64,000 nt of DNA, from the NCBI GenBank assembly GCA_017446095.1, contig JAFSRN010000005.1, forward strand, positions 1-64,000, in the 5' to 3' direction. The position numbers were made by a program, and so were the translations under genes. Of this stretch, positions 1 to 64,000 are shown piece by piece (within the stretch, counting starts at the first letter, position 1; each line of letters begins with the position of its first letter). The notes beneath the pieces were generated by a model that ran no database searches, was not told the origin of the DNA, and saw only the letters and a program-made list of their open reading frames with translations. This DNA comes from Eubacterium sp. (GTDB lineage Bacteria > Bacillota > Clostridia > Oscillospirales > Acutalibacteraceae).

Positions 1-65
1 AAAATTACTTTGCCAAAACTGCTTCGCACCCAAAAATGAGCATATTTTTTGTTAGAACAAAGCAC

Positions 66-102
66 AAAATCACCGTAAGGCTGACGCCTTGCGGTGATTT
101 TT
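66..102 (+). terminator. Rho-independent terminator of an upstream gene outside the window
   Basis: A GC-rich stem (CACCGTAAGG pairing with CCTTGCGGTG, one T-G wobble) is flanked by AAAAT on the left and ATTTTT on the right. This is the form of an intrinsic terminator, probably usable on both strands. The gene it ends lies before base 1. Confidence 0.75.
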
Positions 103-151
103 AATACAGTTATAGCGGAAAAGATGCCATTTTTGGGCTGATCTTATTTAT

Positions 152-210
152 GTAGGGTGCCCCTTTTGCGGGTTTTCTTATTGTAGGGGGCGGTGTCCTC
201 GACGCCCCGC
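152..210. repeat. Dispersed intergenic hairpin modules
   Basis: Two GTAGGG-headed units, the second a hairpin with the GTGTCCTCGAC-type loop seen in other gaps of this window. Same family as the mosaic repeats listed further on. Confidence 0.6.
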
Positions 211-220
211 AAACTCATAC

Positions 221-248
221 TTGACAAAACATTTTAATATGTTATAAT
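221..248 (+). promoter_or_regulatory. Sigma-A-type promoter of leuAB
   Basis: Perfect -35 TTGACA (221-226) and perfect -10 TATAAT (243-248) with a 16-bp spacer. The start point would be near 255, just ahead of the T-box leader. Confidence 0.8.
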
Positions 249-254
249 ACTTTT

Positions 255-535
255 ACTGAAAATTTAACAGTACCCACAAAAGACTTTGATGCAGATAAAG
301 ATTTTTCATTTTAGTTTCAGCGAGTCGGCGGTTGGTGTAAGCCGATACAAAGTGTTAAATGCATAACTCCCTGCGGAGTCGCTGCCCTGAATAGCAATCA
401 ATAGGGGCAGACGGTTAACCTCGTTATCGGTCAAGGCATTGATAGATGCTAAAGGGAGGCGCAACCTTGCCTCCGAAGTAGGGTGGTACCGCGTGTTATT
501 ACGCCCCTATACGTTTGTGTGGGGGCTTTATTATA
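255..535 (+). promoter_or_regulatory. T-box leader, probably leucine-responsive
   Basis: The conserved T-box core AGGGTGGTACCGCG ends at 493, followed by a terminator hairpin (GCCCC...GGGGGC, about 501-527) and a T-rich tail. Upstream, CAGCGA near 318 pairs with TCGCTG near 379 to close Stem I. A CTC triplet at 367-369 on its 3' side could be the leucine specifier codon. The T-box class is certain. The amino acid is inferred from leuA downstream and this triplet. Uncharged tRNA would favour the antiterminator and switch on leuAB. Confidence 0.85.
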
Positions 536-563
536 TGCCTCACACAGGAAGGAGACAGTAATT

Positions 564-2300
<1,737 letters not shown>

Positions 2301-2312
2301 AGGAGAATAAGT

Positions 2313-3383
2313 ATGAAAAATTATAATATCACAGTTCTGAAGGGTGACGGAATCGGACCCGAGATTGTTGACGAGGCTATCAAGGTGCTCGACAAAGCAG
2401 GCGAGAAGTTCGGCTTTAAGTTCAACTACAACTATCAGCTGCTCGGCGGCTGCGCTATTGACGAGGCAGGCGTGCCGTATCCGCAGGCTACTGCCGACGC
2501 GTGCAAGGCGTCCGATGCAGTTCTGCTCGGCGCTGTAGGCGGTCCCAAGTGGGACGACCAGCCCGGCTCCAACCGCCCCGAAAAAGGACTTCTTGCAATC
2601 CGTGAGGATTTGGGACTTTTCGCTAATCTTCGCCCTGCAAAGATCTTTGCGCCGCTCAAGAGCGCGTCACCTATTAAAGAGGAAATCATCGGCGACGGTC
2701 TGGACATTCTGATTGTTCGCGAGCTCACCGGCGGCATCTACTTCGGCGACCGCGGCACTTATGAGGAAAACGGCGTGGTCGGCGCGTACGACACCGAGCG
2801 CTACACGTATCCCGAAATCAAGCGCATCGTCGTTGCAGGCTTTGAGTATGCTATGAAGCGCGACAAGCGCCTCACCTGCGTTGACAAGGCAAATGTGCTC
2901 GATTCCTCACGCCTGTGGCGCAAGGTTATGGCGGAAACCGCCGAGGATTACCCCGAGGTTGAGGTTTCCTATATGTACGTTGACAACTGCGCTATGCAGC
3001 TTGTGCGCAACCCCAACCAGTTCGACACGATTGTTACCTCAAACATCTTCGGCGACATTCTGTCCGACGAGGCTTCAATGATCAGCGGCTCAATCGGCAT
3101 GCTCGCGTCCGCGTCGCTCGCGGAAGGCACCTTCGGTCTGTACGAGCCTATCCACGGCTCTGCGCCCGATATCGCAGGTCAGGGCAAGGCAAATCCGCTT
3201 GCAACAATCCTTTCCTGCGCGATGATGCTGCGCTATACTTTCAGCGAGAGTGAAGCGGCAGACGATATCGAAAAGGCGGTTGACACCGCGCTCACCAAGG
3301 CGCGCACACCCGATATTTACGAGGACGGCTTTGAGGCTGTCACCACCTCGCAGATGGGCGACCTTGTGGCAAGCTTGTTATAA
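2313..3383 (+). CDS. leuB: 3-isopropylmalate dehydrogenase
   Basis: Oxidises and decarboxylates 3-isopropylmalate to 2-oxoisocaproate with NAD+ in leucine synthesis. The 356-residue protein has the family start [19 protein letters not shown], the substrate-site stretch [14 protein letters not shown], and the C-terminal cofactor motif [19 protein letters not shown]. Length is normal for bacterial LeuB. It begins 12 bp after leuA behind AAAGGAGAA, so the two should share one T-box-controlled transcript. A GC-rich hairpin follows at 3453-3474. The isomerase subunits LeuCD must be encoded elsewhere. Confidence 0.96.
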
Positions 3384-3387
3384 AAAC

Positions 3388-3440
3388 GTAGGGGCGATTC
3401 ACGAATCGCCCGCGGGTCGTCGGGGACGCCGACCCCTACA
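3388..3440. repeat. Dispersed intergenic hairpin modules
   Basis: Two hairpin units side by side: GGGGCGATTCACGAATCGCCC and GGGTCGTCGGGGACGCCGACCC. The same two units recur at 49439-49540 and in other gaps. Confidence 0.7.
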
Positions 3441-3452
3441 ATATGAAAAACC

Positions 3453-3474
3453 GGGCGGGTTAGGAAACCCGCCC
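3453..3474. terminator. Bidirectional terminator between leuB and tadA
   Basis: Perfect 9-bp stem GGGCGGGTT/AACCCGCCC between converging genes, with A-rich sequence on the left and a T-rich run (CTTACTTTTTAT) on the right. The same stem is also used as a module of the dispersed repeats, for example near 19245-19265. Confidence 0.65.
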
Positions 3475-3481
3475 TTACTTT

Positions 3482-3922
3482 TTATCTCAATTTCTTAAAA
3501 AACTCTGTCAGCACCTTTTCGCACTCTTTTTCCATAACGCCGCCGATTATTTCGGGCGTGTACGGATACTTAAATCGGCTGAAATCCTCTACCGAGCCGA
3601 ACGAACCCGCTTTGCTGTCGTACGCGCCGAAGTACACCGTCTTAATCCGCGCGTTGATTATCGCGCCTGCGCACATCGGGCACGGCTCAAGCGTAACATA
3701 CAAATCGCAGCCGTCAAGCCGCCAGCCGCCAAGCGCTTTGCAGGCGTTGTCAATCGCTTCAATTTCCGCGTGGTAAAGCGCGTTTTTGCCTTTTTCGCGG
3801 CGGTTCACACCCTCGGCAATAATCTCGCCGTCCTTAACTATAACCGCGCCGACAGGAACTTCGCCCTGCGCCTCACATTCTTCGGCAAGGGTGAGCGCGC
3901 GGCGCATATACTTATTTTCCAT
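3482..3922 (-). CDS. tadA: tRNA-specific adenosine deaminase
   Basis: Deaminates the wobble adenosine (A34) of tRNA-Arg to inosine. The 146-residue protein has the zinc-binding His and catalytic Glu in HAE (residues 51-53) and the two zinc cysteines in PCPMC (81 and 84), plus the family phrase PVGAVIVKDGEIIAEG. Length is typical. It lies 12 bp behind the CPBP protease gene on the minus strand and may be co-transcribed with it. A guanine or cytosine deaminase of the same fold is possible but less likely given the TadA-type spacing. Confidence 0.92.
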   Translation of the reverse strand: MENKYMRRALTLAEECEAQGEVPVGAVIVKDGEIIAEGVNRREKGKNALYHAEIEAIDNACKALGGWRLDGCDLYVTLEPCPMCAGAIINARIKTVYFGAYDSKAGSFGSVEDFSRFKYPYTPEIIGGVMEKECEKVLTEFFKKLR

Positions 3923-3934
3923 AACTATACCACG

Positions 3935-5038
3935 CTATATTTTTGTAACATACTGGCTTGTAAACGCAATCAGTATTAAAAACGGAATGAACAGTCCCGG
4001 CGCGAGCAGCAACAGCTTTGTGCCGAAGCCGAGCGTGTACGGCTTGATTTCCGCAGGCTCTTTTTTCGGCAGCAGGTTGCGCGTTGCCGCAAGGTAAATC
4101 AGCGCCGCAACGCCGAGGAAAAAGTACACTATCATTATCACCGATGTGATTGTTGACGCTGTGTTGCCGCTTGTCACAAGCTTCAGCGAGTCCTGTATTA
4201 CCGACAGCCCGTTATTCAGCCCGTGTATAAACATCGCAGGTATAACGCTGTCCGTTTTAACGGTGATGTAGCCCAAAATCAGACCGAGCGTGAACGCAAA
4301 CACAAACTGAATCATGTTGCCGTGCATTAAGCCGAAAACTATGCTCACAGCCACTACCGCAAACGCCTTGCCGTGCCGCCTTAAAGCGCCGAGCGCCGAG
4401 CAGCGCATAGCAAATTCTTCGCATATCGCAGGCGCTACAGCGGTGGAAAACAGCAGCAAAACGCAGTCGAGCGCTGTGGTTGGTTTCAGTTGTTCAGGCT
4501 GCGTCAGCTTGTAGCCTGCGAGCTTAAACAGCTCAATTACGCCCTGCGTTAAGATGTTTGCCAAAAAGGCTATTGCAAGCCCCAAAAATACCCACGCTGC
4601 ACCCTGCACAAAGCCCACCTTTTTTACGGGTACAAGCGGCACTGTGTAGCGGTTTTTAAGCATAAGCGATATCACATAAAACGGTATTACAAGCCCGCAG
4701 ATGTCAACCGCGATTATGTTAAATGCGTGCTGGAACAAAAACGAGTTGTTGTACGTGTCCATCAGACCGAGCGCCTGAATCGCAAACACGCAGATTACCT
4801 GCGCAAGCAGGTTTGCAAGCAGCGCGCCGCCGAGTGCAATTCCGGCAGTGAGTATCTGCGATTTTTCCGCAGAACGAGCGCGTTTAATCTGCATCTGCTG
4901 CATATACATCTGCTGCTGCGCCTGAATCTGCTCGGGCGTCAGCGGCTGCGGCTGATACGGTTGCTGATACTGCGTATACTGCGGCTGCTGCGGATATTGC
5001 GGCGGATAGCCGCCGTTGTTATAAGGGTTGTAGTTCAT
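3935..5038 (-). CDS. CPBP-family intramembrane metalloprotease with a Pro/Gln-rich N-terminus
   Basis: Membrane protein of the CAAX-protease/bacteriocin-processing (Abi) family. Signature motifs are visible in order: EEFAMR (the Glu pair plus Arg), FGLMHGN (His), and HGLNN (second His), which together form the predicted active site inside the membrane. About eight hydrophobic segments are present. The first ~50 residues are a low-complexity Tyr/Pro/Gln stretch (YPPQYPQQPQYTQYQQPYQP), probably cytosolic. Substrate is unknown. The ATG at 5038 follows GGAGGGGG at a rather long 12-nt spacing. Possibly part of a minus-strand run with galU upstream. Confidence 0.85.
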   Translation of the reverse strand: MNYNPYNNGGYPPQYPQQPQYTQYQQPYQPQPLTPEQIQAQQQMYMQQMQIKRARSAEKSQILTAGIALGGALLANLLAQVICVFAIQALGLMDTYNNSFLFQHAFNIIAVDICGLVIPFYVISLMLKNRYTVPLVPVKKVGFVQGAAWVFLGLAIAFLANILTQGVIELFKLAGYKLTQPEQLKPTTALDCVLLLFSTAVAPAICEEFAMRCSALGALRRHGKAFAVVAVSIVFGLMHGNMIQFVFAFTLGLILGYITVKTDSVIPAMFIHGLNNGLSVIQDSLKLVTSGNTASTITSVIMIVYFFLGVAALIYLAATRNLLPKKEPAEIKPYTLGFGTKLLLLAPGLFIPFLILIAFTSQYVTKI

Positions 5039-5068
5039 TTGTGATTATTTCCCCCTCCGGGAAGTTTA

Positions 5069-5935
5069 TTATAACTCAAGATTCTTAAGGTATTCCATAA
5101 GCTCGTCCCTGATTTCGGGATGCTTCAGGCCCACCTCAATATTTGCCTGCAGAATACCGAACTTGCTGCCCATATCGTAGCGCTTGCCCACAAAGTCAAC
5201 TGCCGTAACGCCGTCGCGCTGTGCAAGCGTTTTCATAGCGTCGGTAAGCTGCAGCTCGCCGCCTGCGCCTTTTTCCGTATTCTCAAGGATTTCAAAAATA
5301 TCGGGCGGCATAACAACTCTGCCGAGGATGGAGAAATGGCTCATAATCTCCTCCTTCTTCGGCTTTTCAACCATATCGGTGCAGTTGTAGCAGTTGCCCT
5401 CAAGCGGTTCAACTGCAAGCGAGCAGTACTTCATAATCGCGTCGCCGTCAACCTCTTTAACACCCACTGCGCCCTTGCCGTATTTGTCGTACGCGTCAAT
5501 AAGCTGCTTTGTAACAGGGTAGTCTGCAATAATAACGTCGTCGCCGTAAAGCACTGCAAACGGCTCGTCGCCCACAAAATCCTTTGCGCACAGCACAGCG
5601 TGGCCGAGTCCGCCCGTTTCCTTCTGCCTCAGGAAGTATACGTTGCCGAGCTTTGCGGTAGCCTCAACAGCCTTAAGCAAATCTGCTTTTGCAGGGTTTT
5701 GCGCAAGCTTTGTTTCAAGCTCAAACGCGTGGTCAAAGTGGTCCTCAATCGCGCCCTTGCCGCGGTTTGTGATAATAAGCACATCCTCGATTCCGCTTGC
5801 AAAAGCCTCCTCAACAATGTACTGAATAGCAGGCTTGTCCACTATGTTAAGCATTTCTTTGGGCACTGCCTTTGATGCCGGCAGCACTCTTGTGCCAAGC
5901 CCTGCTGCAGGTATAATTGCTTTTCTGATTTTCAT
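5069..5935 (-). CDS. galU: UTP-glucose-1-phosphate uridylyltransferase
   Basis: Makes UDP-glucose from UTP and glucose-1-phosphate for wall polymers and glycolipids. The 288-residue product carries the nucleotidyltransferase signature PAAGLGTRVLPASKAVPKEM near the N-terminus, the sugar-binding phrase QKETGGLGHAVLCA, and the VEKP motif of GalU. A GTG nine bases upstream is in frame, but the ATG at 5935 has AAGGAG ideally placed and that site overlaps the GTG, so the ATG is chosen. It precedes the CPBP protease gene by 30 bp. Confidence 0.95.
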   Translation of the reverse strand: MKIRKAIIPAAGLGTRVLPASKAVPKEMLNIVDKPAIQYIVEEAFASGIEDVLIITNRGKGAIEDHFDHAFELETKLAQNPAKADLLKAVEATAKLGNVYFLRQKETGGLGHAVLCAKDFVGDEPFAVLYGDDVIIADYPVTKQLIDAYDKYGKGAVGVKEVDGDAIMKYCSLAVEPLEGNCYNCTDMVEKPKKEEIMSHFSILGRVVMPPDIFEILENTEKGAGGELQLTDAMKTLAQRDGVTAVDFVGKRYDMGSKFGILQANIEVGLKHPEIRDELMEYLKNLEL

Positions 5936-5959
5936 AAATTCCACTCCTTAAATCACACC

Positions 5960-6946
5960 TTACAGTGTTGATAATATGCTGATTGCCAGATAGCCTATCA
6001 GCGCAGGGAACAGCGACGTGCCGCCTCTGCGCGCGAGGAAGAACATCTTTGCCTTGTCGCCCGTAAGCTCTGCGGGCGCGTTGCCAAAGGTAACCATAGG
6101 TATAACCTCGCCTCCCTCAAGGCGCTTTGATATGTTTTTAATCATATTTTTCACCATGGAAAAATACATTCCGTCCGCAACGAGCGCAGTGATAATCCTT
6201 ATTACAACAAGCGCGGCAAAGGTTATCATCAGTATGTTAATCGCTGTTTGGTAGTCCGCCGCCTTCTGCATTGCGGCAAGGTCAGCCTGTGTAAAGCCCA
6301 TTGAGCTGAACGTGCCGCCCGTCTTTGCAGCCACAATACTCTCCGTCGCCTCAACGAACTTCGGCGCCTTTGCGCTCAGGAAAAAGCTGCCGAGGTAGCT
6401 TATAAGCGTCTGTATAACAAGGAAGCCGATTCCCTGCGAGTACATCTTGCGAAACAGCAGGTAGTAGGGACCGAAAAAGAATGCGCCCCAGTTCCAGCCG
6501 AGCTTGCTCTTTTTGCCCTCAAACTTCTTGAACACGCCGATAAAACGCTTTGTGTTTGTTTTAACCGTGGCGGCGTAAAATTTTGCGTCTTCGCCGTCAA
6601 TGGTGTCGCCCTCATACTGCTTAAACAAATCGGGCATCTGCATTGCAGGCACGGTGTTTGCAGGCGCTTCACCGCTTTTTGCGCCGCTGTCCTGCCTGGG
6701 GATGTAAAATCCCTCGGCGTTAGTATTAACAGGGTTGCTCTGAACAGGTGCGGCGTCCTTTTTTACAGCGCCGCTGCCGTCAAAAACAAAGCCCGACTGA
6801 TGCAGCCCTGCGTTAACGCAGTGACCTGCCATTTTATAGCACTCGCGGTGATGCGGCGTGCCGCAATCGGGGCAGTAAACAACGTCGTCGCCGTCGGTAA
6901 ATTCGTTTTTGCAAACGGGGCATTTAATTCCTTCAAGTACAGGCAT
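5960..6946 (-). CDS. RING-finger-like zinc-binding membrane protein (DUF2628 type)
   Basis: Function unknown. The first ~45 residues hold a RING-like zinc cluster (CPVCKNEF, CPDCGTPHHRECY, then a further Cys), matching the prokaryotic RING-finger family 1 pattern. A low-complexity linker of ~80 residues follows, then the phrase WNWGAFFFGPYYLLFRKMY, characteristic of DUF2628 membrane proteins, and three or four hydrophobic segments to the C-terminus. The ATG has GGAGGA at good spacing. Its promoter is back to back with that of prfB. A role in sensing or membrane stress is only a guess. Confidence 0.8.
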   Translation of the reverse strand: MPVLEGIKCPVCKNEFTDGDDVVYCPDCGTPHHRECYKMAGHCVNAGLHQSGFVFDGSGAVKKDAAPVQSNPVNTNAEGFYIPRQDSGAKSGEAPANTVPAMQMPDLFKQYEGDTIDGEDAKFYAATVKTNTKRFIGVFKKFEGKKSKLGWNWGAFFFGPYYLLFRKMYSQGIGFLVIQTLISYLGSFFLSAKAPKFVEATESIVAAKTGGTFSSMGFTQADLAAMQKAADYQTAINILMITFAALVVIRIITALVADGMYFSMVKNMIKNISKRLEGGEVIPMVTFGNAPAELTGDKAKMFFLARRGGTSLFPALIGYLAISILSTL

Positions 6947-6986
6947 ATCGTCCTCCGAAATAAATTGATTAAAAAATGCTATTTAT

Positions 6987-7015
6987 ATTATACTTATAAA
7001 GAACGCAAAAATCAA
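6987..7015 (-). promoter_or_regulatory. Promoter of the RING/DUF2628 gene
   Basis: On the minus strand, -35 TTGATT (7010-7015) and -10 TATAAT (6987-6992), 17-bp spacer. Confidence 0.75.
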
Positions 7016-7025
7016 CATTATTAAC

Positions 7026-7054
7026 TTGAAAAATTTGCTTTAGTGCTATATAAT
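7026..7054 (+). promoter_or_regulatory. Promoter of prfB
   Basis: -35 TTGAAA (7026-7031) and -10 TATAAT (7049-7054), 17-bp spacer. Its -35 lies 10 bp from the -35 of the divergent promoter. Confidence 0.75.
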
Positions 7055-7083
7055 CATATTCATAAAGAGATTTGGAGTTAGTT

Positions 7084-8196
7084 ATGCTTGAGTTTGAAGA
7101 ATTAAAACAGAGGCTCGCGGAAAGTGAAGAGCCAATTCAAAATCTAAAAGAAGCGCTGAATATCGACGGCGTTAAAACGGATATCTCCGCGCTTGAAGAG
7201 CAGAGCGCCGCGCCCGACTTCTGGGACGATATGCAAAACAGCCAGAAGGTTATGCAGAAAATCGGCTCGCTCAAGGCAAAGGTTCAGTCGTACGAAAGCC
7301 TGAAAAACGATTTTGACGACGCTATGGTTATGATTGAACTTGCTGATGAAGAGGGCGACGAGGGCTTGCTTGACGACTGCACCGAGTCGGTTAAGGACAT
7401 CGAGCAGCGCATTGAAAGCCTTACGCTGTCAACTCTTTTAAGCGGCGAATTTGACGATAACAACGCGATTTTAACCTTCCACGCAGGCGCAGGCGGCACC
7501 GAGGCGCAGGACTGGGCGGAAATGCTGTTCAGGATGTACAACCGCTGGGGCGAGCGCCACGGCTACAAGGTGTCCACGCTTGACTACCTTGACGGCGACG
7601 TTGCAGGCATAAAGAGCGCAACCATACTGATTGAGGGCGAAAATGCTTACGGCTACCTGCACGGCGAAATGGGTATTCACCGCCTTGTGCGCGTGTCGCC
7701 GTTTGACTCGTCGGGCAGGCGTCACACCTCGTTTGCCTCGCTCGAGGTTATGCCGGAAATCAACGACGACGTTGATGTGGAAATCCGCGAGGAAGATATC
7801 AAAATGGACGTTTACCGTGCTTCCGGTGCAGGCGGACAGAAGGTCAACAAAACCTCGTCTGCGGTGCGCTTAACGCACGTTCCCACGGGCATCGTGGTGT
7901 CCTGCCAGATTGAGCGCAGCCAGCACCAGAACCGCGAGGTTGCAATGCGTATGCTCAAATCCAAGCTTGTGGAAATCAAGGAGCGCGAAAATCTTGAAAA
8001 GATTGAGGACATCAAGGGCGACCAGAAGGAGATTGCCTGGGGCTCGCAGATTCGTTCCTACGTCTTTATGCCTTACACAATGGTTAAGGACCACCGCACG
8101 AATTTTGAAATGGGCAACATCAACGCCGTAATGGACGGCGACCTCGACGGCTTCATCAACGCCTACCTTAAAATGAAGAGTCTGGAAAATAATTAA
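7084..8196 (+). CDS. prfB: Peptide chain release factor 2 (no programmed frameshift)
   Basis: Recognises UGA and UAA stop codons and triggers peptide release. The 370-residue protein has the stop-reading SPF tripeptide (in RVSPFDSSGRRHTSFASL) and the universal GGQ motif (SGAGGQKVNKTSSAVR). An in-frame TTG 12 bases upstream is ignored because GGAG (7074-7077) lies correctly before the ATG at 7084. In most bacteria prfB contains an early in-frame UGA and a +1 frameshift that autoregulates the protein. Here the N-terminal region runs on in one frame with no UGA. Confidence 0.95.
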   Translation: MLEFEELKQRLAESEEPIQNLKEALNIDGVKTDISALEEQSAAPDFWDDMQNSQKVMQKIGSLKAKVQSYESLKNDFDDAMVMIELADEEGDEGLLDDCTESVKDIEQRIESLTLSTLLSGEFDDNNAILTFHAGAGGTEAQDWAEMLFRMYNRWGERHGYKVSTLDYLDGDVAGIKSATILIEGENAYGYLHGEMGIHRLVRVSPFDSSGRRHTSFASLEVMPEINDDVDVEIREEDIKMDVYRASGAGGQKVNKTSSAVRLTHVPTGIVVSCQIERSQHQNREVAMRMLKSKLVEIKERENLEKIEDIKGDQKEIAWGSQIRSYVFMPYTMVKDHRTNFEMGNINAVMDGDLDGFINAYLKMKSLENN

Positions 8197-8205
8197 GGTG
8201 ATACT

Positions 8206-8952
8206 ATGTTTTTACATTTTTTAAGGGATTTTGCGGTTACCTCGCCCACGGGATTTTCGCTGCATCTGCTTGTTGCGGCGGCGCTTGGCGCGATTATCGG
8301 TTTTGAGCGTCAATGGACGCGCCACCAGGCCGGTATCCTTACAAATGTAATCGTGTGTATCGGTTCGTATGCGTTTACGGCGTTTAGCTTCCTCACGCTT
8401 AACGGTCATGTGGACATCACGCGCGTGGCGTCGGGTATTGTGTCGGGCATCGGTTTCCTCGGCGCAGGTCTTATTTTGCGCGAAGGCTCAAATATCCGCG
8501 GTCTTAACACGGCGGCAACCGTTTGGGCAACCTCTGCGGTAGGCATTTTATGCTGCGTTAAAAATTTGGAATACGCCATTATTGTGGGCGTTGTCATCGT
8601 AATTGTGCATCTTGTGCTGCACCCGATTTCGGACTATATCAGCCATGTGCGCAAGTACGATAAAAACGATAAAAAGAAGAATAAAGAGGCGTTTTACAGA
8701 ATTTCCGTTGTATGCCCTGAAGATTCAGAACTCGAGGTGCGCAAAAGCATTATGCGCATTATCAAAAACGAGCCTGATGTGCTGCTGCACACGCTTGAAA
8801 GCACGTTTTCGCGCTCCGACGAACACAACAAAAAAATACGCGCGCATATCTCCACAAAGACGGACGATGACTCGCTTGTAGAAATGCTGATTACCAAGGT
8901 CGGCAAGAATGAGGAAATCGTGTCCGCAGGCTGGAAGGTTGAGAATGATTGA
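8206..8952 (+). CDS. MgtC/SapB-family membrane protein
   Basis: The 248-residue protein matches MgtC-type proteins: an N-terminal domain of about four membrane helices with the family phrases GAIIGFERQW, GIGFLGAGLILREG and GLNTAATVWATSAVG, then a C-terminal soluble region of ~90 residues (possibly ACT-like). MgtC proteins are linked to Mg2+ limitation and, in pathogens, to modulation of ATP synthase. The role here is unknown. It starts 9 bp after prfB, so the two may be co-transcribed. Confidence 0.85.
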   Translation: MFLHFLRDFAVTSPTGFSLHLLVAAALGAIIGFERQWTRHQAGILTNVIVCIGSYAFTAFSFLTLNGHVDITRVASGIVSGIGFLGAGLILREGSNIRGLNTAATVWATSAVGILCCVKNLEYAIIVGVVIVIVHLVLHPISDYISHVRKYDKNDKKKNKEAFYRISVVCPEDSELEVRKSIMRIIKNEPDVLLHTLESTFSRSDEHNKKIRAHISTKTDDDSLVEMLITKVGKNEEIVSAGWKVEND

Positions 8953-8960
8953 TATGCGTT

Positions 8961-9082
8961 TATGTTTTAATGTTTTAAGTGTTATGTGTTAAGTGTTAAG
9001 CCTTAAGGCGGGACACCCGCACCCGATTATAATAGGTGTGGACGAAGTCCACCCTCAAGCTTAAAACTTAAAGCTTAAAACT
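8961..9082. repeat. Dispersed intergenic mosaic repeat
   Basis: An AT-rich tract of near-repeats (TTAAGTGTTA...) on the left, hairpins CGGGACACCCG and GTGTGGACGAAGTCCACCC in the middle, and a TTAAAACTTAAAGC tract on the right. This is the mosaic repeat architecture without the GGTTACTCG module. Confidence 0.65.
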
Positions 9083-9116
9083 AAATCATAAATCAATAAA
9101 AATTACCAATAATTAC

Positions 9117-9151
9117 ACCCCCTTTTTTAACAATAATAGTTACGAGGGGGT
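9117..9151 (+). promoter_or_regulatory. Hairpin that could hide the ribosome site of the deacetylase gene
   Basis: ACCCCC (9117-9122) can pair with GGGGGT (9146-9151), which is the Shine-Dalgarno sequence of the TTG start at 9159. A T-rich run follows directly. It could be a translation switch or an attenuator; this is inference. Confidence 0.4.
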
Positions 9152-9158
9152 TTTTATT

Positions 9159-10007
9159 TTGAAAAAGATTTTTGCAGCATTTTTATGCGTTTTACTGCTG
9201 TGCGGCTGCACGGTGAAACTTGAAAAAGATAATACAGATAGTAATAATTTGAACACTGCAACTACTACGGAAAGCACTACTGACGAAAGCACAACACCCA
9301 CCGCAGAGGCGGTCGCAAGCGTGGAAGCGATGTCCACAAAAAAGGTCGTATGGGGCTTCGGGAATATCGAAAATCATAAGCAGCCAACAGAGCCGTTGCA
9401 GCTGCAAACCAACTATGCAGACCTCGGCGCAAAGTGGCTTTTAGACGGCAAAAAGATGATTTGCCTCACCTTTGACGAGGGGTACGAAAACGGCTACACA
9501 CCCGCTATTTTAGACACTTTGAAGGAGAAAAACGTCAAAGCGATTTTCTTTGTAACCTACGACTTTGCAAAGGACAACCCCGACCTTATCGAGCGTATGA
9601 TTAAGGAGGGGCACGTCGTGGGCAACCACTCCTACCACCACTACTCGATGGACGAGCTTGACGTGCCCACCGCAAAGGAGGAGGTACGCTTCCTGCACGA
9701 CTATATCAGGCAGAACTACAATTATACAATGAGTTATTTCCGTTTCCCTAAAGGCGAGTTCTCGGAACAGAGCCTCGGCATCCTGCGCGACCTCGGCTAC
9801 AAAAGCGTGTTCTGGTCGTTTGCCTACGCCGACTGGGACACCTCAAACCAGCCGGACGAAACGCAGGCGCTTAAGAATATCTGCGACAGCACGCACCCGG
9901 GCGAAATTCTGCTGCTGCACGCGGTCAGCAAAACAAATGCGGATATACTCGGCAAGGTCATCGACGAAGTCCGTTTTCAGGGCTACACGTTCACGGTTAA
10001 TATCTAA
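9159..10007 (+). CDS. Polysaccharide deacetylase lipoprotein, PdaA-like
   Basis: The 282-residue product starts with a lipoprotein signal (KKIFAAFLCVLLLCGC, lipid Cys about residue 17), a Ser/Thr-rich linker, then a NodB-type deacetylase domain. The motif TFDEGYENGYTP resembles the variant first motif of PdaA, the enzyme that deacetylates muramic acid on the way to muramic delta-lactam in spore cortex. Other visible motifs are HSYHHYSMDEL and RFPKGEFS. The start codon is TTG, behind GAGGGGG. PdaA in Bacillus is not a lipoprotein, so a role in the vegetative wall is also possible. The neighbouring mreBCD genes fit a wall function. Confidence 0.82.
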   Translation: MKKIFAAFLCVLLLCGCTVKLEKDNTDSNNLNTATTTESTTDESTTPTAEAVASVEAMSTKKVVWGFGNIENHKQPTEPLQLQTNYADLGAKWLLDGKKMICLTFDEGYENGYTPAILDTLKEKNVKAIFFVTYDFAKDNPDLIERMIKEGHVVGNHSYHHYSMDELDVPTAKEEVRFLHDYIRQNYNYTMSYFRFPKGEFSEQSLGILRDLGYKSVFWSFAYADWDTSNQPDETQALKNICDSTHPGEILLLHAVSKTNADILGKVIDEVRFQGYTFTVNI

Positions 10008-10013
10008 ATATGC

Positions 10014-10036
10014 AGGGGAAGGCAGCGCGCCTTCCC
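10014..10036 (+). terminator. Possible terminator after the deacetylase gene
   Basis: Stem GGGAAGGC/GCCTTCCC with a short loop, followed by only a weak T-run (CATATTTTG). Confidence 0.45.
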
Positions 10037-10081
10037 ATATTTTGATAAATAATGAATTTTTTAAATATTTCAATTTTTGTG

Positions 10082-10110
10082 TTGAGATTACACCCCCGAT
10101 ATTATATAAT
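10082..10110 (+). promoter_or_regulatory. Promoter of mreB
   Basis: -35 TTGAGA (10082-10087), -10 TATAAT (10105-10110), 17-bp spacer, 40 bp before the mreB ATG. Confidence 0.75.
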
Positions 10111-10150
10111 ATTAACCTGATGAAATTAACACGAAAGTGAGAGATACATA

Positions 10151-11143
10151 ATGCTTTTTTCAAGAGAAATCGGAATTGACCTCGGCACGTCAAACACACA
10201 GGTTGCCGACAGAAAAGGTCATATTATCATAAACGAGCCCAGCGTGGTTGCGGTTGACGTCAAGTCAAAGCGCGTGCTCGCAACGGGCAACGAGGCTAAA
10301 AAAATGATTGGCAGAACACCGGGTTCCATCGTTGCGGTGCGCCCGATTACATCAGGCGTTATTGCCGACTTCGATATGACTTCCGACATGGTGCACGACT
10401 TTATTGATCGTTCAAGCAAGCGCAGTATGTTTACAAAAACAAAGGTTGTTGTAAGCGTGCCGTCAAGCGTTACGGAGGTTGAGCGCCGTGCTGTTGAGGA
10501 CGCTGTGCGTTCCGCAGGCGCGCAGGAGGTTGAGCTTATTGAAGCACCAATGGCTGCAGCGCTCGGCGCAGGTCTGCCGGTGTACGAGCCCACAGGCTCT
10601 ATGATTGTTGATATCGGCGGCGGCACCTGCGATATCGCTGTGGTATCGCTCGGCGGTATTGCCGCAAGCAAAAGCATAAAAATGGGCGGCAACGCGTTTG
10701 ACGAGGCGATTATCAACTACGTTAAGCGCAAGCACAACCTGCTTATTGGCGAAAATACGGCGGAGGACGTTAAAATCAAAATCGGCTCTGCCAAACCGTA
10801 CGACGGCGAGGCTGCTATGGAAGTTCGCGGCCGCAATCTTGACGACGGTCTGCCGGGCAGCGTTGAGCTCACAAGTGCGGACGTGCGCGGTATACTTGAG
10901 GACTGCGTAAACGCCGTTGTTTTTGCGATTAAGGAAACGCTGGAGGTTACGCTTCCCGAGCTCGCGGCGGACATCATTGACCGCGGCATTTACCTCACGG
11001 GCGGCGCAAGCAAGCTGCGCGGTCTGCGCGAGGTTATTCAGGACGAGATTCACATCCCCGTTATTTCCCCGCCAAACCCCGAGCACTGCGTGGTAATCGG
11101 CACGGCAATCAAACTCAAAAGAGCAAACAACGGAGTTAAGTAA
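10151..11143 (+). CDS. mreB: MreB/Mbl-family rod-shape actin homologue
   Basis: Bacterial actin that guides lateral wall synthesis on the inner face of the membrane. The 330-residue protein has the ATPase motifs of the actin fold: GIDLGTSNTQV (phosphate 1), VDIGGGTCDIAVVSLGG (phosphate 2) and LTGGASKLRGL (adenosine). The N-terminal LFSREIGIDLG could give membrane contact as in other MreBs. It begins the run mreB-mreC-mreD-PBP2 with its own promoter. Mbl or MreBH are alternative names, since these paralogues cannot be told apart by eye. Confidence 0.93.
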   Translation: MLFSREIGIDLGTSNTQVADRKGHIIINEPSVVAVDVKSKRVLATGNEAKKMIGRTPGSIVAVRPITSGVIADFDMTSDMVHDFIDRSSKRSMFTKTKVVVSVPSSVTEVERRAVEDAVRSAGAQEVELIEAPMAAALGAGLPVYEPTGSMIVDIGGGTCDIAVVSLGGIAASKSIKMGGNAFDEAIINYVKRKHNLLIGENTAEDVKIKIGSAKPYDGEAAMEVRGRNLDDGLPGSVELTSADVRGILEDCVNAVVFAIKETLEVTLPELAADIIDRGIYLTGGASKLRGLREVIQDEIHIPVISPPNPEHCVVIGTAIKLKRANNGVK

Positions 11144-11146
11144 TAG

Positions 11147-11974
11147 ATGAAAAACCTGTTTAAAAGCACACGCTTCAAAATTGTATCGGGCGTAATTGCA
11201 ATGCTGCTGGTGGGCGCGCTGCTCGCCGCCATTGCCGGCAGGGGTGAAACTGTGCAGTCCACCGTAGTCGGCACTGTGTTTACGCCCTGTCACTACGTTG
11301 CGCAAAAAATCGCAAACGGTATGGACGACCTTTTCGGCACCGTTAAGGGCGACGCCCAGTACGAAAAAGAGATTGATAAACTGAATAAGGAAATCGGCGA
11401 GCTGCGCTCAAAGCTCGTGGACTACGAGAATCTTAAAAACCAGAACGAGCTTTACAAGGAGTTCCTTGAACTTAAGGAGGAAAATCCGCAGTTCAAGTTT
11501 GCGGAAGCCTCTGTTATCGGCAGGGACAGCGCGGATATCTACAAGTCCTTTACCATCGCCAAGGGCTCGCTGAATGGCGTCAGCAAGGGCGATGCGGTGC
11601 TCTGGGGCAAGTACCTTGTGGGCATTATCGATAAGGTTTACCCCGATTACAGCGTGGTTAAAACGCTGCTTGACCCAACCTTTAACGTTTCTGCTTATGA
11701 GATTATTTCGGGCGAGATTTCGTACGTTACGGGCAACGCCAAGCTCGCGCGCGAGGATAAGTGCAAAATGGCTAACCTCTCGTCCACCACAAAGGTGTCG
11801 TACGGCTCGATTATCTGCACCGCGGGCTTAAGCGGCTCTGTGCCGAAGGGACTTCTTATCGGCACGGTTGACGAAATTGACGACGAAACTACGGACATTT
11901 CCTCCTACGCCGTTATCACACCCGGCATTGCTATTGAGGATATAACCTCCGTATTTGTACTTACCGACTACTAA
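11147..11974 (+). CDS. mreC: Rod-shape-determining protein MreC
   Basis: Links the inner-membrane wall-elongation machinery to periplasmic or wall-side enzymes. The 275-residue protein has one N-terminal membrane helix (residues ~10-32), a coiled coil (~67-112, rich in Glu/Lys/Leu), and two beta-barrel regions ending in the family-style VLTDY. It starts 3 bp after the mreB stop with its ribosome site inside the end of mreB. Confidence 0.92.
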   Translation: MKNLFKSTRFKIVSGVIAMLLVGALLAAIAGRGETVQSTVVGTVFTPCHYVAQKIANGMDDLFGTVKGDAQYEKEIDKLNKEIGELRSKLVDYENLKNQNELYKEFLELKEENPQFKFAEASVIGRDSADIYKSFTIAKGSLNGVSKGDAVLWGKYLVGIIDKVYPDYSVVKTLLDPTFNVSAYEIISGEISYVTGNAKLAREDKCKMANLSSTTKVSYGSIICTAGLSGSVPKGLLIGTVDEIDDETTDISSYAVITPGIAIEDITSVFVLTDY

Positions 11975-11987
11975 AAAGGCATAACTT

Positions 11988-12512
11988 ATGAACCTGTCAA
12001 AAAGAGATTTGACAATTAAATACACCCTCTACTGCGTAATTCTTGCGGCGGCTGCGCTGCTGCAGAATGTGCATGGGCTGTGGTTCCAGATAGGCGGCGC
12101 ACGGTGCTTTTTCGTGGTGCCTGCAGTCGTGCTGCTCTCGCTTGGCGAGGATGAGCGCGTAGCCGCGTTTATGGGGCTTTTTGCAGGCTTTTTGTGGGAC
12201 TGCGTAAGCTCTGCGCATATGGGCTTTAACGGCATTTTGCTAATGCTTTTGTGCTACATAGCCGCAACAATTGTCAACTTCCTGCTGCGCAATACGTTCT
12301 GGGTGGCGGTGGTCAGCGCAATTATATGCACGTTCATCTACTGCATATTCTACTGGCTGTTCATCGTATTGCCGCACGGCGGCGACGGCGCAGTGCTCAG
12401 CCTGTTTTACTTCTACCTGCCGAGCTTTTTCTACACCGCGGCAGTTGGCTTTGTGCTCGGCGTAGCATTTTCACCGCTAAAAAAGAAACTCAATAAGGGT
12501 ATCATCGAATAA
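11988..12512 (+). CDS. mreD: Rod-shape-determining protein MreD
   Basis: Small polytopic membrane partner of MreC. The 174-residue sequence is almost wholly hydrophobic with five or six predicted helices and contains the MreD-like phrase GLFAGFLWDCVSSAHMGFNG. MreD sequences diverge strongly, so position between mreC and a PBP2 gene is the main support. Confidence 0.88.
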   Translation: MNLSKRDLTIKYTLYCVILAAAALLQNVHGLWFQIGGARCFFVVPAVVLLSLGEDERVAAFMGLFAGFLWDCVSSAHMGFNGILLMLLCYIAATIVNFLLRNTFWVAVVSAIICTFIYCIFYWLFIVLPHGGDGAVLSLFYFYLPSFFYTAAVGFVLGVAFSPLKKKLNKGIIE

Positions 12513-12557
12513 TTATTAAACAACATTCAGCAAAATTTTGACGAAAGGGGGATTACC

Positions 12558-14597
12558 GTGGGTAACATATACAAAAGCACGCGCACAACTGTTGCGGTGC
12601 TGCTTGTTATTGCAGTAATGGTCGGCTTTGCGGCTGAACTTTACGACATACAAATCAGGAATAACGAATACTACGCGGCGCAGAACAATACGGTTAAAAC
12701 GTACACCGTGTCTATCGAAGCGGCTCGCGGCGAGATTGTTGACCGCAACGGTAATCCGCTTGTATCAAACCGCCAGGGCAACAGCGTTATGCTCGACGCG
12801 GCGTATCTTCCCTCGGGCAAGGACGGCAACAAGCGCAACAGGATAATCTACAACCTGATGCAGCTGTTCAACAAAAACGGCGAGGAATATGCTCACAACC
12901 TGCCGCTTAAGCTCGAAAAAGGCAAAATCGTGTTCTTCGACAAGGACGACGATGAGGATTACGAAACCGCTATAGAAACTATGAAGAGCAAGGATATGTT
13001 CAACCTTCAGCCCTACGCAACGGCGCAGAACTGCTTTGACGCCATGGTTGAAAAGTATTCGCTCGAGGTTTACCTCAAGAAGTTCGACGTCCAAACAGTG
13101 CTCGAAATGGGCAACATCCACTACGAGCTCACAAGGCTGCTGTTTTCCGTATCCAACCCCGTAACCATTGCCGACGATGTAAGCGACGCAACCGTTGCGC
13201 AGATTAAGGAAAATGAGCGCGTTTACCGCGGCGCGGACGTGCGCGTTGTGGCTTACAGGGAATATGCCGATTCCACAATCGCACCGCATATTATCGGCAC
13301 GGTGCGCAAGATTAACGCCGAGGAATACGAGCGCCTTAAAAACGAGGGCTACGGCATTAATGACGAAATCGGCGAATCGGGTATTGAGTCCGCTATGGAA
13401 TCGTATCTGCGCGGCGTTGCAGGTGAAAAAACCGTCACCATAGACGGCGAGGGCAACGTCACGGAGGAAATCACAAAAGAGCCTGTTCAGGGCGACACCG
13501 TGGTGCTTACTATCGACAAGGACTTGCAGCGCGTTGCGCAGGAAAAGCTGCGCGATATCTGCCGCAGCGTCAGCGTTTCGCTTTCCACCGGCGCGGTGGT
13601 TGTTGAGGATTGCAACAACGGCGAAATTCTTGCCGCAGCAAGCTACCCGACCTTTGACCTTGACCGCTACTACAAGGATTACAACAAGCTTACCAAGGAG
13701 GCTAACACTCCGCTTTACAACCGCTTTGCGCTCGGTACATACGCGCCGGGTTCCACCTTCAAACCGATGATGAGCCTTGCCGCGCTTGAGGAGGGCGTTA
13801 TCACCGAAAATACGGTTTTCGGCTGCGGTCAGTACTACGATGTGGGCAACTTCACCTTTGAGTGCCTTGCCGCACACGGCGGCGAAAATGTGCGTACCGC
13901 GCTGCGCGATTCGTGCAATATCTTTTTCTACAACTGTGCGCAGAGGCTCGGCATTGAGAGTATGAATACCTACGGCAAAATGCTCGGTCTGGGCGAAAAA
14001 ACGGGCGTGGAAATCCCCGAAGCAAAGGGCATCCTCGCAGGCCCCGAATACAGAAAGCGCATCGGCTCGTACGACTGGGCTATAGGCGACACTGTTCAGG
14101 CTGCAATCGGTCAGTCGGACAACCTGTTTACGCCGCTGCAGCTTTGCAACTACGTCGGCACAATCGCAAACGGCGGCACGCGCTACAAAATGCATTTTGT
14201 AAAGTCGCACATCTCACGTTCAACAGGCGCGGTTACGGAAACGCCGATTGCCTCAAACGGTCAGATCAGCGTTAAATCAAGCAACATCAAAATCGTTCAG
14301 CAGGGTATGCGTATGGTTGCAACAGGCGGCGGACCTTCGTCCGTGTTTGCGGATTTCAGCCCGCATATCGCCTGCAAAACAGGTACCTCGCAGGTTATTA
14401 TCAACGGCATTAAGCACAACAACGGCTTCCTTATCACCTTTGCGCCGTACGAAAATCCGGAACTCAGCGTTGCAACCGCTATAGAGATGGCTGGCTCGGG
14501 TACCTCAACTGCGGAAATCACAAAATCCATCATCAACTACTACTATAACCACAACACTAATGAAAAACGGGCGCAGAGTTATTCGACACTTCTGTAA
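12558..14597 (+). CDS. Penicillin-binding protein 2-type transpeptidase
   Basis: Class B PBP that crosslinks peptidoglycan during elongation. The 679-residue protein has an N-terminal membrane helix (~10-28), a dimerisation domain starting near RGEIVDRNGNPL, and the transpeptidase motifs STFK (Ser399, Lys402), SCN (452-454) and KTGTS (from Lys607). The start is GTG at 12558 behind AAAGGGGG. It closes the mreBCD run, as mrdA/pbpA does in other bacteria. No RodA gene is adjacent. A sporulation-type PBP (SpoVD-like) is less likely because no PASTA repeats are seen. Confidence 0.92.
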   Translation: MGNIYKSTRTTVAVLLVIAVMVGFAAELYDIQIRNNEYYAAQNNTVKTYTVSIEAARGEIVDRNGNPLVSNRQGNSVMLDAAYLPSGKDGNKRNRIIYNLMQLFNKNGEEYAHNLPLKLEKGKIVFFDKDDDEDYETAIETMKSKDMFNLQPYATAQNCFDAMVEKYSLEVYLKKFDVQTVLEMGNIHYELTRLLFSVSNPVTIADDVSDATVAQIKENERVYRGADVRVVAYREYADSTIAPHIIGTVRKINAEEYERLKNEGYGINDEIGESGIESAMESYLRGVAGEKTVTIDGEGNVTEEITKEPVQGDTVVLTIDKDLQRVAQEKLRDICRSVSVSLSTGAVVVEDCNNGEILAAASYPTFDLDRYYKDYNKLTKEANTPLYNRFALGTYAPGSTFKPMMSLAALEEGVITENTVFGCGQYYDVGNFTFECLAAHGGENVRTALRDSCNIFFYNCAQRLGIESMNTYGKMLGLGEKTGVEIPEAKGILAGPEYRKRIGSYDWAIGDTVQAAIGQSDNLFTPLQLCNYVGTIANGGTRYKMHFVKSHISRSTGAVTETPIASNGQISVKSSNIKIVQQGMRMVATGGGPSSVFADFSPHIACKTGTSQVIINGIKHNNGFLITFAPYENPELSVATAIEMAGSGTSTAEITKSIINYYYNHNTNEKRAQSYSTLL

Positions 14598-14645
14598 CCA
14601 TATGTCGCACAAAGCGGCAAAATGAATTTTTTAACAAAATTTACC

Positions 14646-14674
14646 TTGTGTAAATAAATCGTTTATGTTATTAT
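14646..14674 (+). promoter_or_regulatory. Promoter of mgsA
   Basis: -35 TTGTGT (14646-14651), -10 TATTAT (14669-14674), 17-bp spacer, about 50 bp before the ATG. Confidence 0.6.
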
Positions 14675-14724
14675 AAATATAAGCACACCCACGGCACTTA
14701 CCCCTATCCTAAAAGGAGGAAATT

Positions 14725-15138
14725 ATGAATATCGCTTTAATTGCTCACGATGCAAAAAAAGAATTACTTGTCCAGTTCTGTATCGCTTATTGCGGAATTA
14801 TCAGCAGGCACGATGTTTGTGCCACCGGCACAACAGGCAAGCTGGTTAAAGAGGCAACAGGACTTGATATCAACTGCTTTTTAAGCGGCTCGCAGGGCGG
14901 CGGTCAGCAGATTGCAAGCCGTATCGCCTGCAACGAAATTGATTTGCTTATCTTTTTCAGGGATCCGCTTACGGCAAAGCCGCACGAGCCTAACGATAAC
15001 GACCTGCTTCGTCTTTGCGATGTTCACAACATCCCGTTTGCAACAAATATTGCAACGGCGGAAGCACTTATCCGCGGCGTTGAGCGCGGCGACTTTGAGT
15101 GGAGAGAGATTGTAAATCCACGCTACAACAGAAATTAA
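14725..15138 (+). CDS. mgsA: Methylglyoxal synthase
   Basis: Converts dihydroxyacetone phosphate to methylglyoxal and phosphate, a bypass of lower glycolysis used when phosphate is short. The 137-residue protein matches MgsA along its length: [16 protein letters not shown], the phosphate-binding [22 protein letters not shown], and the catalytic-Asp stretch [15 protein letters not shown]. Strong ribosome site AAAAGGAGG. It stands alone with its own promoter and is followed by a repeat. Confidence 0.95.
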
Positions 15139-15153
15139 CAGATAAAACTTATT

Positions 15154-15316
15154 AGGCTTCCCCTTGAGGGGAAGCTGTCGCATTTTTGCGACTGATGAGG
15201 CGGTTTGTACAATATTCGGCGAACAACCGTAGGGAGCGGCGACCTCGACGCTCCACGGCGTTCCCTACAAATACGCTCAAACGTACAACCGTAGGGGCGA
15301 TTTACGAATCGCCCGC
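15154..15316. repeat. Truncated 133-bp palindrome plus hairpin modules
   Basis: Begins like the large palindrome family (GGCTTCCCCTTGAGGGG, then a TGTCGC...GCGACTGATGAGG arm) but breaks off before its right half. GTAGGG-headed hairpins of the mosaic family follow. Confidence 0.65.
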
Positions 15317-15340
15317 AATATTCATATATAGGAGAAAACT

Positions 15341-16693
15341 ATGGCGTTAATTACTAAAGCAATCAAGGGCACAAAGGACGTTTTACCTGCCGAAGCGCAC
15401 AAAAATCAGTATATCGAAAGCACGTGCCTCGGCGTGGCGGAAAAGTTTGGCTACAGGGAAATCAGAACCCCTGTGTTTGAGCACACGGAGCTTTTTCAGC
15501 GCGGCGTTGGCGACACTACGGACGTTGTGCAAAAGGAGATGTACACCTTTGATGACAAGGGCGGACGCTCAATAACTCTGCGCCCCGAGGGTACTGCAGG
15601 CGCGGCGCGTGCGTTCCTTGAAAACGGACTTTCAAACGAGGCGCTGCCGCAAAAGGTATGCTACCTCACCTCCTGCTACCGCTACGAAAAGCCGCAGGCA
15701 GGCAGACTGCGCGAATTCCACCAGTTCGGCATAGAGTGCTTTGGCGCGACTTCGCCCCTTGCAGATGCGGAGATGATTGCCCTTGCAAAGCAGGTGTTCG
15801 ACGAACTCGGCGTAAAGGATTTGCACCTCGAGCTTAACTCAATCGGCTGCCCTACCTGCCGCGCAAAGTACCAGCAGGCGCTTAAGGATTACTTCGGCGC
15901 ACACAGGGACGAGCTTTGCGCAACGTGTCAGGAGAGGTTAGAGCGCAACCCGATGCGCCTTCTCGACTGCAAGAGCCCGCAGGATCAGGAAATTGCAAAG
16001 GACGCACCCGCGGTGCTCGACTACCTCTGCGACGAGTGCAGCGAGCATTTTGAAAGCGTTAAGAGCTACCTCGGCGCAATGGGCATTGAATATCAGATTA
16101 ATCCGCGCATCGTCCGCGGACTTGACTACTACACAAAAACCGTGTTTGAATTTGTTGCCGATTCAATCGGCGCGCAGGGCACGGTCTGCGGCGGCGGACG
16201 TTACGACGGACTTATTGAGGAGTTCGGCGGTCAGCACACACCGTCGCTCGGCTTCGGCATGGGGCTTGAAAGGCTGCAGCTCGTTATGGAAGCGCAGGGC
16301 TGCGAGTTCCCCGAGCCCGCAAAGCCCGACCTGTTTATTGTCGCACTCGGCGAAAAGGCGCAGCTCAAGGCTGTGGAAATTGCGGCGGATATGCGCGCGG
16401 AGGGCTTTACCGTGCTGTACGACCTCAACGCCCGTTCACTGCGTGCGCAGATGAAGTATGCCGATAAGATGAACGCCGCGTTCAACGTGGTTATCGGCGA
16501 TAACGAGGTGGAGAATAAGTCCGCAACGCTCAAGAATATGCAAAGCGGCGACTCGTGCGATATTTCGCTCATCACGTTTGTAAACGACTTTTACCGCATC
16601 AGTATGGACGAGCAGCTTAAAGACCTCGAAATCAACGGCGAGGCGTTTGATTTTGCCTCACTTTTCGGCACGGATGTTACGGAGGAAGAATAA
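15341..16693 (+). CDS. hisS: Histidine-tRNA ligase
   Basis: Class II synthetase that charges tRNA-His. The 450-residue protein starts with IKGTKDVLPAEAHKNQYIE. It has LRPEGTAGAARAFLENGL (motif 2 region), the histidine-specific GLDYYTKTVFEFVAD, the motif 3 region SLGFGMGLERL, and a C-terminal anticodon-binding domain. Length is normal. Its stop overlaps the aspS start (TAATG), giving translational coupling. No T-box lies upstream; the gap before it is filled by repeats. Confidence 0.96.
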   Translation: MALITKAIKGTKDVLPAEAHKNQYIESTCLGVAEKFGYREIRTPVFEHTELFQRGVGDTTDVVQKEMYTFDDKGGRSITLRPEGTAGAARAFLENGLSNEALPQKVCYLTSCYRYEKPQAGRLREFHQFGIECFGATSPLADAEMIALAKQVFDELGVKDLHLELNSIGCPTCRAKYQQALKDYFGAHRDELCATCQERLERNPMRLLDCKSPQDQEIAKDAPAVLDYLCDECSEHFESVKSYLGAMGIEYQINPRIVRGLDYYTKTVFEFVADSIGAQGTVCGGGRYDGLIEEFGGQHTPSLGFGMGLERLQLVMEAQGCEFPEPAKPDLFIVALGEKAQLKAVEIAADMRAEGFTVLYDLNARSLRAQMKYADKMNAAFNVVIGDNEVENKSATLKNMQSGDSCDISLITFVNDFYRISMDEQLKDLEINGEAFDFASLFGTDVTEEE

Positions 16694-18474
16694 TGGATAC
16701 ACTTAACGGACTTAAAAGGACGGCGTACTGCGCCGAATTCAATATGGATAATGTCGGCGAAACCATCACCGTTTTCGGCTGGGTGCAAAGGCAGCGCGAT
16801 CTGGGCAACCTCATCTTCGTTGACCTGCGCGACAGAAGCGGCATCATTCAGCTTTCATTCAACGATAAAACGGACAGGGATATTTTTGCAAAAGCGCAGT
16901 CCGTCCGCAGCGAATACGTTGTAGCGGCAGTCGGCACGGTTGCCGAACGCGAAAGCAAGAATAAGGAAATCCCCACAGGCGATATAGAGGTTATGGTTAC
17001 CGATTTCCGCATCCTCTCAAAGGCGCAGACTCCGCCCTTTGAGGTGGAAAAGATTGACACCGTCGGCGACGAAACCACGCTTAAATACCGCTATCTCGGC
17101 TTGCGCAGCGAAAAGCTGACTAAAAATATCCTTATGCGCCACAAGATTGCAAAGATTGCGCGCGACTATTTTTACGACAATGACTTTATCGAGATTGAAA
17201 CCCCGATGATGATTAAATCCACGCCCGAGGGCGCAAGGGACTACGTTGTGCCGTCACGCATCCACAGCGGCAAATTTTACGCGCTGCCGCAGTCGCCGCA
17301 GATTTATAAGCAGCTTTGCATGATTGCAGGCTTCGACCGCTACGTTCAGCTTGCGCGCTGCTTCCGCGATGAGGACTTACGCGCAGACCGTCAGCCCGAA
17401 TTTACCCAGATTGACCTTGAGATGTCGTTTGTCAACTGCGACGACCTTATGGATATGGCGGAGGGCTTTATCAAAAAGTTGATGAAGGAAACGATTGACG
17501 TTGATATCCCCGAAAAACTGCCGCGTATGACCTTTGAGGACGCGATGAATCAGTACGGCTCGGATAAGCCCGACACGCGCTTTGATATGCTCATTCAGGA
17601 CGTAAGCGACTGGGCAAACGGCACGGACTTCATCGTGTTCAAAAACGCGATTGCAGACGGCGGCGCAGTCAAGGCTATCGTTGCCAAGGGCGCGGCGCAG
17701 CACTATTCGCGCAAAAAGATTGACAAACTCACCGAGCACGCAAAGGGCATCGGCGCAAAGGGACTTGCTTATGTCCGCTGGGCTGACGAAGCACCTAACT
17801 GCTCGTTTGCAAAGTTCCTTAAAGAGGGCGAACTCGACTCTCTGCTTGCCGCACTCGGCGCAGAGCAGGGCGACGTTGTGTTTATCGTCAGCGACAAAAC
17901 GCGCAAGGCGCTCACGATTATGGGCGCGCTTCGCCTTATCGTTGCAAAGGAGCTCGATATCATCCCCGAGGGCAGGTGGGATTACCTCTGGATTACGGAG
18001 ATGCCGTTCTTCGAGCCTGATGAGGAAACAGGCGAATACGTTGCGGCTCACCACCCGTTCACCATGCCTATGGACGAGAGCGTGCAGTACCTTGATACCG
18101 ATAAGGGCAAGGTTAAGGCGCAGGCGTTTGACCTTGTGCTCAACGGCACAGAGCTGTCCTCCGGCTCAATGCGTATCACCGATTGCGAGCTGCAGACAAA
18201 GATGTTCGAGCTTTTAGGTATGCAGCAGGAGGAAATCGACGCAAAGTTCGGCTTCCTTGTAGACGCGTACCAGTACGCTTCACCCCCTCACGGCGGCATG
18301 GGTATCGGTCTTGACAGGCTTGCAATGCTCATCTGCGGCGCAGATTCCCTGCGCGACGTTGTTGCCTTCCCGAAGGTGCAGAATGCAAGCGAACTTATGA
18401 GCGGCGCGCCGTCGTTCATCGACGAGGTGCAGCTTGAAGAACTTTCAATCGCCATCACAAAGGACGAGGATTAA
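16693..18474 (+). CDS. aspS: Aspartate-tRNA ligase
   Basis: Class II synthetase for tRNA-Asp. The 593-residue protein has an N-terminal OB anticodon-binding domain ([20 protein letters not shown]), motif 2 ([20 protein letters not shown]), the bacterial GAD insertion (~residues 300-400), the HHPFTMP stretch and motif 3 [13 protein letters not shown]. This is the bacterial long form. Whether it also charges tRNA-Asn cannot be told from the sequence. Both ends overlap neighbouring genes by one base (TAATG), which ties hisS, aspS and the HD phosphatase into one operon. Confidence 0.96.
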
Positions 18475-19061
18475 TGAGTAAATACAACTTTTTTGCAATG
18501 GTCAATCGGATGAAACTGATTGACCGTTGGGCGCTTATGCGCAATACTTCAAAGGAAAATATTGCCGAGCACAGCCACTCCGTTGCCGTAATTGCTCACG
18601 CGCTTGCGCTCATCGGCAACAAAAAGTTCGGCAAAAATTACAATGCCGACCGCGCGGCGGTGCTTGCGCTGTACCACGACACAACCGAGGTTATCACGGG
18701 CGATATGCCCACGCCGGTGAAGTATTATAACGACGATATAAAGAACACTTACAAGGAAATTGAGAGTGCCGCAGGCGAGAGGCTGCTTGCAATGCTGCCT
18801 GAAGAATTTCACACCGATTACAAGCCGATGTTTGAAAAGCAGGATTGCGACAGCGAGCTCTGGGCGCTCGTAAAGGCGGCGGACAAAATCAGCGCGCTGA
18901 TTAAGTGCGTGGAGGAAAACCGTATGGGCAACCGCGAATTCGACCTCGCGCTCAAAGCGCAGGAGGAAAAAATCGCTTCAATCGACCTCCCCGAAGTCCA
19001 GTACTTCCGCACCCACTTCCTCCCGTCCTACTACCTCACCCTTGACGAACACACAAAATAA
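18474..19061 (+). CDS. yfbR: 5'-deoxynucleotidase of the YfbR type (HD domain)
   Basis: Removes phosphate from deoxynucleoside 5'-monophosphates. The 195-residue protein matches YfbR nearly from end to end: FFAMVNRMKLIDRWALMRNT, the HD metal residues in AEHSHSVAVIAHALA and YHDTTEVITGDMPTPVKYY, and the C-terminal FLPSYYLTLDE. Coupled to aspS by TAATG. A strong terminator follows at about 19069. Confidence 0.92.
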   Translation: MSKYNFFAMVNRMKLIDRWALMRNTSKENIAEHSHSVAVIAHALALIGNKKFGKNYNADRAAVLALYHDTTEVITGDMPTPVKYYNDDIKNTYKEIESAAGERLLAMLPEEFHTDYKPMFEKQDCDSELWALVKAADKISALIKCVEENRMGNREFDLALKAQEEKIASIDLPEVQYFRTHFLPSYYLTLDEHTK

Positions 19062-19068
19062 AAATGTG

Positions 19069-19091
19069 GAGCAAACGCTCCACATTTTTTT
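19069..19091 (+). terminator. Terminator of the hisS-aspS-yfbR operon
   Basis: Perfect hairpin AATGTGGAGC/GCTCCACATT with a short loop, followed by seven Ts. Confidence 0.85.
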
Positions 19092-19299
19092 GTAGGGAGC
19101 GGCGACCCCGACGCTCCACGGACGACCAACGGTCGTCCCTACGGAATACGTTTGACTCAACGATTTTTGTAGGGAGCGATGACCACATCGCTCCGCGAGC
19201 AAACAACCACTCTCAAGCGACCCCGACGCTCCACAAAAAAGTAGGGGCGGGTTTCCTAACCCGCCCGCATAATTCCTAATCCGAATTCCGCATTCCTAA
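19092..19299. repeat. Dispersed intergenic mosaic repeat
   Basis: A run of GTAGGG-headed hairpins (GAGCGGCGACCCCGACGCTC, GACGACCAACGGTCGTC, GAGCGATGACCACATCGCTC, GGGCGGGTTTCCTAACCCGCCC) ending in an ATTCC-type tract just inside the end of mntP. Nothing else is seen in the gap. Confidence 0.75.
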
Positions 19300-19887
19300 T
19301 TAAAAGAACACACCCTTCACAAATATCTCCACGCCTATAGCGATAAGTATAATACCGCCGAGGAGAGTCGCCTTGCCGGAAAACTTGTCGCCGAACACCT
19401 TGCCGATTTCAATACCCGCACGGCACACGCCGTATGTAACAGCGCCTATAATCAGTGCGGAAACCGCCGCCATGTAAAACTTAACGCCCTGCGTTGCAAG
19501 ACCTACGGACAGCGCGTCAATCGAGGTTGCAATGCCCTGCACAATCAGCATACCCACGCTGAGCAGAACCTTTGACGGCTCTTCGGTGCTTTTTCTGTTT
19601 TTAATGTATTCCAGTATCATCTTGCCGCCGATAACGGTTAAAACGATAAGCGCAAAGTAAGGTATAGCCTTTTCAACCGCGCTGAATATGGAAACTACCC
19701 AGTGCACCATAACCCAGCCAACAAGCGGCATACCAAACTGGAACAGTCCGAACACGCCTGCTATGATAACGGATTTTTTGCGCTTCATATGCGGTTCCGC
19801 AAGACCGTTGGCGATTGACAGCGAAAATGCGTCCATCGCAAGCGCAAAGCCAAACAGCACGCTGTTTATTATAAACAAACTATCCAT
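19300..19887 (-). CDS. mntP: MntP-family manganese efflux protein
   Basis: Membrane exporter of Mn2+. The 195-residue protein has six hydrophobic segments in two similar halves, with the family Asp motifs AMDAFSLSIANG (first half) and TSIDALSVGLA (second half). MntP in other bacteria is often under a manganese riboswitch (yybP-ykoY), but the 95-bp gap upstream is too short for one and shows only a promoter. It diverges from the NusG-II gene. Confidence 0.9.
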   Translation of the reverse strand: MDSLFIINSVLFGFALAMDAFSLSIANGLAEPHMKRKKSVIIAGVFGLFQFGMPLVGWVMVHWVVSIFSAVEKAIPYFALIVLTVIGGKMILEYIKNRKSTEEPSKVLLSVGMLIVQGIATSIDALSVGLATQGVKFYMAAVSALIIGAVTYGVCRAGIEIGKVFGDKFSGKATLLGGIILIAIGVEIFVKGVFF

Positions 19888-19918
19888 ATAATCACCTTCA
19901 GGTTTTTATTGTCTATTT

Positions 19919-19947
19919 ATCATACCACATTAAAAAACTTATGTCAA
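19919..19947 (-). promoter_or_regulatory. Promoter of mntP
   Basis: Minus strand -35 TTGACA (plus-strand 19942-19947), -10 TATGAT (19919-19924), 17-bp spacer. The -35 touches the -35 of the opposite promoter. Confidence 0.8.
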
Positions 19948-19976
19948 TTGACAATGCGCTATGCGCCGTGTATACT
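19948..19976 (+). promoter_or_regulatory. Promoter of the NusG-II/Gx operon
   Basis: -35 TTGACA (19948-19953), -10 TATACT (19971-19976), 17-bp spacer. The ATG at 19983 sits at the expected transcription start. Confidence 0.8.
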
Positions 19977-19982
19977 TTAATT

Positions 19983-20360
19983 ATGAAGCTTTTGGGGATT
20001 AAAAAGTCAGATTTTATTATTATCGCTGCAGTGCTGTGCGCCGCGGCTCTGGCTTTTTTGTGCCTTAACCTGTTTGCCGCAGGCGGCAGCGTTGCGGTTG
20101 TTGAGCAAAACGGCGCGGTTGTCGCAGAGCTTCCGCTTAACGAAAATGCAACCTTTGAAGTAAAAAACGGCGGCAAGGTTACCAATGTTGTTGAGGTTAA
20201 AAACGGCGAGGTTAGCGTTACCTCTGCCGACTGCCCGGATAAAATTTGCCAAAAGCACAGACCTGTAAGCAAATCGGGCGAAAGTATTGTCTGCCTGCCG
20301 AACAGGGTTGTTATTACCGTCAGCGGCAGCGACGGGGAAGTGGACGGTGTTGCGCGATGA
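19983..20360 (+). CDS. NusG domain II-containing membrane-anchored protein
   Basis: The 125-residue protein has one N-terminal membrane helix (IIIAAVLCAAALAFLCLNLF) and then a small beta domain with the pattern CPDKICQKHRPVSKSGESIVCLPNRVVI, seen in the NusG_II/DUF family of Clostridia. Function unknown; such genes often sit beside a Gx transporter, as here. The frame opens at an ATG at 19941, but that lies inside the -35 box, so the ATG at 19983 is chosen. No Shine-Dalgarno precedes it and the predicted transcription start coincides with it, so the mRNA may be leaderless. It overlaps the next gene by 4 bp (ATGA). Confidence 0.8.
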   Translation: MKLLGIKKSDFIIIAAVLCAAALAFLCLNLFAAGGSVAVVEQNGAVVAELPLNENATFEVKNGGKVTNVVEVKNGEVSVTSADCPDKICQKHRPVSKSGESIVCLPNRVVITVSGSDGEVDGVAR

Positions 20361-20857
20361 GTAAGTCTAAAAAAGTCGCAACCTTCGCGCTGTGCGTTGC
20401 GCTTGCGTTCACGCTCTCGTTTCTGGAAAGTCTTGTGCCAATAAACATTGGCATCCCCGGCGTAAAGCTCGGACTTGCAAATTCCGTGGTGCTGGTGGCG
20501 CTGTACCTGCTCGGCAAAAAAGAGGCGTTTGCAATATCGATGATACGCATCCTGCTTGCAGGACTGCTGTTCAGCGGCGCGTTCTCGCTGGTTTACAGCT
20601 TCGCAGGCGGACTGCTGTCGTACTTCGTAATGCTTGCAGCAATGAATTGCAAAAAGCTGTCCGCAGTCGGCGTGTCGGTGCTCGGCGCAGCGGTGCACAA
20701 CGTGGGGCAAATCATTGTCGCAGCGCTCGTAATGCAGACCGCGCGCATCGTGTACTACCTGCCCGTGCTGCTCCTTTCCGGCGCCCTGACCGGCGTACTT
20801 GTAGGAATCATCTCGGGCATAGCAATCGCACGGTTAAATAAAGTGATTAATAATTAA
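20357..20857 (+). CDS. Gx transporter family / heptaprenyl diphosphate synthase component I-like membrane protein
   Basis: A 166-residue protein with about five membrane helices and the family phrase IPGVKLGLANSVVLVALYLLG near the N-terminus, then a Gly/Ala-rich core. Databases usually call it heptaprenyl diphosphate synthase component I or Gx transporter; it resembles the substrate-binding S-components of ECF transporters, so small-molecule uptake is a reasonable inference. The frame opens far upstream inside the previous gene; the ATG at 20357 in an ATGA overlap is the likely start. Confidence 0.8.
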   Translation: MSKSKKVATFALCVALAFTLSFLESLVPINIGIPGVKLGLANSVVLVALYLLGKKEAFAISMIRILLAGLLFSGAFSLVYSFAGGLLSYFVMLAAMNCKKLSAVGVSVLGAAVHNVGQIIVAALVMQTARIVYYLPVLLLSGALTGVLVGIISGIAIARLNKVINN

Positions 20858-20990
20858 GGCTTCCCCTTGAGGGGAAGCTGTCACCGTAGGTGACTGATGA
20901 GGTGTAGCCACGCAGTGGCGTTAAATTGTGCTTTTCACCTCATCCGTCACTCACTGCGTTCGTGCCACCTTCCCCTCAAGGGGAAGGCTT
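20858..20990. repeat. Complete 133-bp palindromic repeat
   Basis: Arms GGCTTCCCCTTGAGGGGAAG and CTTCCCCTCAAGGGGAAGGC enclose internal stems TGTCACCGTAGGTGACTGATGAGGTG and CACCTCATCCGTCACTCACTG. The right arm ends in TTTTTG, so it could also act as terminator for the gene before it. Complete relatives are at 34534 and 36182. Confidence 0.85.
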
Positions 20991-21043
20991 TTTGTTTTGT
21001 TTTATCCTGCCGTTTTTCTGCATATAAATTACGGGTGATGCAT

Positions 21044-21289
21044 ATGAAAAACCGCGACGATATTATTGCCTACACCGCGCAGCCGCGCATTGAGATTATC
21101 GGCAACAGCGAGTTTGTTGTGGACGGGCTGAAGTCCGTTCTGGAGTACACGAAGGAAAAAATCAAAATCGACCTCGGCAAATACAGCGTTGCGTTTTACG
21201 GCGACGCTCTGTACATAAACGCCTTCACGCACGAGGGCGCGGTGGTGCAGGGCACGGTGGTTACAATGGAGTTTTGCAGCAATGGTTAG
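21044..21289 (+). CDS. yqfC: Sporulation protein of the YabP/YqfC family
   Basis: The 81-residue protein has the YabP/YqfC fold features: PRIEIIGNSEFVVDGLKSVLEY, then short beta strands GKYSVAFYGDALYI and a hydrophobic end. YqfC is expressed in the mother cell and is conserved in spore formers. An alternative ATG lies at 21038, but GGGTG (21033-21037) is better placed for the ATG at 21044. Its end overlaps yqfD by 8 bp. Confidence 0.85.
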   Translation: MKNRDDIIAYTAQPRIEIIGNSEFVVDGLKSVLEYTKEKIKIDLGKYSVAFYGDALYINAFTHEGAVVQGTVVTMEFCSNG

Positions 21290-22445
21290 GTTTTTCAGGT
21301 GGCTCATCGGGTTTGTGCAGTTCAGGTTTGAGGGCGGCTTTGCGGACGGCTTTATAAACGATTGCTATATGCAGCAGCTTGCAGTGCGCGATTTGCACTA
21401 CGACGGCGACGTGCTGTGCGCCGAATGTCCTGCCTCGCAGTATCTGCGGTTCTGCCGCACGGCAAAACGCCACGGCGGACGGCTGCAAATCGTAAAAAAA
21501 CGGGGGATAGTGTTCCCGTTTCTCAAGCTCAGAAACCGCTTCGGTCTGGCGGTCGGCGCGCTGCTGTTTGTGGTTATACTCAGCTTTCTGTCGGGCTTCA
21601 TCTGGGAGGTTCAGGTAGTCGGCAACAGCAGGATTACGGACGCCGAGCTGCGCGATTTCCTTATGCAAAACGGCGTGTACGAGGGCGTTTACTGGGGTAC
21701 GGTTGACAAGGACAAGGTCGAAAATCTGATTATGGCGTCGTTTGACGACTGCGCCTGGGTGCACATAAACGAGCTTGGCACAACCGCGCGCGTTGAGATT
21801 AACGAAACTCGCAAGCCCCCTGCGAGAAAAAGGAAGAAAAAGGGCGTGTATAACGTTGTTGCCGCGCAGGACGGCTTCATCGCAAAAATCACCGTGGCAA
21901 ACGGCAAATCGGCGGCGCGCGTGGGCGATTTTGTCAGCAAGGGCGATGTGCTGATTAACGGCGTTTACACCGATATTTACGGCAAAAAACACCGCGTTCA
22001 CGCCGACGGCGAGGTTACGGCGCAGGTCACCGAGCCGTTTGAAATTGTGGTTAACCGCACGCAGAGCAGCCTTGCCGTTGCAAGCGAAAAGGAGTACAAA
22101 ACCCTTGCGTTTTTCGGGCTGTATATTCCGCTGTACCTCGGCAGCGCCGACCTCAAAAACGCCGATTGCAAAACATCAAGCGACTACCTCAAAGTCAACG
22201 AAAAGCCTGTTCCCGTGGGCGTTATCACGCTTACCGCGCGCAGGTACAGGAACATTCCGCAGTCGCTCACCGACCGCGAGCTTGCACGCCTTGCGGAGAG
22301 TGAAACGGCAAAGAAACTAAAATCCGACTACGCCGATTGCACCGTAATCAGCAAAAGGCTGACCACGGAAATCACTGCCGACAGCGCAATAGTTAAAGGG
22401 CAGATAACCTGCGTAAAGAATATAGCCAAAGAGAAAAAAGAGTGA
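21282..22445 (+). CDS. yqfD: Stage IV-type sporulation protein YqfD
   Basis: The 387-residue protein matches YqfD: a short N-terminal domain, one membrane helix (~residues 88-108, GLAVGALLFVVILSFLSGFIW), then the POTRA-like VQVVGNSRITDAELRDFL and a long beta-rich extracytoplasmic part with EINETRKPP. Bacillus yqfD is a forespore-engulfment-related gene of the SigE regulon. Overlap with yqfC and the usual order yqfC-yqfD support the call. A terminator follows directly. Confidence 0.9.
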   Translation: MVRFFRWLIGFVQFRFEGGFADGFINDCYMQQLAVRDLHYDGDVLCAECPASQYLRFCRTAKRHGGRLQIVKKRGIVFPFLKLRNRFGLAVGALLFVVILSFLSGFIWEVQVVGNSRITDAELRDFLMQNGVYEGVYWGTVDKDKVENLIMASFDDCAWVHINELGTTARVEINETRKPPARKRKKKGVYNVVAAQDGFIAKITVANGKSAARVGDFVSKGDVLINGVYTDIYGKKHRVHADGEVTAQVTEPFEIVVNRTQSSLAVASEKEYKTLAFFGLYIPLYLGSADLKNADCKTSSDYLKVNEKPVPVGVITLTARRYRNIPQSLTDRELARLAESETAKKLKSDYADCTVISKRLTTEITADSAIVKGQITCVKNIAKEKKE

Positions 22446-22460
22446 GCACCACTCTTTTTT
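22435..22460 (+). terminator. Terminator of yqfCD
   Basis: Stem AAAGAGTG/CACTCTTT overlapping the yqfD stop codon, followed by a T-run. Confidence 0.8.
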
Positions 22461-22495
22461 TACTGCATAAATATAATATTAATTACAAATATATG

Positions 22496-22524
22496 TTGTG
22501 TGCGGCGAAAAAATGTGGTATCAT
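22496..22524 (+). promoter_or_regulatory. Promoter of the DUF2997-Ycf46-Ycf35 operon
   Basis: -35 TTGTGT (22496-22501), -10 TATCAT (22519-22524), 17-bp spacer, 34 bp ahead of the first ATG. Confidence 0.6.
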
Positions 22525-22558
22525 AAAAGGGTATTATTTTTTAAAATGGAGGGTAAAA

Positions 22559-22762
22559 ATGAAGCAGATTAAAATCAAGATTTCGCCCGACGGCAGAATC
22601 GAAGCGGAAACCTTTGGCATGAAGGGCAAGCAGTGCCTTAAATATATTGCCGAAATGGAACGCCTTGCAAACGCCGTTTGCGATGATTCCGAGTTTACCA
22701 AAGAGTATTACGAAACCCCCGAAATACTCACCCAGGAAACTGAACAGGAGGTAACCGCATAA
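22559..22762 (+). CDS. DUF2997 family small protein
   Basis: A 67-residue protein of unknown function. The sequence shows the family layout: a beta hairpin IKIKISPDGRIEAETFGMKG, a Cys (KQCLKYIAEMERL), and the acidic EYYETPE tail. DUF2997 proteins in cyanobacteria and other bacteria are neighbours of Ycf46-like ATPases and DUF1257 proteins, as here. The frame opens upstream, but the ATG at 22559 follows GGAGGG ideally. It is joined to the next gene by TAATG, so the two are translationally coupled. Confidence 0.8.
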   Translation: MKQIKIKISPDGRIEAETFGMKGKQCLKYIAEMERLANAVCDDSEFTKEYYETPEILTQETEQEVTA

Positions 22763-23958
22763 TGGCAAAGAACCAACAGGCAGCCACACCTAAAAGTCAA
22801 GTTTTGACTACCGGCGACAAAGCGCTGATCTTCTTATCCTTTATTCCTATTGTTAACTCGATTGCCTTGTTCCATATGAACAACAGGACGCTTAACAAAA
22901 AATGGAAACGCAACGCATGGATTTTCTTGTTTATGAACATTGTCTTCTTCATCACGTTTTTTATTACGGATTTTGCAGCTGAAGTAAATTATGTTAATGT
23001 TCCCGATGAACCCATTGGCAAACCTGATTCCACGTTAGTTGTAGCACCCGATGTGCCAACATACGGAAACGAACCGAATGTATACGATTATATTCCTGAG
23101 GCAGAAGCCGGCGACATACTCAACGGAAAGTTTAAAGACGACTCCAGATATGCTGAGTATAAGGCTGCGCACGATAAGTGGGAAGAGGAAGAAGAAGCGT
23201 ATAAAAAATCCGACCAGTATAAAAAGGATTACGCAGAATACGAAAAAGAATATAAAGAGTATGAAAAGAAGCAAGCTGAATATGATAAGGCTGTAGCAGA
23301 ATACGAAAGCACGTCTGAATACAAAGCATATAAAGAGGCAGACGACAAGAATGACCGCATTCAGTCAATAGTCGCCGGAATTTCGGCAGGTTTATTTATG
23401 GCGTGGGTAATTGTTAATCCTGTTGCCTTTTGCTATGTCGTTTCGCAAAAACGCAAGTATGAGTATCTGTTAAGGCAGGACGGCAAAAAGGATGCAGCAA
23501 TGTCAAGGCTTGCAGGTAACGGTTTCGCACAGCAGGCAGCACCGCAAACATTTACGCAGCCGCAGCCGCAGCAGGCACCGCCTGCAAACTACGGTCAGCC
23601 GCAGGGTTATGCGCAGCCGCAACCGCAACAGCAGATGAACTTCACTCAGCCTGCACCGCAGCAGCAGTATCAGCAGCCGCCTGTTCAGCAGGCAGCACCG
23701 CAGGGCGCGCTTGATATCAACAGCGCCACAGAGGACGAAATCGCTGCGCTTCCCGGTCTTACCATTATCGATGCAAGGCGCGCAGTTGCCTACCGCAACG
23801 AAAACGGCGGCTTTGCAAACACCGACGCGTTCTTTGAGGCTATTTCGGCTAAACCGCACATTATGGTTAAGATTCAGCCCATGATTACCGCGTCCGCGCC
23901 GCAGCCCAAGCCGACTAACGAGCCGAGCGGCAGCGGCAGGAGAATGATTGACCTTTAA
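22762..23958 (+). CDS. Membrane protein with Glu/Lys/Tyr-rich coiled coil, Pro/Gln linker and C-terminal helix-hairpin-helix
   Basis: Not a recognised named family. Order of parts in 398 residues: N-terminal soluble stretch; two close hydrophobic segments (~25-70); an extracytoplasmic region (~75-205) ending in a charged Tyr/Glu/Lys coiled coil; a third hydrophobic segment (~207-235); a Pro/Gln-rich linker (~255-315); a ComEA-like helix-hairpin-helix (LDINSATEDEIAALPGLTII, then AVAYRNENGGF); a basic tail. The HhH suggests DNA or protein binding on the cytosolic side. It sits inside the Ycf46/Ycf35 operon with TAATG junctions on both sides, so it probably localises this system to the membrane (inference). 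Confidence 0.75.
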   Translation: MAKNQQAATPKSQVLTTGDKALIFLSFIPIVNSIALFHMNNRTLNKKWKRNAWIFLFMNIVFFITFFITDFAAEVNYVNVPDEPIGKPDSTLVVAPDVPTYGNEPNVYDYIPEAEAGDILNGKFKDDSRYAEYKAAHDKWEEEEEAYKKSDQYKKDYAEYEKEYKEYEKKQAEYDKAVAEYESTSEYKAYKEADDKNDRIQSIVAGISAGLFMAWVIVNPVAFCYVVSQKRKYEYLLRQDGKKDAAMSRLAGNGFAQQAAPQTFTQPQPQQAPPANYGQPQGYAQPQPQQQMNFTQPAPQQQYQQPPVQQAAPQGALDINSATEDEIAALPGLTIIDARRAVAYRNENGGFANTDAFFEAISAKPHIMVKIQPMITASAPQPKPTNEPSGSGRRMIDL

Positions 23959-24542
23959 TGCAAATTAACAGAATTGTTGAAAAAACGCAGGCGGAGGGTC
24001 CCGGCGTACGCTTTAGCATCTGGGTGCAGGGTTGTTCCCACAGGTGCAAGGGCTGCTTTGCAACCGATTTGTGGGATAAAAACGGCGGCACAGAGATGAC
24101 GGCAGAGGACATCATCGGCAAAATGAAAAGTGTTCTGCCTGCCGTGCGCGGCGTTACGCTGCTGGGCGGCGAGCCGTTTGAGCAGGCTGCCGGGCTTGCA
24201 AAGGTCGCGCAGTTTGCAAAAAGCAACGGGCTTGACGTTATAGCGTTTTCAGGCTATACATACGAGGAACTGCTTGCCGATTCCGCTAATTGCGAACTGC
24301 TTAAAAACGTCGATTTGCTGATTGACGGCAGGTATATGGCAGAGCAGCAGGACTTCTCCAGACCGCTTGTCGGTTCAAAAAATCAGCGGTTTATATATCT
24401 TACCGACGCCATTGCCAAAGCCGAAATTGACTGCTACAAAAACCGTTTTGAAATCCGCACCGACGAGAACGGCAAAGTTTACTTCAACGGCATGGGCAAC
24501 ATTGAAAAGCTTAAAGAATACACAAAAAAATTAAGGAGTTAA
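23958..24542 (+). CDS. Radical SAM activating-enzyme-like protein (NrdG type)
   Basis: A 194-residue protein with the radical SAM cluster motif C26-SHR-C30-KG-C33 and the SAM-binding GGE (LLGGEPFEQAAGL). Size and flow match small activases such as NrdG, which make a glycyl radical in anaerobic ribonucleotide reductase. No reductase gene is near. It lies between the HhH membrane protein and the AAA+ ATPase in a tightly packed operon, so its substrate is more likely one of these partners or a linked unknown protein. NrdG itself cannot be excluded. Confidence 0.82.
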   Translation: MQINRIVEKTQAEGPGVRFSIWVQGCSHRCKGCFATDLWDKNGGTEMTAEDIIGKMKSVLPAVRGVTLLGGEPFEQAAGLAKVAQFAKSNGLDVIAFSGYTYEELLADSANCELLKNVDLLIDGRYMAEQQDFSRPLVGSKNQRFIYLTDAIAKAEIDCYKNRFEIRTDENGKVYFNGMGNIEKLKEYTKKLRS

Positions 24543-24545
24543 AGA

Positions 24546-26174
24546 ATGAGCAACACTAAATTTATGCAGGATTTTTCCAATCTTGTTAACGCGGGCTTTC
24601 CGTACATATACATCCCTTCATATGAGGAAGAGCGCATCACAAACACCGTAACGGCTGTTATGGGCAACAACGAACTTGTTAAAGTTCCGAGGAAGCTTTA
24701 CAGCTGGACGCAGACCGACGGCCTTGTTTGCGAGGGCAACTTCCTGCGCGATACAGAGGCGCCGCTCAAAGCGATTGAAGCAATTGCAAAGAACAACGAG
24801 CCTGCCGTGTATCTGATGAAAGACTTCCACGTTTACTTCGGCGGCGACCGTACTTCGCGCCCCGACTATGCGGTTATCCGCCGTCTGCGCGACATTATTC
24901 CAACCCTCAAGGCTAACAGAAAAACCGTTGTGTTTATCTCGTCAAAGCTCGTTATCCCGTGCGATATGGAAAAAGAGATTTCCATCCTTGACTTCTCGCT
25001 TCCCACGGTTGACGATATCCAGGCGCTTCTGCTTGATTTAATCAGCGGACTCAACCCTGAAAACGTTAACCTCACGCAGGATGATATCGTTCTGCTTTCG
25101 CGTTCCGCGCTCGGTCTTACCCTTCAGGAGGCGGAAAACGCATTCTGCCGCGCAATTGTTAACCTCAGAGGGCTTGACAAAAGCGCAATCTCAATTATCC
25201 ACGAGGAAAAGAATCAGGTTGTAAAGAAAACGGGCGTGCTTGAATTTGTTAAGTCCGACCTTGATATCAACGACATCGGCGGTCTGGAAAACCTTAAAAC
25301 CTGGCTGCTGCGCAGAAACAACTCCTGGTCTGAAAAGGCAAAGGCTTACGGCTTGCCTGCACCCAAGGGCGTGCTGATTACCGGCGTTCCCGGCTGCGGT
25401 AAGTCGCTTACGGCAAAGGCTATGAGCGCAATCTGGGGACTTCCGCTTCTCAAACTCGATATGGGCAAGATTTTCGGCGGTATCGTCGGCAGCTCGGAGG
25501 AGAATATGCGCAAGGCTATCGCCACTGCGGAGGCTGTTTCGCCGTCTATCCTCTGGGTTGATGAGATTGAAAAGGGCTTTTCAGGTCTTAAGAGCGGCGG
25601 CGACTCGGGCACATCTGCCAGAGTTTTCGGCACCTTCCTCACCTGGATGCAGGAAAAAACAGAGCCCGTATTCGTAATCGCAACGGCAAACGACATCAGC
25701 TCGCTTCCGCCCGAGCTTCTGCGTAAGGGCAGATTTGACGAAATCTTTTTCGTTGACCTTCCTACCACGAACGAGCGCAAAAAGATTTTCAGCCTGCACA
25801 TCAACAAGCGCATCAAGAACTCCGTAATCCAGCACGAGATTGCTGTAAGCGACGAAGTTTGCACAGAGCTTGCAAACCTCACTGCAGGCTATGTTGGCGC
25901 GGAAATCGAGCAGATTGTTATCGCCGCTATGTACGAGGCATTTTATGCGGACAGAGGTCTGCGCAAAGAGGATATTGTTAAATCCATCAGGGAAACCGTT
26001 CCGCTTTCCGCAACGCAGCGCGAGCAGATTATCCAGCTTCGCGCATGGGCGCAGGAGAGGGCTGTGCTTGCAACTGCAGAGGACGACCGCGAGCAGTCGG
26101 AGAGTGAAGGCTCGGACGATGAGGGCAAGTTCCTCGGTTCGCAGGGCGGCAGAATCGTAGACTTTAATTTATAA
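24546..26174 (+). CDS. Ycf46-like AAA+ ATPase
   Basis: A 542-residue protein. The N-terminal ~230 residues are a degenerate P-loop-like domain beginning [14 protein letters not shown], typical of the Ycf46 group. The C-terminal AAA+ module has Walker A GVPGCGKS (residues 280-287), Walker [10 protein letters not shown] (~335-343), sensor VIATAND and the arginine-finger region [12 protein letters not shown] charged tail of ~50 residues ends [11 protein letters not shown]. Ycf46 of cyanobacteria has been linked to inorganic-carbon regulation, but the biochemical role is unknown. It starts 3 bp after the radical SAM gene and is followed by the DUF1257-like gene, its usual partner. Confidence 0.88.
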
Positions 26175-26186
26175 TCGGAGGGGCTT

Positions 26187-26654
26187 ATGTCAGTAGTACT
26201 TACTTTAACTTCCTGTGCCATCATCGCAGGTCTGTCAATCACGCAGACCGCGTCCATGGCGCTTATAGTGCAGGATAACGACGAGCTTGAGGAAAATATC
26301 AACGAAGGGCTTGAAACCCAGTTTGTTGATACCCAGATCCTGCTTAAAACCCTGCAGGGCTTCGACTGCCACTTCACGCAGGTTAACGAAAATCAGATTA
26401 ACGTGCAGACCACCTGCGGCAATCTGATTTATCAGCGCGGCGCTGTCGGCGAGGCGTACAAACTGTACCTTGACGAAATCAACGACGTTGAAGGACTTGT
26501 TCAGAACATCAGGTCGTTCGAGTTTGATTACGGCAGGAATGTGCAGGCGTACACCTACGACCATATCAAGAAAAACCTCACCGACGATATGACAATCGTC
26601 GAGGACGAGCTTCTTGAGGACGATTCGCTGTATCTTACAATTAATATTGAATAA
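26187..26654 (+). CDS. Ycf35/DUF1257-like protein
   Basis: A 155-residue protein, weakly similar to DUF1257 (Ycf35 of plastids and cyanobacteria): DTQILLKTLQGFDCHF corresponds to the N-terminal helix, GNLIYQRGAVGEAYKLYLDE to the middle strand-helix, and YGRNVQAYTYDHIKKNL to the conserved YAY-containing end. Here it carries an added N-terminal hydrophobic stretch (residues ~1-30) which may be a membrane anchor or signal. The last gene of the operon; a hairpin terminator follows. The assignment leans on gene order as well as on sequence. Confidence 0.65.
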   Translation: MSVVLTLTSCAIIAGLSITQTASMALIVQDNDELEENINEGLETQFVDTQILLKTLQGFDCHFTQVNENQINVQTTCGNLIYQRGAVGEAYKLYLDEINDVEGLVQNIRSFEFDYGRNVQAYTYDHIKKNLTDDMTIVEDELLEDDSLYLTINIE

Positions 26655-26655
26655 C

Positions 26656-26683
26656 AAAAAGCCTTCCCCTCGAGGGAAGGCTT
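26656..26683. terminator. Terminator after the Ycf46/Ycf35 operon
   Basis: Stem AAGCCTTCCC/GGGAAGGCTT around a short loop. It resembles the end arm of the 133-bp palindrome and abuts the mosaic repeat. Confidence 0.6.
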
Positions 26684-26855
26684 AAGTTTTGAGTTTTGAG
26701 TTTTAAGTTTTAAGCTATTGGGTGGACTTCGTCCACACCTGATTATATTGCGGACGACCAATGGTCGTCCCTACGGTTGTAGGGGTCGGCGTCCCCGACG
26801 ACCCGTTTATTGTCCGAGGCGTAAGCCGAGTAACCGCAAGCTTAAAACTTAAAAC
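26684..26855. repeat. Dispersed intergenic mosaic repeat, reverse orientation
   Basis: Tract GAGTTTTGAGTTTTAAG, module GGGTGGACTTCGTCCACACC, hairpins GGACGACCAATGGTCGTCC and GGGTCGGCGTCCCCGACGACCC, module TTATTGTCCGAGGCGTAAGCCGAGTAACC, then tract TTAAAACTTAAAAC. Nearly the same series occurs at 47285-47541, where it is split by a 62-bp insert. Confidence 0.85.
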
Positions 26856-26856
26856 A

Positions 26857-26881
26857 AAAAGGACGGTCACCCCGTCCTTTT
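26857..26881 (-). terminator. Terminator of the TM2 gene
   Basis: Stem AAAAGGACGG/CCGTCCTTTT with a 5-nt loop. Read on the minus strand it ends in a T-run. Confidence 0.75.
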
Positions 26882-26890
26882 ACTTATGTA

Positions 26891-27490
26891 TTATTCTTCC
26901 GTTTCTTCTTCCTTGGACTCTTTGATTGCTCTTGCAATTGATTCCTCAAAGGTCATAATCTTGTAGCCGTTTGCGTCCATATCGTTCTTTTCGGTGAACA
27001 TAAGTGTTGCTTCAACGAGCGCCCAAGTCCACGATACAAAGAAGCCGAGGCCGAACAAAAGCGAGCCGAGCACGCATACAAGCAGCTGCGCAAGACCTTT
27101 GTTGTTGTTGCCGAGGTAGAAGTTGTGCACGCCAATCGGGCCAAGCACTACCGCAAGGATAACTGCAACTAACTTCTTCTTAATCCTGTAGCCCTCGGGG
27201 TAATCTGTTCTTGCCACAACGGGCATAACAAGCTGCATCGGCTGCATTGGCTGCATCGGCTGCTGCGGCGGTGTGTAATAGTTCTGCTCTGCGCCTGCAA
27301 CGGGCGGTGTGTAGTAAGCCTCCTGCGCGGGTGCGTATTGCTGCTGCGGCTGTGGTTGCGGCTGTGGCTGCGGTTGCGGTGCCTGCTGCGGCTGTTCTGC
27401 AGGTGCAGGTGCTGCGTTGGCGTTTACTGTTGCTGCGCAGGTGCAAACTTCACCCTCTGCAAGCTCTTTTCCGCAATTCGGACAATTCAT
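26891..27490 (-). CDS. TM2-domain membrane protein with zinc ribbon and Pro/Gln linker
   Basis: 199 residues. Order: a zinc-ribbon start NCPNCGKELAEGEVCTC, a Pro/Gln/Ala low-complexity linker (~25-100) with repeated PQPQPQ and QPMQPM, then a TM2 domain: KKKLVAVILAVVLGPIGVHNFYLGN, a short loop and a second helix (LLVCVLGSLLFGLGFFVSWTW). An acidic tail follows. TM2 proteins have no settled role in bacteria. The frame opens at 27532, but the ATG at 27490 follows AAAGGAG (27499-27505) and encodes the ribbon start. Divergent from hrcA. Confidence 0.82.
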   Translation of the reverse strand: MNCPNCGKELAEGEVCTCAATVNANAAPAPAEQPQQAPQPQPQPQPQPQQQYAPAQEAYYTPPVAGAEQNYYTPPQQPMQPMQPMQLVMPVVARTDYPEGYRIKKKLVAVILAVVLGPIGVHNFYLGNNNKGLAQLLVCVLGSLLFGLGFFVSWTWALVEATLMFTEKNDMDANGYKIMTFEESIARAIKESKEEETEE

Positions 27491-27523
27491 AAAGACATCT
27501 CCTTTAATATTTATTTCCACTAT

Positions 27524-27552
27524 ATAATACACCTTTGCCGAATAGGTGTCAA
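27524..27552 (-). promoter_or_regulatory. Promoter of the TM2 gene
   Basis: Minus strand -35 TTGACA (27547-27552), -10 TATTAT (27524-27529), 17-bp spacer. Confidence 0.8.
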
Positions 27553-27589
27553 ACGCGTGGGCAAAAATTTATCAAATCTTTACCATTTG

Positions 27590-27616
27590 TTAGCAATAAA
27601 TGTGCACGAGTGCTAA
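27590..27616 (+). promoter_or_regulatory. Second, imperfect CIRCE operator
   Basis: TTAGCAATA-N9-GAGTGCTAA: right arm perfect, left arm 7 of 9 matches, exact 9-nt spacing. It lies upstream of the hrcA promoter and between the two divergent promoters. Confidence 0.7.
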
Positions 27617-27642
27617 AATTTTGAAATTTTTTAAAAAAACTG

Positions 27643-27669
27643 TTGACAAAACAGAGTTTTGGATATAAT
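27643..27669 (+). promoter_or_regulatory. Promoter of hrcA-grpE-dnaK-dnaJ
   Basis: -35 TTGACA (27643-27648), -10 TATAAT (27664-27669), spacer 15 bp, slightly short. The start point would fall just ahead of or in the perfect CIRCE. Confidence 0.75.
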
Positions 27670-27681
27670 ATACATATAGAG

Positions 27682-27708
27682 TTAGCACTCGCAAGCATAG
27701 AGTGCTAA
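27682..27708 (+). promoter_or_regulatory. Perfect CIRCE operator of hrcA
   Basis: TTAGCACTC-N9-GAGTGCTAA, all 18 consensus bases present. It is the binding site of the HrcA repressor and lies in the hrcA leader. Confidence 0.95.
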
Positions 27709-27734
27709 TCCGAGAAAAGAGAGGAGGCAGCGCA

Positions 27735-28772
27735 ATGATTGGCGAAAGACGGGCAGCAATTCTCGGCATGATAATTGACTACTACATCAAAACCGGCGAA
27801 CCGCTTGGCTCAAAATCGCTGTGCGAAATGCTTCCTTACACAATCAGTTCCGCAACTATTCGTAACGAAATGGCGGCGCTCACCGCAATGGGCTACCTTG
27901 AGCAGCGCCACACCAGCGGCGGACGCGTGCCCACAAAGGCGGCGTACAGGTATTACGTTGACCGCCTGATGAACGCGCAGCGCCTCACGTCTTACGAAAA
28001 GCAGCTTATCGCAGAACGGCTGTCCACCAACGCGTCAGACCCTGAAAGATTGCTTGCGGACGCAGCGCGTATGCTGTCCGAAATCACGGGCTGCGCGGCG
28101 TTTTACAGCACGGTTAAGGACCCGATTGACTGCGTGCAGGGCGTTGAGCTTATCCCCGCGGGCGGCGGCAAGGTAATGCTCGTAATGCTCACCCTCGGCG
28201 GCAAAATCAAGTCGTCGGTCTGCACGCTGCACTGCAAGGTGGACGATGAGTTCAAGTCGCTGTTCTACAGCTTCACGCGCGAATACTTTGTTGGCACTCC
28301 GCTTGAGGAAATCGACCTGTCGTTCATCCAGTCGGCAGCGCCCGTGCTCGGGCTTCGCGTGTTCGATATGCTGCCGCTTCTGTCATCTCTCTGCTCACTG
28401 TGCAGGGAAGCGGCGGACGGCTCGCTGATGGTCGTGGGCGAAACAAAGCTGCTCTCGCAAACAGAGCTTGAAGGCAGCGTGTTCAACCTGCTGATGCTGC
28501 TTGCCGGCAAAGAAAAGCTTGAAAATCTGCTTACCCGTTTTGCAAAATCAAACGTGCAGCAGTCGCTTGTGCTGGGTGACGAAAACCCTGTGTACGAGCT
28601 TAAAAACACCGCAATGGCGATTGCAAGGTTCGATTACAACAACTCGCAAATCGCAACGCTCGGCATAATCGGTTCGCTCAGAATCGACTACAAAACAATC
28701 CTGCCGAGAGTTGATTATATAATTAAACTGACAAGAACATATTTAAAGGAGGGTGGAATAAGATATGAGTAA
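27735..28772 (+). CDS. hrcA: Heat-inducible transcription repressor HrcA
   Basis: Represses class I heat-shock genes by binding CIRCE; its activity depends on GroEL in Bacillus. The 345-residue protein has the N-terminal winged helix (ERRAAILGMIIDYYIKTGEPLGSKSL, then SSATIRNEMAALTAMGYLEQRHTSGGRVPTKAAYRYYV in three short phrases) and the HrcA C-terminal domain. The frame opens upstream through the CIRCE, but the ATG at 27735 behind GAGGAGG is the normal start. First gene of the chaperone operon; overlaps grpE by 8 bp. Confidence 0.95.
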   Translation: MIGERRAAILGMIIDYYIKTGEPLGSKSLCEMLPYTISSATIRNEMAALTAMGYLEQRHTSGGRVPTKAAYRYYVDRLMNAQRLTSYEKQLIAERLSTNASDPERLLADAARMLSEITGCAAFYSTVKDPIDCVQGVELIPAGGGKVMLVMLTLGGKIKSSVCTLHCKVDDEFKSLFYSFTREYFVGTPLEEIDLSFIQSAAPVLGLRVFDMLPLLSSLCSLCREAADGSLMVVGETKLLSQTELEGSVFNLLMLLAGKEKLENLLTRFAKSNVQQSLVLGDENPVYELKNTAMAIARFDYNNSQIATLGIIGSLRIDYKTILPRVDYIIKLTRTYLKEGGIRYE

Positions 28773-29289
28773 GGAAAAGCCCGAAGATATTAAAGAGGAA
28801 GTAACAGAGGAAGTTACCGAAGAGCAGGCTCAGGAACCCGAACAGGAAGCCAAAGAGCCTACCCTTGAGGATAAACTTAAGGAAACCAAGGATCAGCTTC
28901 TTCGCACTGCCGCCGAGTACGCAAACTACAGGGCGCGCAGCGCAAAGGAAAAAGAGCAGACCTACAACAACGCCAAGGGCAGCGTGATTGCGGAAATCCT
29001 GCCTGTAATCGACAATCTTGAACGCGCGCTTGCAGGCGAAGGCAACGATTACGACGCGCTCAAACAGGGCGTGCAGATGACAATGGACGGTCTTATGGCG
29101 TCGCTTGAAAAGCTCGGTGTAGAGCAGTACGGCGAAAGCGGCGATACCTTCGACCCGAACTTCCACAACGCGGTTATGCACGTTGATGACGAATCACTTG
29201 GCGAAAATGTCGTGTGCGACGTGTTCCAGAAGGGATACAAAATCGGCGACAGAGTAATAAGAGCCGCGATGGTGAAAACAGCAAATTAA
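28765..29289 (+). CDS. grpE: Nucleotide exchange factor GrpE
   Basis: Exchanges ADP for ATP on DnaK. The 174-residue protein has an acidic N-terminal tail, the long helix (KLKETKDQLLRTAAEYANYR), and the C-terminal beta domain with YGESGDTFDPNFHNAVMHV and the ending GYKIGDRVIRAAMVKTAN. The ATG overlaps the hrcA stop and has AAGGAGGGTGG ahead of it. A mosaic repeat of ~190 bp separates it from dnaK. Confidence 0.96.
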   Translation: MSKEKPEDIKEEVTEEVTEEQAQEPEQEAKEPTLEDKLKETKDQLLRTAAEYANYRARSAKEKEQTYNNAKGSVIAEILPVIDNLERALAGEGNDYDALKQGVQMTMDGLMASLEKLGVEQYGESGDTFDPNFHNAVMHVDDESLGENVVCDVFQKGYKIGDRVIRAAMVKTAN

Positions 29290-31318
<2,029 letters not shown>

Positions 31319-31525
31319 TTCGTAATGCGGAATTAGGAATTCGGAATTGTGGTTACTCGCTTCGCTCGGACAATAAAACGGAACGATGTGGTCATCGTTC
31401 CCTACGGTTTAACGTTTATTGTAGGGAGTGCTGACCACAGCACTCCGCAATATAATGGGTGCGGGTATCCCGCCCGAAATTCATAATTCATCATTCATAA
31501 CTCATAATTCATAATTCTTGGAGGC
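31319..31525. repeat. Mosaic repeat between dnaK and dnaJ
   Basis: Left tract of GGAATTAGGAATTCGGAATT, a core almost the same as in 29290-29481 (GGTTACTCG... through GCACTCCGCAA), module GGTGCGGGTATCCCGCCC, right tract of ATTCATAATTCATC. End tracts differ from the sister copy though the core matches. Confidence 0.85.
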
Positions 31526-31531
31526 AAGTGA

Positions 31532-32671
31532 ATGCCTGAAAACAAGCGAGATTACTACGAAGTGCTGGGCGTAAGCAAAGGCGCTTCCGAAGATGAAATT
31601 AAAAAAGCATACAGAAAAACGGCGAAAAAGTACCACCCCGACCTCAACCCCGACAATGCCGAAGCAGAGGCAAAGTTCAAGGAGTGTAACGAGGCGTACG
31701 AGGTGCTGTCCGACCCCGAAAAAAAGGCGCGCTACGACCAGTTCGGCTTCGCAGGCGTAGACCCTAACTTCGGTGCAGGCGCAGGCGGCTTTGGCGGCGG
31801 CTTCGGCGGTTTTGACGGCGATATCGATCTGGGCGACATCTTTTCGTCCTTCTTCGGCGGCGGCTTCGGCGGCGGCGCGCGCAATCCAAACGCACCGCGC
31901 AAGGGCAGGGATATCCAGAGCGCTGTCACCATCACGTTTGAGGAGGCTGCAAAGGGCTGCAAAAAGCAGATTGAGGTTCCGCGCGTTGAGGACTGTTCGC
32001 AGTGCCACGGCACAGGCGCGGCAGAGGGCTCAAACCCCGAAACGTGTCCCGAATGTCAGGGCAGGGGCTTCATCAACGTTCAGCAGCGTTCAATCCTCGG
32101 CACAATCAACACGCAAACCACCTGCTCACGCTGCGGCGGCAAGGGCAAAATCATCACCAATCCCTGCACAAAGTGCCAGGGCAAGGGCAAGGTGCGCAAG
32201 CGCACCAAGGTTGATATCGACATCCCTGCAGGTATTGATAACAGGCAGGTTGTCAACCTTCGCGGCTACGGCGATACGGGCATAAACGGCGGTCCTGCAG
32301 GCGACCTCAAGGTCGTTGTTAACGTGCGCTCGCACAAGGAATTTGAGCGCGACGGCTTTGATTTGCTGTACAAAAAGCACGTCAGCATTATTGAGGCTAC
32401 GCTCGGCGCAGAGCTGCGCGTGCCGACTCTTGAGGGCGACATCAAGTACAATATGCCTGCCGGCACGCAGCCCGGCGAGGTGTTTAAGCTCAAGGGCAAG
32501 GGTATCCAGCGACTCAACGGCGTCGGCAAGGGCGATATGTTTGTTACAATCGTGGTTGATATTCCGCAAAACGTAACGAGCGAGCAGGCAAAACTCCTGC
32601 GCGAATTCGACAAAACATACGTCCCGCCCAAAAACCCCGGCAAAAAAGGATTTTTTGATAAGTTTAAATAA
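31532..32671 (+). CDS. dnaJ: Chaperone DnaJ (Hsp40)
   Basis: Delivers clients to DnaK and stimulates its ATPase. The 379-residue protein has the J-domain with HPD at residues 35-37, a Gly/Phe-rich linker (~75-120), four zinc-finger repeats ([32 protein letters not shown]) and the C-terminal client-binding region. It is the type I form. Ribosome site TTGGAGGC. Terminator follows. Confidence 0.97.
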
Positions 32672-32674
32672 AAA

Positions 32675-32703
32675 ACGGCACACGACAGGTGTGCCTTTTT
32701 TTA
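32675..32703 (+). terminator. Terminator of the dnaK operon
   Basis: Perfect stem GGCACAC/GTGTGCC with short loop, followed by seven Ts. Confidence 0.85.
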
Positions 32704-33060
32704 GTGGACAGTGGACAGGGGACGGGGTACAGTGGCGGATACACGGACAATATTTCATTAAAAAACAGACATATTTTTGTGTTAATTCACTATTTAATTT
32801 TTAAATTACATTTGTTATAATGATAAATTGAGGATACTCGCTGCGCTCGGACAATAATGTGGAGCGTCCGGGTTATTCCCCTACTAGGGGAAATGTCCGC
32901 TTGCGGACAAAAGGGTCTGGCGCCCGCTCCAAGGGGCCGCTCCCTACGGTGGCGAACAACTTGTAGGGAATGGCGACCTCGACATTCCATAATAAAATGA
33001 GTGTGAGCGGAGTCCACCCAATAGCTTAAAACCTAACACTTAAAACTTAAAACTCATAAT
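32704..33060. repeat. Mosaic repeat with a nested insert, dnaJ to purF-like gene
   Basis: This 412-bp gap holds: a GGACAGTGGACAGGGGACGG tract (32704-32740); an AT-rich unique stretch (32741-32830) in which no clear promoter was fixed; GATACTCGCTGCGCTCGG-ACAATAA; hairpin GGAGCGTCC...GGCCGCTCC interrupted by the 62-bp insert (32874-32935); hairpin GGAATGGCGACCTCGACATTCC; module GTGTGAGCGGAGTCCACCC; tract TTAAAACTTAAAACTC. Confidence 0.85.
32874..32935 (+). mobile_element. Nested ~62-bp insert, copy 1
   Basis: Sequence from TATTCCCCTACTAGGGGAA through TGTCCGCTTGCGGACAAAAG to CGCCCGCTCCAAGGG. It splits a hairpin module that is intact at 46229-46261. Two inner stems (TTCCCC/GGGGAA and TGTCCGC/GCGGACA). 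No coding capacity. Confidence 0.65.
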
Positions 33061-33083
33061 TAATAATACCACAGGAGGCAATT

Positions 33084-34499
33084 ATGGGAGGATTTTTCGG
33101 AGCAGTTTCTAAAGACGATTGTGTATTTGACTTGTTTTTCGGTGTGGACTATCATTCGCACCTCGGCACACGCCGCGCGGGTCTTGCGGTTTACGACCCC
33201 GAAAACGGCTTTGACAAGGCAATCCACAATATCGAAAACGCACCTTTCAGAACCAAGTTCACCAAGGAATCTAACGAGATGCACGGCTCAATGGGCATCG
33301 GCTGCATCAGCGATTTTGAAGCGCAGCCCATTCTTGTGCGCTCGCACCACGGCACCTTTGCCATCGCCACGGTCGGCAAGGTGAACAACAGCGACGAAAT
33401 TGTTGAAGAGATTATTCAGAACAAAACGCATTTCTTTGAGATGCAAAACGGCGACATCAACCAGACCGAACTCATCGCCGCGATGATTAACCAAAAGGAT
33501 AACTTCGTCGACGGTATCCGCTACGTGCAGGACACGGTGGACGGCTCAATCAGTATGCTTATTCTCACCCCCAAGGGCGTGTACGCCGCAAGGGATAAAA
33601 TGGGCAGAACACCCGTTGTGCTCGGCGAAAAGGCGGACGGCTACTGCGCAAGTTTTGAGAGCTTTGCCTACCTCAATTTAGGCTACAATCCGCTTAAAGA
33701 GCTTGCCCCCGGCGAGGTTGTCGTTATGACTCCCGACGGCGTTAAAACGCTGATTCAGGGCGGCGATAAGATGAAAATCTGCACCTTCCTGTGGATTTAC
33801 TACGGCTACCCGTCATCGTCATACGAGGGCATCAGCGTGGAGGCTATGCGCTACAACTGCGGCAGAGCCCTCGCAAAGCGCGACAGCGAAAGCGGCATCA
33901 AGCCCGACGTAGTTGCAGGCGTTCCCGATTCGGGCATCGCGCACGCAATCGGCTATTCAAACGAATCGGGCATACCGTACACACGCCCGTTTGTTAAGTA
34001 CACACCCACCTGGCCGCGCTCGTTTATGCCTACCATTCAGTCCAAGCGCGACCTTATCGCAAAGATGAAGCTCATCCCGATTAAGGAACTTATCGAGGGC
34101 AAGAGCCTGCTGATGATTGACGATTCAATCGTCCGCGGCACGCAGCTGCGCGAAACTACGGAATACCTGTTTGCAAGCGGTGCAAAGGAAGTGCATATCA
34201 GACCTGCCTGCCCGCCGCTGTTCTTCGGCTGCAAGTACCTCAACTTCTCCCGCTCAACAAGCGAAATGGAACTCATCACGCGCCGTGTTATCAAAGAGCT
34301 TGAGGGCGGCGACGTCACCGACGAGGTGCTGCAGGATTACATAAACCCCGACAGCGAAAGATATGCCAATATGATTGAGGCTATCCGCAAGCAGCAGAAG
34401 TTTACCTCGCTGCGCTACCACCGCCTGGACGATATGATTGCGTCGGTGGGCATTGACAAAGAAAGACTTTGTACATACTGCTGGGACGGAAAGGAATAA
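33084..34499 (+). CDS. PurF-like amidophosphoribosyltransferase lacking the catalytic Cys
   Basis: 471 residues with an N-terminal class II glutamine amidotransferase-like fold (HLGTRRAGLAVYD; GSMGIGCISDFEAQP) and a C-terminal phosphoribosyltransferase domain with the PRPP loop LLMIDDSIVRGTQLRE (~344-358) and GVPDSGIAHAIGYS. True PurF needs Cys as residue 1 after Met removal; here the protein begins MGGFFGAVS, so the nucleophile is absent. It could use free ammonia, bind glutamine for regulation, or have another role. The C-terminus ends LCTYCWDGKE, unlike the usual LCTGC-type end. Related proteins are annotated as amidophosphoribosyltransferase in Clostridia. No purine genes are adjacent. 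Confidence 0.8.
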   Translation: MGGFFGAVSKDDCVFDLFFGVDYHSHLGTRRAGLAVYDPENGFDKAIHNIENAPFRTKFTKESNEMHGSMGIGCISDFEAQPILVRSHHGTFAIATVGKVNNSDEIVEEIIQNKTHFFEMQNGDINQTELIAAMINQKDNFVDGIRYVQDTVDGSISMLILTPKGVYAARDKMGRTPVVLGEKADGYCASFESFAYLNLGYNPLKELAPGEVVVMTPDGVKTLIQGGDKMKICTFLWIYYGYPSSSYEGISVEAMRYNCGRALAKRDSESGIKPDVVAGVPDSGIAHAIGYSNESGIPYTRPFVKYTPTWPRSFMPTIQSKRDLIAKMKLIPIKELIEGKSLLMIDDSIVRGTQLRETTEYLFASGAKEVHIRPACPPLFFGCKYLNFSRSTSEMELITRRVIKELEGGDVTDEVLQDYINPDSERYANMIEAIRKQQKFTSLRYHRLDDMIASVGIDKERLCTYCWDGKE

Positions 34500-34533
34500 T
34501 TCGGAATTCGGAATTCGGAATGCGGAATTAATT
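34500..34533. repeat. GGAATTC tract before the palindrome
   Basis: Three near-copies of TTCGGAATTCGGAA-type sequence, the same tract type as at 31322 and at the end of the 46168 repeat. Confidence 0.6.
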
Positions 34534-34664
34534 GGCTTCCCCTTGAGGGGAAGCTGTCGAGCTTGCGAGACTGATGAGGTGTAGCAACGAAGTTGCGTTA
34601 AATTGTTTACCACCTCATCCGTCACTCACTACGTTCGTGCCACCTTCCCCTCGAGGGGAAGGCT
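34534..34664. repeat. Complete 133-bp palindromic repeat
   Basis: Arms GGCTTCCCCTTGAGGGGAAG / CTTCCCCTCGAGGGGAAGGC; inner part TGTCGAGCTTGCGAGACTGATG, GTAGCAACGAAGTTGCGTTA, and CACCTCATCCGTCACTCACTA. Same family as 20858 and 36182. Confidence 0.85.
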
Positions 34665-34707
34665 TAATCACACTAACCACAAAAACTAACAACAAAGGAC
34701 ATATACT

Positions 34708-36174
34708 ATGAACTACAAGTACAAATTTGCGGTAATTGTGCCTGTTTACAATGTTGAAAAATATCTTGCCGAGTCGCTGGACAGCATCGTTAACCAGACT
34801 ATCGGCTTTGAGGATAATATCCAGCTTATCCTCGTTAACGACGGCTCTACCGACAACAGCGGCGCTGTCTGCGCAAGGTATAAAGATAAGTACCCCGATA
34901 ACGTTGTTTATATAGAAAAAGAGAATGCGGGCGTCAGCGCTGCGCGTAACGAGGCGCTTAAGCATATTGATAGCAAGTACACCGCTTTCCTCGATTCTGA
35001 CGACAAGTGGGCTTTGTCCGCCTTTGAAAAAGCCTACGATTTTATCGAAAAGCATTATGACGAAATCGACCTTGTCTGCTGCCGTGTTAAGCGCTTTGAG
35101 GCGCAGACAAACTACCACGTGCTCGACTACAAGTTCAAGGCAGGCACGCGCATTGCGGACATCAACGACCCCGAGGAATACTTTTCCATCCAGACGTTAA
35201 TCACCTCGGTAATCGCAAAGTCCGACGCTATCAAAGACCTTGAGTTTGACACGCGCTTAATCTGCAGCGAGGACACCTTTTTCAGCACCAAAATCATACT
35301 CAAAAAGTGCAAAATCGGGCTCCTCAAGGAGGCACTGTATTACTACAGGCAGCGTTCTGCAAAGAACTCGACGATGGACAGAATCAGAACCAACAAGTTC
35401 TATTACGACGAGATGCTTGACTACTTCCACCTCAGCCTCATTGAGTATTCAAGGCAGCAGTTCGGCAAGGTTCTGCCGTTTGTTCAGGCTACCGTTACAA
35501 ACGATTTGATGTGGCGCTTTGAAGCGTGCGAAACTCACAAGGTGCTCAATGACGATGAGTTTACCGTTTACAGCAAAACACTTAAAGTGATTCTGGAACA
35601 GCTTGACGACGATATTGTTTTCAACCACCCGATGCACAAGGCGTATGCAAGGCGCTCGGCTGCCGCGTACTTCAAGTACGGCGTCGACTACTTCAAGGCG
35701 CTTGAGCTAAAGGATAACAGCCTGTATTACCGCAAATACAACGTGTTCGATATGTCGCAGCACAACACGCTTTGCGTGCTCAATTCCATTGCGGCAAGCG
35801 GCAATACCTTCCGTGTGGAAGTGCTTATTGCAAACTGGCTGCTCAGGTCTACCGCAAGCGGCGGCAGGCTTGTGCTTAAAGTCGGCGAACGCTTTGTAAA
35901 GCCAAAGGAAATTCTTGAATACGCGCCCAAAACCGCAAGGGATATCAACGGCGGCGAGTACTATTACTCGTCCTGCGTATTCAGACTGAAGCTGAAGCTT
36001 AAGGAGGGCGAAACCGCAGAGCTCACGCCCCACCTGATTTACGGCGACCAAACCGCGCCGATATGCCTCAACTGCACAAGGTCGGCAATGGGCATTAACC
36101 CCCACACCACCTGCCTCCTCCAGGGCGCGTACACCGTAACCTACGAGGACGATAAGGTGCAGATAAGACGATAA
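34708..36174 (+). CDS. Family 2 glycosyltransferase with C-terminal beta domain
   Basis: 488 residues. The N-terminal ~230 residues are a GT-A fold: VIVPVYNVEKYLAESLDSIV, LVNDGSTDNSG, ENAGVSAARNEAL, and the metal-binding SDD in FLDSDDKW; EDTFF further on is the likely catalytic region. A helical middle follows and the last ~120 residues look like a beta-rich accessory domain. Such enzymes add sugars or polyol-phosphates to wall polymers or capsules. Donor and acceptor cannot be told. It stands between two copies of the 133-bp palindrome. Confidence 0.87.
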   Translation: MNYKYKFAVIVPVYNVEKYLAESLDSIVNQTIGFEDNIQLILVNDGSTDNSGAVCARYKDKYPDNVVYIEKENAGVSAARNEALKHIDSKYTAFLDSDDKWALSAFEKAYDFIEKHYDEIDLVCCRVKRFEAQTNYHVLDYKFKAGTRIADINDPEEYFSIQTLITSVIAKSDAIKDLEFDTRLICSEDTFFSTKIILKKCKIGLLKEALYYYRQRSAKNSTMDRIRTNKFYYDEMLDYFHLSLIEYSRQQFGKVLPFVQATVTNDLMWRFEACETHKVLNDDEFTVYSKTLKVILEQLDDDIVFNHPMHKAYARRSAAAYFKYGVDYFKALELKDNSLYYRKYNVFDMSQHNTLCVLNSIAASGNTFRVEVLIANWLLRSTASGGRLVLKVGERFVKPKEILEYAPKTARDINGGEYYYSSCVFRLKLKLKEGETAELTPHLIYGDQTAPICLNCTRSAMGINPHTTCLLQGAYTVTYEDDKVQIRR

Positions 36175-36181
36175 AAAATAT

Positions 36182-36314
36182 GCCTTCCCCTTGAGGGGAA
36201 GGTGCTGAGCGCAAGCGAAGCGGATGAGGTGTAGCAACGAAGTTGCGTTATAATATTTTCCACCTCATCCGTCACTCACTACGTTCGTGCCACCTTCCCC
36301 TCAAGGGGAAGGCT
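36182..36314. repeat. Complete 133-bp palindromic repeat
   Basis: Arms GCCTTCCCCTTGAGGGGAAGG / CCTTCCCCTCAAGGGGAAGGC end in a T-run. Inner hairpin differs from the sister copies (GTGCTGAGCGCAAGCGAAGC), while GTAGCAACGAAGTTGCGTTA is shared with 34534. Confidence 0.85.
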
Positions 36315-36337
36315 TTTTATATTTAACAATTTATATA

Positions 36338-36366
36338 TTGAACATCATTTAATAATATGCTAATAT
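36338..36366 (+). promoter_or_regulatory. Promoter of uxuA
   Basis: -35 TTGAAC (36338-36343), -10 TAATAT (36361-36366), 17-bp spacer; ribosome site AAAGGAGG just before the ATG. Confidence 0.65.
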
Positions 36367-36390
36367 AAATTTATCAAAGGAGGTAATGCT

Positions 36391-37455
36391 ATGCAAATGA
36401 CTTTTCGCTGGTTCGGTGCCGAAAAGGACACGGTAACCCTTGACCAGATTAAACAGATTCCCGGCGTGGTGGGCGTTGTACCTGCGCTGCACGATTTGCC
36501 AGCAGGCGAAGCGTGGACTATGGATCGCGTTCAGGCGATGTATGACGAAATCACCGCCGCAGGGCTGACAATGGAGTGTATCGAAAGTGTGAATGTACAC
36601 GAGGACATCAAAATCGGTCTGCCCACGAGGGATAAATATATCGAGAATTACAAAACATCTATCCGCAACCTCGCAAAGGTTGGCGTTAAGGTGATTTGCT
36701 ACAACTTTATGCCGGTGTTCGACTGGACGAGGACAGACCTCTATATGCCGCTTCCCGACGGCTCTACCTGCCTTTGCTACGACGGCAAGCAGGTTGAGGG
36801 CAAAAGCCCCGAGGATATGTTCAAGGAGATTGACGACAACTCAAACGGCTACGCAATGCCCGGCTGGGAAACCGAGCGCATGGGCGAAATCAAGGAGCTT
36901 TTTGTTAAGTACAAGGACGTTACCGCCGACGATTTGTGGGCAAACCTCAAGTACTTCCTTGACGCTATTATGCCCGTCTGCGAGGAGTGCGACGTCAAAA
37001 TGGCTATCCATCCGGACGATCCGCCGTGGGGCATCTTCGGTCTGCCGAGGATTATCACGGGCAAGGAGGCTATCGAAAAGCTGTTCGCACTTGTCCCCAG
37101 CAAATACAACGGCATAACGCTCTGCACCGGCTCGCTCGGCGCAAGCCCTGATAACGATATGGTGGAGATTATCCACACCGCAAAGGACAGAATTTACTTT
37201 GCCCACCTGCGCAACGTCCAGCACAACGAGCAGTGGTTTAACGAAACCGCGCACGAAAGCGCGGCAGGCTCGCTTGATATGTACGAGATTGTTAAGGCGC
37301 TGCAGGAGGAAGGCTTTGACGGCTATATCCGCCCCGACCACGGCAGAATGATTTGGGGCGAGGTTGCACGTCCCGGCTACGGACTCTACGACAGAGCCCT
37401 CGGCGTGTGCTACCTCAACGGCTTATGGGAAGCCACGTCCAAACAGATTTCGTGA
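36391..37455 (+). CDS. uxuA: Mannonate dehydratase
   Basis: Dehydrates D-mannonate to 2-keto-3-deoxygluconate in glucuronate breakdown. The 354-residue protein matches UxuA: MTFRWFGAEKDTVTLDQIKQ, IPGVVGVVPALHDLPAGE, the metal-site phrases AIHPDDPPW and LCTGSLGA, and the C-terminal RPDHGRMIWGE. Length is normal. It lies on the strand opposite to kdgK, the SDR gene and uxaC, and ahead of eda, so the regulon is split over at least two transcripts. Confidence 0.95.
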   Translation: MQMTFRWFGAEKDTVTLDQIKQIPGVVGVVPALHDLPAGEAWTMDRVQAMYDEITAAGLTMECIESVNVHEDIKIGLPTRDKYIENYKTSIRNLAKVGVKVICYNFMPVFDWTRTDLYMPLPDGSTCLCYDGKQVEGKSPEDMFKEIDDNSNGYAMPGWETERMGEIKELFVKYKDVTADDLWANLKYFLDAIMPVCEECDVKMAIHPDDPPWGIFGLPRIITGKEAIEKLFALVPSKYNGITLCTGSLGASPDNDMVEIIHTAKDRIYFAHLRNVQHNEQWFNETAHESAAGSLDMYEIVKALQEEGFDGYIRPDHGRMIWGEVARPGYGLYDRALGVCYLNGLWEATSKQIS

Positions 37456-37543
37456 TTAAAGCATTTTGCAAGCAAAATACTAACAATCACTTCGTCTGTT
37501 TCTCCTTTTCAAATCAAAATTTCGCTTTCGCTGCTTTTTGATT

Positions 37544-37630
37544 TGTAGGGGCTGGCGTCCCCGACAGCCCGTAATATGATAGGTGCGGACGAAGTCCACC
37601 CAATAGCTTAAAACTTAAAACTCAAAACTG
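37544..37630. repeat. Short mosaic repeat between uxuA and eda
   Basis: Hairpin GTAGGGGCTGGCGTCCCCGA-CAGCCC, module GGTGCGGACGAAGTCCACCC, then ATAGC and a TTAAAACTTAAAACTC tract. Confidence 0.75.
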
Positions 37631-37657
37631 TTTTCGACTAAAAGGAGAAAAACAACT

Positions 37658-38314
37658 ATGTCAAACAAAATCGAAACTCTTTCAAAAATTCAGGAAGTCG
37701 GCATTGTTGCGGTAGTTCGTGCTACCTCAATCGAGCAGGCTGAAAAAATCACGGACGCGTGCATCGCAGGCGGCGTTGCTGCAATCGAGCTCACGTTCAC
37801 TGTTCCGCACGCAGATAAGCTTATCGAGGCTATGCGCGCCAAGTACAACAGCGGCGAAATTATCATCGGCGCAGGCACCGTTATGGACGCTGCCACCGCA
37901 AGAATTGCTATTCTCGCAGGCGCGGAGTACGTTGTTGCGCCCTACTTCGACCCCGAAACCGTACGCTGCTGCAACCGCTACGGCATCCCGTCAATGCCCG
38001 GTATCTACACGCCTACGGAGGCTGTGCAGGCTATGGAATGCGGCGCAGACGTGCTCAAGGTGTTCCCGGGCGACCTTGCAGGCCCTCGCTTTATCAAGGA
38101 CATCCACGGTCCTATTCCTCACGCTGTTATGATGCCGTCGGGCGGCGTTGATGTTGACAACGTTAAGGAGTGGATTAAGGCGGGCGCAATCGCAGTCGGC
38201 GCAGGCTCGTCGCTCACCGCAGGCGCAAAGACCGGCGAGTACGAAAAGATTACCGAAACCGGCAAGATTTTCGTTGAGCGCATCAAGGAAGCAAGAATGG
38301 AGATGGCTAAATAA
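37658..38314 (+). CDS. eda: KDPG/KHG aldolase
   Basis: Splits 2-keto-3-deoxy-6-phosphogluconate into pyruvate and glyceraldehyde-3-phosphate, the last step of the hexuronate route. The 218-residue TIM barrel has GIVAVVRATSIEQAEKI, the catalytic Glu in IELTFTVPHADKLIEAM, IIGAGTVMDAATA, and the Schiff-base Lys region VLKVFPGDLAGPRFIKDI. Ribosome site AAAGGAGA. It overlaps the small PspC gene through TAATG. Confidence 0.95.
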   Translation: MSNKIETLSKIQEVGIVAVVRATSIEQAEKITDACIAGGVAAIELTFTVPHADKLIEAMRAKYNSGEIIIGAGTVMDAATARIAILAGAEYVVAPYFDPETVRCCNRYGIPSMPGIYTPTEAVQAMECGADVLKVFPGDLAGPRFIKDIHGPIPHAVMMPSGGVDVDNVKEWIKAGAIAVGAGSSLTAGAKTGEYEKITETGKIFVERIKEARMEMAK

Positions 38315-38541
38315 TGAAGAGAATTTATCGCGACGTTAACAACAAAATGATTTCCGGCGTGTGCGCAGGTATCGCAAAGTACTTTGACCTCGACCCGACG
38401 CTGATCCGCATCCTGTGGGTGATTATCACAATGTTCGGCGGCAGCGGACTGATAGCGTACATCATCTGCGCTGTAATTATGCCCGAAGAACCGCCCCACG
38501 GCGCGAAGGAAGTCGAATTTGAAGAAGTAAATGAGGAATAA
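38314..38541 (+). CDS. PspC-domain small membrane protein
   Basis: A 75-residue protein matching the PspC domain: KRIYRDVNNKMISGVCAGIA, KYFDLDPTLIRILWVI, then one hydrophobic helix and an acidic tail. In enterobacteria PspC belongs to the phage-shock membrane-stress response. In Gram-positives small stand-alone PspC proteins are common and their role is mostly unknown. Its ATG shares a base with the eda stop, so it is translationally coupled to a sugar-acid aldolase. A strong terminator follows. Confidence 0.9.
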   Translation: MKRIYRDVNNKMISGVCAGIAKYFDLDPTLIRILWVIITMFGGSGLIAYIICAVIMPEEPPHGAKEVEFEEVNEE

Positions 38542-38542
38542 A

Positions 38543-38572
38543 AAATGCTACCCGTGTGGGTAGCATTTTTTA
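38543..38572 (+). terminator. Terminator of eda-pspC
   Basis: Stem AAATGCTACCC/GGGTAGCATTT followed by Ts. Confidence 0.85.
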
Positions 38573-38721
38573 GTGAACAGTGTACAGTGAACAGTGGACA
38601 GTAGGGAGCGATGACCACATCGCTCCGTAGGGACGAGCAGTGCTCGTCCGTTTTATTGTCCGAGCGAAGCGAGTAACCAACACCTTGAGTCTTGAGCCTT
38701 GAGCCTTAAAAACTCAAAACT
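38573..38721. repeat. Dispersed intergenic mosaic repeat
   Basis: GAACAGTGTACAGTGAACAG tract, hairpins GGAGCGATGACCACATCGCTCC and GGACGAGCAGTGCTCGTCC, module TTATTGTCCGAGCGAAGCGAGTAACC (reverse), then a CTTGAGTCTTGAGCCTTGAG tract. Confidence 0.8.
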
Positions 38722-38747
38722 AAAAAAGAGCCCTAAGGCTCTTTTTT
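38722..38747 (-). terminator. Terminator of the SDR gene
   Basis: Stem AAAAGAGCC/GGCTCTTTT overlapping the stop codon of the minus-strand gene; T-run on that strand. Confidence 0.8.
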
Positions 38748-39594
38748 ATACTCCCGAATACGCATTAAATCCGCCGTCTACGGGGATGTTCACGCCGGTG
38801 ATGAAGCCGCTGTACGCCTCGTCGCAAAGGAACAGCAGCGCGCCGTCAAGCTCTTCCGGCTTGCCGAATCTGTCCATCGGCGTTGCGGCAAGGATTTTGC
38901 CCGTGCGTTCCGTCGGCGAGCCGTCCTCATTCCAGAGCAGCGCCGCGTTCTGCTTTGTGGAGAAGAAGCCCGGTGCAATCGCGTTAACGCGGATGCCCAT
39001 CGGTGCAAAATGCACAGCCATCCACTCGGTAAAGTTTTTCACAGCCGCCTTCGCCGCGGAGTACGCAGGGATTCTGGTAAGCGGACGGAAAGCGTTCATC
39101 GAAGTCACCATAACGATGCAGGTGTTCTCCTTTTCCACCATATCGCGGGCAAACACCTGCGTGGGGATAAGCGTGCCGAGGAAGTTGAGGTTGAACACAA
39201 AGCTGATGCCGTTCGGGTCAAGGTCAAAAAACGTCTTAACGTTCTCGTCCTTCTGCACAAGGTCAATCTTTTCAAGCGTGTCCTTGGTGGTTGTGCCCTT
39301 GGGGTTGTTGCCGCCTGCGCCGTTAAGCAGTATGTCGCAGGTGCCAAGCTTTTCGTTAATAACATCGCGCGCCGCCTGCATTGATTCAAGCTCAAGCACG
39401 TTGCAGCCTACGGCGATAGCCGTGCCGCCGTCGGCGTTGATTTCGTCCGCGCACTTTTGTGCAGCTTCTTCGTTAAGGTCAAGAACTGCAACCTTGCAGC
39501 CCTGTTTAGCAAGCGTTTTGGCAAAAGCGCCGCAAAGCACTCCGCCGCCGCCCGTAACAACGGCAACCCTGCCGTTAAGATTATCGTGAGTCAT
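38746..39594 (-). CDS. SDR oxidoreductase, probable fructuronate (mannonate) reductase
   Basis: 282-residue short-chain dehydrogenase: cofactor motif TGGGGVLCGAFA near the N-terminus, NAG in LLNGAGGNNP, catalytic YSAAK with the preceding Ser (VTSMNAF), and the end GVNIPVDGGFNAYSGV. In many Firmicutes an SDR replaces classical UxuB and reduces fructuronate to mannonate; the neighbourhood (uxaC, kdgK, uxuA, eda) strongly suggests that. The frame opens at 39708 inside repeat DNA; the ATG at 39594 behind AAAGGAGT is the real start. Confidence 0.85.
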   Translation of the reverse strand: MTHDNLNGRVAVVTGGGGVLCGAFAKTLAKQGCKVAVLDLNEEAAQKCADEINADGGTAIAVGCNVLELESMQAARDVINEKLGTCDILLNGAGGNNPKGTTTKDTLEKIDLVQKDENVKTFFDLDPNGISFVFNLNFLGTLIPTQVFARDMVEKENTCIVMVTSMNAFRPLTRIPAYSAAKAAVKNFTEWMAVHFAPMGIRVNAIAPGFFSTKQNAALLWNEDGSPTERTGKILAATPMDRFGKPEELDGALLFLCDEAYSGFITGVNIPVDGGFNAYSGV

Positions 39595-39610
39595 GGTTTT
39601 ACTCCTTTGT

Positions 39611-39733
39611 TGAATGGAGAATGGAGAATGGAAAATGGAGAATTTCGGGTGGACTTCGTCCACACCTATTATATAATCTGGTGCGGCTGCGCCGCCCTTA
39701 ATTCTCAATTCTCAACTCTCAATTCTCAATTAA
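39611..39733. repeat. Short mosaic repeat between kdgK and the SDR gene
   Basis: Tract GAATGGAGAATGGAAAATGG, module GGGTGGACTTCGTCCACACC, GGTGCGGCTGCGCCGCC hairpin, tract of ATTCTCAATTCTCAACTCTC. Confidence 0.75.
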
Positions 39734-40831
<1,098 letters not shown>

Positions 40832-40851
40832 ATATTTGTCCTCCAAATAAC

Positions 40852-41079
40852 TATGGTTTTAAGTTTTATGTTTTAAGTTTTGAGCTTTCGGGAGGGCTCC
40901 GCCCTCACCCATTATATTATGGAATGTCGAGGTCGCCATTCCCTACAATCGTAGGGAGCGGCCACCCGGACGCTCCGCATTATTGTCCGAGCGCAGCGAG
41001 TAACCAACACCTTGAGCCTTGAGCCTCGAGTCTTGAGCCTCGAGTCTGCTGACGACCAATGGTCGTCCCTACGGTATAC
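40852..41079. repeat. Dispersed mosaic repeat between uxaC and kdgK
   Basis: Tract GGTTTTAAGTTTTATGTTTT, module GGGAGGGCTCCGCCCTCACCC, hairpins GGAATGTCGAGGTCGCCATTCC and GGAGCGGCCACCCGGACGCTCC, module TTATTGTCCGAGCGCAGCGAGTAACC (reverse), tract CCTTGAGCCTTGAGCCTCGAG, then GACGACCAATGGTCGTC. Confidence 0.85.
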
Positions 41080-42480
41080 TTAAAATTTAAAGTATTCCAT
41101 CGCATTATCAAAGCAAACTCCCTCAACAATCTGCTTCAGGGTTTCGTCGTCGTTTGCGTACCAGCCGTCCTCTACCCATCTGCCGAGCAGGCGGCACATA
41201 ATGCGTCTAAAGTATTCGTGCCTGCCGTAGGATGTAAACGACCTGCTGTCGGTTTCCATACCCACAAACTTGCCGAGCACGCCGAGGTTGCCCAGCGACT
41301 TCATCTGCGCGGTCATACCGTCCATCGTGTCAAGGAACCACCACGCGGGGCCAAACTGGATTTTGCCGGCTGTTTCGCTGCTCTGGAAGTTGCCGAGCAT
41401 CGTTGCAAGCACGGTGTTGTCCTTGTCGTTGAGGTTGAAAAGTATCGTTTTGGGCAGGTTGCCGTCTTTGTTCAGCGCGTCAAGGAAGCGGGAAAGGGGA
41501 GCCGCGATTTCGCAGTCGCCCACGCTGTCAAAGCCTGTGTCCGCGCCGAGTTTGTTGAACATCTGCGTGTTGTTGTTTCGCATCGCGCCGATGTGTATTT
41601 CCATCGCCCAGCCGAGTTCGGCATACTTTTTGCCGAGCGCCAGCATAACGGCGGTGCGGTATTTGTCGGTGTCCTTCTGCTTGGGGCGCTTGCCCTTCAT
41701 AGCCTTTTCAAAAATCTCGTCAAGGTCGTCCTTGTCCTCTTCTCTGTAAGGCACATAGTCAAACGCCTGGTCGCTGACCTTGCAGCCGACGCTGTCAAAG
41801 TAGTCGGCACGCTTGCAGAGTGCTTTAATAACATCGTCAACGCACTTGATTTTTATATCAGCGCTTTCGCCGAGCGCTTTAATGTAATCGGCAAAGCCGT
41901 CAAGGTTGATGTTCAGCGCCTTGTCGGGGCGGAAGGACGGCAGCACCTTGCAGTCAAAGCCGTCAACGTCTGCGAGCAACTTGTGGTACTCAAGGTCGTC
42001 AATCGGGTCGTCAGTCGTGCATACAACTTTGACATTTGACCTTGTAATCAGGCTCTGCGGACGGAAGTCGCCCTCTGCAATCGCCTTGTTTGCGCGCTCG
42101 TAGATGTCCTCTGCAGTCTTTGCGCAAAGCGGTGTGTCAATGCCGAAGTAGCGCTGCAGCTCGATGTGCGCCCAGTGGTAAAGCGGGTTGCCGATGCACC
42201 AGCCAAGCGTTTCGCCAAACTTAACAAACTTCTCTTTCGGCGTGGCGTCGCCCGTGCAGTATTTTTCATCAACGCCGCAGGAACGCATTGCGCGCCACTT
42301 GTAGTGGTCGCCCGACAGCCAGAGCTGCGAGATATCGGACGGCTGCTCATTTTCGTAGATTTCTTTAGGGCTTAGGTGACAGTGGTAGTCGCAAATCGGC
42401 ATATTCTCCGCAAAATCGTGGAAAAGATGCTTTGCACTCTCTGTGTCAAGCAAAAAGTCCTTGTCCATAAAGTTGTTCAT
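41080..42480 (-). CDS. uxaC: Glucuronate isomerase
   Basis: Converts glucuronate to fructuronate (and galacturonate to tagaturonate), first step of the route. The 466-residue protein matches UxaC: AENMPICDYHCHLSPKEIYE, LSGDHYKWRAMRSCGV, IGNPLYHWAHIELQRYFG, VVCTTDDPIDDLEYH, MEIHIGAMRNNN and FGPAWWFLDTMDGM. Two ATGs compete; GGAGAA fits the one at 42480 and overlaps the other at 42492, so 42480 is chosen. It has its own promoter with an inverted repeat. Confidence 0.96.
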   Translation of the reverse strand: MNNFMDKDFLLDTESAKHLFHDFAENMPICDYHCHLSPKEIYENEQPSDISQLWLSGDHYKWRAMRSCGVDEKYCTGDATPKEKFVKFGETLGWCIGNPLYHWAHIELQRYFGIDTPLCAKTAEDIYERANKAIAEGDFRPQSLITRSNVKVVCTTDDPIDDLEYHKLLADVDGFDCKVLPSFRPDKALNINLDGFADYIKALGESADIKIKCVDDVIKALCKRADYFDSVGCKVSDQAFDYVPYREEDKDDLDEIFEKAMKGKRPKQKDTDKYRTAVMLALGKKYAELGWAMEIHIGAMRNNNTQMFNKLGADTGFDSVGDCEIAAPLSRFLDALNKDGNLPKTILFNLNDKDNTVLATMLGNFQSSETAGKIQFGPAWWFLDTMDGMTAQMKSLGNLGVLGKFVGMETDSRSFTSYGRHEYFRRIMCRLLGRWVEDGWYANDDETLKQIVEGVCFDNAMEYFKF

Positions 42481-42509
42481 AGGATTCTCCATTTGTTTTA
42501 GTTAGTTTT

Positions 42510-42538
42510 ATTATATACTTATAAAAAAGTATTTTCAA
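42510..42538 (-). promoter_or_regulatory. Promoter of uxaC
   Basis: Minus strand -35 TTGAAA (42533-42538), -10 TATAAT (42510-42515), 17-bp spacer. Confidence 0.75.
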
Positions 42539-42547
42539 TACTTTTTT
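42523..42547. promoter_or_regulatory. Inverted repeat over the uxaC -35 box
   Basis: Perfect AAAAAAGTATT/AATACTTTTTT with 3-nt centre. The -35 TTGAAA falls in its middle, so it could be an operator; an AT-rich terminator-like structure is the alternative. Confidence 0.5.
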
Positions 42548-42740
42548 AGTGAACAGTGGACAGGGGACAGGGGACAGATAATTATGAATTATGAATTATG
42601 AATTGTGGTTACTCGCTGCGCTCGGACAATAAGTAGGGGTCAATCACGATTGACCCGCGGGCGATTCGTGAATCGCCCCTACAATGGGTGAGGGCGGAGC
42701 CCTCCCGAAATTCATCATTCATAATTCATCACTCAACACT
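42548..42740. repeat. Dispersed intergenic mosaic repeat
   Basis: GAACAGTGGACAGGGGACAG and ATTATGAATTATGAATT tracts, GGTTACTCGCTGCGCTCGG-ACAATAA, hairpins GGGTCAATCACGATTGACCC and GGGCGATTCGTGAATCGCCC, module GGTGAGGGCGGAGCCCTCCC, ATTCATCATTCATAATTCAT tract. Confidence 0.85.
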
Positions 42741-42767
42741 AAAAAAAGCCCACACGGGGCTTTTTTA
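42741..42767 (-). terminator. Terminator of the GH27 gene cluster
   Basis: Stem AAAAAGCCC/GGGCTTTTT with a 4-6 nt loop, directly after the minus-strand stop codon. Confidence 0.8.
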
Positions 42768-44486
42768 CTGCGATATCCTGAACACTGCCACGCCGTGCTT
42801 GGGCACGGTTGCGGTGATTTCGGTGCTTGCGTAGCGTTCGTCTGTCCAGAGGTCGTGTATTTCGTAATTGCCGGACGCCCTTTTAAAGTCAAGGTACTCG
42901 TAATCGCGAAGCGAATCAAGGCTGAACTCAACGGGACGTTCCTTACCTGATTTGTTAAAAAAGCAAATAGCCGTGTCGCCGTTTGCAAGCGGACGCGCAA
43001 GGATGTCCATAACAGGGGACTTCTTAATCCTCTGCGCAGCCTTAACAAGCGGGTCCTGGTCAATCAGAATCAGGCTCTTGTTAGTCAGAACGGAGAGCAA
43101 AAAGCGGCTTTCGGACGAACCGTCGGTGAGCTTCCTGAGGTCGTTGCCCAGCACAAGCGGAGCCGCCATCATGCACCACAGCGTAAAGTGGGCGCGGTTC
43201 TCGTCAGGCGTAAGCTTGCCGTTGCCGACTTCAAGCATATCGGGGTCGTTGATGTGGGCAGGGGAGGAGTACTCAAACAAATCAACCGACTTGTTGTAAA
43301 TGCTCACAATGCGCCACCAGTTGGGCGTAATGTCCATCGTGGTGCGCCACATATTTCCGGCTTTCGCGCCCCAGTGCCACGGGTGCGAAAAGCCCCATTC
43401 GCAAATGGAAAAAGTAATCGGCTTTTCCTCATTACCTGTGTGCTCTGCCCACGCACGCGACGCCTCCTGCAGCGCCATGCCCATGCGCTTGTACTGCATA
43501 TACGAGGAGTCCGCCATAGTGACAATCGGGTTGCAGAAAACAATTTTGTTATCGCCTGCATCAAGGCGCAGCACAGTCTGCACCTTTGCGTCGTGCGACA
43601 TGGAAAAGCCCTTTGGCATATGCACTTCGTTAACCCTGCCGTTAACAATTACCTGCAAATACTGCCTTTTGTGGTAGGCGGTTTTGTGGTAGTGGATAGT
43701 CATAATGTAATCGCCGCTGTAAGGCACGTCAACGTGGAATTCCGCCGTGCCTGCGCCGTGGTTCAAAAAGCCCATGCCCTGCTTGCTCGGCAGAGTGCTG
43801 CACTTAACAGCCCTTGCCTTGCCCGTGTAGTGTGCCTTATCGGGGCGAAGGCGCATTTCGCTGCGCTCGCCGGGCTTGCTGATGTCCGCAAATTCGATAA
43901 TCGGCGTCCTGCCCGTCAGCTTCTGATTGTGGCAGAAGTCGTACTTCACAAACTCAATGCCCCAGGAGGCAAAGGTCTTTGCGTCAAGCTCCTCGTTATT
44001 CAGCGAGGCTGGCATATCCTCGCAGGTCAGCGTGCCGTTTGAGGAGTAAATGCCGAGCTTCAGCCCGAGGAAATTCACCTTTTCGCACAAGTCTTTGATG
44101 CCGGAGGGAAACGCCTCCAGGTCAGCCTGAATCCTGCCTTCGCCGTCGCGCATAGAGCTTTGCCAGCAGTCGTCGATGTTAACGTATTCGTAGCCGGCTT
44201 CGGCAAGTCCGCTTTTAACCATAGCCTTCGCGGTGTCGTGAATAGCGTCCTCGTCAATGTGGTTGCGCAGCAAATTCCAGCTCGACCAGCCCATAACGGG
44301 CGTGGTTGAGGCGTTGTTATCGTAGTCAGGCTCTTTGCTGATGTCCACAGTGAGCCTACCCCTGCCGATGTGCTTTAGCGCGCAGAAAAGGCACTTGCCC
44401 TGCAGCATATACACAATAAATGTGCCCACCGCAATGAGTAAAAGCAGAATAACAAATATTACAAGAAACACTAAAAATCCTGTCAT
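42765..44486 (-). CDS. Membrane-anchored GH27 alpha-galactosidase-like enzyme with an inserted carbohydrate-binding-like domain
   Basis: 573 residues. An N-terminal membrane helix (~4-27) anchors it outside the cell. The GH27 barrel starts at MGWSSWN and YEYVNIDDCW, with the nucleophile Asp in EFVKYDFCHN (~183). The barrel is then interrupted by a ~120-residue beta-rich module (~200-320) like a CBM35 domain (TAEFHVDVPYSGDYIMTIHY; RLDAGDNKIVF), and resumes at SICEWGFSHPW with the likely acid/base Asp in WRTTMDI (~382). A C-terminal beta domain closes it. Alpha-galactosidase, alpha-N-acetylgalactosaminidase or beta-L-arabinopyranosidase activity are all possible. It overlaps the upstream gene by 4 bp. 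Confidence 0.87.
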   Translation of the reverse strand: MTGFLVFLVIFVILLLLIAVGTFIVYMLQGKCLFCALKHIGRGRLTVDISKEPDYDNNASTTPVMGWSSWNLLRNHIDEDAIHDTAKAMVKSGLAEAGYEYVNIDDCWQSSMRDGEGRIQADLEAFPSGIKDLCEKVNFLGLKLGIYSSNGTLTCEDMPASLNNEELDAKTFASWGIEFVKYDFCHNQKLTGRTPIIEFADISKPGERSEMRLRPDKAHYTGKARAVKCSTLPSKQGMGFLNHGAGTAEFHVDVPYSGDYIMTIHYHKTAYHKRQYLQVIVNGRVNEVHMPKGFSMSHDAKVQTVLRLDAGDNKIVFCNPIVTMADSSYMQYKRMGMALQEASRAWAEHTGNEEKPITFSICEWGFSHPWHWGAKAGNMWRTTMDITPNWWRIVSIYNKSVDLFEYSSPAHINDPDMLEVGNGKLTPDENRAHFTLWCMMAAPLVLGNDLRKLTDGSSESRFLLSVLTNKSLILIDQDPLVKAAQRIKKSPVMDILARPLANGDTAICFFNKSGKERPVEFSLDSLRDYEYLDFKRASGNYEIHDLWTDERYASTEITATVPKHGVAVFRISQ

Positions 44487-45643
44487 AACAGACCAATCTC
44501 CTCAAAATATTCAAATTCTTTTTTCGCCTGTGTTGTAGTCTTTTTTGTGCCGAGGGTTTGAGTTGACGATTTAACATAGGCGCGCCTGTGCCTGAAATTG
44601 TAGTAAATTCTGTACACCCACGCGGCAGGCAGCAGGTAAGGTCTGCCGTCGATAAACCTGATGTACGGTATGTTTTTAACCTTGCTGTATGCAGGGAACA
44701 GCAGCCGCAGCCGAGTGCCGACAGCACTGCCGCCCGACTCCATATCCTTGCGCATAATAACCGCAGCGTCGTTGCGGTTGGCGTTGCCGAAAGCGCCGTA
44801 GTTTAACAAAAACGCCTCGGTTTGTGCAGTGTCCACACCAAAGTCACGTCCGCAGCCGAACCACTTGTGCGTGACGGTGAGTATCACCTTTGCAAAGCCG
44901 CAAAGTCCGCAGGGCTGCAGGTAATCAAGCACGCGGTCAAGGTCAATATCGCACTTCGTGAGCATAACGGCGAGGTCGAGTATCAGCTTAACCCCTGCGC
45001 CGTGGAACCAGAAGTGGTGCGCAATGTGCGCAAGCATATAGGCAAGGTGGTAGTCGCTGTTAAGCGTGCCGCGAGTGGAGTCAAACTCGGCGTGAGTAAG
45101 CGCATTTTCAAACGCGGTTTCAAGGTCGTGCGTGCCGATTTTGCCGCTTAAAAGTTTGGTGTGTACCTCGGTCAGCAGGTCGCCCTTCGTGTACTCGTAC
45201 ACGTTGCCGTTGGCGCTTTGGCAGGCAAAGCCGTTAGCGCAAAGCAGCCGCTTCACGCGCTCTCTGTCCTCTGTGGCGATAAGCACGTCCACGTCGCCCA
45301 TAGCCCTTGCCTGCGGCACGGGGAAAAGGTCGCGGATTGCAGCGCCCTTAACGAACACGCGGCGTATGCCCTCACCCTCGCACAGGGAGTCGATTTCGGC
45401 TATCTGCGCACCCTGAAAGTCGTAGCGCACCACAGCTTCCAAAAAGTCATTTTCAAAGCGTTTAAAGGCTGCCTGCGGCACAACCTCTTTGTTACTTGCG
45501 GTGTTGATAACGCAGAACAAAACCGCACTTAAATTATGTACGCCTGACAGCCTGTACAGCTTTTCGTAATCGGCTGACTTGTCAAGCACAATTTTTTCGC
45601 CGCACAAAAATGCACGGCAAAGGGTTAATAGATATTCTTTCAT
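44483..45643 (-). CDS. Nucleotidyltransferase family protein (NTP_transf_5 type)
   Basis: 386 residues. The pattern VFVKGAAIRDLFPVPQARAMGDVDVLI is the polymerase-beta-type nucleotidyltransferase motif with the two metal Asp residues in DVDVLI, and AHIAHHFWFHGAGVKLILDL downstream fits the NTP_transf_5 family. These proteins are often near glycan or capsule genes, and their substrate is unknown. Its end overlaps the GH27 start (ATGA), so the two are translated together, suggesting a common glycan-related task. Confidence 0.8.
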   Translation of the reverse strand: MKEYLLTLCRAFLCGEKIVLDKSADYEKLYRLSGVHNLSAVLFCVINTASNKEVVPQAAFKRFENDFLEAVVRYDFQGAQIAEIDSLCEGEGIRRVFVKGAAIRDLFPVPQARAMGDVDVLIATEDRERVKRLLCANGFACQSANGNVYEYTKGDLLTEVHTKLLSGKIGTHDLETAFENALTHAEFDSTRGTLNSDYHLAYMLAHIAHHFWFHGAGVKLILDLAVMLTKCDIDLDRVLDYLQPCGLCGFAKVILTVTHKWFGCGRDFGVDTAQTEAFLLNYGAFGNANRNDAAVIMRKDMESGGSAVGTRLRLLFPAYSKVKNIPYIRFIDGRPYLLPAAWVYRIYYNFRHRRAYVKSSTQTLGTKKTTTQAKKEFEYFEEIGLL

Positions 45644-45646
45644 ACT

Positions 45647-46153
45647 TTAAGCAAATACTGCAATGTTTACAAATATGCTTACAACGGTCATTATCAGCCC
45701 TGCGATGAATACGCCGACGGTGATTACGCCAAAGCTCTTTTTCCAGTCCAGATGCAGCAGTGCGGCGAGCAGCGAGCCCGTCCACGCGCCTGTGCCGGGC
45801 AGCGGAACCGCAACAAAAAACAGCAGCCCCCAGATGCCGTACTTGTCGATTTTATCTTTCTTCTTAAGCGTTTTTTCCTCAAGCCAGATAATCGGCACTT
45901 TTACATACGGTATCTTTTTAAGCAGCTCAAATATTTTGTTAATAAGCAGCAGGATAAACGGAATGGGCAGAATGTTGCCGATAAAGCAGATGATAAATGC
46001 CCAGAACTTGTTCATATCGAGCACGCCGATTGCCGTGATGAGTCCGAGCCTGCACTCCAGAATAGGGCACAGCGAGATAATGAAGGCGATTAAGCCGTTC
46101 GGCACGCCGTGTGCAGACAAAAACTCCTGTATTGTGTTGCAAATTTCCTGCAT
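45647..46153 (-). CDS. Small multidrug export family membrane protein (COG2426 type)
   Basis: 168 residues with four or five hydrophobic segments. The motifs SLCPILECRLGLITAIG near the N-terminus and FVAVPLPGTGAWTGSLLAALL in the middle are characteristic of the family named small multidrug export protein; the two re-entrant-like motifs resemble those of DedA-type proteins. The name rests on old annotation and real substrates are unknown. It lies 3 bp before the nucleotidyltransferase gene in the same operon. Confidence 0.82.
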   Translation of the reverse strand: MQEICNTIQEFLSAHGVPNGLIAFIISLCPILECRLGLITAIGVLDMNKFWAFIICFIGNILPIPFILLLINKIFELLKKIPYVKVPIIWLEEKTLKKKDKIDKYGIWGLLFFVAVPLPGTGAWTGSLLAALLHLDWKKSFGVITVGVFIAGLIMTVVSIFVNIAVFA

Positions 46154-46167
46154 AGTAAAAACTCCGT

Positions 46168-46418
46168 TTTTTTAGTGTTAAGTGTTGAGTGTTAAGTGTT
46201 AAGCTTTTGGTTACTCGGCTTCGCCTCGGACAATAATGCGGAGCGTCCAGTGGCCGCTCCCTACAATTGTAGGGAATGGCGACCTCGACATTCCATAATA
46301 TAATGAGTGTGAGCGGAGCTCCCTTGGAGCGGGCGCCTCACCCTTTTGTCCGCAAGCGGACATTTCCCCTCACAGGGGAATCACCCGAAATTCCTAATTC
46401 CGCATTCCGCATTCCGAA
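46168..46418. repeat. Mosaic repeat with nested insert
   Basis: TTAAGTGTTGAGTGTTAAG tract, GGTTACTCGGCTTCGCCTCGG-ACAATAA, hairpins GGAGCGTCCAGTGGCCGCTCC and GGAATGGCGACCTCGACATTCC, module GTGTGAGCGGAGCTC interrupted by the 62-bp insert (46321-46381) and resuming CACCCG, then an ATTCCTAATTCCGCATTCC tract. Confidence 0.85.
46321..46381 (-). mobile_element. Nested ~62-bp insert, copy 3 (reverse)
   Basis: CCCTTGGAGCGGGCGCCTCA through TTTTGTCCGCAAGCGGACA to TTCCCCTCACAGGGGAA, the reverse complement of the inserts at 32874 and 47396. Its insertion point is inside GGAGCTCACCC, which is intact at 29430-29450. Confidence 0.65.
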
Positions 46419-47135
46419 TTAGATATAATTATTCTCATTAAGAAACTCATTCGCCTTGGTGAGTATATTCTTATCGTTTTCAAACTTCAGCAGGCTCATG
46501 GCTCTGTCATAGGTCAGCCAGATGTAATCCTCAATCTCCTCTGCCTGAATGGACGTGTTTGTGTCCTTGGTAGTGCCGACGAAAATGGACACCGTTTTCT
46601 CAATAGTATCGCGTATTTTATAGCGCGACACGCACTCAAACCCGTCGTGAATCGTGATGTGAATACCCGTTTCCTCCAGCACCTCGCGGTAGGCGGTCTG
46701 CTTCTTCGTTTCGCCGGGTTCAATGTGCCCTTTGGGGAAGCCCCAGTGCGCAGAACGGTTATTTTTAATCAGCAAAAATCTGACCTCGCCCCTTATATCC
46801 CTGTAAACAACAGCGCCGCAGCTGCTCTCGTACAGGCAGTCAATGCGGTAAGTGGGGAAGTCTTTTTTCAAATTAATATAGTTTTTAATATCGTTAATAA
46901 TGAAGCGTGTGCTTTTAGGTGCAACTATCCATATATATTTCTTCGCCTTGCGGTCGCTCAAAATCGCAATAACCCTGCCGTCAAAATTGCGCACAGGATG
47001 ATGAATGCCCATAATGAACGCCCACTGTTTTTCGTTGCCGTAAACCGTGCCGAAATTAAGTGGATAGGTGTAGCCCGCTTCATCATCAGAGCCGATAGGT
47101 TTAACGACCTTGACTCTAACGTATTTTCCGAGCAT
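46419..47135 (-). CDS. Nudix hydrolase with a pyrophosphatase-like N-terminal domain
   Basis: 238 residues. The second half is a Nudix fold with the full box GHIEPGETKKQTAYREVLEE (followed by TGI, ~136-158), so it cleaves a nucleoside diphosphate linked to another moiety. The first ~110 residues resemble bacterial family I inorganic pyrophosphatase (GKYVRVKVVKPIGS, YTYPLNFGTVYG, GRVIAILSDRKAKKYIWIVA) but the usual metal-binding acidic stretch is replaced by GNEKQWAFIMG, so this part is probably not active as a pyrophosphatase. The ATG at 47135 follows GGTGGTG; an upstream ATG at 47192 sits at the transcription start. Confidence 0.8.
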   Translation of the reverse strand: MLGKYVRVKVVKPIGSDDEAGYTYPLNFGTVYGNEKQWAFIMGIHHPVRNFDGRVIAILSDRKAKKYIWIVAPKSTRFIINDIKNYINLKKDFPTYRIDCLYESSCGAVVYRDIRGEVRFLLIKNNRSAHWGFPKGHIEPGETKKQTAYREVLEETGIHITIHDGFECVSRYKIRDTIEKTVSIFVGTTKDTNTSIQAEEIEDYIWLTYDRAMSLLKFENDKNILTKANEFLNENNYI

Positions 47136-47198
47136 TTTTTCACCACCAGTTGACGGAGCCGCCGCCGTTTCAGCCCCCGCCATAGATAACATAGTATT

Positions 47199-47227
47199 AT
47201 TATACTAAAAAACATATTAATATACAA
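47199..47227 (-). promoter_or_regulatory. Promoter of the Nudix gene
   Basis: Minus strand -35 TTGTAT (47222-47227), -10 TATAAT (47199-47204), 17-bp spacer; start near 47192. Confidence 0.7.
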
Positions 47228-47246
47228 GACCTTTTTTGCGGTGGCA

Positions 47247-47541
47247 AAAAAGGAGTGGACAGGGGACAGTGGACAGGGGACAGATTTGAGTTTTAAGTTT
47301 TAAGTTTTGAGTTTTAAGCTATTGGGTGGACTTCGTCCACACCTGATTATATTGCGGACGACCAATGGTCGTCCCTACGGTTGTAGGGGTCGGCGAAATT
47401 CCCCTGTGAGGGGAAATGTCTGCACAGCAGACAAAAGGGTGAGGCGCCCGCTCCAAGGGCCCGACGACCCGTTTATTGTCCGAGGCGAAGCCGAGTAACC
47501 AACACCTTGAGCCTTGAGCCTTGAGCCTTGAGTCTTGTTCA
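47247..47541. repeat. Mosaic repeat with nested insert
   Basis: GGACAGTGGACAGGGGACAG tract, TTGAGTTTTAAGTTTTAAG tract, then the same series as 26684-26855 with the hairpin GGGTCGGCG...CCGACGACCC split by the 62-bp insert (47396-47459), module TTATTGTCCGAGGCGAAGCCGAGTAACC, and CCTTGAGCCTTGAGCCTTGAG tract. Confidence 0.9.
47396..47459 (+). mobile_element. Nested ~62-bp insert, copy 2
   Basis: AAATTCCCCTGTGAGGGGAA, then TGTCTGCACAGCAGACAAAAG, then GGCGCCCGCTCCAAGGGC. The uninterrupted form of its host module is at 26779-26804. The middle stem changes on both sides relative to copy 1 (TCTGC/GCAGA against TCCGC/GCGGA), which points to a conserved fold. Confidence 0.7.
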
Positions 47542-47705
47542 ATTGGGGTCGTACCCCAATTGACCGAAGGTCAAAAACAGTTAGACCTATGCAGGATTTG
47601 TGCATATTTTGCCAAAAAAATATTTTTTTGCAATTTTTACCGTCCAATTATGCGTTAAACGTGAATAAAAGGGCGGTTTTTGGTCTATTTAAGGGAGGGG
47701 TTTTT
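47540..47705. other. Unique stretch before the primase repeat
   Basis: Opens with a perfect hairpin CAATTGGGGT-CGT-ACCCCAATTG (47540-47562). The rest is AT-rich, with AAAAAAATATTTTTTTGC near 47620 and a GGGAGGGG near 47693. No gene or fixed promoter is seen. Confidence 0.5.
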
Positions 47706-47876
47706 AAATTGAGAATTGAAAATTGAGAATTGAGAATTTCGGGAGGGCTTCGCCCTCACCCGATTATATAATGGAATGTCGAGCCCTTGGAGCGGCCACC
47801 GGACGCTCCACATTATTGTCCGAGCGCAGCGAGTATCCACAATTCTCCATTCTCCATTCTCAACTCTCCATTCAAA
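47706..47876. repeat. Mosaic repeat with a collapsed insert
   Basis: TTGAGAATTGAAAATTGAG tract, module GGGAGGGCTTCGCCCTCACCC, GGAATGTCGAG followed by CCCTTGGAGCGG (47783-47795, the end of the 62-bp insert) and GGACGCTCC, module TTATTGTCCGAGCGCAGCGAG, then ATTCTCCATTCTCCATTCTC tract. Confidence 0.8.
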
Positions 47877-47896
47877 CGACCAAAGGGAGGAAAACT

Positions 47897-49291
47897 ATGC
47901 ACAACGAACAAATAAAACATCTAATCAAAATCGCGGATGAGGAAACGGACATATTCAGCTACGAAAACGAGAGCAAGTACGCCAAGGTGTTTGCCAGCGT
48001 GTTCTACTGCGAGGCGCGGTACGTGCCCGAGCGCAAGGCGTGGTTTGTGTACGACGGCATACGCTGGCAGCACGATTTGGGCGGGCTGAAGGTGATGGAA
48101 AAAAGCAAGCAAATCGCCTACTGCCTGGTGCAGTACGCTATGGACAAGTACGGCGAGGACTACGACTACATCAAAAGGGCAGTCAGGTGGCACAAGCGCC
48201 GCTTCCGCGAAACGCTGATACGCGACGCCGCAAGCGTTAACCCTATGTCCATCGCCGAGTTTGACGACAACCCGTACCTGCTCAACTTCAAAAACGGCAC
48301 GCTTGATTTGCAGTCGGGCGTGTTCCGCGAGCATTTTTACGACGACTACATCACCAAATGCACCAACACCGAGTACGACGAAAAGTACCGCAGCAAGCGC
48401 TTTGAGCGCTTTATTGACGAGGTTTGCGGCGGCGACAGGGACAAGGCTGCCTACCTGCAAAAGGCGCTTGGCTACGCGCTGTGCGGCGCCAACACGCAGG
48501 AGTGCCTGTTCATACTCTACGGCGCGACTACGCGAAACGGGAAGTCCACCCTGATGGAGAGCGTGCTGGGCGTTATGGGCGAATACGCCTGCGCCTCTAA
48601 TCCGGAAACCGTGGCGCTGCGGCAGACTAATTCCAACTCGCCGAGCGAGGATATTGCGCGGCTGCGCGGTGTGCGGCTTGTGAATATCAGCGAGCCGCCG
48701 CAGAACCTGGTGCTGAACGCGGCGCGCGTTAAAACGATGACGGGCAGCGACACGATAAACGCCCGCTTTCTGCACGAAAACAGCTTTGATTTTAAGCCGC
48801 AGTTCAAGATGTACATCAACACAAACCACCTGCCTGTTGTAAACGACACCACGCTGTTTGCCTCGAACAGGCTGCACATTATTCCGTTTGAGCGCCACTT
48901 TGCGCCCGAGGAACAGGACAGGCACCTGAAGGAGTATTTTGCCGGGCAAGACGTTAAAAACGCCATTGGTATGTGGCTTGTTGAGGGCTACTTTATGTAC
49001 CTTGCCGAGGGGCTTACGCCGCCCGACAGCGTGAAAAAAGCCACCTCGGACTACGAGGCGGCGAGCGACAAGATTAAGCAGTTTATTGATGAGCGCCTTG
49101 TGCGTGAGGCAGGCGCGGCTACCCCCACCGCGGAGGTCTACCGCGAGTACCGCAATTGGTGCATAGGCGGCGGTATGCAGCCCCTGGCGCAGAATAAGTT
49201 CAGCGAGAGGTTGAAGAGGTATGGGGAGGTAAAGGACAAGCGAAAAAACGGTGTTGTCACTAAATGCTTATTATCTTTTAAAACAATGTAG
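47897..49291 (+). CDS. Phage/plasmid-type primase-helicase (P4/D5 family), orphan
   Basis: 464 residues. The C-terminal part is a superfamily 3 helicase: Walker A GATTRNGKST (~208-218), GEYACASNPETVALRQ, DIARLRGVRLVNISEP (Walker B region), and TMTGSDTINARFLHENSF, followed by INTNHLPVV, as in P4 alpha/D5-type proteins of phages and integrating plasmids. The N-terminal primase domain of full-size P4 alpha is lacking; the first ~190 residues are the D5_N-type region. No integrase, capsid or other phage gene is adjacent, so this is a leftover or a captured gene. ATG at 47897 follows GGGAGG; the upstream part of the frame is repeat DNA. Confidence 0.87.
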   Translation: MHNEQIKHLIKIADEETDIFSYENESKYAKVFASVFYCEARYVPERKAWFVYDGIRWQHDLGGLKVMEKSKQIAYCLVQYAMDKYGEDYDYIKRAVRWHKRRFRETLIRDAASVNPMSIAEFDDNPYLLNFKNGTLDLQSGVFREHFYDDYITKCTNTEYDEKYRSKRFERFIDEVCGGDRDKAAYLQKALGYALCGANTQECLFILYGATTRNGKSTLMESVLGVMGEYACASNPETVALRQTNSNSPSEDIARLRGVRLVNISEPPQNLVLNAARVKTMTGSDTINARFLHENSFDFKPQFKMYINTNHLPVVNDTTLFASNRLHIIPFERHFAPEEQDRHLKEYFAGQDVKNAIGMWLVEGYFMYLAEGLTPPDSVKKATSDYEAASDKIKQFIDERLVREAGAATPTAEVYREYRNWCIGGGMQPLAQNKFSERLKRYGEVKDKRKNGVVTKCLLSFKTM

Positions 49292-49374
49292 CTAATGTAG
49301 CTAACAAAAAACATATTTTTCTATATAATAATAAAATGTTAAAAAATACCAATTCTATTAGCTACATCAGCTAC
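49288..49374. repeat. Inverted repeat flanking an AT-rich core after the primase gene
   Basis: Left arm GTAGCTAATGTAGCTAA (49288-49304, also a direct repeat of AATGTAGCT and overlapping the stop codon) and right arm TTAGCTACATCAGCTAC (49358-49374) match 16 of 17 positions; the 53-bp centre is nearly all A/T. It may be a replication origin or an end of a former element. Confidence 0.65.
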
Positions 49375-49380
49375 ACCTTT

Positions 49381-49598
49381 GTCATTGGGGACAGTCCCCA
49401 ATGACACCATCGGAGCGTCGGGGTCGCCGCTCCCTACAAGTTGCGCATCAACGTAGGGGCGATTCACGAATCGCCCGCGGGTCAATCGTGATTGACCCCT
49501 ACAAGTCGCGTATCAACGTAGGGGCGATTCACGAATCGCCCGCGGAGCGATGTGGTCATCGCTCCCTACAATAAACCGTCCACTGTCCACTGTCCACT
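49381..49598. repeat. Long mosaic repeat
   Basis: Hairpin CATTGGGGACAGTCCCCAATG, then five modules in a row: GGAGCGTCGGGGTCGCCGCTCC, GGGCGATTCACGAATCGCCC, GGGTCAATCGTGATTGACCC, GGGCGATTCACGAATCGCCC again, GGAGCGATGTGGTCATCGCTCC, and a GTCCACTGTCCACTGTCCAC tract. Two nearly identical lines of 60 bases lie in tandem. Confidence 0.85.
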
Positions 49599-49599
49599 T

Positions 49600-49629
49600 A
49601 AAAAAGGCTTCCCGAAGGAAGCCTTTTTT
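49600..49629 (-). terminator. Terminator of the first giant gene
   Basis: Stem AAAAAGGCTTCC/GGAAGCCTTTTT with a CGAA loop, 10 bp after the minus-strand stop. Confidence 0.85.
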
Positions 49630-49638
49630 ACTATGTGG

Positions 49639-52600
49639 TTATCCTGCGATTTGCTGGAGGAGTTCTACGAGGTCGGAGATTACCGAGTCCGCGTCGCCCT
49701 TCAGCATTCCGAGTACATCGTTGATTGTGCCTGCAAGGCTTTCGTCAACGTTGTCGCCGAGGAGTCCTGTGATAAGTTTAACTATCTGGTCGTAGTTATC
49801 CTTATAGTTGATTGTGTTGATAAGGAAGCGAAGGAGAGCGATAAGCGTTTCGTCCTCGTCTGCCTTAACGTAAATTCTCTTGCCGTAAGCCGCTACCTGC
49901 GAAGTTCCGTTTGTGATGAACTTGCCGTGGCTTGCGAGCTGGAACCAGTCGATTGCAGGAAGCTCAAGACCGAGCGGATTATCCTTAATCTTGATAATGC
50001 CGAGTACGCTGTTGATTGTGCCAACCACGTTATCTGCACCTACAAGCGGCTTGAGTGTGCCCGGCAGGTCGTAGAGGTCAAACTTTTCAAGTGTAAGACC
50101 AACCTTCTCCTTAAGGAGACCGGGGATGTCAACGCCGAGTGCATCGATAATCTTGTTGATGTCAGCGATAGGTCTGATTGCGTCGAGCAATGCAGTTACA
50201 GGTGTGAGAAGGTTATCAACAATCTGCAGCAGACCGTCGTTTGCGAAGAACAGCGACAGGTTCGGCAGAATGCTCATCAATGTTTGAAGCGGGGCGTTGA
50301 GGATATCCTCTACCTTATCCCACAGCGGATTGATGATGTCGAGCAGGACGTTGTCGTATGCCCTGAAGCAGTCCTCTCTGTACTGATACTGAGTCTTGAT
50401 GTTGTAAACGCCAAATGCCTCGAGCAGCGGTACGATTGTTGATGTGTAGCCGTCAGAGCCCGGAAGTTTAACGAGGTCGAAGAGGTTGAGCGCTGCGTCG
50501 TTGAGGATTACATCGAGCACGCCGAACAGCGGACGAAGTACTGCAACGAGTGCATTGAGGAAGGAGTTCCTGTCCTTAACGCCGAACTTAAGGTCTTCAG
50601 CCTTAACGTTCTCCCAAGAGCCTGCGGTCTGGATGATTGTAGCGGCTGCAGGATAGGTAAGACCGTATCTCTGGTTCATAAGCAGCGACGCTACGTTGCC
50701 GGTTGAGAAGTCGATATCCGTCATTGCAAGGAGGTTTGTGAGCGAGCCGATATCGTCGTTAATCTTAACGCCTTCAACCGCGCCGTAAAGTCCCTTTGCA
50801 AGTTTTGCAACAAGCTCGTCTGTGTAAAGCTTCTCCTCAACAAGACCTGCAAGACCGCCTTCGAGAAGCGAGCCTATCATACCGTCGAGCATCGGTGCAA
50901 GCTTGCGGCAGAACTCTTCGTCCATGTCGCCCCAGGAGAACTTGTAAGAGGTATCGTACTTGAAGTTTCTGTAATCGAAGAACTTATCGGTTTCCTGCTC
51001 GGTTAAGAAGTAGAATACTGCGCGAACGATGTCGTCCGGTACAGCGAGTGCAATCTGGTTGAATACAACGCCGATTATGTTCTTAACCTTGTCGTTATCC
51101 TTAAGTGCGTCGATATTGCAGATGATTGACTTGATGCCGTATGCGTTCCTGATAAGAACTGTGGATACATACCTGAGCACTGCCACCAGAGTTTCGCCCT
51201 GTCTGGAGATTACGCGGCGTGTGGTGAACTTGCCCTGGTCGTTCCTTGCGGCACTCTTAACCACTGCGATTGTGCCGTGGCTTGCAATCTTCTTAAACGT
51301 GAACTCAGGCAGAGTAATCGGCAGGTCGTTGTCCTTAAGTATCTTGTTGATAAGCGGAAGCACGATTACCTGAACGTTCGTCTTGCTCATATCCGTAAGC
51401 TTGATTGTGAGCTTGGTGTTGATGTCAAGCGCGTCCGTCACGATAGTGCCGAGGTCCTTTGCAAAGATAAGTTCAATGAGTTTATCAATGTTAAGACCGT
51501 GCTTGCTGAGTACGCCGAGTATGCCGTCCTTGCCCGTAATCGGTGCAAGAAGATTGCCCACTGCCTGTGCCACGCCGTTACTGTCGATAAAGTAAGCAAC
51601 GTTCGGAAGTATCTTTGTAACTGTATCAAACGGCTTGTCAAGAATATCGTTAACAAGGTTGAATACAGGGTTGAGTACGTTGATAAGCAGGTTATCCTTT
51701 GCCTTCTTGTACTCCTTAACGTAGGTCTTGTATGTCTTGACGCCTCTGCACATAAATGCCTCAAGAATCGGGATAACAGCACTTTCGTAACCGTTGGTGC
51801 CGAAGCTGAGTTTAGCGTCGTCAAGCATTGCCTGAAGTTCTTTGGCAATAGCGTTTACGTCAACCTTGATTTCGTTACGTACATTCGGCTTGCCGTCTGC
51901 AGTCTTAACGTTTGAACGGATGCCGATAACAAGGATGCCGTTCTTGAGTTTGTAATCAAGCGTTGCGCCGTATTCGCCGGAGCCGAGATTTGTTTTGCCC
52001 TTGAGGTCAAGCATCTTTGCAATCTTAACCACGTCAAGGTCGATAACGTCCTTAATGCTGCCCTCTGCAAGCAGAACTGCAAGCAGGTCGTTAAGCGGAC
52101 GGAGAACGGCTGCAAGACCGTTGATAAAGCCTCTCTGTGCCTTTGCACTGCCGTCTGTGAAGCCCCAGTTAAGTGATTCAACCTTATCCCAGTTCTTCGC
52201 CTTGCGGAGTGTTTTAGCAGCGCTTGTGTACGTTGCGCCGAAGCTCTTGTCCGTAAGGTAATCTGCGATGCCCTGCGGTGAAAGGTCAAGACCTACAGCC
52301 TTGAGGATGTCGCCGAGCGTACCCTTGCTGAGTGCGCCGTAGATGCCCTTTGTAGCCTTTGTGAGCAGGTCGTTTGTATAGAGCTTGTCGTTAACAAGCT
52401 GTGCCAGACCTTCAATATCCGTTACGCCGAGTGCGTTGAGAAGCGGGAATACATTTGCTACAAGGTCGTCAAGCTGACCAACTGCCTTTGACGCGTCGGA
52501 AGCGAGGATGCCCTGCGGATAGATGAATGTATTTGTGATTCTGCCTGCATACTCTTTGAACGTCCAGAATATTTCTGTCGGGCTCTGAACAGACGCGATT

Positions 52601-55600
52601 ACGTCTGCGAGGATGTTAAGAATTTCAACAGCGTTGAGCTTCTTGAGAATCTTGGTAAGACCGGGTGAGAAGCTTTCAATAAGACCGGTGATGAGTTCCG
52701 AGCCGAGTACTGTGTCTACAACATAGCCGTAAACGAGCAGCAGTACCTCTGCAGGGGATTTAGCTGAAGCGAGCTTCTTCCAGTTGATGGACTTGAGGTT
52801 GATAACGTCGCTGAGCTTCATCTTACCGATTGAGATGTTGTTGAGCAGCGTTACGATAATATCCTTTTTAGGTACTACCGAGGTTGCGCCCACAAGCTTG
52901 CCGATAAGGTCGCCAAATACTGTGTTCAGCTTCTTTGCCAGAGTCGGCGACAGGAACTTAACTACGTTAACTACGCCCTTTGCCTGACCCTTGAGAATTT
53001 TAACTATCGAGTTGATGAAGCCCTTGATTGAGCCGTCATCAAGCACGCCTGCAACGCCCTTAACCACGTTGAGCAGGAAGGAAGCAGGTGCAGGGTAAAG
53101 CTGGCTGAGTACGCTTGATACAGGTGCAAGCAGACCGTCGATAAGCTGCTTTGACGCTGCTGCCTTTGTGAAGTCAGCCGGCTTCATAACACCGCTGCCG
53201 CCCGTTGCGTCAGCGAGCTTGTTCATTACGGGGTACAGAATTTCGCTGTAAAGGTTTGTGCTGCGCTGGCTCGCGGATACGCAGGTATCTGTAAGCAGAA
53301 CGCCGATGATTGCTGCCACGCCGGAGAAGGTTTCGCCCAGACCTTTGTAGAAGGCTTTCTTATCGCCCTTTGCAAAGTCGAACTTAAGGTAGTTCTTCTG
53401 GTACTTACCGTTCTCTTTATTAGCGGTAGTCATCTTAATCTTGAAGGAGTTCCAGTTGTGGTGATCCTTGCTCTTAAGAACCTTTGCGGTTTCGCTGTAC
53501 TTTGAACTCAGGCGAACTGCAACTGCGTCAGGTGAAATAAGACCGTAAGCAGCGTCTGCAATAAGCATATTCGGATCCCTTGTTGTGAGGAAGCCGGTCT
53601 CCGAGTTGTAGAACAGGTAGTCGATGATATTCTCAACAAGTGAGTAAGTCTGAATAACGAGGTTAGAGAGGTTTGCAGTTGTGTAAACCTTCTTCTTATC
53701 AACGTTGCCCGCTTTGGTCGGTGCGTTACCGATTTTGCCCGACTTACTCTTCTTGGTGCTCTTTTCACCGTTGATGTAGTACAGGTAGTTGTTGATAAGC
53801 TTAACTATATCGTTAGTGTTCTGATATCCGAGATAAGCAGATGCAAATGATACAACACCGGAAAGTACATTATCGTTTGCGTCTAAATCAAATCCGTTTA
53901 CTGAAGTATTTTCAAGGAGAGATGAAAGCAATGTGTCGAGCGCGTCTACAAGCTTCTGCGCAGCCTTAACGTTGCGTTTGCTGAGCAGCTTGCTGTATTC
54001 CGTGCCTGCAGCCGACTTCTTTGCCTTTGATGAGCCTGCAAGTTTAGGCGAGGTTGCGGTAATCGCGTTGCCTAACTTGTATTTCGCCTTGGTACTGTCG
54101 TTTGGATTAATAATTGTGGAGATGAAGGGGATAAGACCTCTCGTCTTGCCGCCCTTCTCAAACTGGATGTTCGAGATGAGGAAGAAGCCGCTTTCGTTGC
54201 TGAAGCCTACGAAGTTGGTCTTTGCCCTCTTGGTGAGTGTGAATGCAGCCTTGTCGCTTCTCTTAAGCTGGAACAGACCGTCAAGCACATCTGTGATAAC
54301 TGACCTTTCGCCGAATCCGCCGAATGCGTCAAGTAAGCCCTGAACAAGCGGAAGATTTGAGGAAATCTTGTTGTTTTCGTCAGATACCGTGTCGTTAACA
54401 ATATCAAGCACACTGTTGAGCCAGTTGCCGATAAGGATGTCAACAAAGTTGTTGAGCACCAGCGCGGGCTTGTTCTCTGTAGCGAGGTTCTTGAAGTCCT
54501 GAAGCGTGTTGTTCTGCTTCTGCTGAACGTCGCCGCCCGTAGTGTTCTTGGTAATTGTTTCAATCTTACCGGGGTATGTGTACTCCCAGTCGGAGTCAAC
54601 CTTGTACTTGTTAACGTACTGCTGACCCATTATGTTAAGCACTTCGGGAAGCGCTACAAATACGTTGTTAAGACCGTTCTGTGTAACGGTGCCTTCACTG
54701 TCGTACCTCTTGTCGCCCTCGTTCTGTGCAAGGTAGGTGTTAACTGCAGTGAGTGCAAAGTTAGCGATTTCGGTAACAGCCTCGTCAATAGCGTCTGCAA
54801 GGTAAGCGTTGTCGCCCTTGAAGGTGTCTGTATTCTTAAGCACCTTTGCAAGGCCGCCGTTAAGGCTTGCGCCTGCGATTGCCTTATCCGCAACGTAGAT
54901 GTTGAGGAACTTCGGCACGCTGCTGTCATAAGTGCCGCCGCCGTATGTGCCTACGAGTGCGATAGCCGCGTCCTTTTTGCCTACAAGCCAGCTGAGGATT
55001 GAAGGAATAGCAGTGTTGAGGTTGATGTTGAGCGCGCCAAGACCGATGTCGCTGCCCGCAGTCTGTGTATACTTTGCAAGGATACCGTCGCCCGTGCAGA
55101 GCAGGTCGTAAAGGAATCCGTTGTACTTGTCGCCTTCCTTATTAAGAAGGATAGGTACAAGCAGCTCGTCTACAAGGATTGTGAGAGTCGGCAGGAGGTT
55201 AAATAACTCCTCAACCGGGTTCTCATACAGCTTGAGCCAGATATCGTTGAGGATGCCTGTGCCTGCGTGGTTAAACAGCTCAATCTTTGTTTCAAGCAGT
55301 CCGTCAAGCACGCTGCTGATGATGCCGCCGATTGTTGCGTCGTAGTTCGGGTCGGACGGGTCAAAGAACTTTGCAAGCAGGGCGTTGAGCGTTGTGTTAA
55401 CAGCGTCAACCATAAGCTCGTCTTTAATCTTGATGTCGCCCTTGTACTCGTACTTCTTTGTGATGCCCGGCTTGATGCCGAAGATGTAGTTAAAGAAGTC
55501 CTCTGTGAACAGGCAGGGTTCTGCTGCGTCACGCGCCTTAACACCCTTTGTCTGCAGGTCGGTACCGAACTTGTCAATCAGGACTTCGGAAGCCATCATT

Positions 55601-57105
55601 GCGTTCAGTCGCTCAATCATTGTGAGCGCGCCGCTGCCGTTTTTGCCGTTCTTAAATAAGTATACCTTGTTGTAGTCCGTATCCTGAAGGATGTGAGCCT
55701 TTGCGGCTGCCGGATTATCTATACATTCCTCGAAGAAGCCGGATACAAGGTTTTCCGAACCGGGGTCTGTGATGTAGCCGAGGAAGTACTTTGTAGCAAG
55801 GTCGGAGAACGGAGAGTTGTTGTTAAGGTATTCAACAATCTTGTTCTTATCGTAACCTGTGAGGTGAAGTTCGTCCTTGAGGTATTTGCAGAATGTGTCA
55901 AACTGCGCGTCCGTAATCTTTTTGGACTTAACCAGATCCTTGCAAGCGTCAAGATCGCCGAAGGAATCGGTGAATACCATAAGACCGAGGCACATTTCCT
56001 CATAGAACGGGGAGTTAACGGAACCGCTGTTGTCGCCCGTCGGGAACATTTCGGAAAGAATCATACCCGCCAGAGTTGACTTGTAATGCTCCTGAATCAT
56101 TGCCTTCTGGTCGGCAGGAAGGGAGTCGTAGTCAGCCTGTGACATACCGTTATCGCTGAGGAATGCAGCAAACGGATATACGGTGCCGAGTACAGTTTCG
56201 TAATTATCCCAGGAGATTGCCGTGGTAGCGCCCATAGGTTTAATCTGTGCGCCGCCGAGAAGGGCAGTACCAAGGAATCTTGCAAGACCGAGCTGCAGTC
56301 CGCCCTCGTCCATCATCATAAAGTATACTGCGTCGGCAATATTCTCCGCCCTTTCGGGTGAGCCGTAAGCAATAAACATACCGTTGATGTAGTCGATAAG
56401 GAACTGGCCGTTGCCTGCAGGACATTCGCTGAACGGTGTGCCGTTTACGTCGATGTTCCTGACTTCAACCTTAGTTTTGTCTGTAGAAGAAGGAAGGTAT
56501 GCGCCGTAATCCATACCGATAGCGTCCTGTGCGGCCTGAAGCTTCTGGCTGAATGCAGCCGCTGCAGCATTGTACTGACCGCCGAGCTCCTGCAGCTTGG
56601 GCAGTGTTGCGCGTGCATATTCGCCAAGTTCGCCGTCCGCGCTCTGATTCTGCTTGCAGAAGTTGTAGAGTGTGTAGAAGTCTACCTGCGCTTCCTCATT
56701 ATCGAGGAATGAGAAGTAATAGTCATCCAGCTTTGAGTAAGCCGAACCCTTTAATTCCGCGATGATAGCCTCTTTGTCTACTGCGCCGCCAAGTAAACCG
56801 AATACCATCGGTGAAGCGCCTGCAATAACATCAGAGATGTTTGTTTTGCTTGTTACCGTCATACCAAGATTATCTTCAAGAATCTTCTTTACTGCCGGAA
56901 TATTCAGCAGCTGCGGTACATAAGCATCGGTGAGTGTGTTGAGTGATTCGAATGCTGCTTTAGCATCCGTGCCGTCATTCCAATATGTATTGTTGGCATC
57001 AGTTTTGTTACCGTCTGCTGCAAAGGCGGTGAAGCCGACACTACATGATGTAATGACCATTACTAAAGCCAGAAACAGGCTCAGTAATTTTTTGCTCGTT
57101 TTCAT
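49639..57105 (-). CDS. Giant secreted repeat protein (2488 residues)
   Basis: No recognised family. A clear signal peptide (KTSKKLLSLFLALVMVITSC to about AFAAD, cleavage near 30). The mature part is mostly alternating amphipathic and hydrophobic helices (runs of ILNDILDKPF and LLPNLSLFF type) with short Gly/Asp turns. Long internal repeats are visible: LYTNDLLTKATKGIYGALS (~1575) against LYTDELVAKLAKGLYGAVE (~2097), each followed by a YG-TY--AA-T---A--W block (~1635, ~2155; a weaker one ~1208), then IPILEAF/VPLLEAF and the phrase ASHG near the unit end. No LPXTG, S-layer or dockerin motif is seen at the C-terminus (ELLQQIAG). The second ATG (57105) fits AAAGGAGAG; the first is too close. Confidence 0.85.
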   Translation of the reverse strand: MKTSKKLLSLFLALVMVITSCSVGFTAFAADGNKTDANNTYWNDGTDAKAAFESLNTLTDAYVPQLLNIPAVKKILEDNLGMTVTSKTNISDVIAGASPMVFGLLGGAVDKEAIIAELKGSAYSKLDDYYFSFLDNEEAQVDFYTLYNFCKQNQSADGELGEYARATLPKLQELGGQYNAAAAAFSQKLQAAQDAIGMDYGAYLPSSTDKTKVEVRNIDVNGTPFSECPAGNGQFLIDYINGMFIAYGSPERAENIADAVYFMMMDEGGLQLGLARFLGTALLGGAQIKPMGATTAISWDNYETVLGTVYPFAAFLSDNGMSQADYDSLPADQKAMIQEHYKSTLAGMILSEMFPTGDNSGSVNSPFYEEMCLGLMVFTDSFGDLDACKDLVKSKKITDAQFDTFCKYLKDELHLTGYDKNKIVEYLNNNSPFSDLATKYFLGYITDPGSENLVSGFFEECIDNPAAAKAHILQDTDYNKVYLFKNGKNGSGALTMIERLNAMMASEVLIDKFGTDLQTKGVKARDAAEPCLFTEDFFNYIFGIKPGITKKYEYKGDIKIKDELMVDAVNTTLNALLAKFFDPSDPNYDATIGGIISSVLDGLLETKIELFNHAGTGILNDIWLKLYENPVEELFNLLPTLTILVDELLVPILLNKEGDKYNGFLYDLLCTGDGILAKYTQTAGSDIGLGALNINLNTAIPSILSWLVGKKDAAIALVGTYGGGTYDSSVPKFLNIYVADKAIAGASLNGGLAKVLKNTDTFKGDNAYLADAIDEAVTEIANFALTAVNTYLAQNEGDKRYDSEGTVTQNGLNNVFVALPEVLNIMGQQYVNKYKVDSDWEYTYPGKIETITKNTTGGDVQQKQNNTLQDFKNLATENKPALVLNNFVDILIGNWLNSVLDIVNDTVSDENNKISSNLPLVQGLLDAFGGFGERSVITDVLDGLFQLKRSDKAAFTLTKRAKTNFVGFSNESGFFLISNIQFEKGGKTRGLIPFISTIINPNDSTKAKYKLGNAITATSPKLAGSSKAKKSAAGTEYSKLLSKRNVKAAQKLVDALDTLLSSLLENTSVNGFDLDANDNVLSGVVSFASAYLGYQNTNDIVKLINNYLYYINGEKSTKKSKSGKIGNAPTKAGNVDKKKVYTTANLSNLVIQTYSLVENIIDYLFYNSETGFLTTRDPNMLIADAAYGLISPDAVAVRLSSKYSETAKVLKSKDHHNWNSFKIKMTTANKENGKYQKNYLKFDFAKGDKKAFYKGLGETFSGVAAIIGVLLTDTCVSASQRSTNLYSEILYPVMNKLADATGGSGVMKPADFTKAAASKQLIDGLLAPVSSVLSQLYPAPASFLLNVVKGVAGVLDDGSIKGFINSIVKILKGQAKGVVNVVKFLSPTLAKKLNTVFGDLIGKLVGATSVVPKKDIIVTLLNNISIGKMKLSDVINLKSINWKKLASAKSPAEVLLLVYGYVVDTVLGSELITGLIESFSPGLTKILKKLNAVEILNILADVIASVQSPTEIFWTFKEYAGRITNTFIYPQGILASDASKAVGQLDDLVANVFPLLNALGVTDIEGLAQLVNDKLYTNDLLTKATKGIYGALSKGTLGDILKAVGLDLSPQGIADYLTDKSFGATYTSAAKTLRKAKNWDKVESLNWGFTDGSAKAQRGFINGLAAVLRPLNDLLAVLLAEGSIKDVIDLDVVKIAKMLDLKGKTNLGSGEYGATLDYKLKNGILVIGIRSNVKTADGKPNVRNEIKVDVNAIAKELQAMLDDAKLSFGTNGYESAVIPILEAFMCRGVKTYKTYVKEYKKAKDNLLINVLNPVFNLVNDILDKPFDTVTKILPNVAYFIDSNGVAQAVGNLLAPITGKDGILGVLSKHGLNIDKLIELIFAKDLGTIVTDALDINTKLTIKLTDMSKTNVQVIVLPLINKILKDNDLPITLPEFTFKKIASHGTIAVVKSAARNDQGKFTTRRVISRQGETLVAVLRYVSTVLIRNAYGIKSIICNIDALKDNDKVKNIIGVVFNQIALAVPDDIVRAVFYFLTEQETDKFFDYRNFKYDTSYKFSWGDMDEEFCRKLAPMLDGMIGSLLEGGLAGLVEEKLYTDELVAKLAKGLYGAVEGVKINDDIGSLTNLLAMTDIDFSTGNVASLLMNQRYGLTYPAAATIIQTAGSWENVKAEDLKFGVKDRNSFLNALVAVLRPLFGVLDVILNDAALNLFDLVKLPGSDGYTSTIVPLLEAFGVYNIKTQYQYREDCFRAYDNVLLDIINPLWDKVEDILNAPLQTLMSILPNLSLFFANDGLLQIVDNLLTPVTALLDAIRPIADINKIIDALGVDIPGLLKEKVGLTLEKFDLYDLPGTLKPLVGADNVVGTINSVLGIIKIKDNPLGLELPAIDWFQLASHGKFITNGTSQVAAYGKRIYVKADEDETLIALLRFLINTINYKDNYDQIVKLITGLLGDNVDESLAGTINDVLGMLKGDADSVISDLVELLQQIAG

Positions 57106-57204
57106 AATCATCTCTCCTTTGTATAAGATTTATGGGGCTGCCCCCACATATGAGAACGCAAAGCAATTCCGGATTTCGCTTTGCGCCAAGCAAACTCAAG
57201 TATA
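57106..57204 (-). promoter_or_regulatory. Leader of the first giant gene
   Basis: About 95 nt with two hairpins, GGGGCTGCCCC and GCAAAGC...GCTTTGC, then the ribosome site AAAGGAGAG. No known riboswitch recognised. Confidence 0.5.
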
Positions 57205-57233
57205 TATATAACAGATTATAAAGAATAAGTCAA
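57205..57233 (-). promoter_or_regulatory. Promoter of the first giant gene
   Basis: Minus strand -35 TTGACT (57228-57233), -10 TATATA (57205-57210), 17-bp spacer. Confidence 0.7.
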
Positions 57234-57381
57234 TATAAAATTCAAAATTAATTCATAAATTATTAAATTTTTCATCAATATTTGTCAATATCTGCGCAAC
57301 AATTTTGTTTTGCTGCGACAAATTCCGGCAAAAAAGACGCCAAAAACAAGACGAGCCCGAAAAATCCGCAAGCCGTCTTGC

Positions 57382-57560
57382 TTTACACGCAGGTCAATAT
57401 GTTGTTTTAAGCCCCGAAACACGCCACAAAATGGTGTTGTGTAAAGGGGATTAACTTGCCGAAAGCCGCCTGTGTAAAGTTTGCCGCTTTACATACACAT
57501 TTGTAAAAATGTAAAACGCAATTTTGAACAAATGTAAAAAGATTATGAACAAATTGTAAA
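57382..57560. promoter_or_regulatory. Array of eight TGTAAA/TTTACA motifs
   Basis: TTTACA at 57382 and 57488; TGTAAA at 57440, 57473, 57502, 57510, 57533 and 57555. One pair forms an inverted repeat, TGTAAAG-N7-CTTTACA (57473-57493). It lies between the two giant-gene promoters. A regulator-binding cluster is inferred; no regulator is known. Confidence 0.55.
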
Positions 57561-57671
57561 TATTACATTTGAATCATACTATATTTCCGTCTGCTTGTCA
57601 ATAGCAAGTTCACAAAATATTCACATTTTAGCCGATGTGTATATAATAGGTTAAAAAAACAAAAAAATTTA

Positions 57672-57700
57672 TTGACTTTATAAAGGTTTAGTGTTTTAAT
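57672..57700 (+). promoter_or_regulatory. Promoter of the second giant gene
   Basis: -35 TTGACT (57672-57677), -10 TTTAAT (57695-57700), 17-bp spacer. The -35 matches that of the divergent giant gene exactly. Confidence 0.65.
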
Positions 57701-57706
57701 ATATTT

Positions 57707-57863
57707 GCGTGATATGCGTTTTTTTGACGGGGCATTCGTCCTGACGGCGGCAATAATGCCTTCAGTCTGCTGCAATTTTTGCAGCGAGGTCAGAGATTGT
57801 GACGTACCGTAAAATCAAAGAACCGCGTTATTCGTAATATTTTATACGGAGGAAAATTTAAAA
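57707..57863 (+). promoter_or_regulatory. Structured 5' leader of the second giant gene
   Basis: About 155 nt with GC-rich pairs: GGCATT...AATGCC around CGTCCTGACGGCGG, and GCTGCAA-TTT-TTGCAGC, then ACGGAGGA as ribosome site. No intrinsic terminator is seen and it does not match a riboswitch class I know. Confidence 0.45.
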
Positions 57864-60800
57864 TTGGAATCAAAAAAATCTAAGATTTTCACAAAGAAAC
57901 TGATTGCTTTGTTCCTTTCTGCTTTAATGGCTGCAACCTGCTTTACAGGCGTGCTCACAGCATATGGTAGAGCAGAGGATTATCATGATGAGAACCTCGC
58001 TTACAACTTCCTTGCATGGGCTGAAACGACTGACGAGCAGACTGCTGAAGCACTTCTTGACTGGGCAGACGCAAACCTGTCCTGGACAATGAAGAACCTC
58101 ATCGGCTTTGATGAGTACCACTTCAGCCAGAACATCGTTGTTGCTACCATCAAAATTGATGCGTATCTTGACAGCGTAGACGGCCTTATTTACACTATCG
58201 AGCAGGCTGACGGACTTCTTGATTCATACGGCGGACTTATCGGCGGCGACATTAAAAACATTAATCTCAACGCTCTTTCAGGTCTTTCCTATTCAGGATC
58301 CGGCTCTGCTTCAAAGTGCGGCAGAAACTACCGTGCAAATTACACTGCTAAAGAAATCCTTCTTAAAGTTGCACAGCTGCTTTATGACAACACTAAGGAC
58401 GGTAACAACGTATTCCGTAAGCTCATCATCGGTGACTTCAACCTTGGTACTATCCTCGGCGGCGTTGTAAGCAACCTCGCCGGCAGCAGCGATATCTTTG
58501 ATATCCTTAAGGATACTCTCGGCATGTGGGACGGTTATCAGAACGACCTTGCTTACAACGTTGTAGCAAATCTTATTTTCACCAACACAAAGTGGTGGGA
58601 TGAGGAACAGCTTGCTTACTACAAGCAGACAGACAGCAACGGTAATCTGAGAAACTGGAACTTTGATGAAAGACTGTTTGAGGCTTTAAGCACTCAGCTT
58701 CTTCAGCAGATCAATGCTGAAATCACTTATACTGAAGCTAACCAGGATGAAGACATTGCAGCGGACTCCTCAAGAACACGTTATGATAAATTTGCAGCTT
58801 ATGCAGAGGCTAACGACATCGAGTTCACAGAAGAGAACACTGCAGACATTATTGCTGGCTATAACGCTGCTAACGGCACTACATACGACACAAACCTCTA
58901 CTATACAGAGGAAGGTAATGTACGTCTTTTCCGTTACGGCGACCAGAAGCTTGTTGTTGACAAGAGCGACACTCTTCTTGAAATCGCTTACGCAGCAGCA
59001 AAGATTGCATGGAATACAGCACTTAAGGATACTCTCGGCCTTATCCACGTTAACTATTCTAACGAAGACGATACCGAGAATAATCACGGCACAAACTTCG
59101 ATAACCATTATTATTACTGGCGTTCAGCTAAATACGGCTGGTCAACAGCTAATAAGGGCGCTGACATGTATGATAAGGTTGACGAGTGGGCAGAAGAGGT
59201 TTGCGGTAATTACGAAATGACCAAAGCAGAGTTCCTTGACTACGTTAAGACTAACCTCACATTTGACCGCAGCATCGCTGAAGACGCAAACGGCAACTGG
59301 AGAGATATCAAGTCAAAGTCACTCTTTGTTAAGCTTCGTTACAGCCCGATGGCTGACTACTACTTTGATGTACAGACAGGTCCTATCAACCTTTACTTTG
59401 AGCAGACAGGCACAAAGGAAATTGACGAGTTCATCACATCGGCATTTGACGAGGATGCTTATTCGTCAATCCCCGCAGCTCTCAACGACCTTCTCGTTGC
59501 TGCTACAAAGGTTCTCTTCCCCGAAAGCGCAAATATCGGCTTCCAGGGCGCAGAGAGAGGCGTTGTAGGCACAGACCTTCACGTACCTAACATGGTTACA
59601 ACAGGTAACATGGATCTCACAGGCGCTAACAAGGCTACAAACATCAGAATAAGCGCAGAAACTCTTGTTTCCAACGCACTCGCTATGTTTGAATATGCTG
59701 CAAACGCTGCAGATCCGTATATCTTTAACCAGTATTATACAAAGCACAACATTACTTATAACGGCACCTGCAACCTTACAGAGGCTAACTTTGAAGAGGC
59801 TGCTATCCCGCTTGGTATTGCTTGTGTAGTACAGAACGTAAGCCTTGCGGACACAATCCACCGCACAGAATGGGATAAGGTTAAGGACGCAGAGGGCGCT
59901 GGCTATCTTGCTCTTAAGGAATACCTTTCTTACGTTCTTCCTGACAGAAATTACGACAGCTTTATTGGTTACGACGCTGACGGCATGATTGTTGCAGATT
60001 TCAACACCTGCATCCTTCCGATGGCTCGTGACGCAATCGGCTACGTATGTCAGGCATTCGTTCCGATCAGAGATGCTGACGGCAACGAGTGGAACATTTA
60101 CAACACAACAACTGCTGACGATTCTTCAATCTGGGATCTTGCTAACTCGGTAGTATGCTACTATGCTTCCGACTGCACGTATCCGGGTGTTAAGGGCGGC
60201 GCAGCTACAACAGTTAAGAGCAAGTCTGTTGCTACTCTTCTCGGTTGTGCAGACGACAGCGGCAACGCTCTTGTTCAGCCTTCCAACACACTTTGGGTTA
60301 ATATCGACAACGTTGTTAACAAGCTTCTTCCGGTTATGGGTGAACTTCAGTACGGCACATCTGCTTACAACGGTCAGTTCAGTTCGGAAGATCTTATCTA
60401 CAATGATATTATTAAGAATATTCTTGACATCGGCGGCGCAGCTGCAGGCGGCACAGGTATCACAAACTTCCTTGAGAGAGTTTATACTATCTGCTGCTCA
60501 AGCCCGATTTCTTCAAAGGGTATTGACAAGCTCGTTTACGACGATATTCTTGTATCATTCATCAACAACCTCTTTGGCCCGCGTTACGGCAAGGGTTACA
60601 ATCAGGTTCTTCCTACATCTGCAGAGCTCAGCTCAGACACACCGTTTGACGCAATGCTTCACGTAAACAGCCTTGGTAACTACAAGGGCAACGGCGTTAA
60701 GGGCGGCGTAACAGCAAGTAACGAGCTCGGCTATCTGTCGCTTCTTGTTGCTAACCTTTATGCAGCACTCGGCGGCTTCGACGGCTTAAACGGTACAGGT

Positions 60801-63800
60801 CCTAAGGGCGCTTGGACGGCACTTATGTTTGCTGTAACAGCAGTTAACAGCTTCATTCCTGATTTCGTTCCGCAGGTTGGCGCTCACAAGTTCGGCGCAG
60901 TTACTGCTTCAGTATCTAACCCGTCTGTTTCGGGACTTACAGCAGGCGCTACTCTTGATACAAATACTCTTGTAATCAAGAACGGCTCTATCGGTGTTAA
61001 CAGAGCTTATAACTCAACAGGTAAGACCGACGGCACAGTTACTCAGGATCCAAGACTTTATGTTAAGGTAACAGGCATCTCTGTTGAAGCTACTACTAAC
61101 AGCAGCGGCACAACACAGCCTACAGCCTCACAGATCAGCCTTGCAAAGACAACTGCTGACATCGCACCTGAAGAGAGTGTAAGCATCAACATCACAGGTA
61201 AGGCACCTGCATCAGGTGTTGACAGCATCCTGTACACATTTACTGTTACTTACAACGTTACTCTCGGTAACGGCGGCACAAACCTTTACACAGGTCTTCA
61301 GACAAAGACCTATATGTACCACACAACTGCAAAGGGTTGGGCTGAAACAACTTATAACGGCAATACGCTTAAGACAGACGGCAACTACTCAAATTACTCA
61401 AAGGCAGGTTCAAACTTCGAGTACTACACTCCGAAGGCATTTATCGTTCCTATGAGTAATCCTACTTCTATCAACTCCAAGTGCTTCTATATGAAGAACA
61501 TCCGTACAGACTGGTTCGGCGACGGATACAGAGCTATGGACGGTATCTTCACATATGCAAAGAGCGGTACGAAGTATTATGCTGTATCAAACGGCTCTGT
61601 TGCTTCTACTCAGTCAACAGCAAGCGGCTCTAACACAAGCCTTGCTTATGCTGCTATTGACAGAACAACAGGTGACGTTCTCAACTACGACCTGTACGAC
61701 TACTACTACAACGGCACATGGTACCGCGGCTCCCAGAATACCAATTCTTACTCCGCATCCGTATCCGATGACGCAGGTAGCGCTAATACAGGCGGCGGTC
61801 TGAGCGGCGGTTATATGGGTTACACAGCTGCAGAAATCGGTGCACTTCCTGATTCAGTAAGGAACTCCGACGGCTTCTCAACCCGTCCTCACGTTGTTTG
61901 GACATTTACCGAAGCTCTTGCTTCCGGCGCTTGCACCGGTGTTGACCGTGAAATTGCACGTGTTAAGAGCGACGGCACAACAGAATACATCTACAACGCT
62001 GTATTCATTCAGCCTACAACCGGTCTTCTTCAGGGTAACTACGGTCAGGATTCCAAGGTATCTATCTCCTGGGGTACTCCTGTTCCCGGTATCTACTTCG
62101 GTGTAGGTAAGAACAGACTTAAGAAGAACACAGCCGACGAAACTAAGGTATTCCTTAAGTACGACGGTTCTTCAACACTCAGCACCTTCGCTGATACTGT
62201 ACAGATCGACCTGTTCAGAAACGGTGAAGAGGCACTTACAACATTCGATCTCTATGTAGCTGACGATACGCAGGCTGCAACACTTCAGCAGTCCTACGAG
62301 GCTGACATCCAGACGATGGCTGCTTATCAGGAGTCCGACCTTAACGACTACGACGGCACATCATCTGCACTTTATGCTGCACTTCAGGATGGCTTCCAGC
62401 TCGCAGTAGCAGAGATCTCCAAGCCAATCAACGCATCTAATGCCCGTGACCTCGGCTCCGTAACAACCAGACTTCCTGTTACAGCGGACAGCACAGAAAC
62501 TAAGGGCGACCAGGCGTTCAAGCCTGTTCCGACTACTGTTGCACTTCCGTCTGCAATGCTTGTTGACGCTGTTAAGGGTAGCGACGGCTACTGGTATAAT
62601 GACGATGATTCAAATATCCCGATTTATTATGCTGACCAGGCTCATGCACTTGCAGACTCTGACGTATCTAACGGCAAGGACGTTACAGGCACTCCTGTTG
62701 TTAAGGTTGACGGCGTATGGTATGTTGCAAACGAACCTAAGTATAATCAGGTATGGGATACAACATCTTGCGATTACCCGATTCTCGTTGACGACACTGA
62801 CGATCAGGCTACTAACGATAGCGGTCAGCCTCTGTACAAGCGCGTTCAGTTCGTATACAGAGACGGCGACGGTAATAAGGTTAACTCAACAGATGATCCT
62901 ACTTACAAACTCGCTGAAAGCGAAGTTGTAACAAAGCCTTACGACGGCACTGAGTACCGTTCACGTTACGAGCAGCTTAACGATAACCTCAACTACAGAA
63001 TGGAACAGGTTAAAAAGAACGTTAAGAACGCTGCTAACAGAATCGTTGAAGGCGTAAGCGAAGACCGCGAAGGTCTGAACAATGTAAACTTCGTAGTAGC
63101 TAACTACGAGGCAATGGTTAAGGTTGCTAAGGAAGCTGAAGGCCTGCTTAAGACTGAGTGGAATCCTGTTGCTGCAACAGGCACATACCAGTACGACACA
63201 GCTTACTATTGGAAGGACGGCAACGAATATAAGTCACATACCAACTACACTATCGGCGACGAGATTGAAGAAGGTATCTACACTTACGAGCCAACCTATT
63301 CAACAGAGGCTTCCGCAGTTGAGATTGACGAAGCTATCCGTGTATACAACCTGTACAAGGCAAGAGCTGACGTAACTCACCTTGGTTACCATGCAAACAA
63401 CAGACTTGAGGCTGAAATCAACCATGCTTCCGACAATGCTTACAGCGCTTACACAGCTACTGTAACCGGCGACGCATACAGATTCACATACTCAAGCAAG
63501 GACGCTCACGAAAGTGATCCTGTATATCCGTACGAGGTAACAACTACTGCTTCAACAGTACGCTTCGGTACAGTTAAGGACGGCGCTATCGTGAACGAGG
63601 ACGCAGAGGGCAAACAGCTCTACACTGCAACATCGTGGAAGGCTTACATCGACGCACTTGGCGAGGCAGTTACAGTTGCTAAGGCAGGTCGCGCTGACTC
63701 AAGCTCTGAAGACGCAGAAGTAAGCGATTGCTACACTGCTAAATCACACCTTATTATTGCTGAAAACAACCTTGAAGAATTTGTTGCAGAAGAAGAGCCG

Positions 63801-64000
63801 ACAGGCTACACTGTAGCTGCTACCGTTAAGGTATCCAAGGATGTTCACGGCGATGCTTACGAGGCTTACTCATACGTTGCAGGCGCAACTGTTAACGCTG
63901 TTGACGCAAGCGGTAACGTACTTGCTACCACAACAACAGACGCAGAAGGTAAGTTCTCACTTGAAGTTCCTGAAAACGCAACTAAGCTTACAATCGTTAA
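57864..64000 (+). CDS. Giant secreted protein, incomplete at the window end
   Basis: The frame is open from the TTG at 57864 to the last base, at least 2045 codons, with no stop. Start choice: GGAGGA at 57848-57853, then a Lys-rich signal peptide (ESKKSKIFTKKLIALFLSAL, then ATCFTGVLTAYG). The first ~1000 residues are helix-rich with few motifs; from ~1010 on the sequence turns Thr/Ser/Gly-rich and beta-like (VSGLTAGATLDTNTLVIKNG), with Tyr-rich loops. Near 1975-2045 there is a carboxypeptidase-regulatory/Ig-like domain (AGATVNAVDASGNVLATTTT, then DAEGKFSLEVPE). By impression, codons ending in T or A are more frequent than in neighbouring genes. Function unknown; surface adhesion or glycan binding is possible. 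Anchoring motifs would lie beyond the window. Confidence 0.85.
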   Translation, partial: MESKKSKIFTKKLIALFLSALMAATCFTGVLTAYGRAEDYHDENLAYNFLAWAETTDEQTAEALLDWADANLSWTMKNLIGFDEYHFSQNIVVATIKIDAYLDSVDGLIYTIEQADGLLDSYGGLIGGDIKNINLNALSGLSYSGSGSASKCGRNYRANYTAKEILLKVAQLLYDNTKDGNNVFRKLIIGDFNLGTILGGVVSNLAGSSDIFDILKDTLGMWDGYQNDLAYNVVANLIFTNTKWWDEEQLAYYKQTDSNGNLRNWNFDERLFEALSTQLLQQINAEITYTEANQDEDIAADSSRTRYDKFAAYAEANDIEFTEENTADIIAGYNAANGTTYDTNLYYTEEGNVRLFRYGDQKLVVDKSDTLLEIAYAAAKIAWNTALKDTLGLIHVNYSNEDDTENNHGTNFDNHYYYWRSAKYGWSTANKGADMYDKVDEWAEEVCGNYEMTKAEFLDYVKTNLTFDRSIAEDANGNWRDIKSKSLFVKLRYSPMADYYFDVQTGPINLYFEQTGTKEIDEFITSAFDEDAYSSIPAALNDLLVAATKVLFPESANIGFQGAERGVVGTDLHVPNMVTTGNMDLTGANKATNIRISAETLVSNALAMFEYAANAADPYIFNQYYTKHNITYNGTCNLTEANFEEAAIPLGIACVVQNVSLADTIHRTEWDKVKDAEGAGYLALKEYLSYVLPDRNYDSFIGYDADGMIVADFNTCILPMARDAIGYVCQAFVPIRDADGNEWNIYNTTTADDSSIWDLANSVVCYYASDCTYPGVKGGAATTVKSKSVATLLGCADDSGNALVQPSNTLWVNIDNVVNKLLPVMGELQYGTSAYNGQFSSEDLIYNDIIKNILDIGGAAAGGTGITNFLERVYTICCSSPISSKGIDKLVYDDILVSFINNLFGPRYGKGYNQVLPTSAELSSDTPFDAMLHVNSLGNYKGNGVKGGVTASNELGYLSLLVANLYAALGGFDGLNGTGPKGAWTALMFAVTAVNSFIPDFVPQVGAHKFGAVTASVSNPSVSGLTAGATLDTNTLVIKNGSIGVNRAYNSTGKTDGTVTQDPRLYVKVTGISVEATTNSSGTTQPTASQISLAKTTADIAPEESVSINITGKAPASGVDSILYTFTVTYNVTLGNGGTNLYTGLQTKTYMYHTTAKGWAETTYNGNTLKTDGNYSNYSKAGSNFEYYTPKAFIVPMSNPTSINSKCFYMKNIRTDWFGDGYRAMDGIFTYAKSGTKYYAVSNGSVASTQSTASGSNTSLAYAAIDRTTGDVLNYDLYDYYYNGTWYRGSQNTNSYSASVSDDAGSANTGGGLSGGYMGYTAAEIGALPDSVRNSDGFSTRPHVVWTFTEALASGACTGVDREIARVKSDGTTEYIYNAVFIQPTTGLLQGNYGQDSKVSISWGTPVPGIYFGVGKNRLKKNTADETKVFLKYDGSSTLSTFADTVQIDLFRNGEEALTTFDLYVADDTQAATLQQSYEADIQTMAAYQESDLNDYDGTSSALYAALQDGFQLAVAEISKPINASNARDLGSVTTRLPVTADSTETKGDQAFKPVPTTVALPSAMLVDAVKGSDGYWYNDDDSNIPIYYADQAHALADSDVSNGKDVTGTPVVKVDGVWYVANEPKYNQVWDTTSCDYPILVDDTDDQATNDSGQPLYKRVQFVYRDGDGNKVNSTDDPTYKLAESEVVTKPYDGTEYRSRYEQLNDNLNYRMEQVKKNVKNAANRIVEGVSEDREGLNNVNFVVANYEAMVKVAKEAEGLLKTEWNPVAATGTYQYDTAYYWKDGNEYKSHTNYTIGDEIEEGIYTYEPTYSTEASAVEIDEAIRVYNLYKARADVTHLGYHANNRLEAEINHASDNAYSAYTATVTGDAYRFTYSSKDAHESDPVYPYEVTTTASTVRFGTVKDGAIVNEDAEGKQLYTATSWKAYIDALGEAVTVAKAGRADSSSEDAEVSDCYTAKSHLIIAENNLEEFVAEEEPTGYTVAATVKVSKDVHGDAYEAYSYVAGATVNAVDASGNVLATTTTDAEGKFSLEVPENATKLTIV

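Follow-up and report, generated by a model that had tools for sequence, protein, structure and literature searches.

What do five tightly coupled genes, encoding a DUF2997 protein, an HhH membrane protein, a radical SAM protein, an AAA+ ATPase and a DUF1257-like protein, do together in the window, the whole 64,000-nucleotide stretch of Eubacterium sp. DNA analysed here? Neither DUF2997 nor DUF1257 has an annotated function; red-algal plastids keep ycf35 and ycf46, and in one paper's passage on them the ycf genes are treated as conserved hypothetical. The parts of the literature that we consulted on DUF2997/DUF1257, on ycf35/ycf46 and on radical SAM proteins with contractile injection do not describe the five-family set.

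Operon layout and transcription signals

All five ORFs were found as originally predicted, with the TAATG junctions at 22762 and 23958 and the 3-bp gap at 24543 (Table 1). The hairpin that overlaps the end of yqfD is probably a terminator upstream of the operon. Of the terminator claimed at the operon's end, a hairpin does lie there and is a possible terminator, but the consensus scan reports it on the minus strand only. The claim of a single promoter was not confirmed: a sigma-70 scan covering 22300-26950 gave no plus-strand promoter ahead of 22559.

Table 1. Genes and sequence features of the operon and its borders (window coordinates)
Feature	Position	Strand	Remarks
Hairpin, U-rich 3' arm	22433-22461	+	overlaps yqfD end; fold -13 kcal/mol, z -4.9
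DUF2997 gene	22559-22762	+	67 aa
HhH membrane protein gene	22762-23958	+	joined to DUF2997 gene by TAATG overlap
HhH tail codons R-M-I-D-L before stop	23941-23955	+	
Radical SAM gene	23958-24542	+	194 aa; TAATG overlap with HhH gene
AAA+ gene	24546-26174	+	542 aa; 3-bp gap after radical SAM gene
DUF1257-like gene	26187-26654	+	155 aa; fifth and last gene
Hairpin 3' of last gene	26659-26683	+	fold z -2.8

Protein families encoded by the operon

Profile searches placed the first protein in DUF2997, as had been proposed (PF11211, 2.2e-13; 50.3 bits against a Pfam gathering cut-off of 24.1). It carries the family's G-x-x-C (Gly23, Cys26), and the Cys column holds Cys in 103 of 103 aligned rows; three copies outside the alignment lack it, namely the second copies in loci L124 and L125 and that of L025. 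The DUF1257-like assignment of the fifth gene was upheld, as a distant relationship: it had no Pfam match at E ≤ 1, and hence none to PF06868 (DUF1257/Ycf35), which found no match anywhere in the genome at E ≤ 0.001, but its family aligned to DUF1257 profile to profile (hhalign probability 95.8, E 6.6e-9, 107 columns). By these comparisons gene 5 encodes a divergent DUF1257 protein, a distant relative outside the Pfam family. Its extra hydrophobic N-terminus was confirmed by hydropathy (residues 1-19) and is followed by a folded domain at about 41-155 (AlphaFold2 mean pLDDT 84.6). DUF1257-DUF2997 gene fusions were found in L015, L016 and L121; alignment A5 was left out, as its DUF1257 rows had fallen on the DUF2997 part. 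A PDB sequence search for DUF1257 or DUF2997 relatives returned none below E 0.016, and the viral fold library gave no match at E ≤ 0.001.

Profiles also bore out a Ycf46-like AAA+ motor with these two small partners (PF00004, 9.4e-30; residues 4-517 match phrog_8638, 7.8e-142). Walker A and B, sensor N382 and the arginine fingers R393/R396 are 97-100% conserved over 167 AAA+ rows; the ATPase site is intact and the AAA module at about 236-480 is predicted to be active; the N-terminal half is AAA-like and probably degenerate. Relatives encoded near DUF1257/DUF2997 on cyanobacterial plasmids are 42-43% identical to it, plasmid copies alone having been compared. The NrdG-like radical SAM protein (Fer4_12, 2.8e-36) has its CX3CX2C at C26/C30/C33, with all three Cys present in 51 of 51 aligned rows.

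The HhH protein has three hydrophobic segments by hydropathy (21-39, 54-72 and 200-218) with a hydrophilic stretch between, a Q/P-rich linker, an HHH_3 domain at residues 317-357 (4.3e-9) and a C-terminal tail reading RMIDL. At least one hydrophobic segment is present in 63 of 68 HhH proteins.

Distribution of the gene set

The set spreads far beyond Clostridia, which the original prediction missed. Across seven named phyla, 41 of 80 genome-contig loci have the full set of families, with the genes shuffled in order. The HhH membrane protein was borne out as a member of the set. Nearer to the window, DUF2997 is present in 4 of 100 genomes of the family (our own included), and among the 99 family relatives searched the three other DUF2997-bearing genomes have an identical gene order; conservation of gene content was supported. 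A genome of the same genus had no operon gene in the 12 kb examined around hrcA as a check for same-site insertion. In a Mantel comparison covering 47 loci, the distances between AAA+ proteins follow those found for the other four proteins (r 0.69-0.85, p 0.001), a result that shared descent alone would also give.

Plasmid-borne copies exist, and 29 of 83 viral loci carry AAA+, DUF1257 and DUF2997. Two Spirochaete loci have their radical SAM, AAA+ and DUF2997 genes inside contractile injection clusters, which also encode a 138-139 aa protein whose end resembles that of the AAA+ protein. A CIS_tube search found no match in the window genome, and none in any control genome either.

A C-terminal tail shared by unrelated proteins

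The main feature of the operon, missed in the original prediction, is that the AAA+ protein and the unrelated HhH protein end alike, in a tail of the form R-x-[ILV]-[DE]-hydrophobic-COOH. Of the 68 HhH proteins of the loci examined 66 have it, as do 47 of the 53 AAA+ proteins of HhH-gene loci (50 if two extra residues are allowed; that of the window ends in GGRIVDF followed by two such residues). Against this, the tail was found in 13 of 9841 other ORFs (mechanical ORFs of at least 60 aa, both strands, all loci in the same count), and in none of 24 ordinary HhH frames, a control provided by an HhH profile search in which ComEA-like proteins dominated (373 of 398 genomes). The tail is present in every member of 25 of the 27 HhH clusters formed at 40% identity, and conservation stops upstream of position -7. 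In L044, which encodes seven HhH proteins, the HhH domain and the tail are kept while the N-terminal parts are 17-55% identical. Four of the 13 other tailed ORFs (in L070, L074, L081 and L092) adjoin an AAA+ gene; judged by their sequences they look like membrane proteins, and that of L070 has an Mrr nuclease domain (Mrr_cat, 3.4e-21).

In the window genome the strict pattern had one match (L198), in no ORF of at least 80 aa, and a looser pattern had 35. We inspected 30 of these 35, with L198 as the 31st. Three run into TGG instead of a stop codon. Two ORFs stand out by length, one of 502 aa whose end, SFFDM, lacks Arg and the other (L214) of 66 aa with an RFIDF end; measured from a start, none of the rest exceeds 26 aa. 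Four other looser matches comprise the HhH protein itself and three more, one of which ends in TGG.

In cellular loci without HhH the AAA+ protein has the strict motif in 6 of 46 cases (11 of 46 if one or two further residues are tolerated). Association of the tail with HhH and radical SAM genes across cellular loci gave p values of 4e-9 and 8e-8, respectively, with 70% clusters and of 4e-4 and 3e-3 with 60% clusters; with the seven 50% clusters nothing was significant (p 0.14 and 0.43). Phylogenetically independent pairs for tail and HhH gave three in the same direction, none opposite and one without difference, which is too few pairs. Lineage-matched tails were also considered and were unsupported: the AAA+ and partner tails showed no co-variation within HhH loci (p 0.53) or in the remaining cellular loci (p 0.37); viruses gave weak co-variation (p 0.04).

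As a separate observation, among loci without HhH 12 of the 865 genes close to the AAA+ gene have RF..[LI]E as a terminal motif, against 2 of 1175 that are far or on the other strand; in HhH loci none of 312 close genes has it. This motif in other partners was picked post hoc and is only a lead.

Possible roles of the operon

We propose that the operon encodes a membrane-attached AAA+ machine that remodels or places proteins and whose partners share a C-terminal address, a reading whose chances we put at about even. In this view DUF1257 and DUF2997 would form an adaptor pair for the AAA+ ring, which would recognise the tail on membrane partners and would pull on, assemble or relocate them; the ATPase's own tail might dock at the same receptor, and the NrdG-like radical SAM protein may modify some component of the set. 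In the original prediction that component would be a remodelled target, and the HhH protein a putative membrane tether. We infer the reading of the tail by the AAA+ protein and its small partners. In viral loci DUF1257 lies within the fetched stretch in 5 of 33 tailed against 27 of 50 untailed cases, and 29 of the 33 tailed loci have no DUF2997 there, which argues against those two as sole readers. A bolder version, rather improbable in our estimate, is a C-terminal address code in which tails of the form R-x-[ILV]-[DE]-hydrophobic would be chemically marked by the radical SAM protein. A DUF1257-DUF2997 adaptor, seated on the Ycf46-type AAA+ ring, would read the marked tails and so handle swappable membrane effectors, with phages and injection systems having reused the wiring.

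The tail might instead be what the radical SAM protein acts on: the enzyme would modify the C-terminal peptide (e.g., a glycine or arginine) of the AAA+ and HhH proteins, the ATPase presenting or releasing the modified protein. Enzymes of the NrdG type target a glycine close to a C-terminus, and in HhH loci glycine occupies position -6 of the AAA+ protein in 88% of cases and position -7 in 83%; moreover, a radical SAM gene is present in 31 of 36 tailed against 5 of 27 untailed cellular clusters (70% identity). However, the HhH proteins have G at -6 in only 51% and E in 32%, within the fetched stretch a radical SAM gene is absent from most tailed viral loci (31 of 33) and from 5 of the 11 tailed cellular loci without HhH, and among independent pairs the association falls short of significance (of 10, about 4 same against 0.4 opposite; median p 0.125). 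We consider this explanation unlikely.

It is rather doubtful that the set is an anti-phage system whose AAA+ core would sense infection and release tail-bearing membrane or nuclease effectors. Its patchy presence among the family genomes, its plasmid copies, the Mrr-type domain of one tailed partner, the variable tandem partners of L044 and an IetA-like AAA domain (5.9e-22) would fit such a role; that 29 of the 83 viral loci themselves carry AAA+, DUF1257 and DUF2997 speaks against it. The operon itself gave partial matches to the PADLOC models IetA, pVip and mad8. Among 93 flanking proteins from loci L038-L076, taken as raw counts without a background rate, PADLOC matched mad3 in six, mad8 in three, AriA in two and others once each (among the 25 of 58 families listed), but the commonest Pfam families were the transporters MFS (5) and ABC (5), EPSP synthase (3) and similar, and these sampled flanking genes form no clear defence island.

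ComEA-like DNA uptake, in which the HhH protein would bind DNA at the membrane and the AAA+ protein would drive it, is very unlikely: the HHH_3 domain, the hydrophobic segments and a weak ComEA match recall it, but the NCBIfam comE score is 25.3 bits against a cut-off of 152.35, the second hairpin reads PH in the alignment where DNA-binding HhH domains have GIG, the first is eroded in some members, and positive charge is greater beyond the last segment than ahead of it (32 versus 11 of 51), which suggests that the HhH domain is cytosolic.

Least probable is that the operon merely supplies a standard NrdG activase to ribonucleotide reduction, its other genes being passengers: the radical SAM protein is the genome's top NrdG match, but at 122.8 bits it falls under the NCBIfam equivalog cut-off of 126.1 (TIGR02491), its gene accompanies AAA+ and DUF2997 across many phyla, and nrdD lies on another contig beside a 230 aa radical SAM gene on the same strand with a weaker NrdG match (43 bits), an activase-like neighbour that makes an NrdD-activase role unlikely for the operon's protein. 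No glycyl-radical partner was found in the genome under PF01228; NrdD is nonetheless present under PF13597.

If the membrane-attached remodelling machine is real, a terminal-tag AAA+ machine would span bacteria, plasmids, phages and contractile injection clusters. The tail on unrelated proteins predicts binding partners, points to tailed proteins without an HhH domain and is a concrete handle on DUF2997 and DUF1257.

Comparison with known systems

In ClpX, ssrA-type C-terminal tags and adaptors are used, a short C-terminal peptide addressing a protein to the AAA+ unfoldase; in this operon, by contrast, the AAA+ protein itself bears the peptide and the set has no peptidase gene. The defence pair IetAS shares a related AAA domain in IetA, whose partner is subtilisin-like; the operon has no such partner, and the gene sets differ.

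The cyanobacterial DUF2997-ycf35(DUF1257)-fed7 cluster, whose Fed7 binds a DnaJ-like protein, resembles the operon in pairing DUF2997 and DUF1257 with a [4Fe-4S] protein; this is a ferredoxin instead of a radical SAM protein, and the cluster as described in the relevant part of that source has no AAA+ or HhH gene (PMC4284462).

Similar in design is Pvc15, an AAA protein with an inactive D1 and an active D2 that loads cargo via a terminal signal peptide (PMC11495950). It differs in having an extra N domain and reading N-terminal signals, and the relevant passages of that source mention no DUF1257, DUF2997, HhH or radical SAM partner. The likeness lies in an inactive first and an active second AAA module and in a terminal signal on the partners, the reading of which we only infer for the present operon, and it extends to gene context, as radical SAM and AAA+ genes like those of the operon sit in contractile injection clusters of Spirochaetes.

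Genomic setting and distribution of the module

The operon is flanked by sporulation-type yqfC/yqfD genes, both scoring under the NCBIfam cut-offs, and by hrcA-grpE-dnaK, with grpE and dnaK identified by reading of the sequence and homology; where yqfD ends, its sequence overlaps with a stable hairpin. The five coupled ORFs of the original prediction are present, two of their junctions being TAATG overlaps and a third a 3-bp gap, and a hairpin follows the last gene, where a terminator had been proposed. The single promoter also proposed was not recovered, a promoter scan giving none on the plus strand upstream of the first gene.

Features of the operon, its surroundings and two comparison loci
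Feature	Location (strand)	Length	Remarks
DUF2997 protein	operon	67 aa	
Membrane/HhH protein	operon	398 aa	
NrdG-like radical SAM protein	operon	194 aa	
Putative Ycf46-like AAA+ ATPase	operon	542 aa	Ycf46 label from an earlier reader
Gene 5 protein	operon	155 aa	DUF1257-like
Small membrane-type protein	window 26891-27532 (-)		Between operon and hrcA; P/Q-rich N-terminal part; no NCBIfam match
Tailed protein of locus L070	7809-8546		Mrr_cat nuclease domain (3.4e-21); tail GRRLDV
HhH genes of locus L044	1290-6332		Seven genes, all seven tailed

The five-gene module is real and widespread, and our literature search found no description of it except for a DUF2997/DUF1257/fed7 cluster. Gene order is conserved among relatives within the family: of 100 family genomes, the window's own counted, four have DUF2997, and in each of them the five genes come in one and the same order. 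With the window's genome again included, DUF2997 (scored for presence only) was found in 8 of 398 genomes sampled from the phylum, and the AAA+ protein (E ≤ 1e-60) in 7 of 291 from the class; within the stretches fetched from these seven, the five families were complete in two, two had a DUF1257-DUF2997 fusion and three had the AAA+ gene alone. Among the best 80 of 555 genome-contig relatives, the five families stood together in 41 (Actinomycetota 13, Melainabacteria 9, Bacillota 7, Bacteroidota 2, Planctomycetota, Armatimonadota and Fusobacteriota 1 each, and 7 without a named phylum); complete sets were also present at 4 of 9 whole-genome/window loci, 2 of 8 on plasmids and 1 of 83 in the viral group. 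Plasmids of Paenarthrobacter and Rhodococcus carry a cyclic permutation of the order (AAA+-gene 5-DUF2997-HhH-radical SAM). L118, a putatively viral contig from a viral collection, has the full set, its AAA+ protein being 56% identical. Across 47 loci, AAA+ distances correlated with those of the radical SAM (r 0.852), DUF1257-like (0.836), DUF2997 (0.825) and HhH (0.689) proteins (p 0.001 each), as would also be expected from plain shared descent.

Transporters, EPSP synthase and GTPases head the Pfam families of 93 flanking proteins (loci L038-L076), and two of the proteins matched ATP synthase. PADLOC (1e-10) matched 58 families among these proteins; the 25 shown include mad3 in six proteins, mad8 in three, AriA in two and others in one each. 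These raw counts do not clearly point to a defence island around L038-L076, and a defence role may be compatible with the survey.

A C-terminal tail shared by the AAA+ and HhH proteins

The new, testable observation is a shared tail, strictly R-x-[ILVMFAT]-[DE]-[FLIVMWY] at the C-terminal end. At loci with HhH genes it ends 66 of 68 HhH proteins and 47 of 53 AAA+ proteins, or 50 of 53 allowing up to two extra residues. The six AAA+ proteins outside the strict form are those of the window and L038 (two extra residues), L040 (one), L048, which stops at a contig end, and L072 and L075, which end otherwise; in the window the AAA+ protein ends GGRIVDFNL and the HhH protein RMIDL. By comparison, the tail ends 13 of 9841 other mechanical ORFs of at least 60 aa, and 7 of 2948 of at least 150 aa, scanned on both strands of all loci and mostly not real genes. 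Within the HhH tails, position -5 is R in 97%, -3 is V/L/I in 92% and -2 is D in 92%, conservation being absent upstream of -7, and 25 of 27 HhH clusters (40% clustering) are tailed in every member. The tail was left out of the seed for the HhH profile. Ordinary HhH proteins served as a control: the 30 top-scoring matches across 398 genomes of the phylum yielded 25 readable frames, of which the window's own ended in the motif and none of the other 24 did. Elsewhere in the window's genome, a probably spurious 66-aa ORF (L214) ends RFIDF.

The tail is not confined to proteins with an HhH domain. Four tailed ORFs with no HhH label, which from their sequences look like membrane proteins, adjoin the AAA+ gene at L070, L074, L081 and L092. 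Because no HhH gene was found at L074 and L092, their ORFs may replace it; at L070 and L081 they occur alongside an HhH-labelled gene, and the Mrr_cat protein of L070 has an N-terminal part that reads as membrane-like. At least two HhH genes are present in 10 of 53 HhH loci, and at L044 the HhH domains are 48–82% identical and the N-terminal parts 17–55%. The tail-bearing partners give the impression of an exchangeable payload joined to an unvarying docking end.

What might read the tail

We would give about even chances to the hypothesis that the tail is an address recognized by the AAA+ protein and the small partners DUF1257 and DUF2997. Several results weigh against it. Cluster counts of cellular loci link the tail to the HhH and radical SAM genes when clustered at 70% and 60% identity, but the association was lost at 50% (7 clusters) and phylogenetically independent contrasts are too few; no lineage-specific matching between AAA+ and partner tails was found in these loci. 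Within the fetched stretches, 28 of 33 tailed viral loci had no DUF1257 and 29 no DUF2997, whereas DUF1257 was present at 27 of 50 untailed ones; the AAA+ protein itself may therefore be the tail reader.

In Spirochaetes, genes of this type are found inside or next to contractile injection gene clusters: L095 and L105 have radical SAM, AAA+ and DUF2997 genes surrounded by sheath, tube and baseplate-type genes, and at L029 radical SAM and AAA+ genes adjoin a baseplate gene. L095 and L105 also encode a 139- or 138-aa protein whose end, RFSNLEL or RFGKLEMD, is similar to the AAA+ tails VRQLELNK and YRKIEMK. Where HhH is absent, a motif picked post hoc after being noticed, terminal RF..[LI]E, occurs in 12 of the 865 genes close to the AAA+ gene versus 2 of 1175 others (p 0.0015). 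Proteins of this kind, listed with an N-terminal RFxxLE, adjoin the AAA+ gene at L079, L088, L090, L101, L102, L106, L109 and L114; Pfam identified a double zinc ribbon in those of L090 and L102 and had no match in that of L114, and some of the rest read as TPR-like.

The enzymatic and small partners

The three cluster cysteines of the radical SAM protein are invariant in 51 rows, and it falls narrowly under the NrdG cut-off. Another radical SAM gene adjoins nrdD in the window's genome and is the likelier NrdD activase, so the operon protein seems free for another job.

One DUF2997 cysteine is invariant in 103 of 103 aligned rows, and three copies outside the alignment lack this residue. Natural DUF1257-DUF2997 fusions (L015, L016, L121) suggest that the two are in contact. 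In cyanobacteria, according to PMC4284462, both sit with fed7, whose product is a [4Fe-4S] protein binding a DnaJ-like protein; in Pseudanabaena their genes are near grpE and an Hsp70 gene. PMC5940233 lists ycf35 and ycf46 among red-algal plastid genes jointly absent from the freshwater species studied. DUF1257-like ORFs had at least one hydrophobic segment anywhere at 41 of 51 HhH loci versus 10 of 34 others (p 4e-6, kinship ignored and some ORF starts possibly wrong). At L042, L043, L045, L049, L051 and L052 the DUF1257-like protein reaches ~420 aa through a long extension at its N-terminus; that of L049 has no Pfam match above cut-off.

The AAA+ motor compared with Pvc15

Walker A, Walker B (DE), sensor N382 and R393/R396 of the AAA+ protein are conserved at 97–100% (167 rows). 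Its N-terminal half shows no P-loop on inspection and aligns with the AAA module (probability 61.5, E 7.8e-5), so this half probably represents a first AAA module that has degenerated. Pvc15, the AAA ATPase of extracellular contractile injection systems, has an inactive D1 and a D2 that acts as the ATPase, and its loading step needs a terminal signal peptide, according to PMC11495950; the layout of our protein, with a probably degenerate first module and a second with intact motifs, resembles the D1/D2 arrangement described there.
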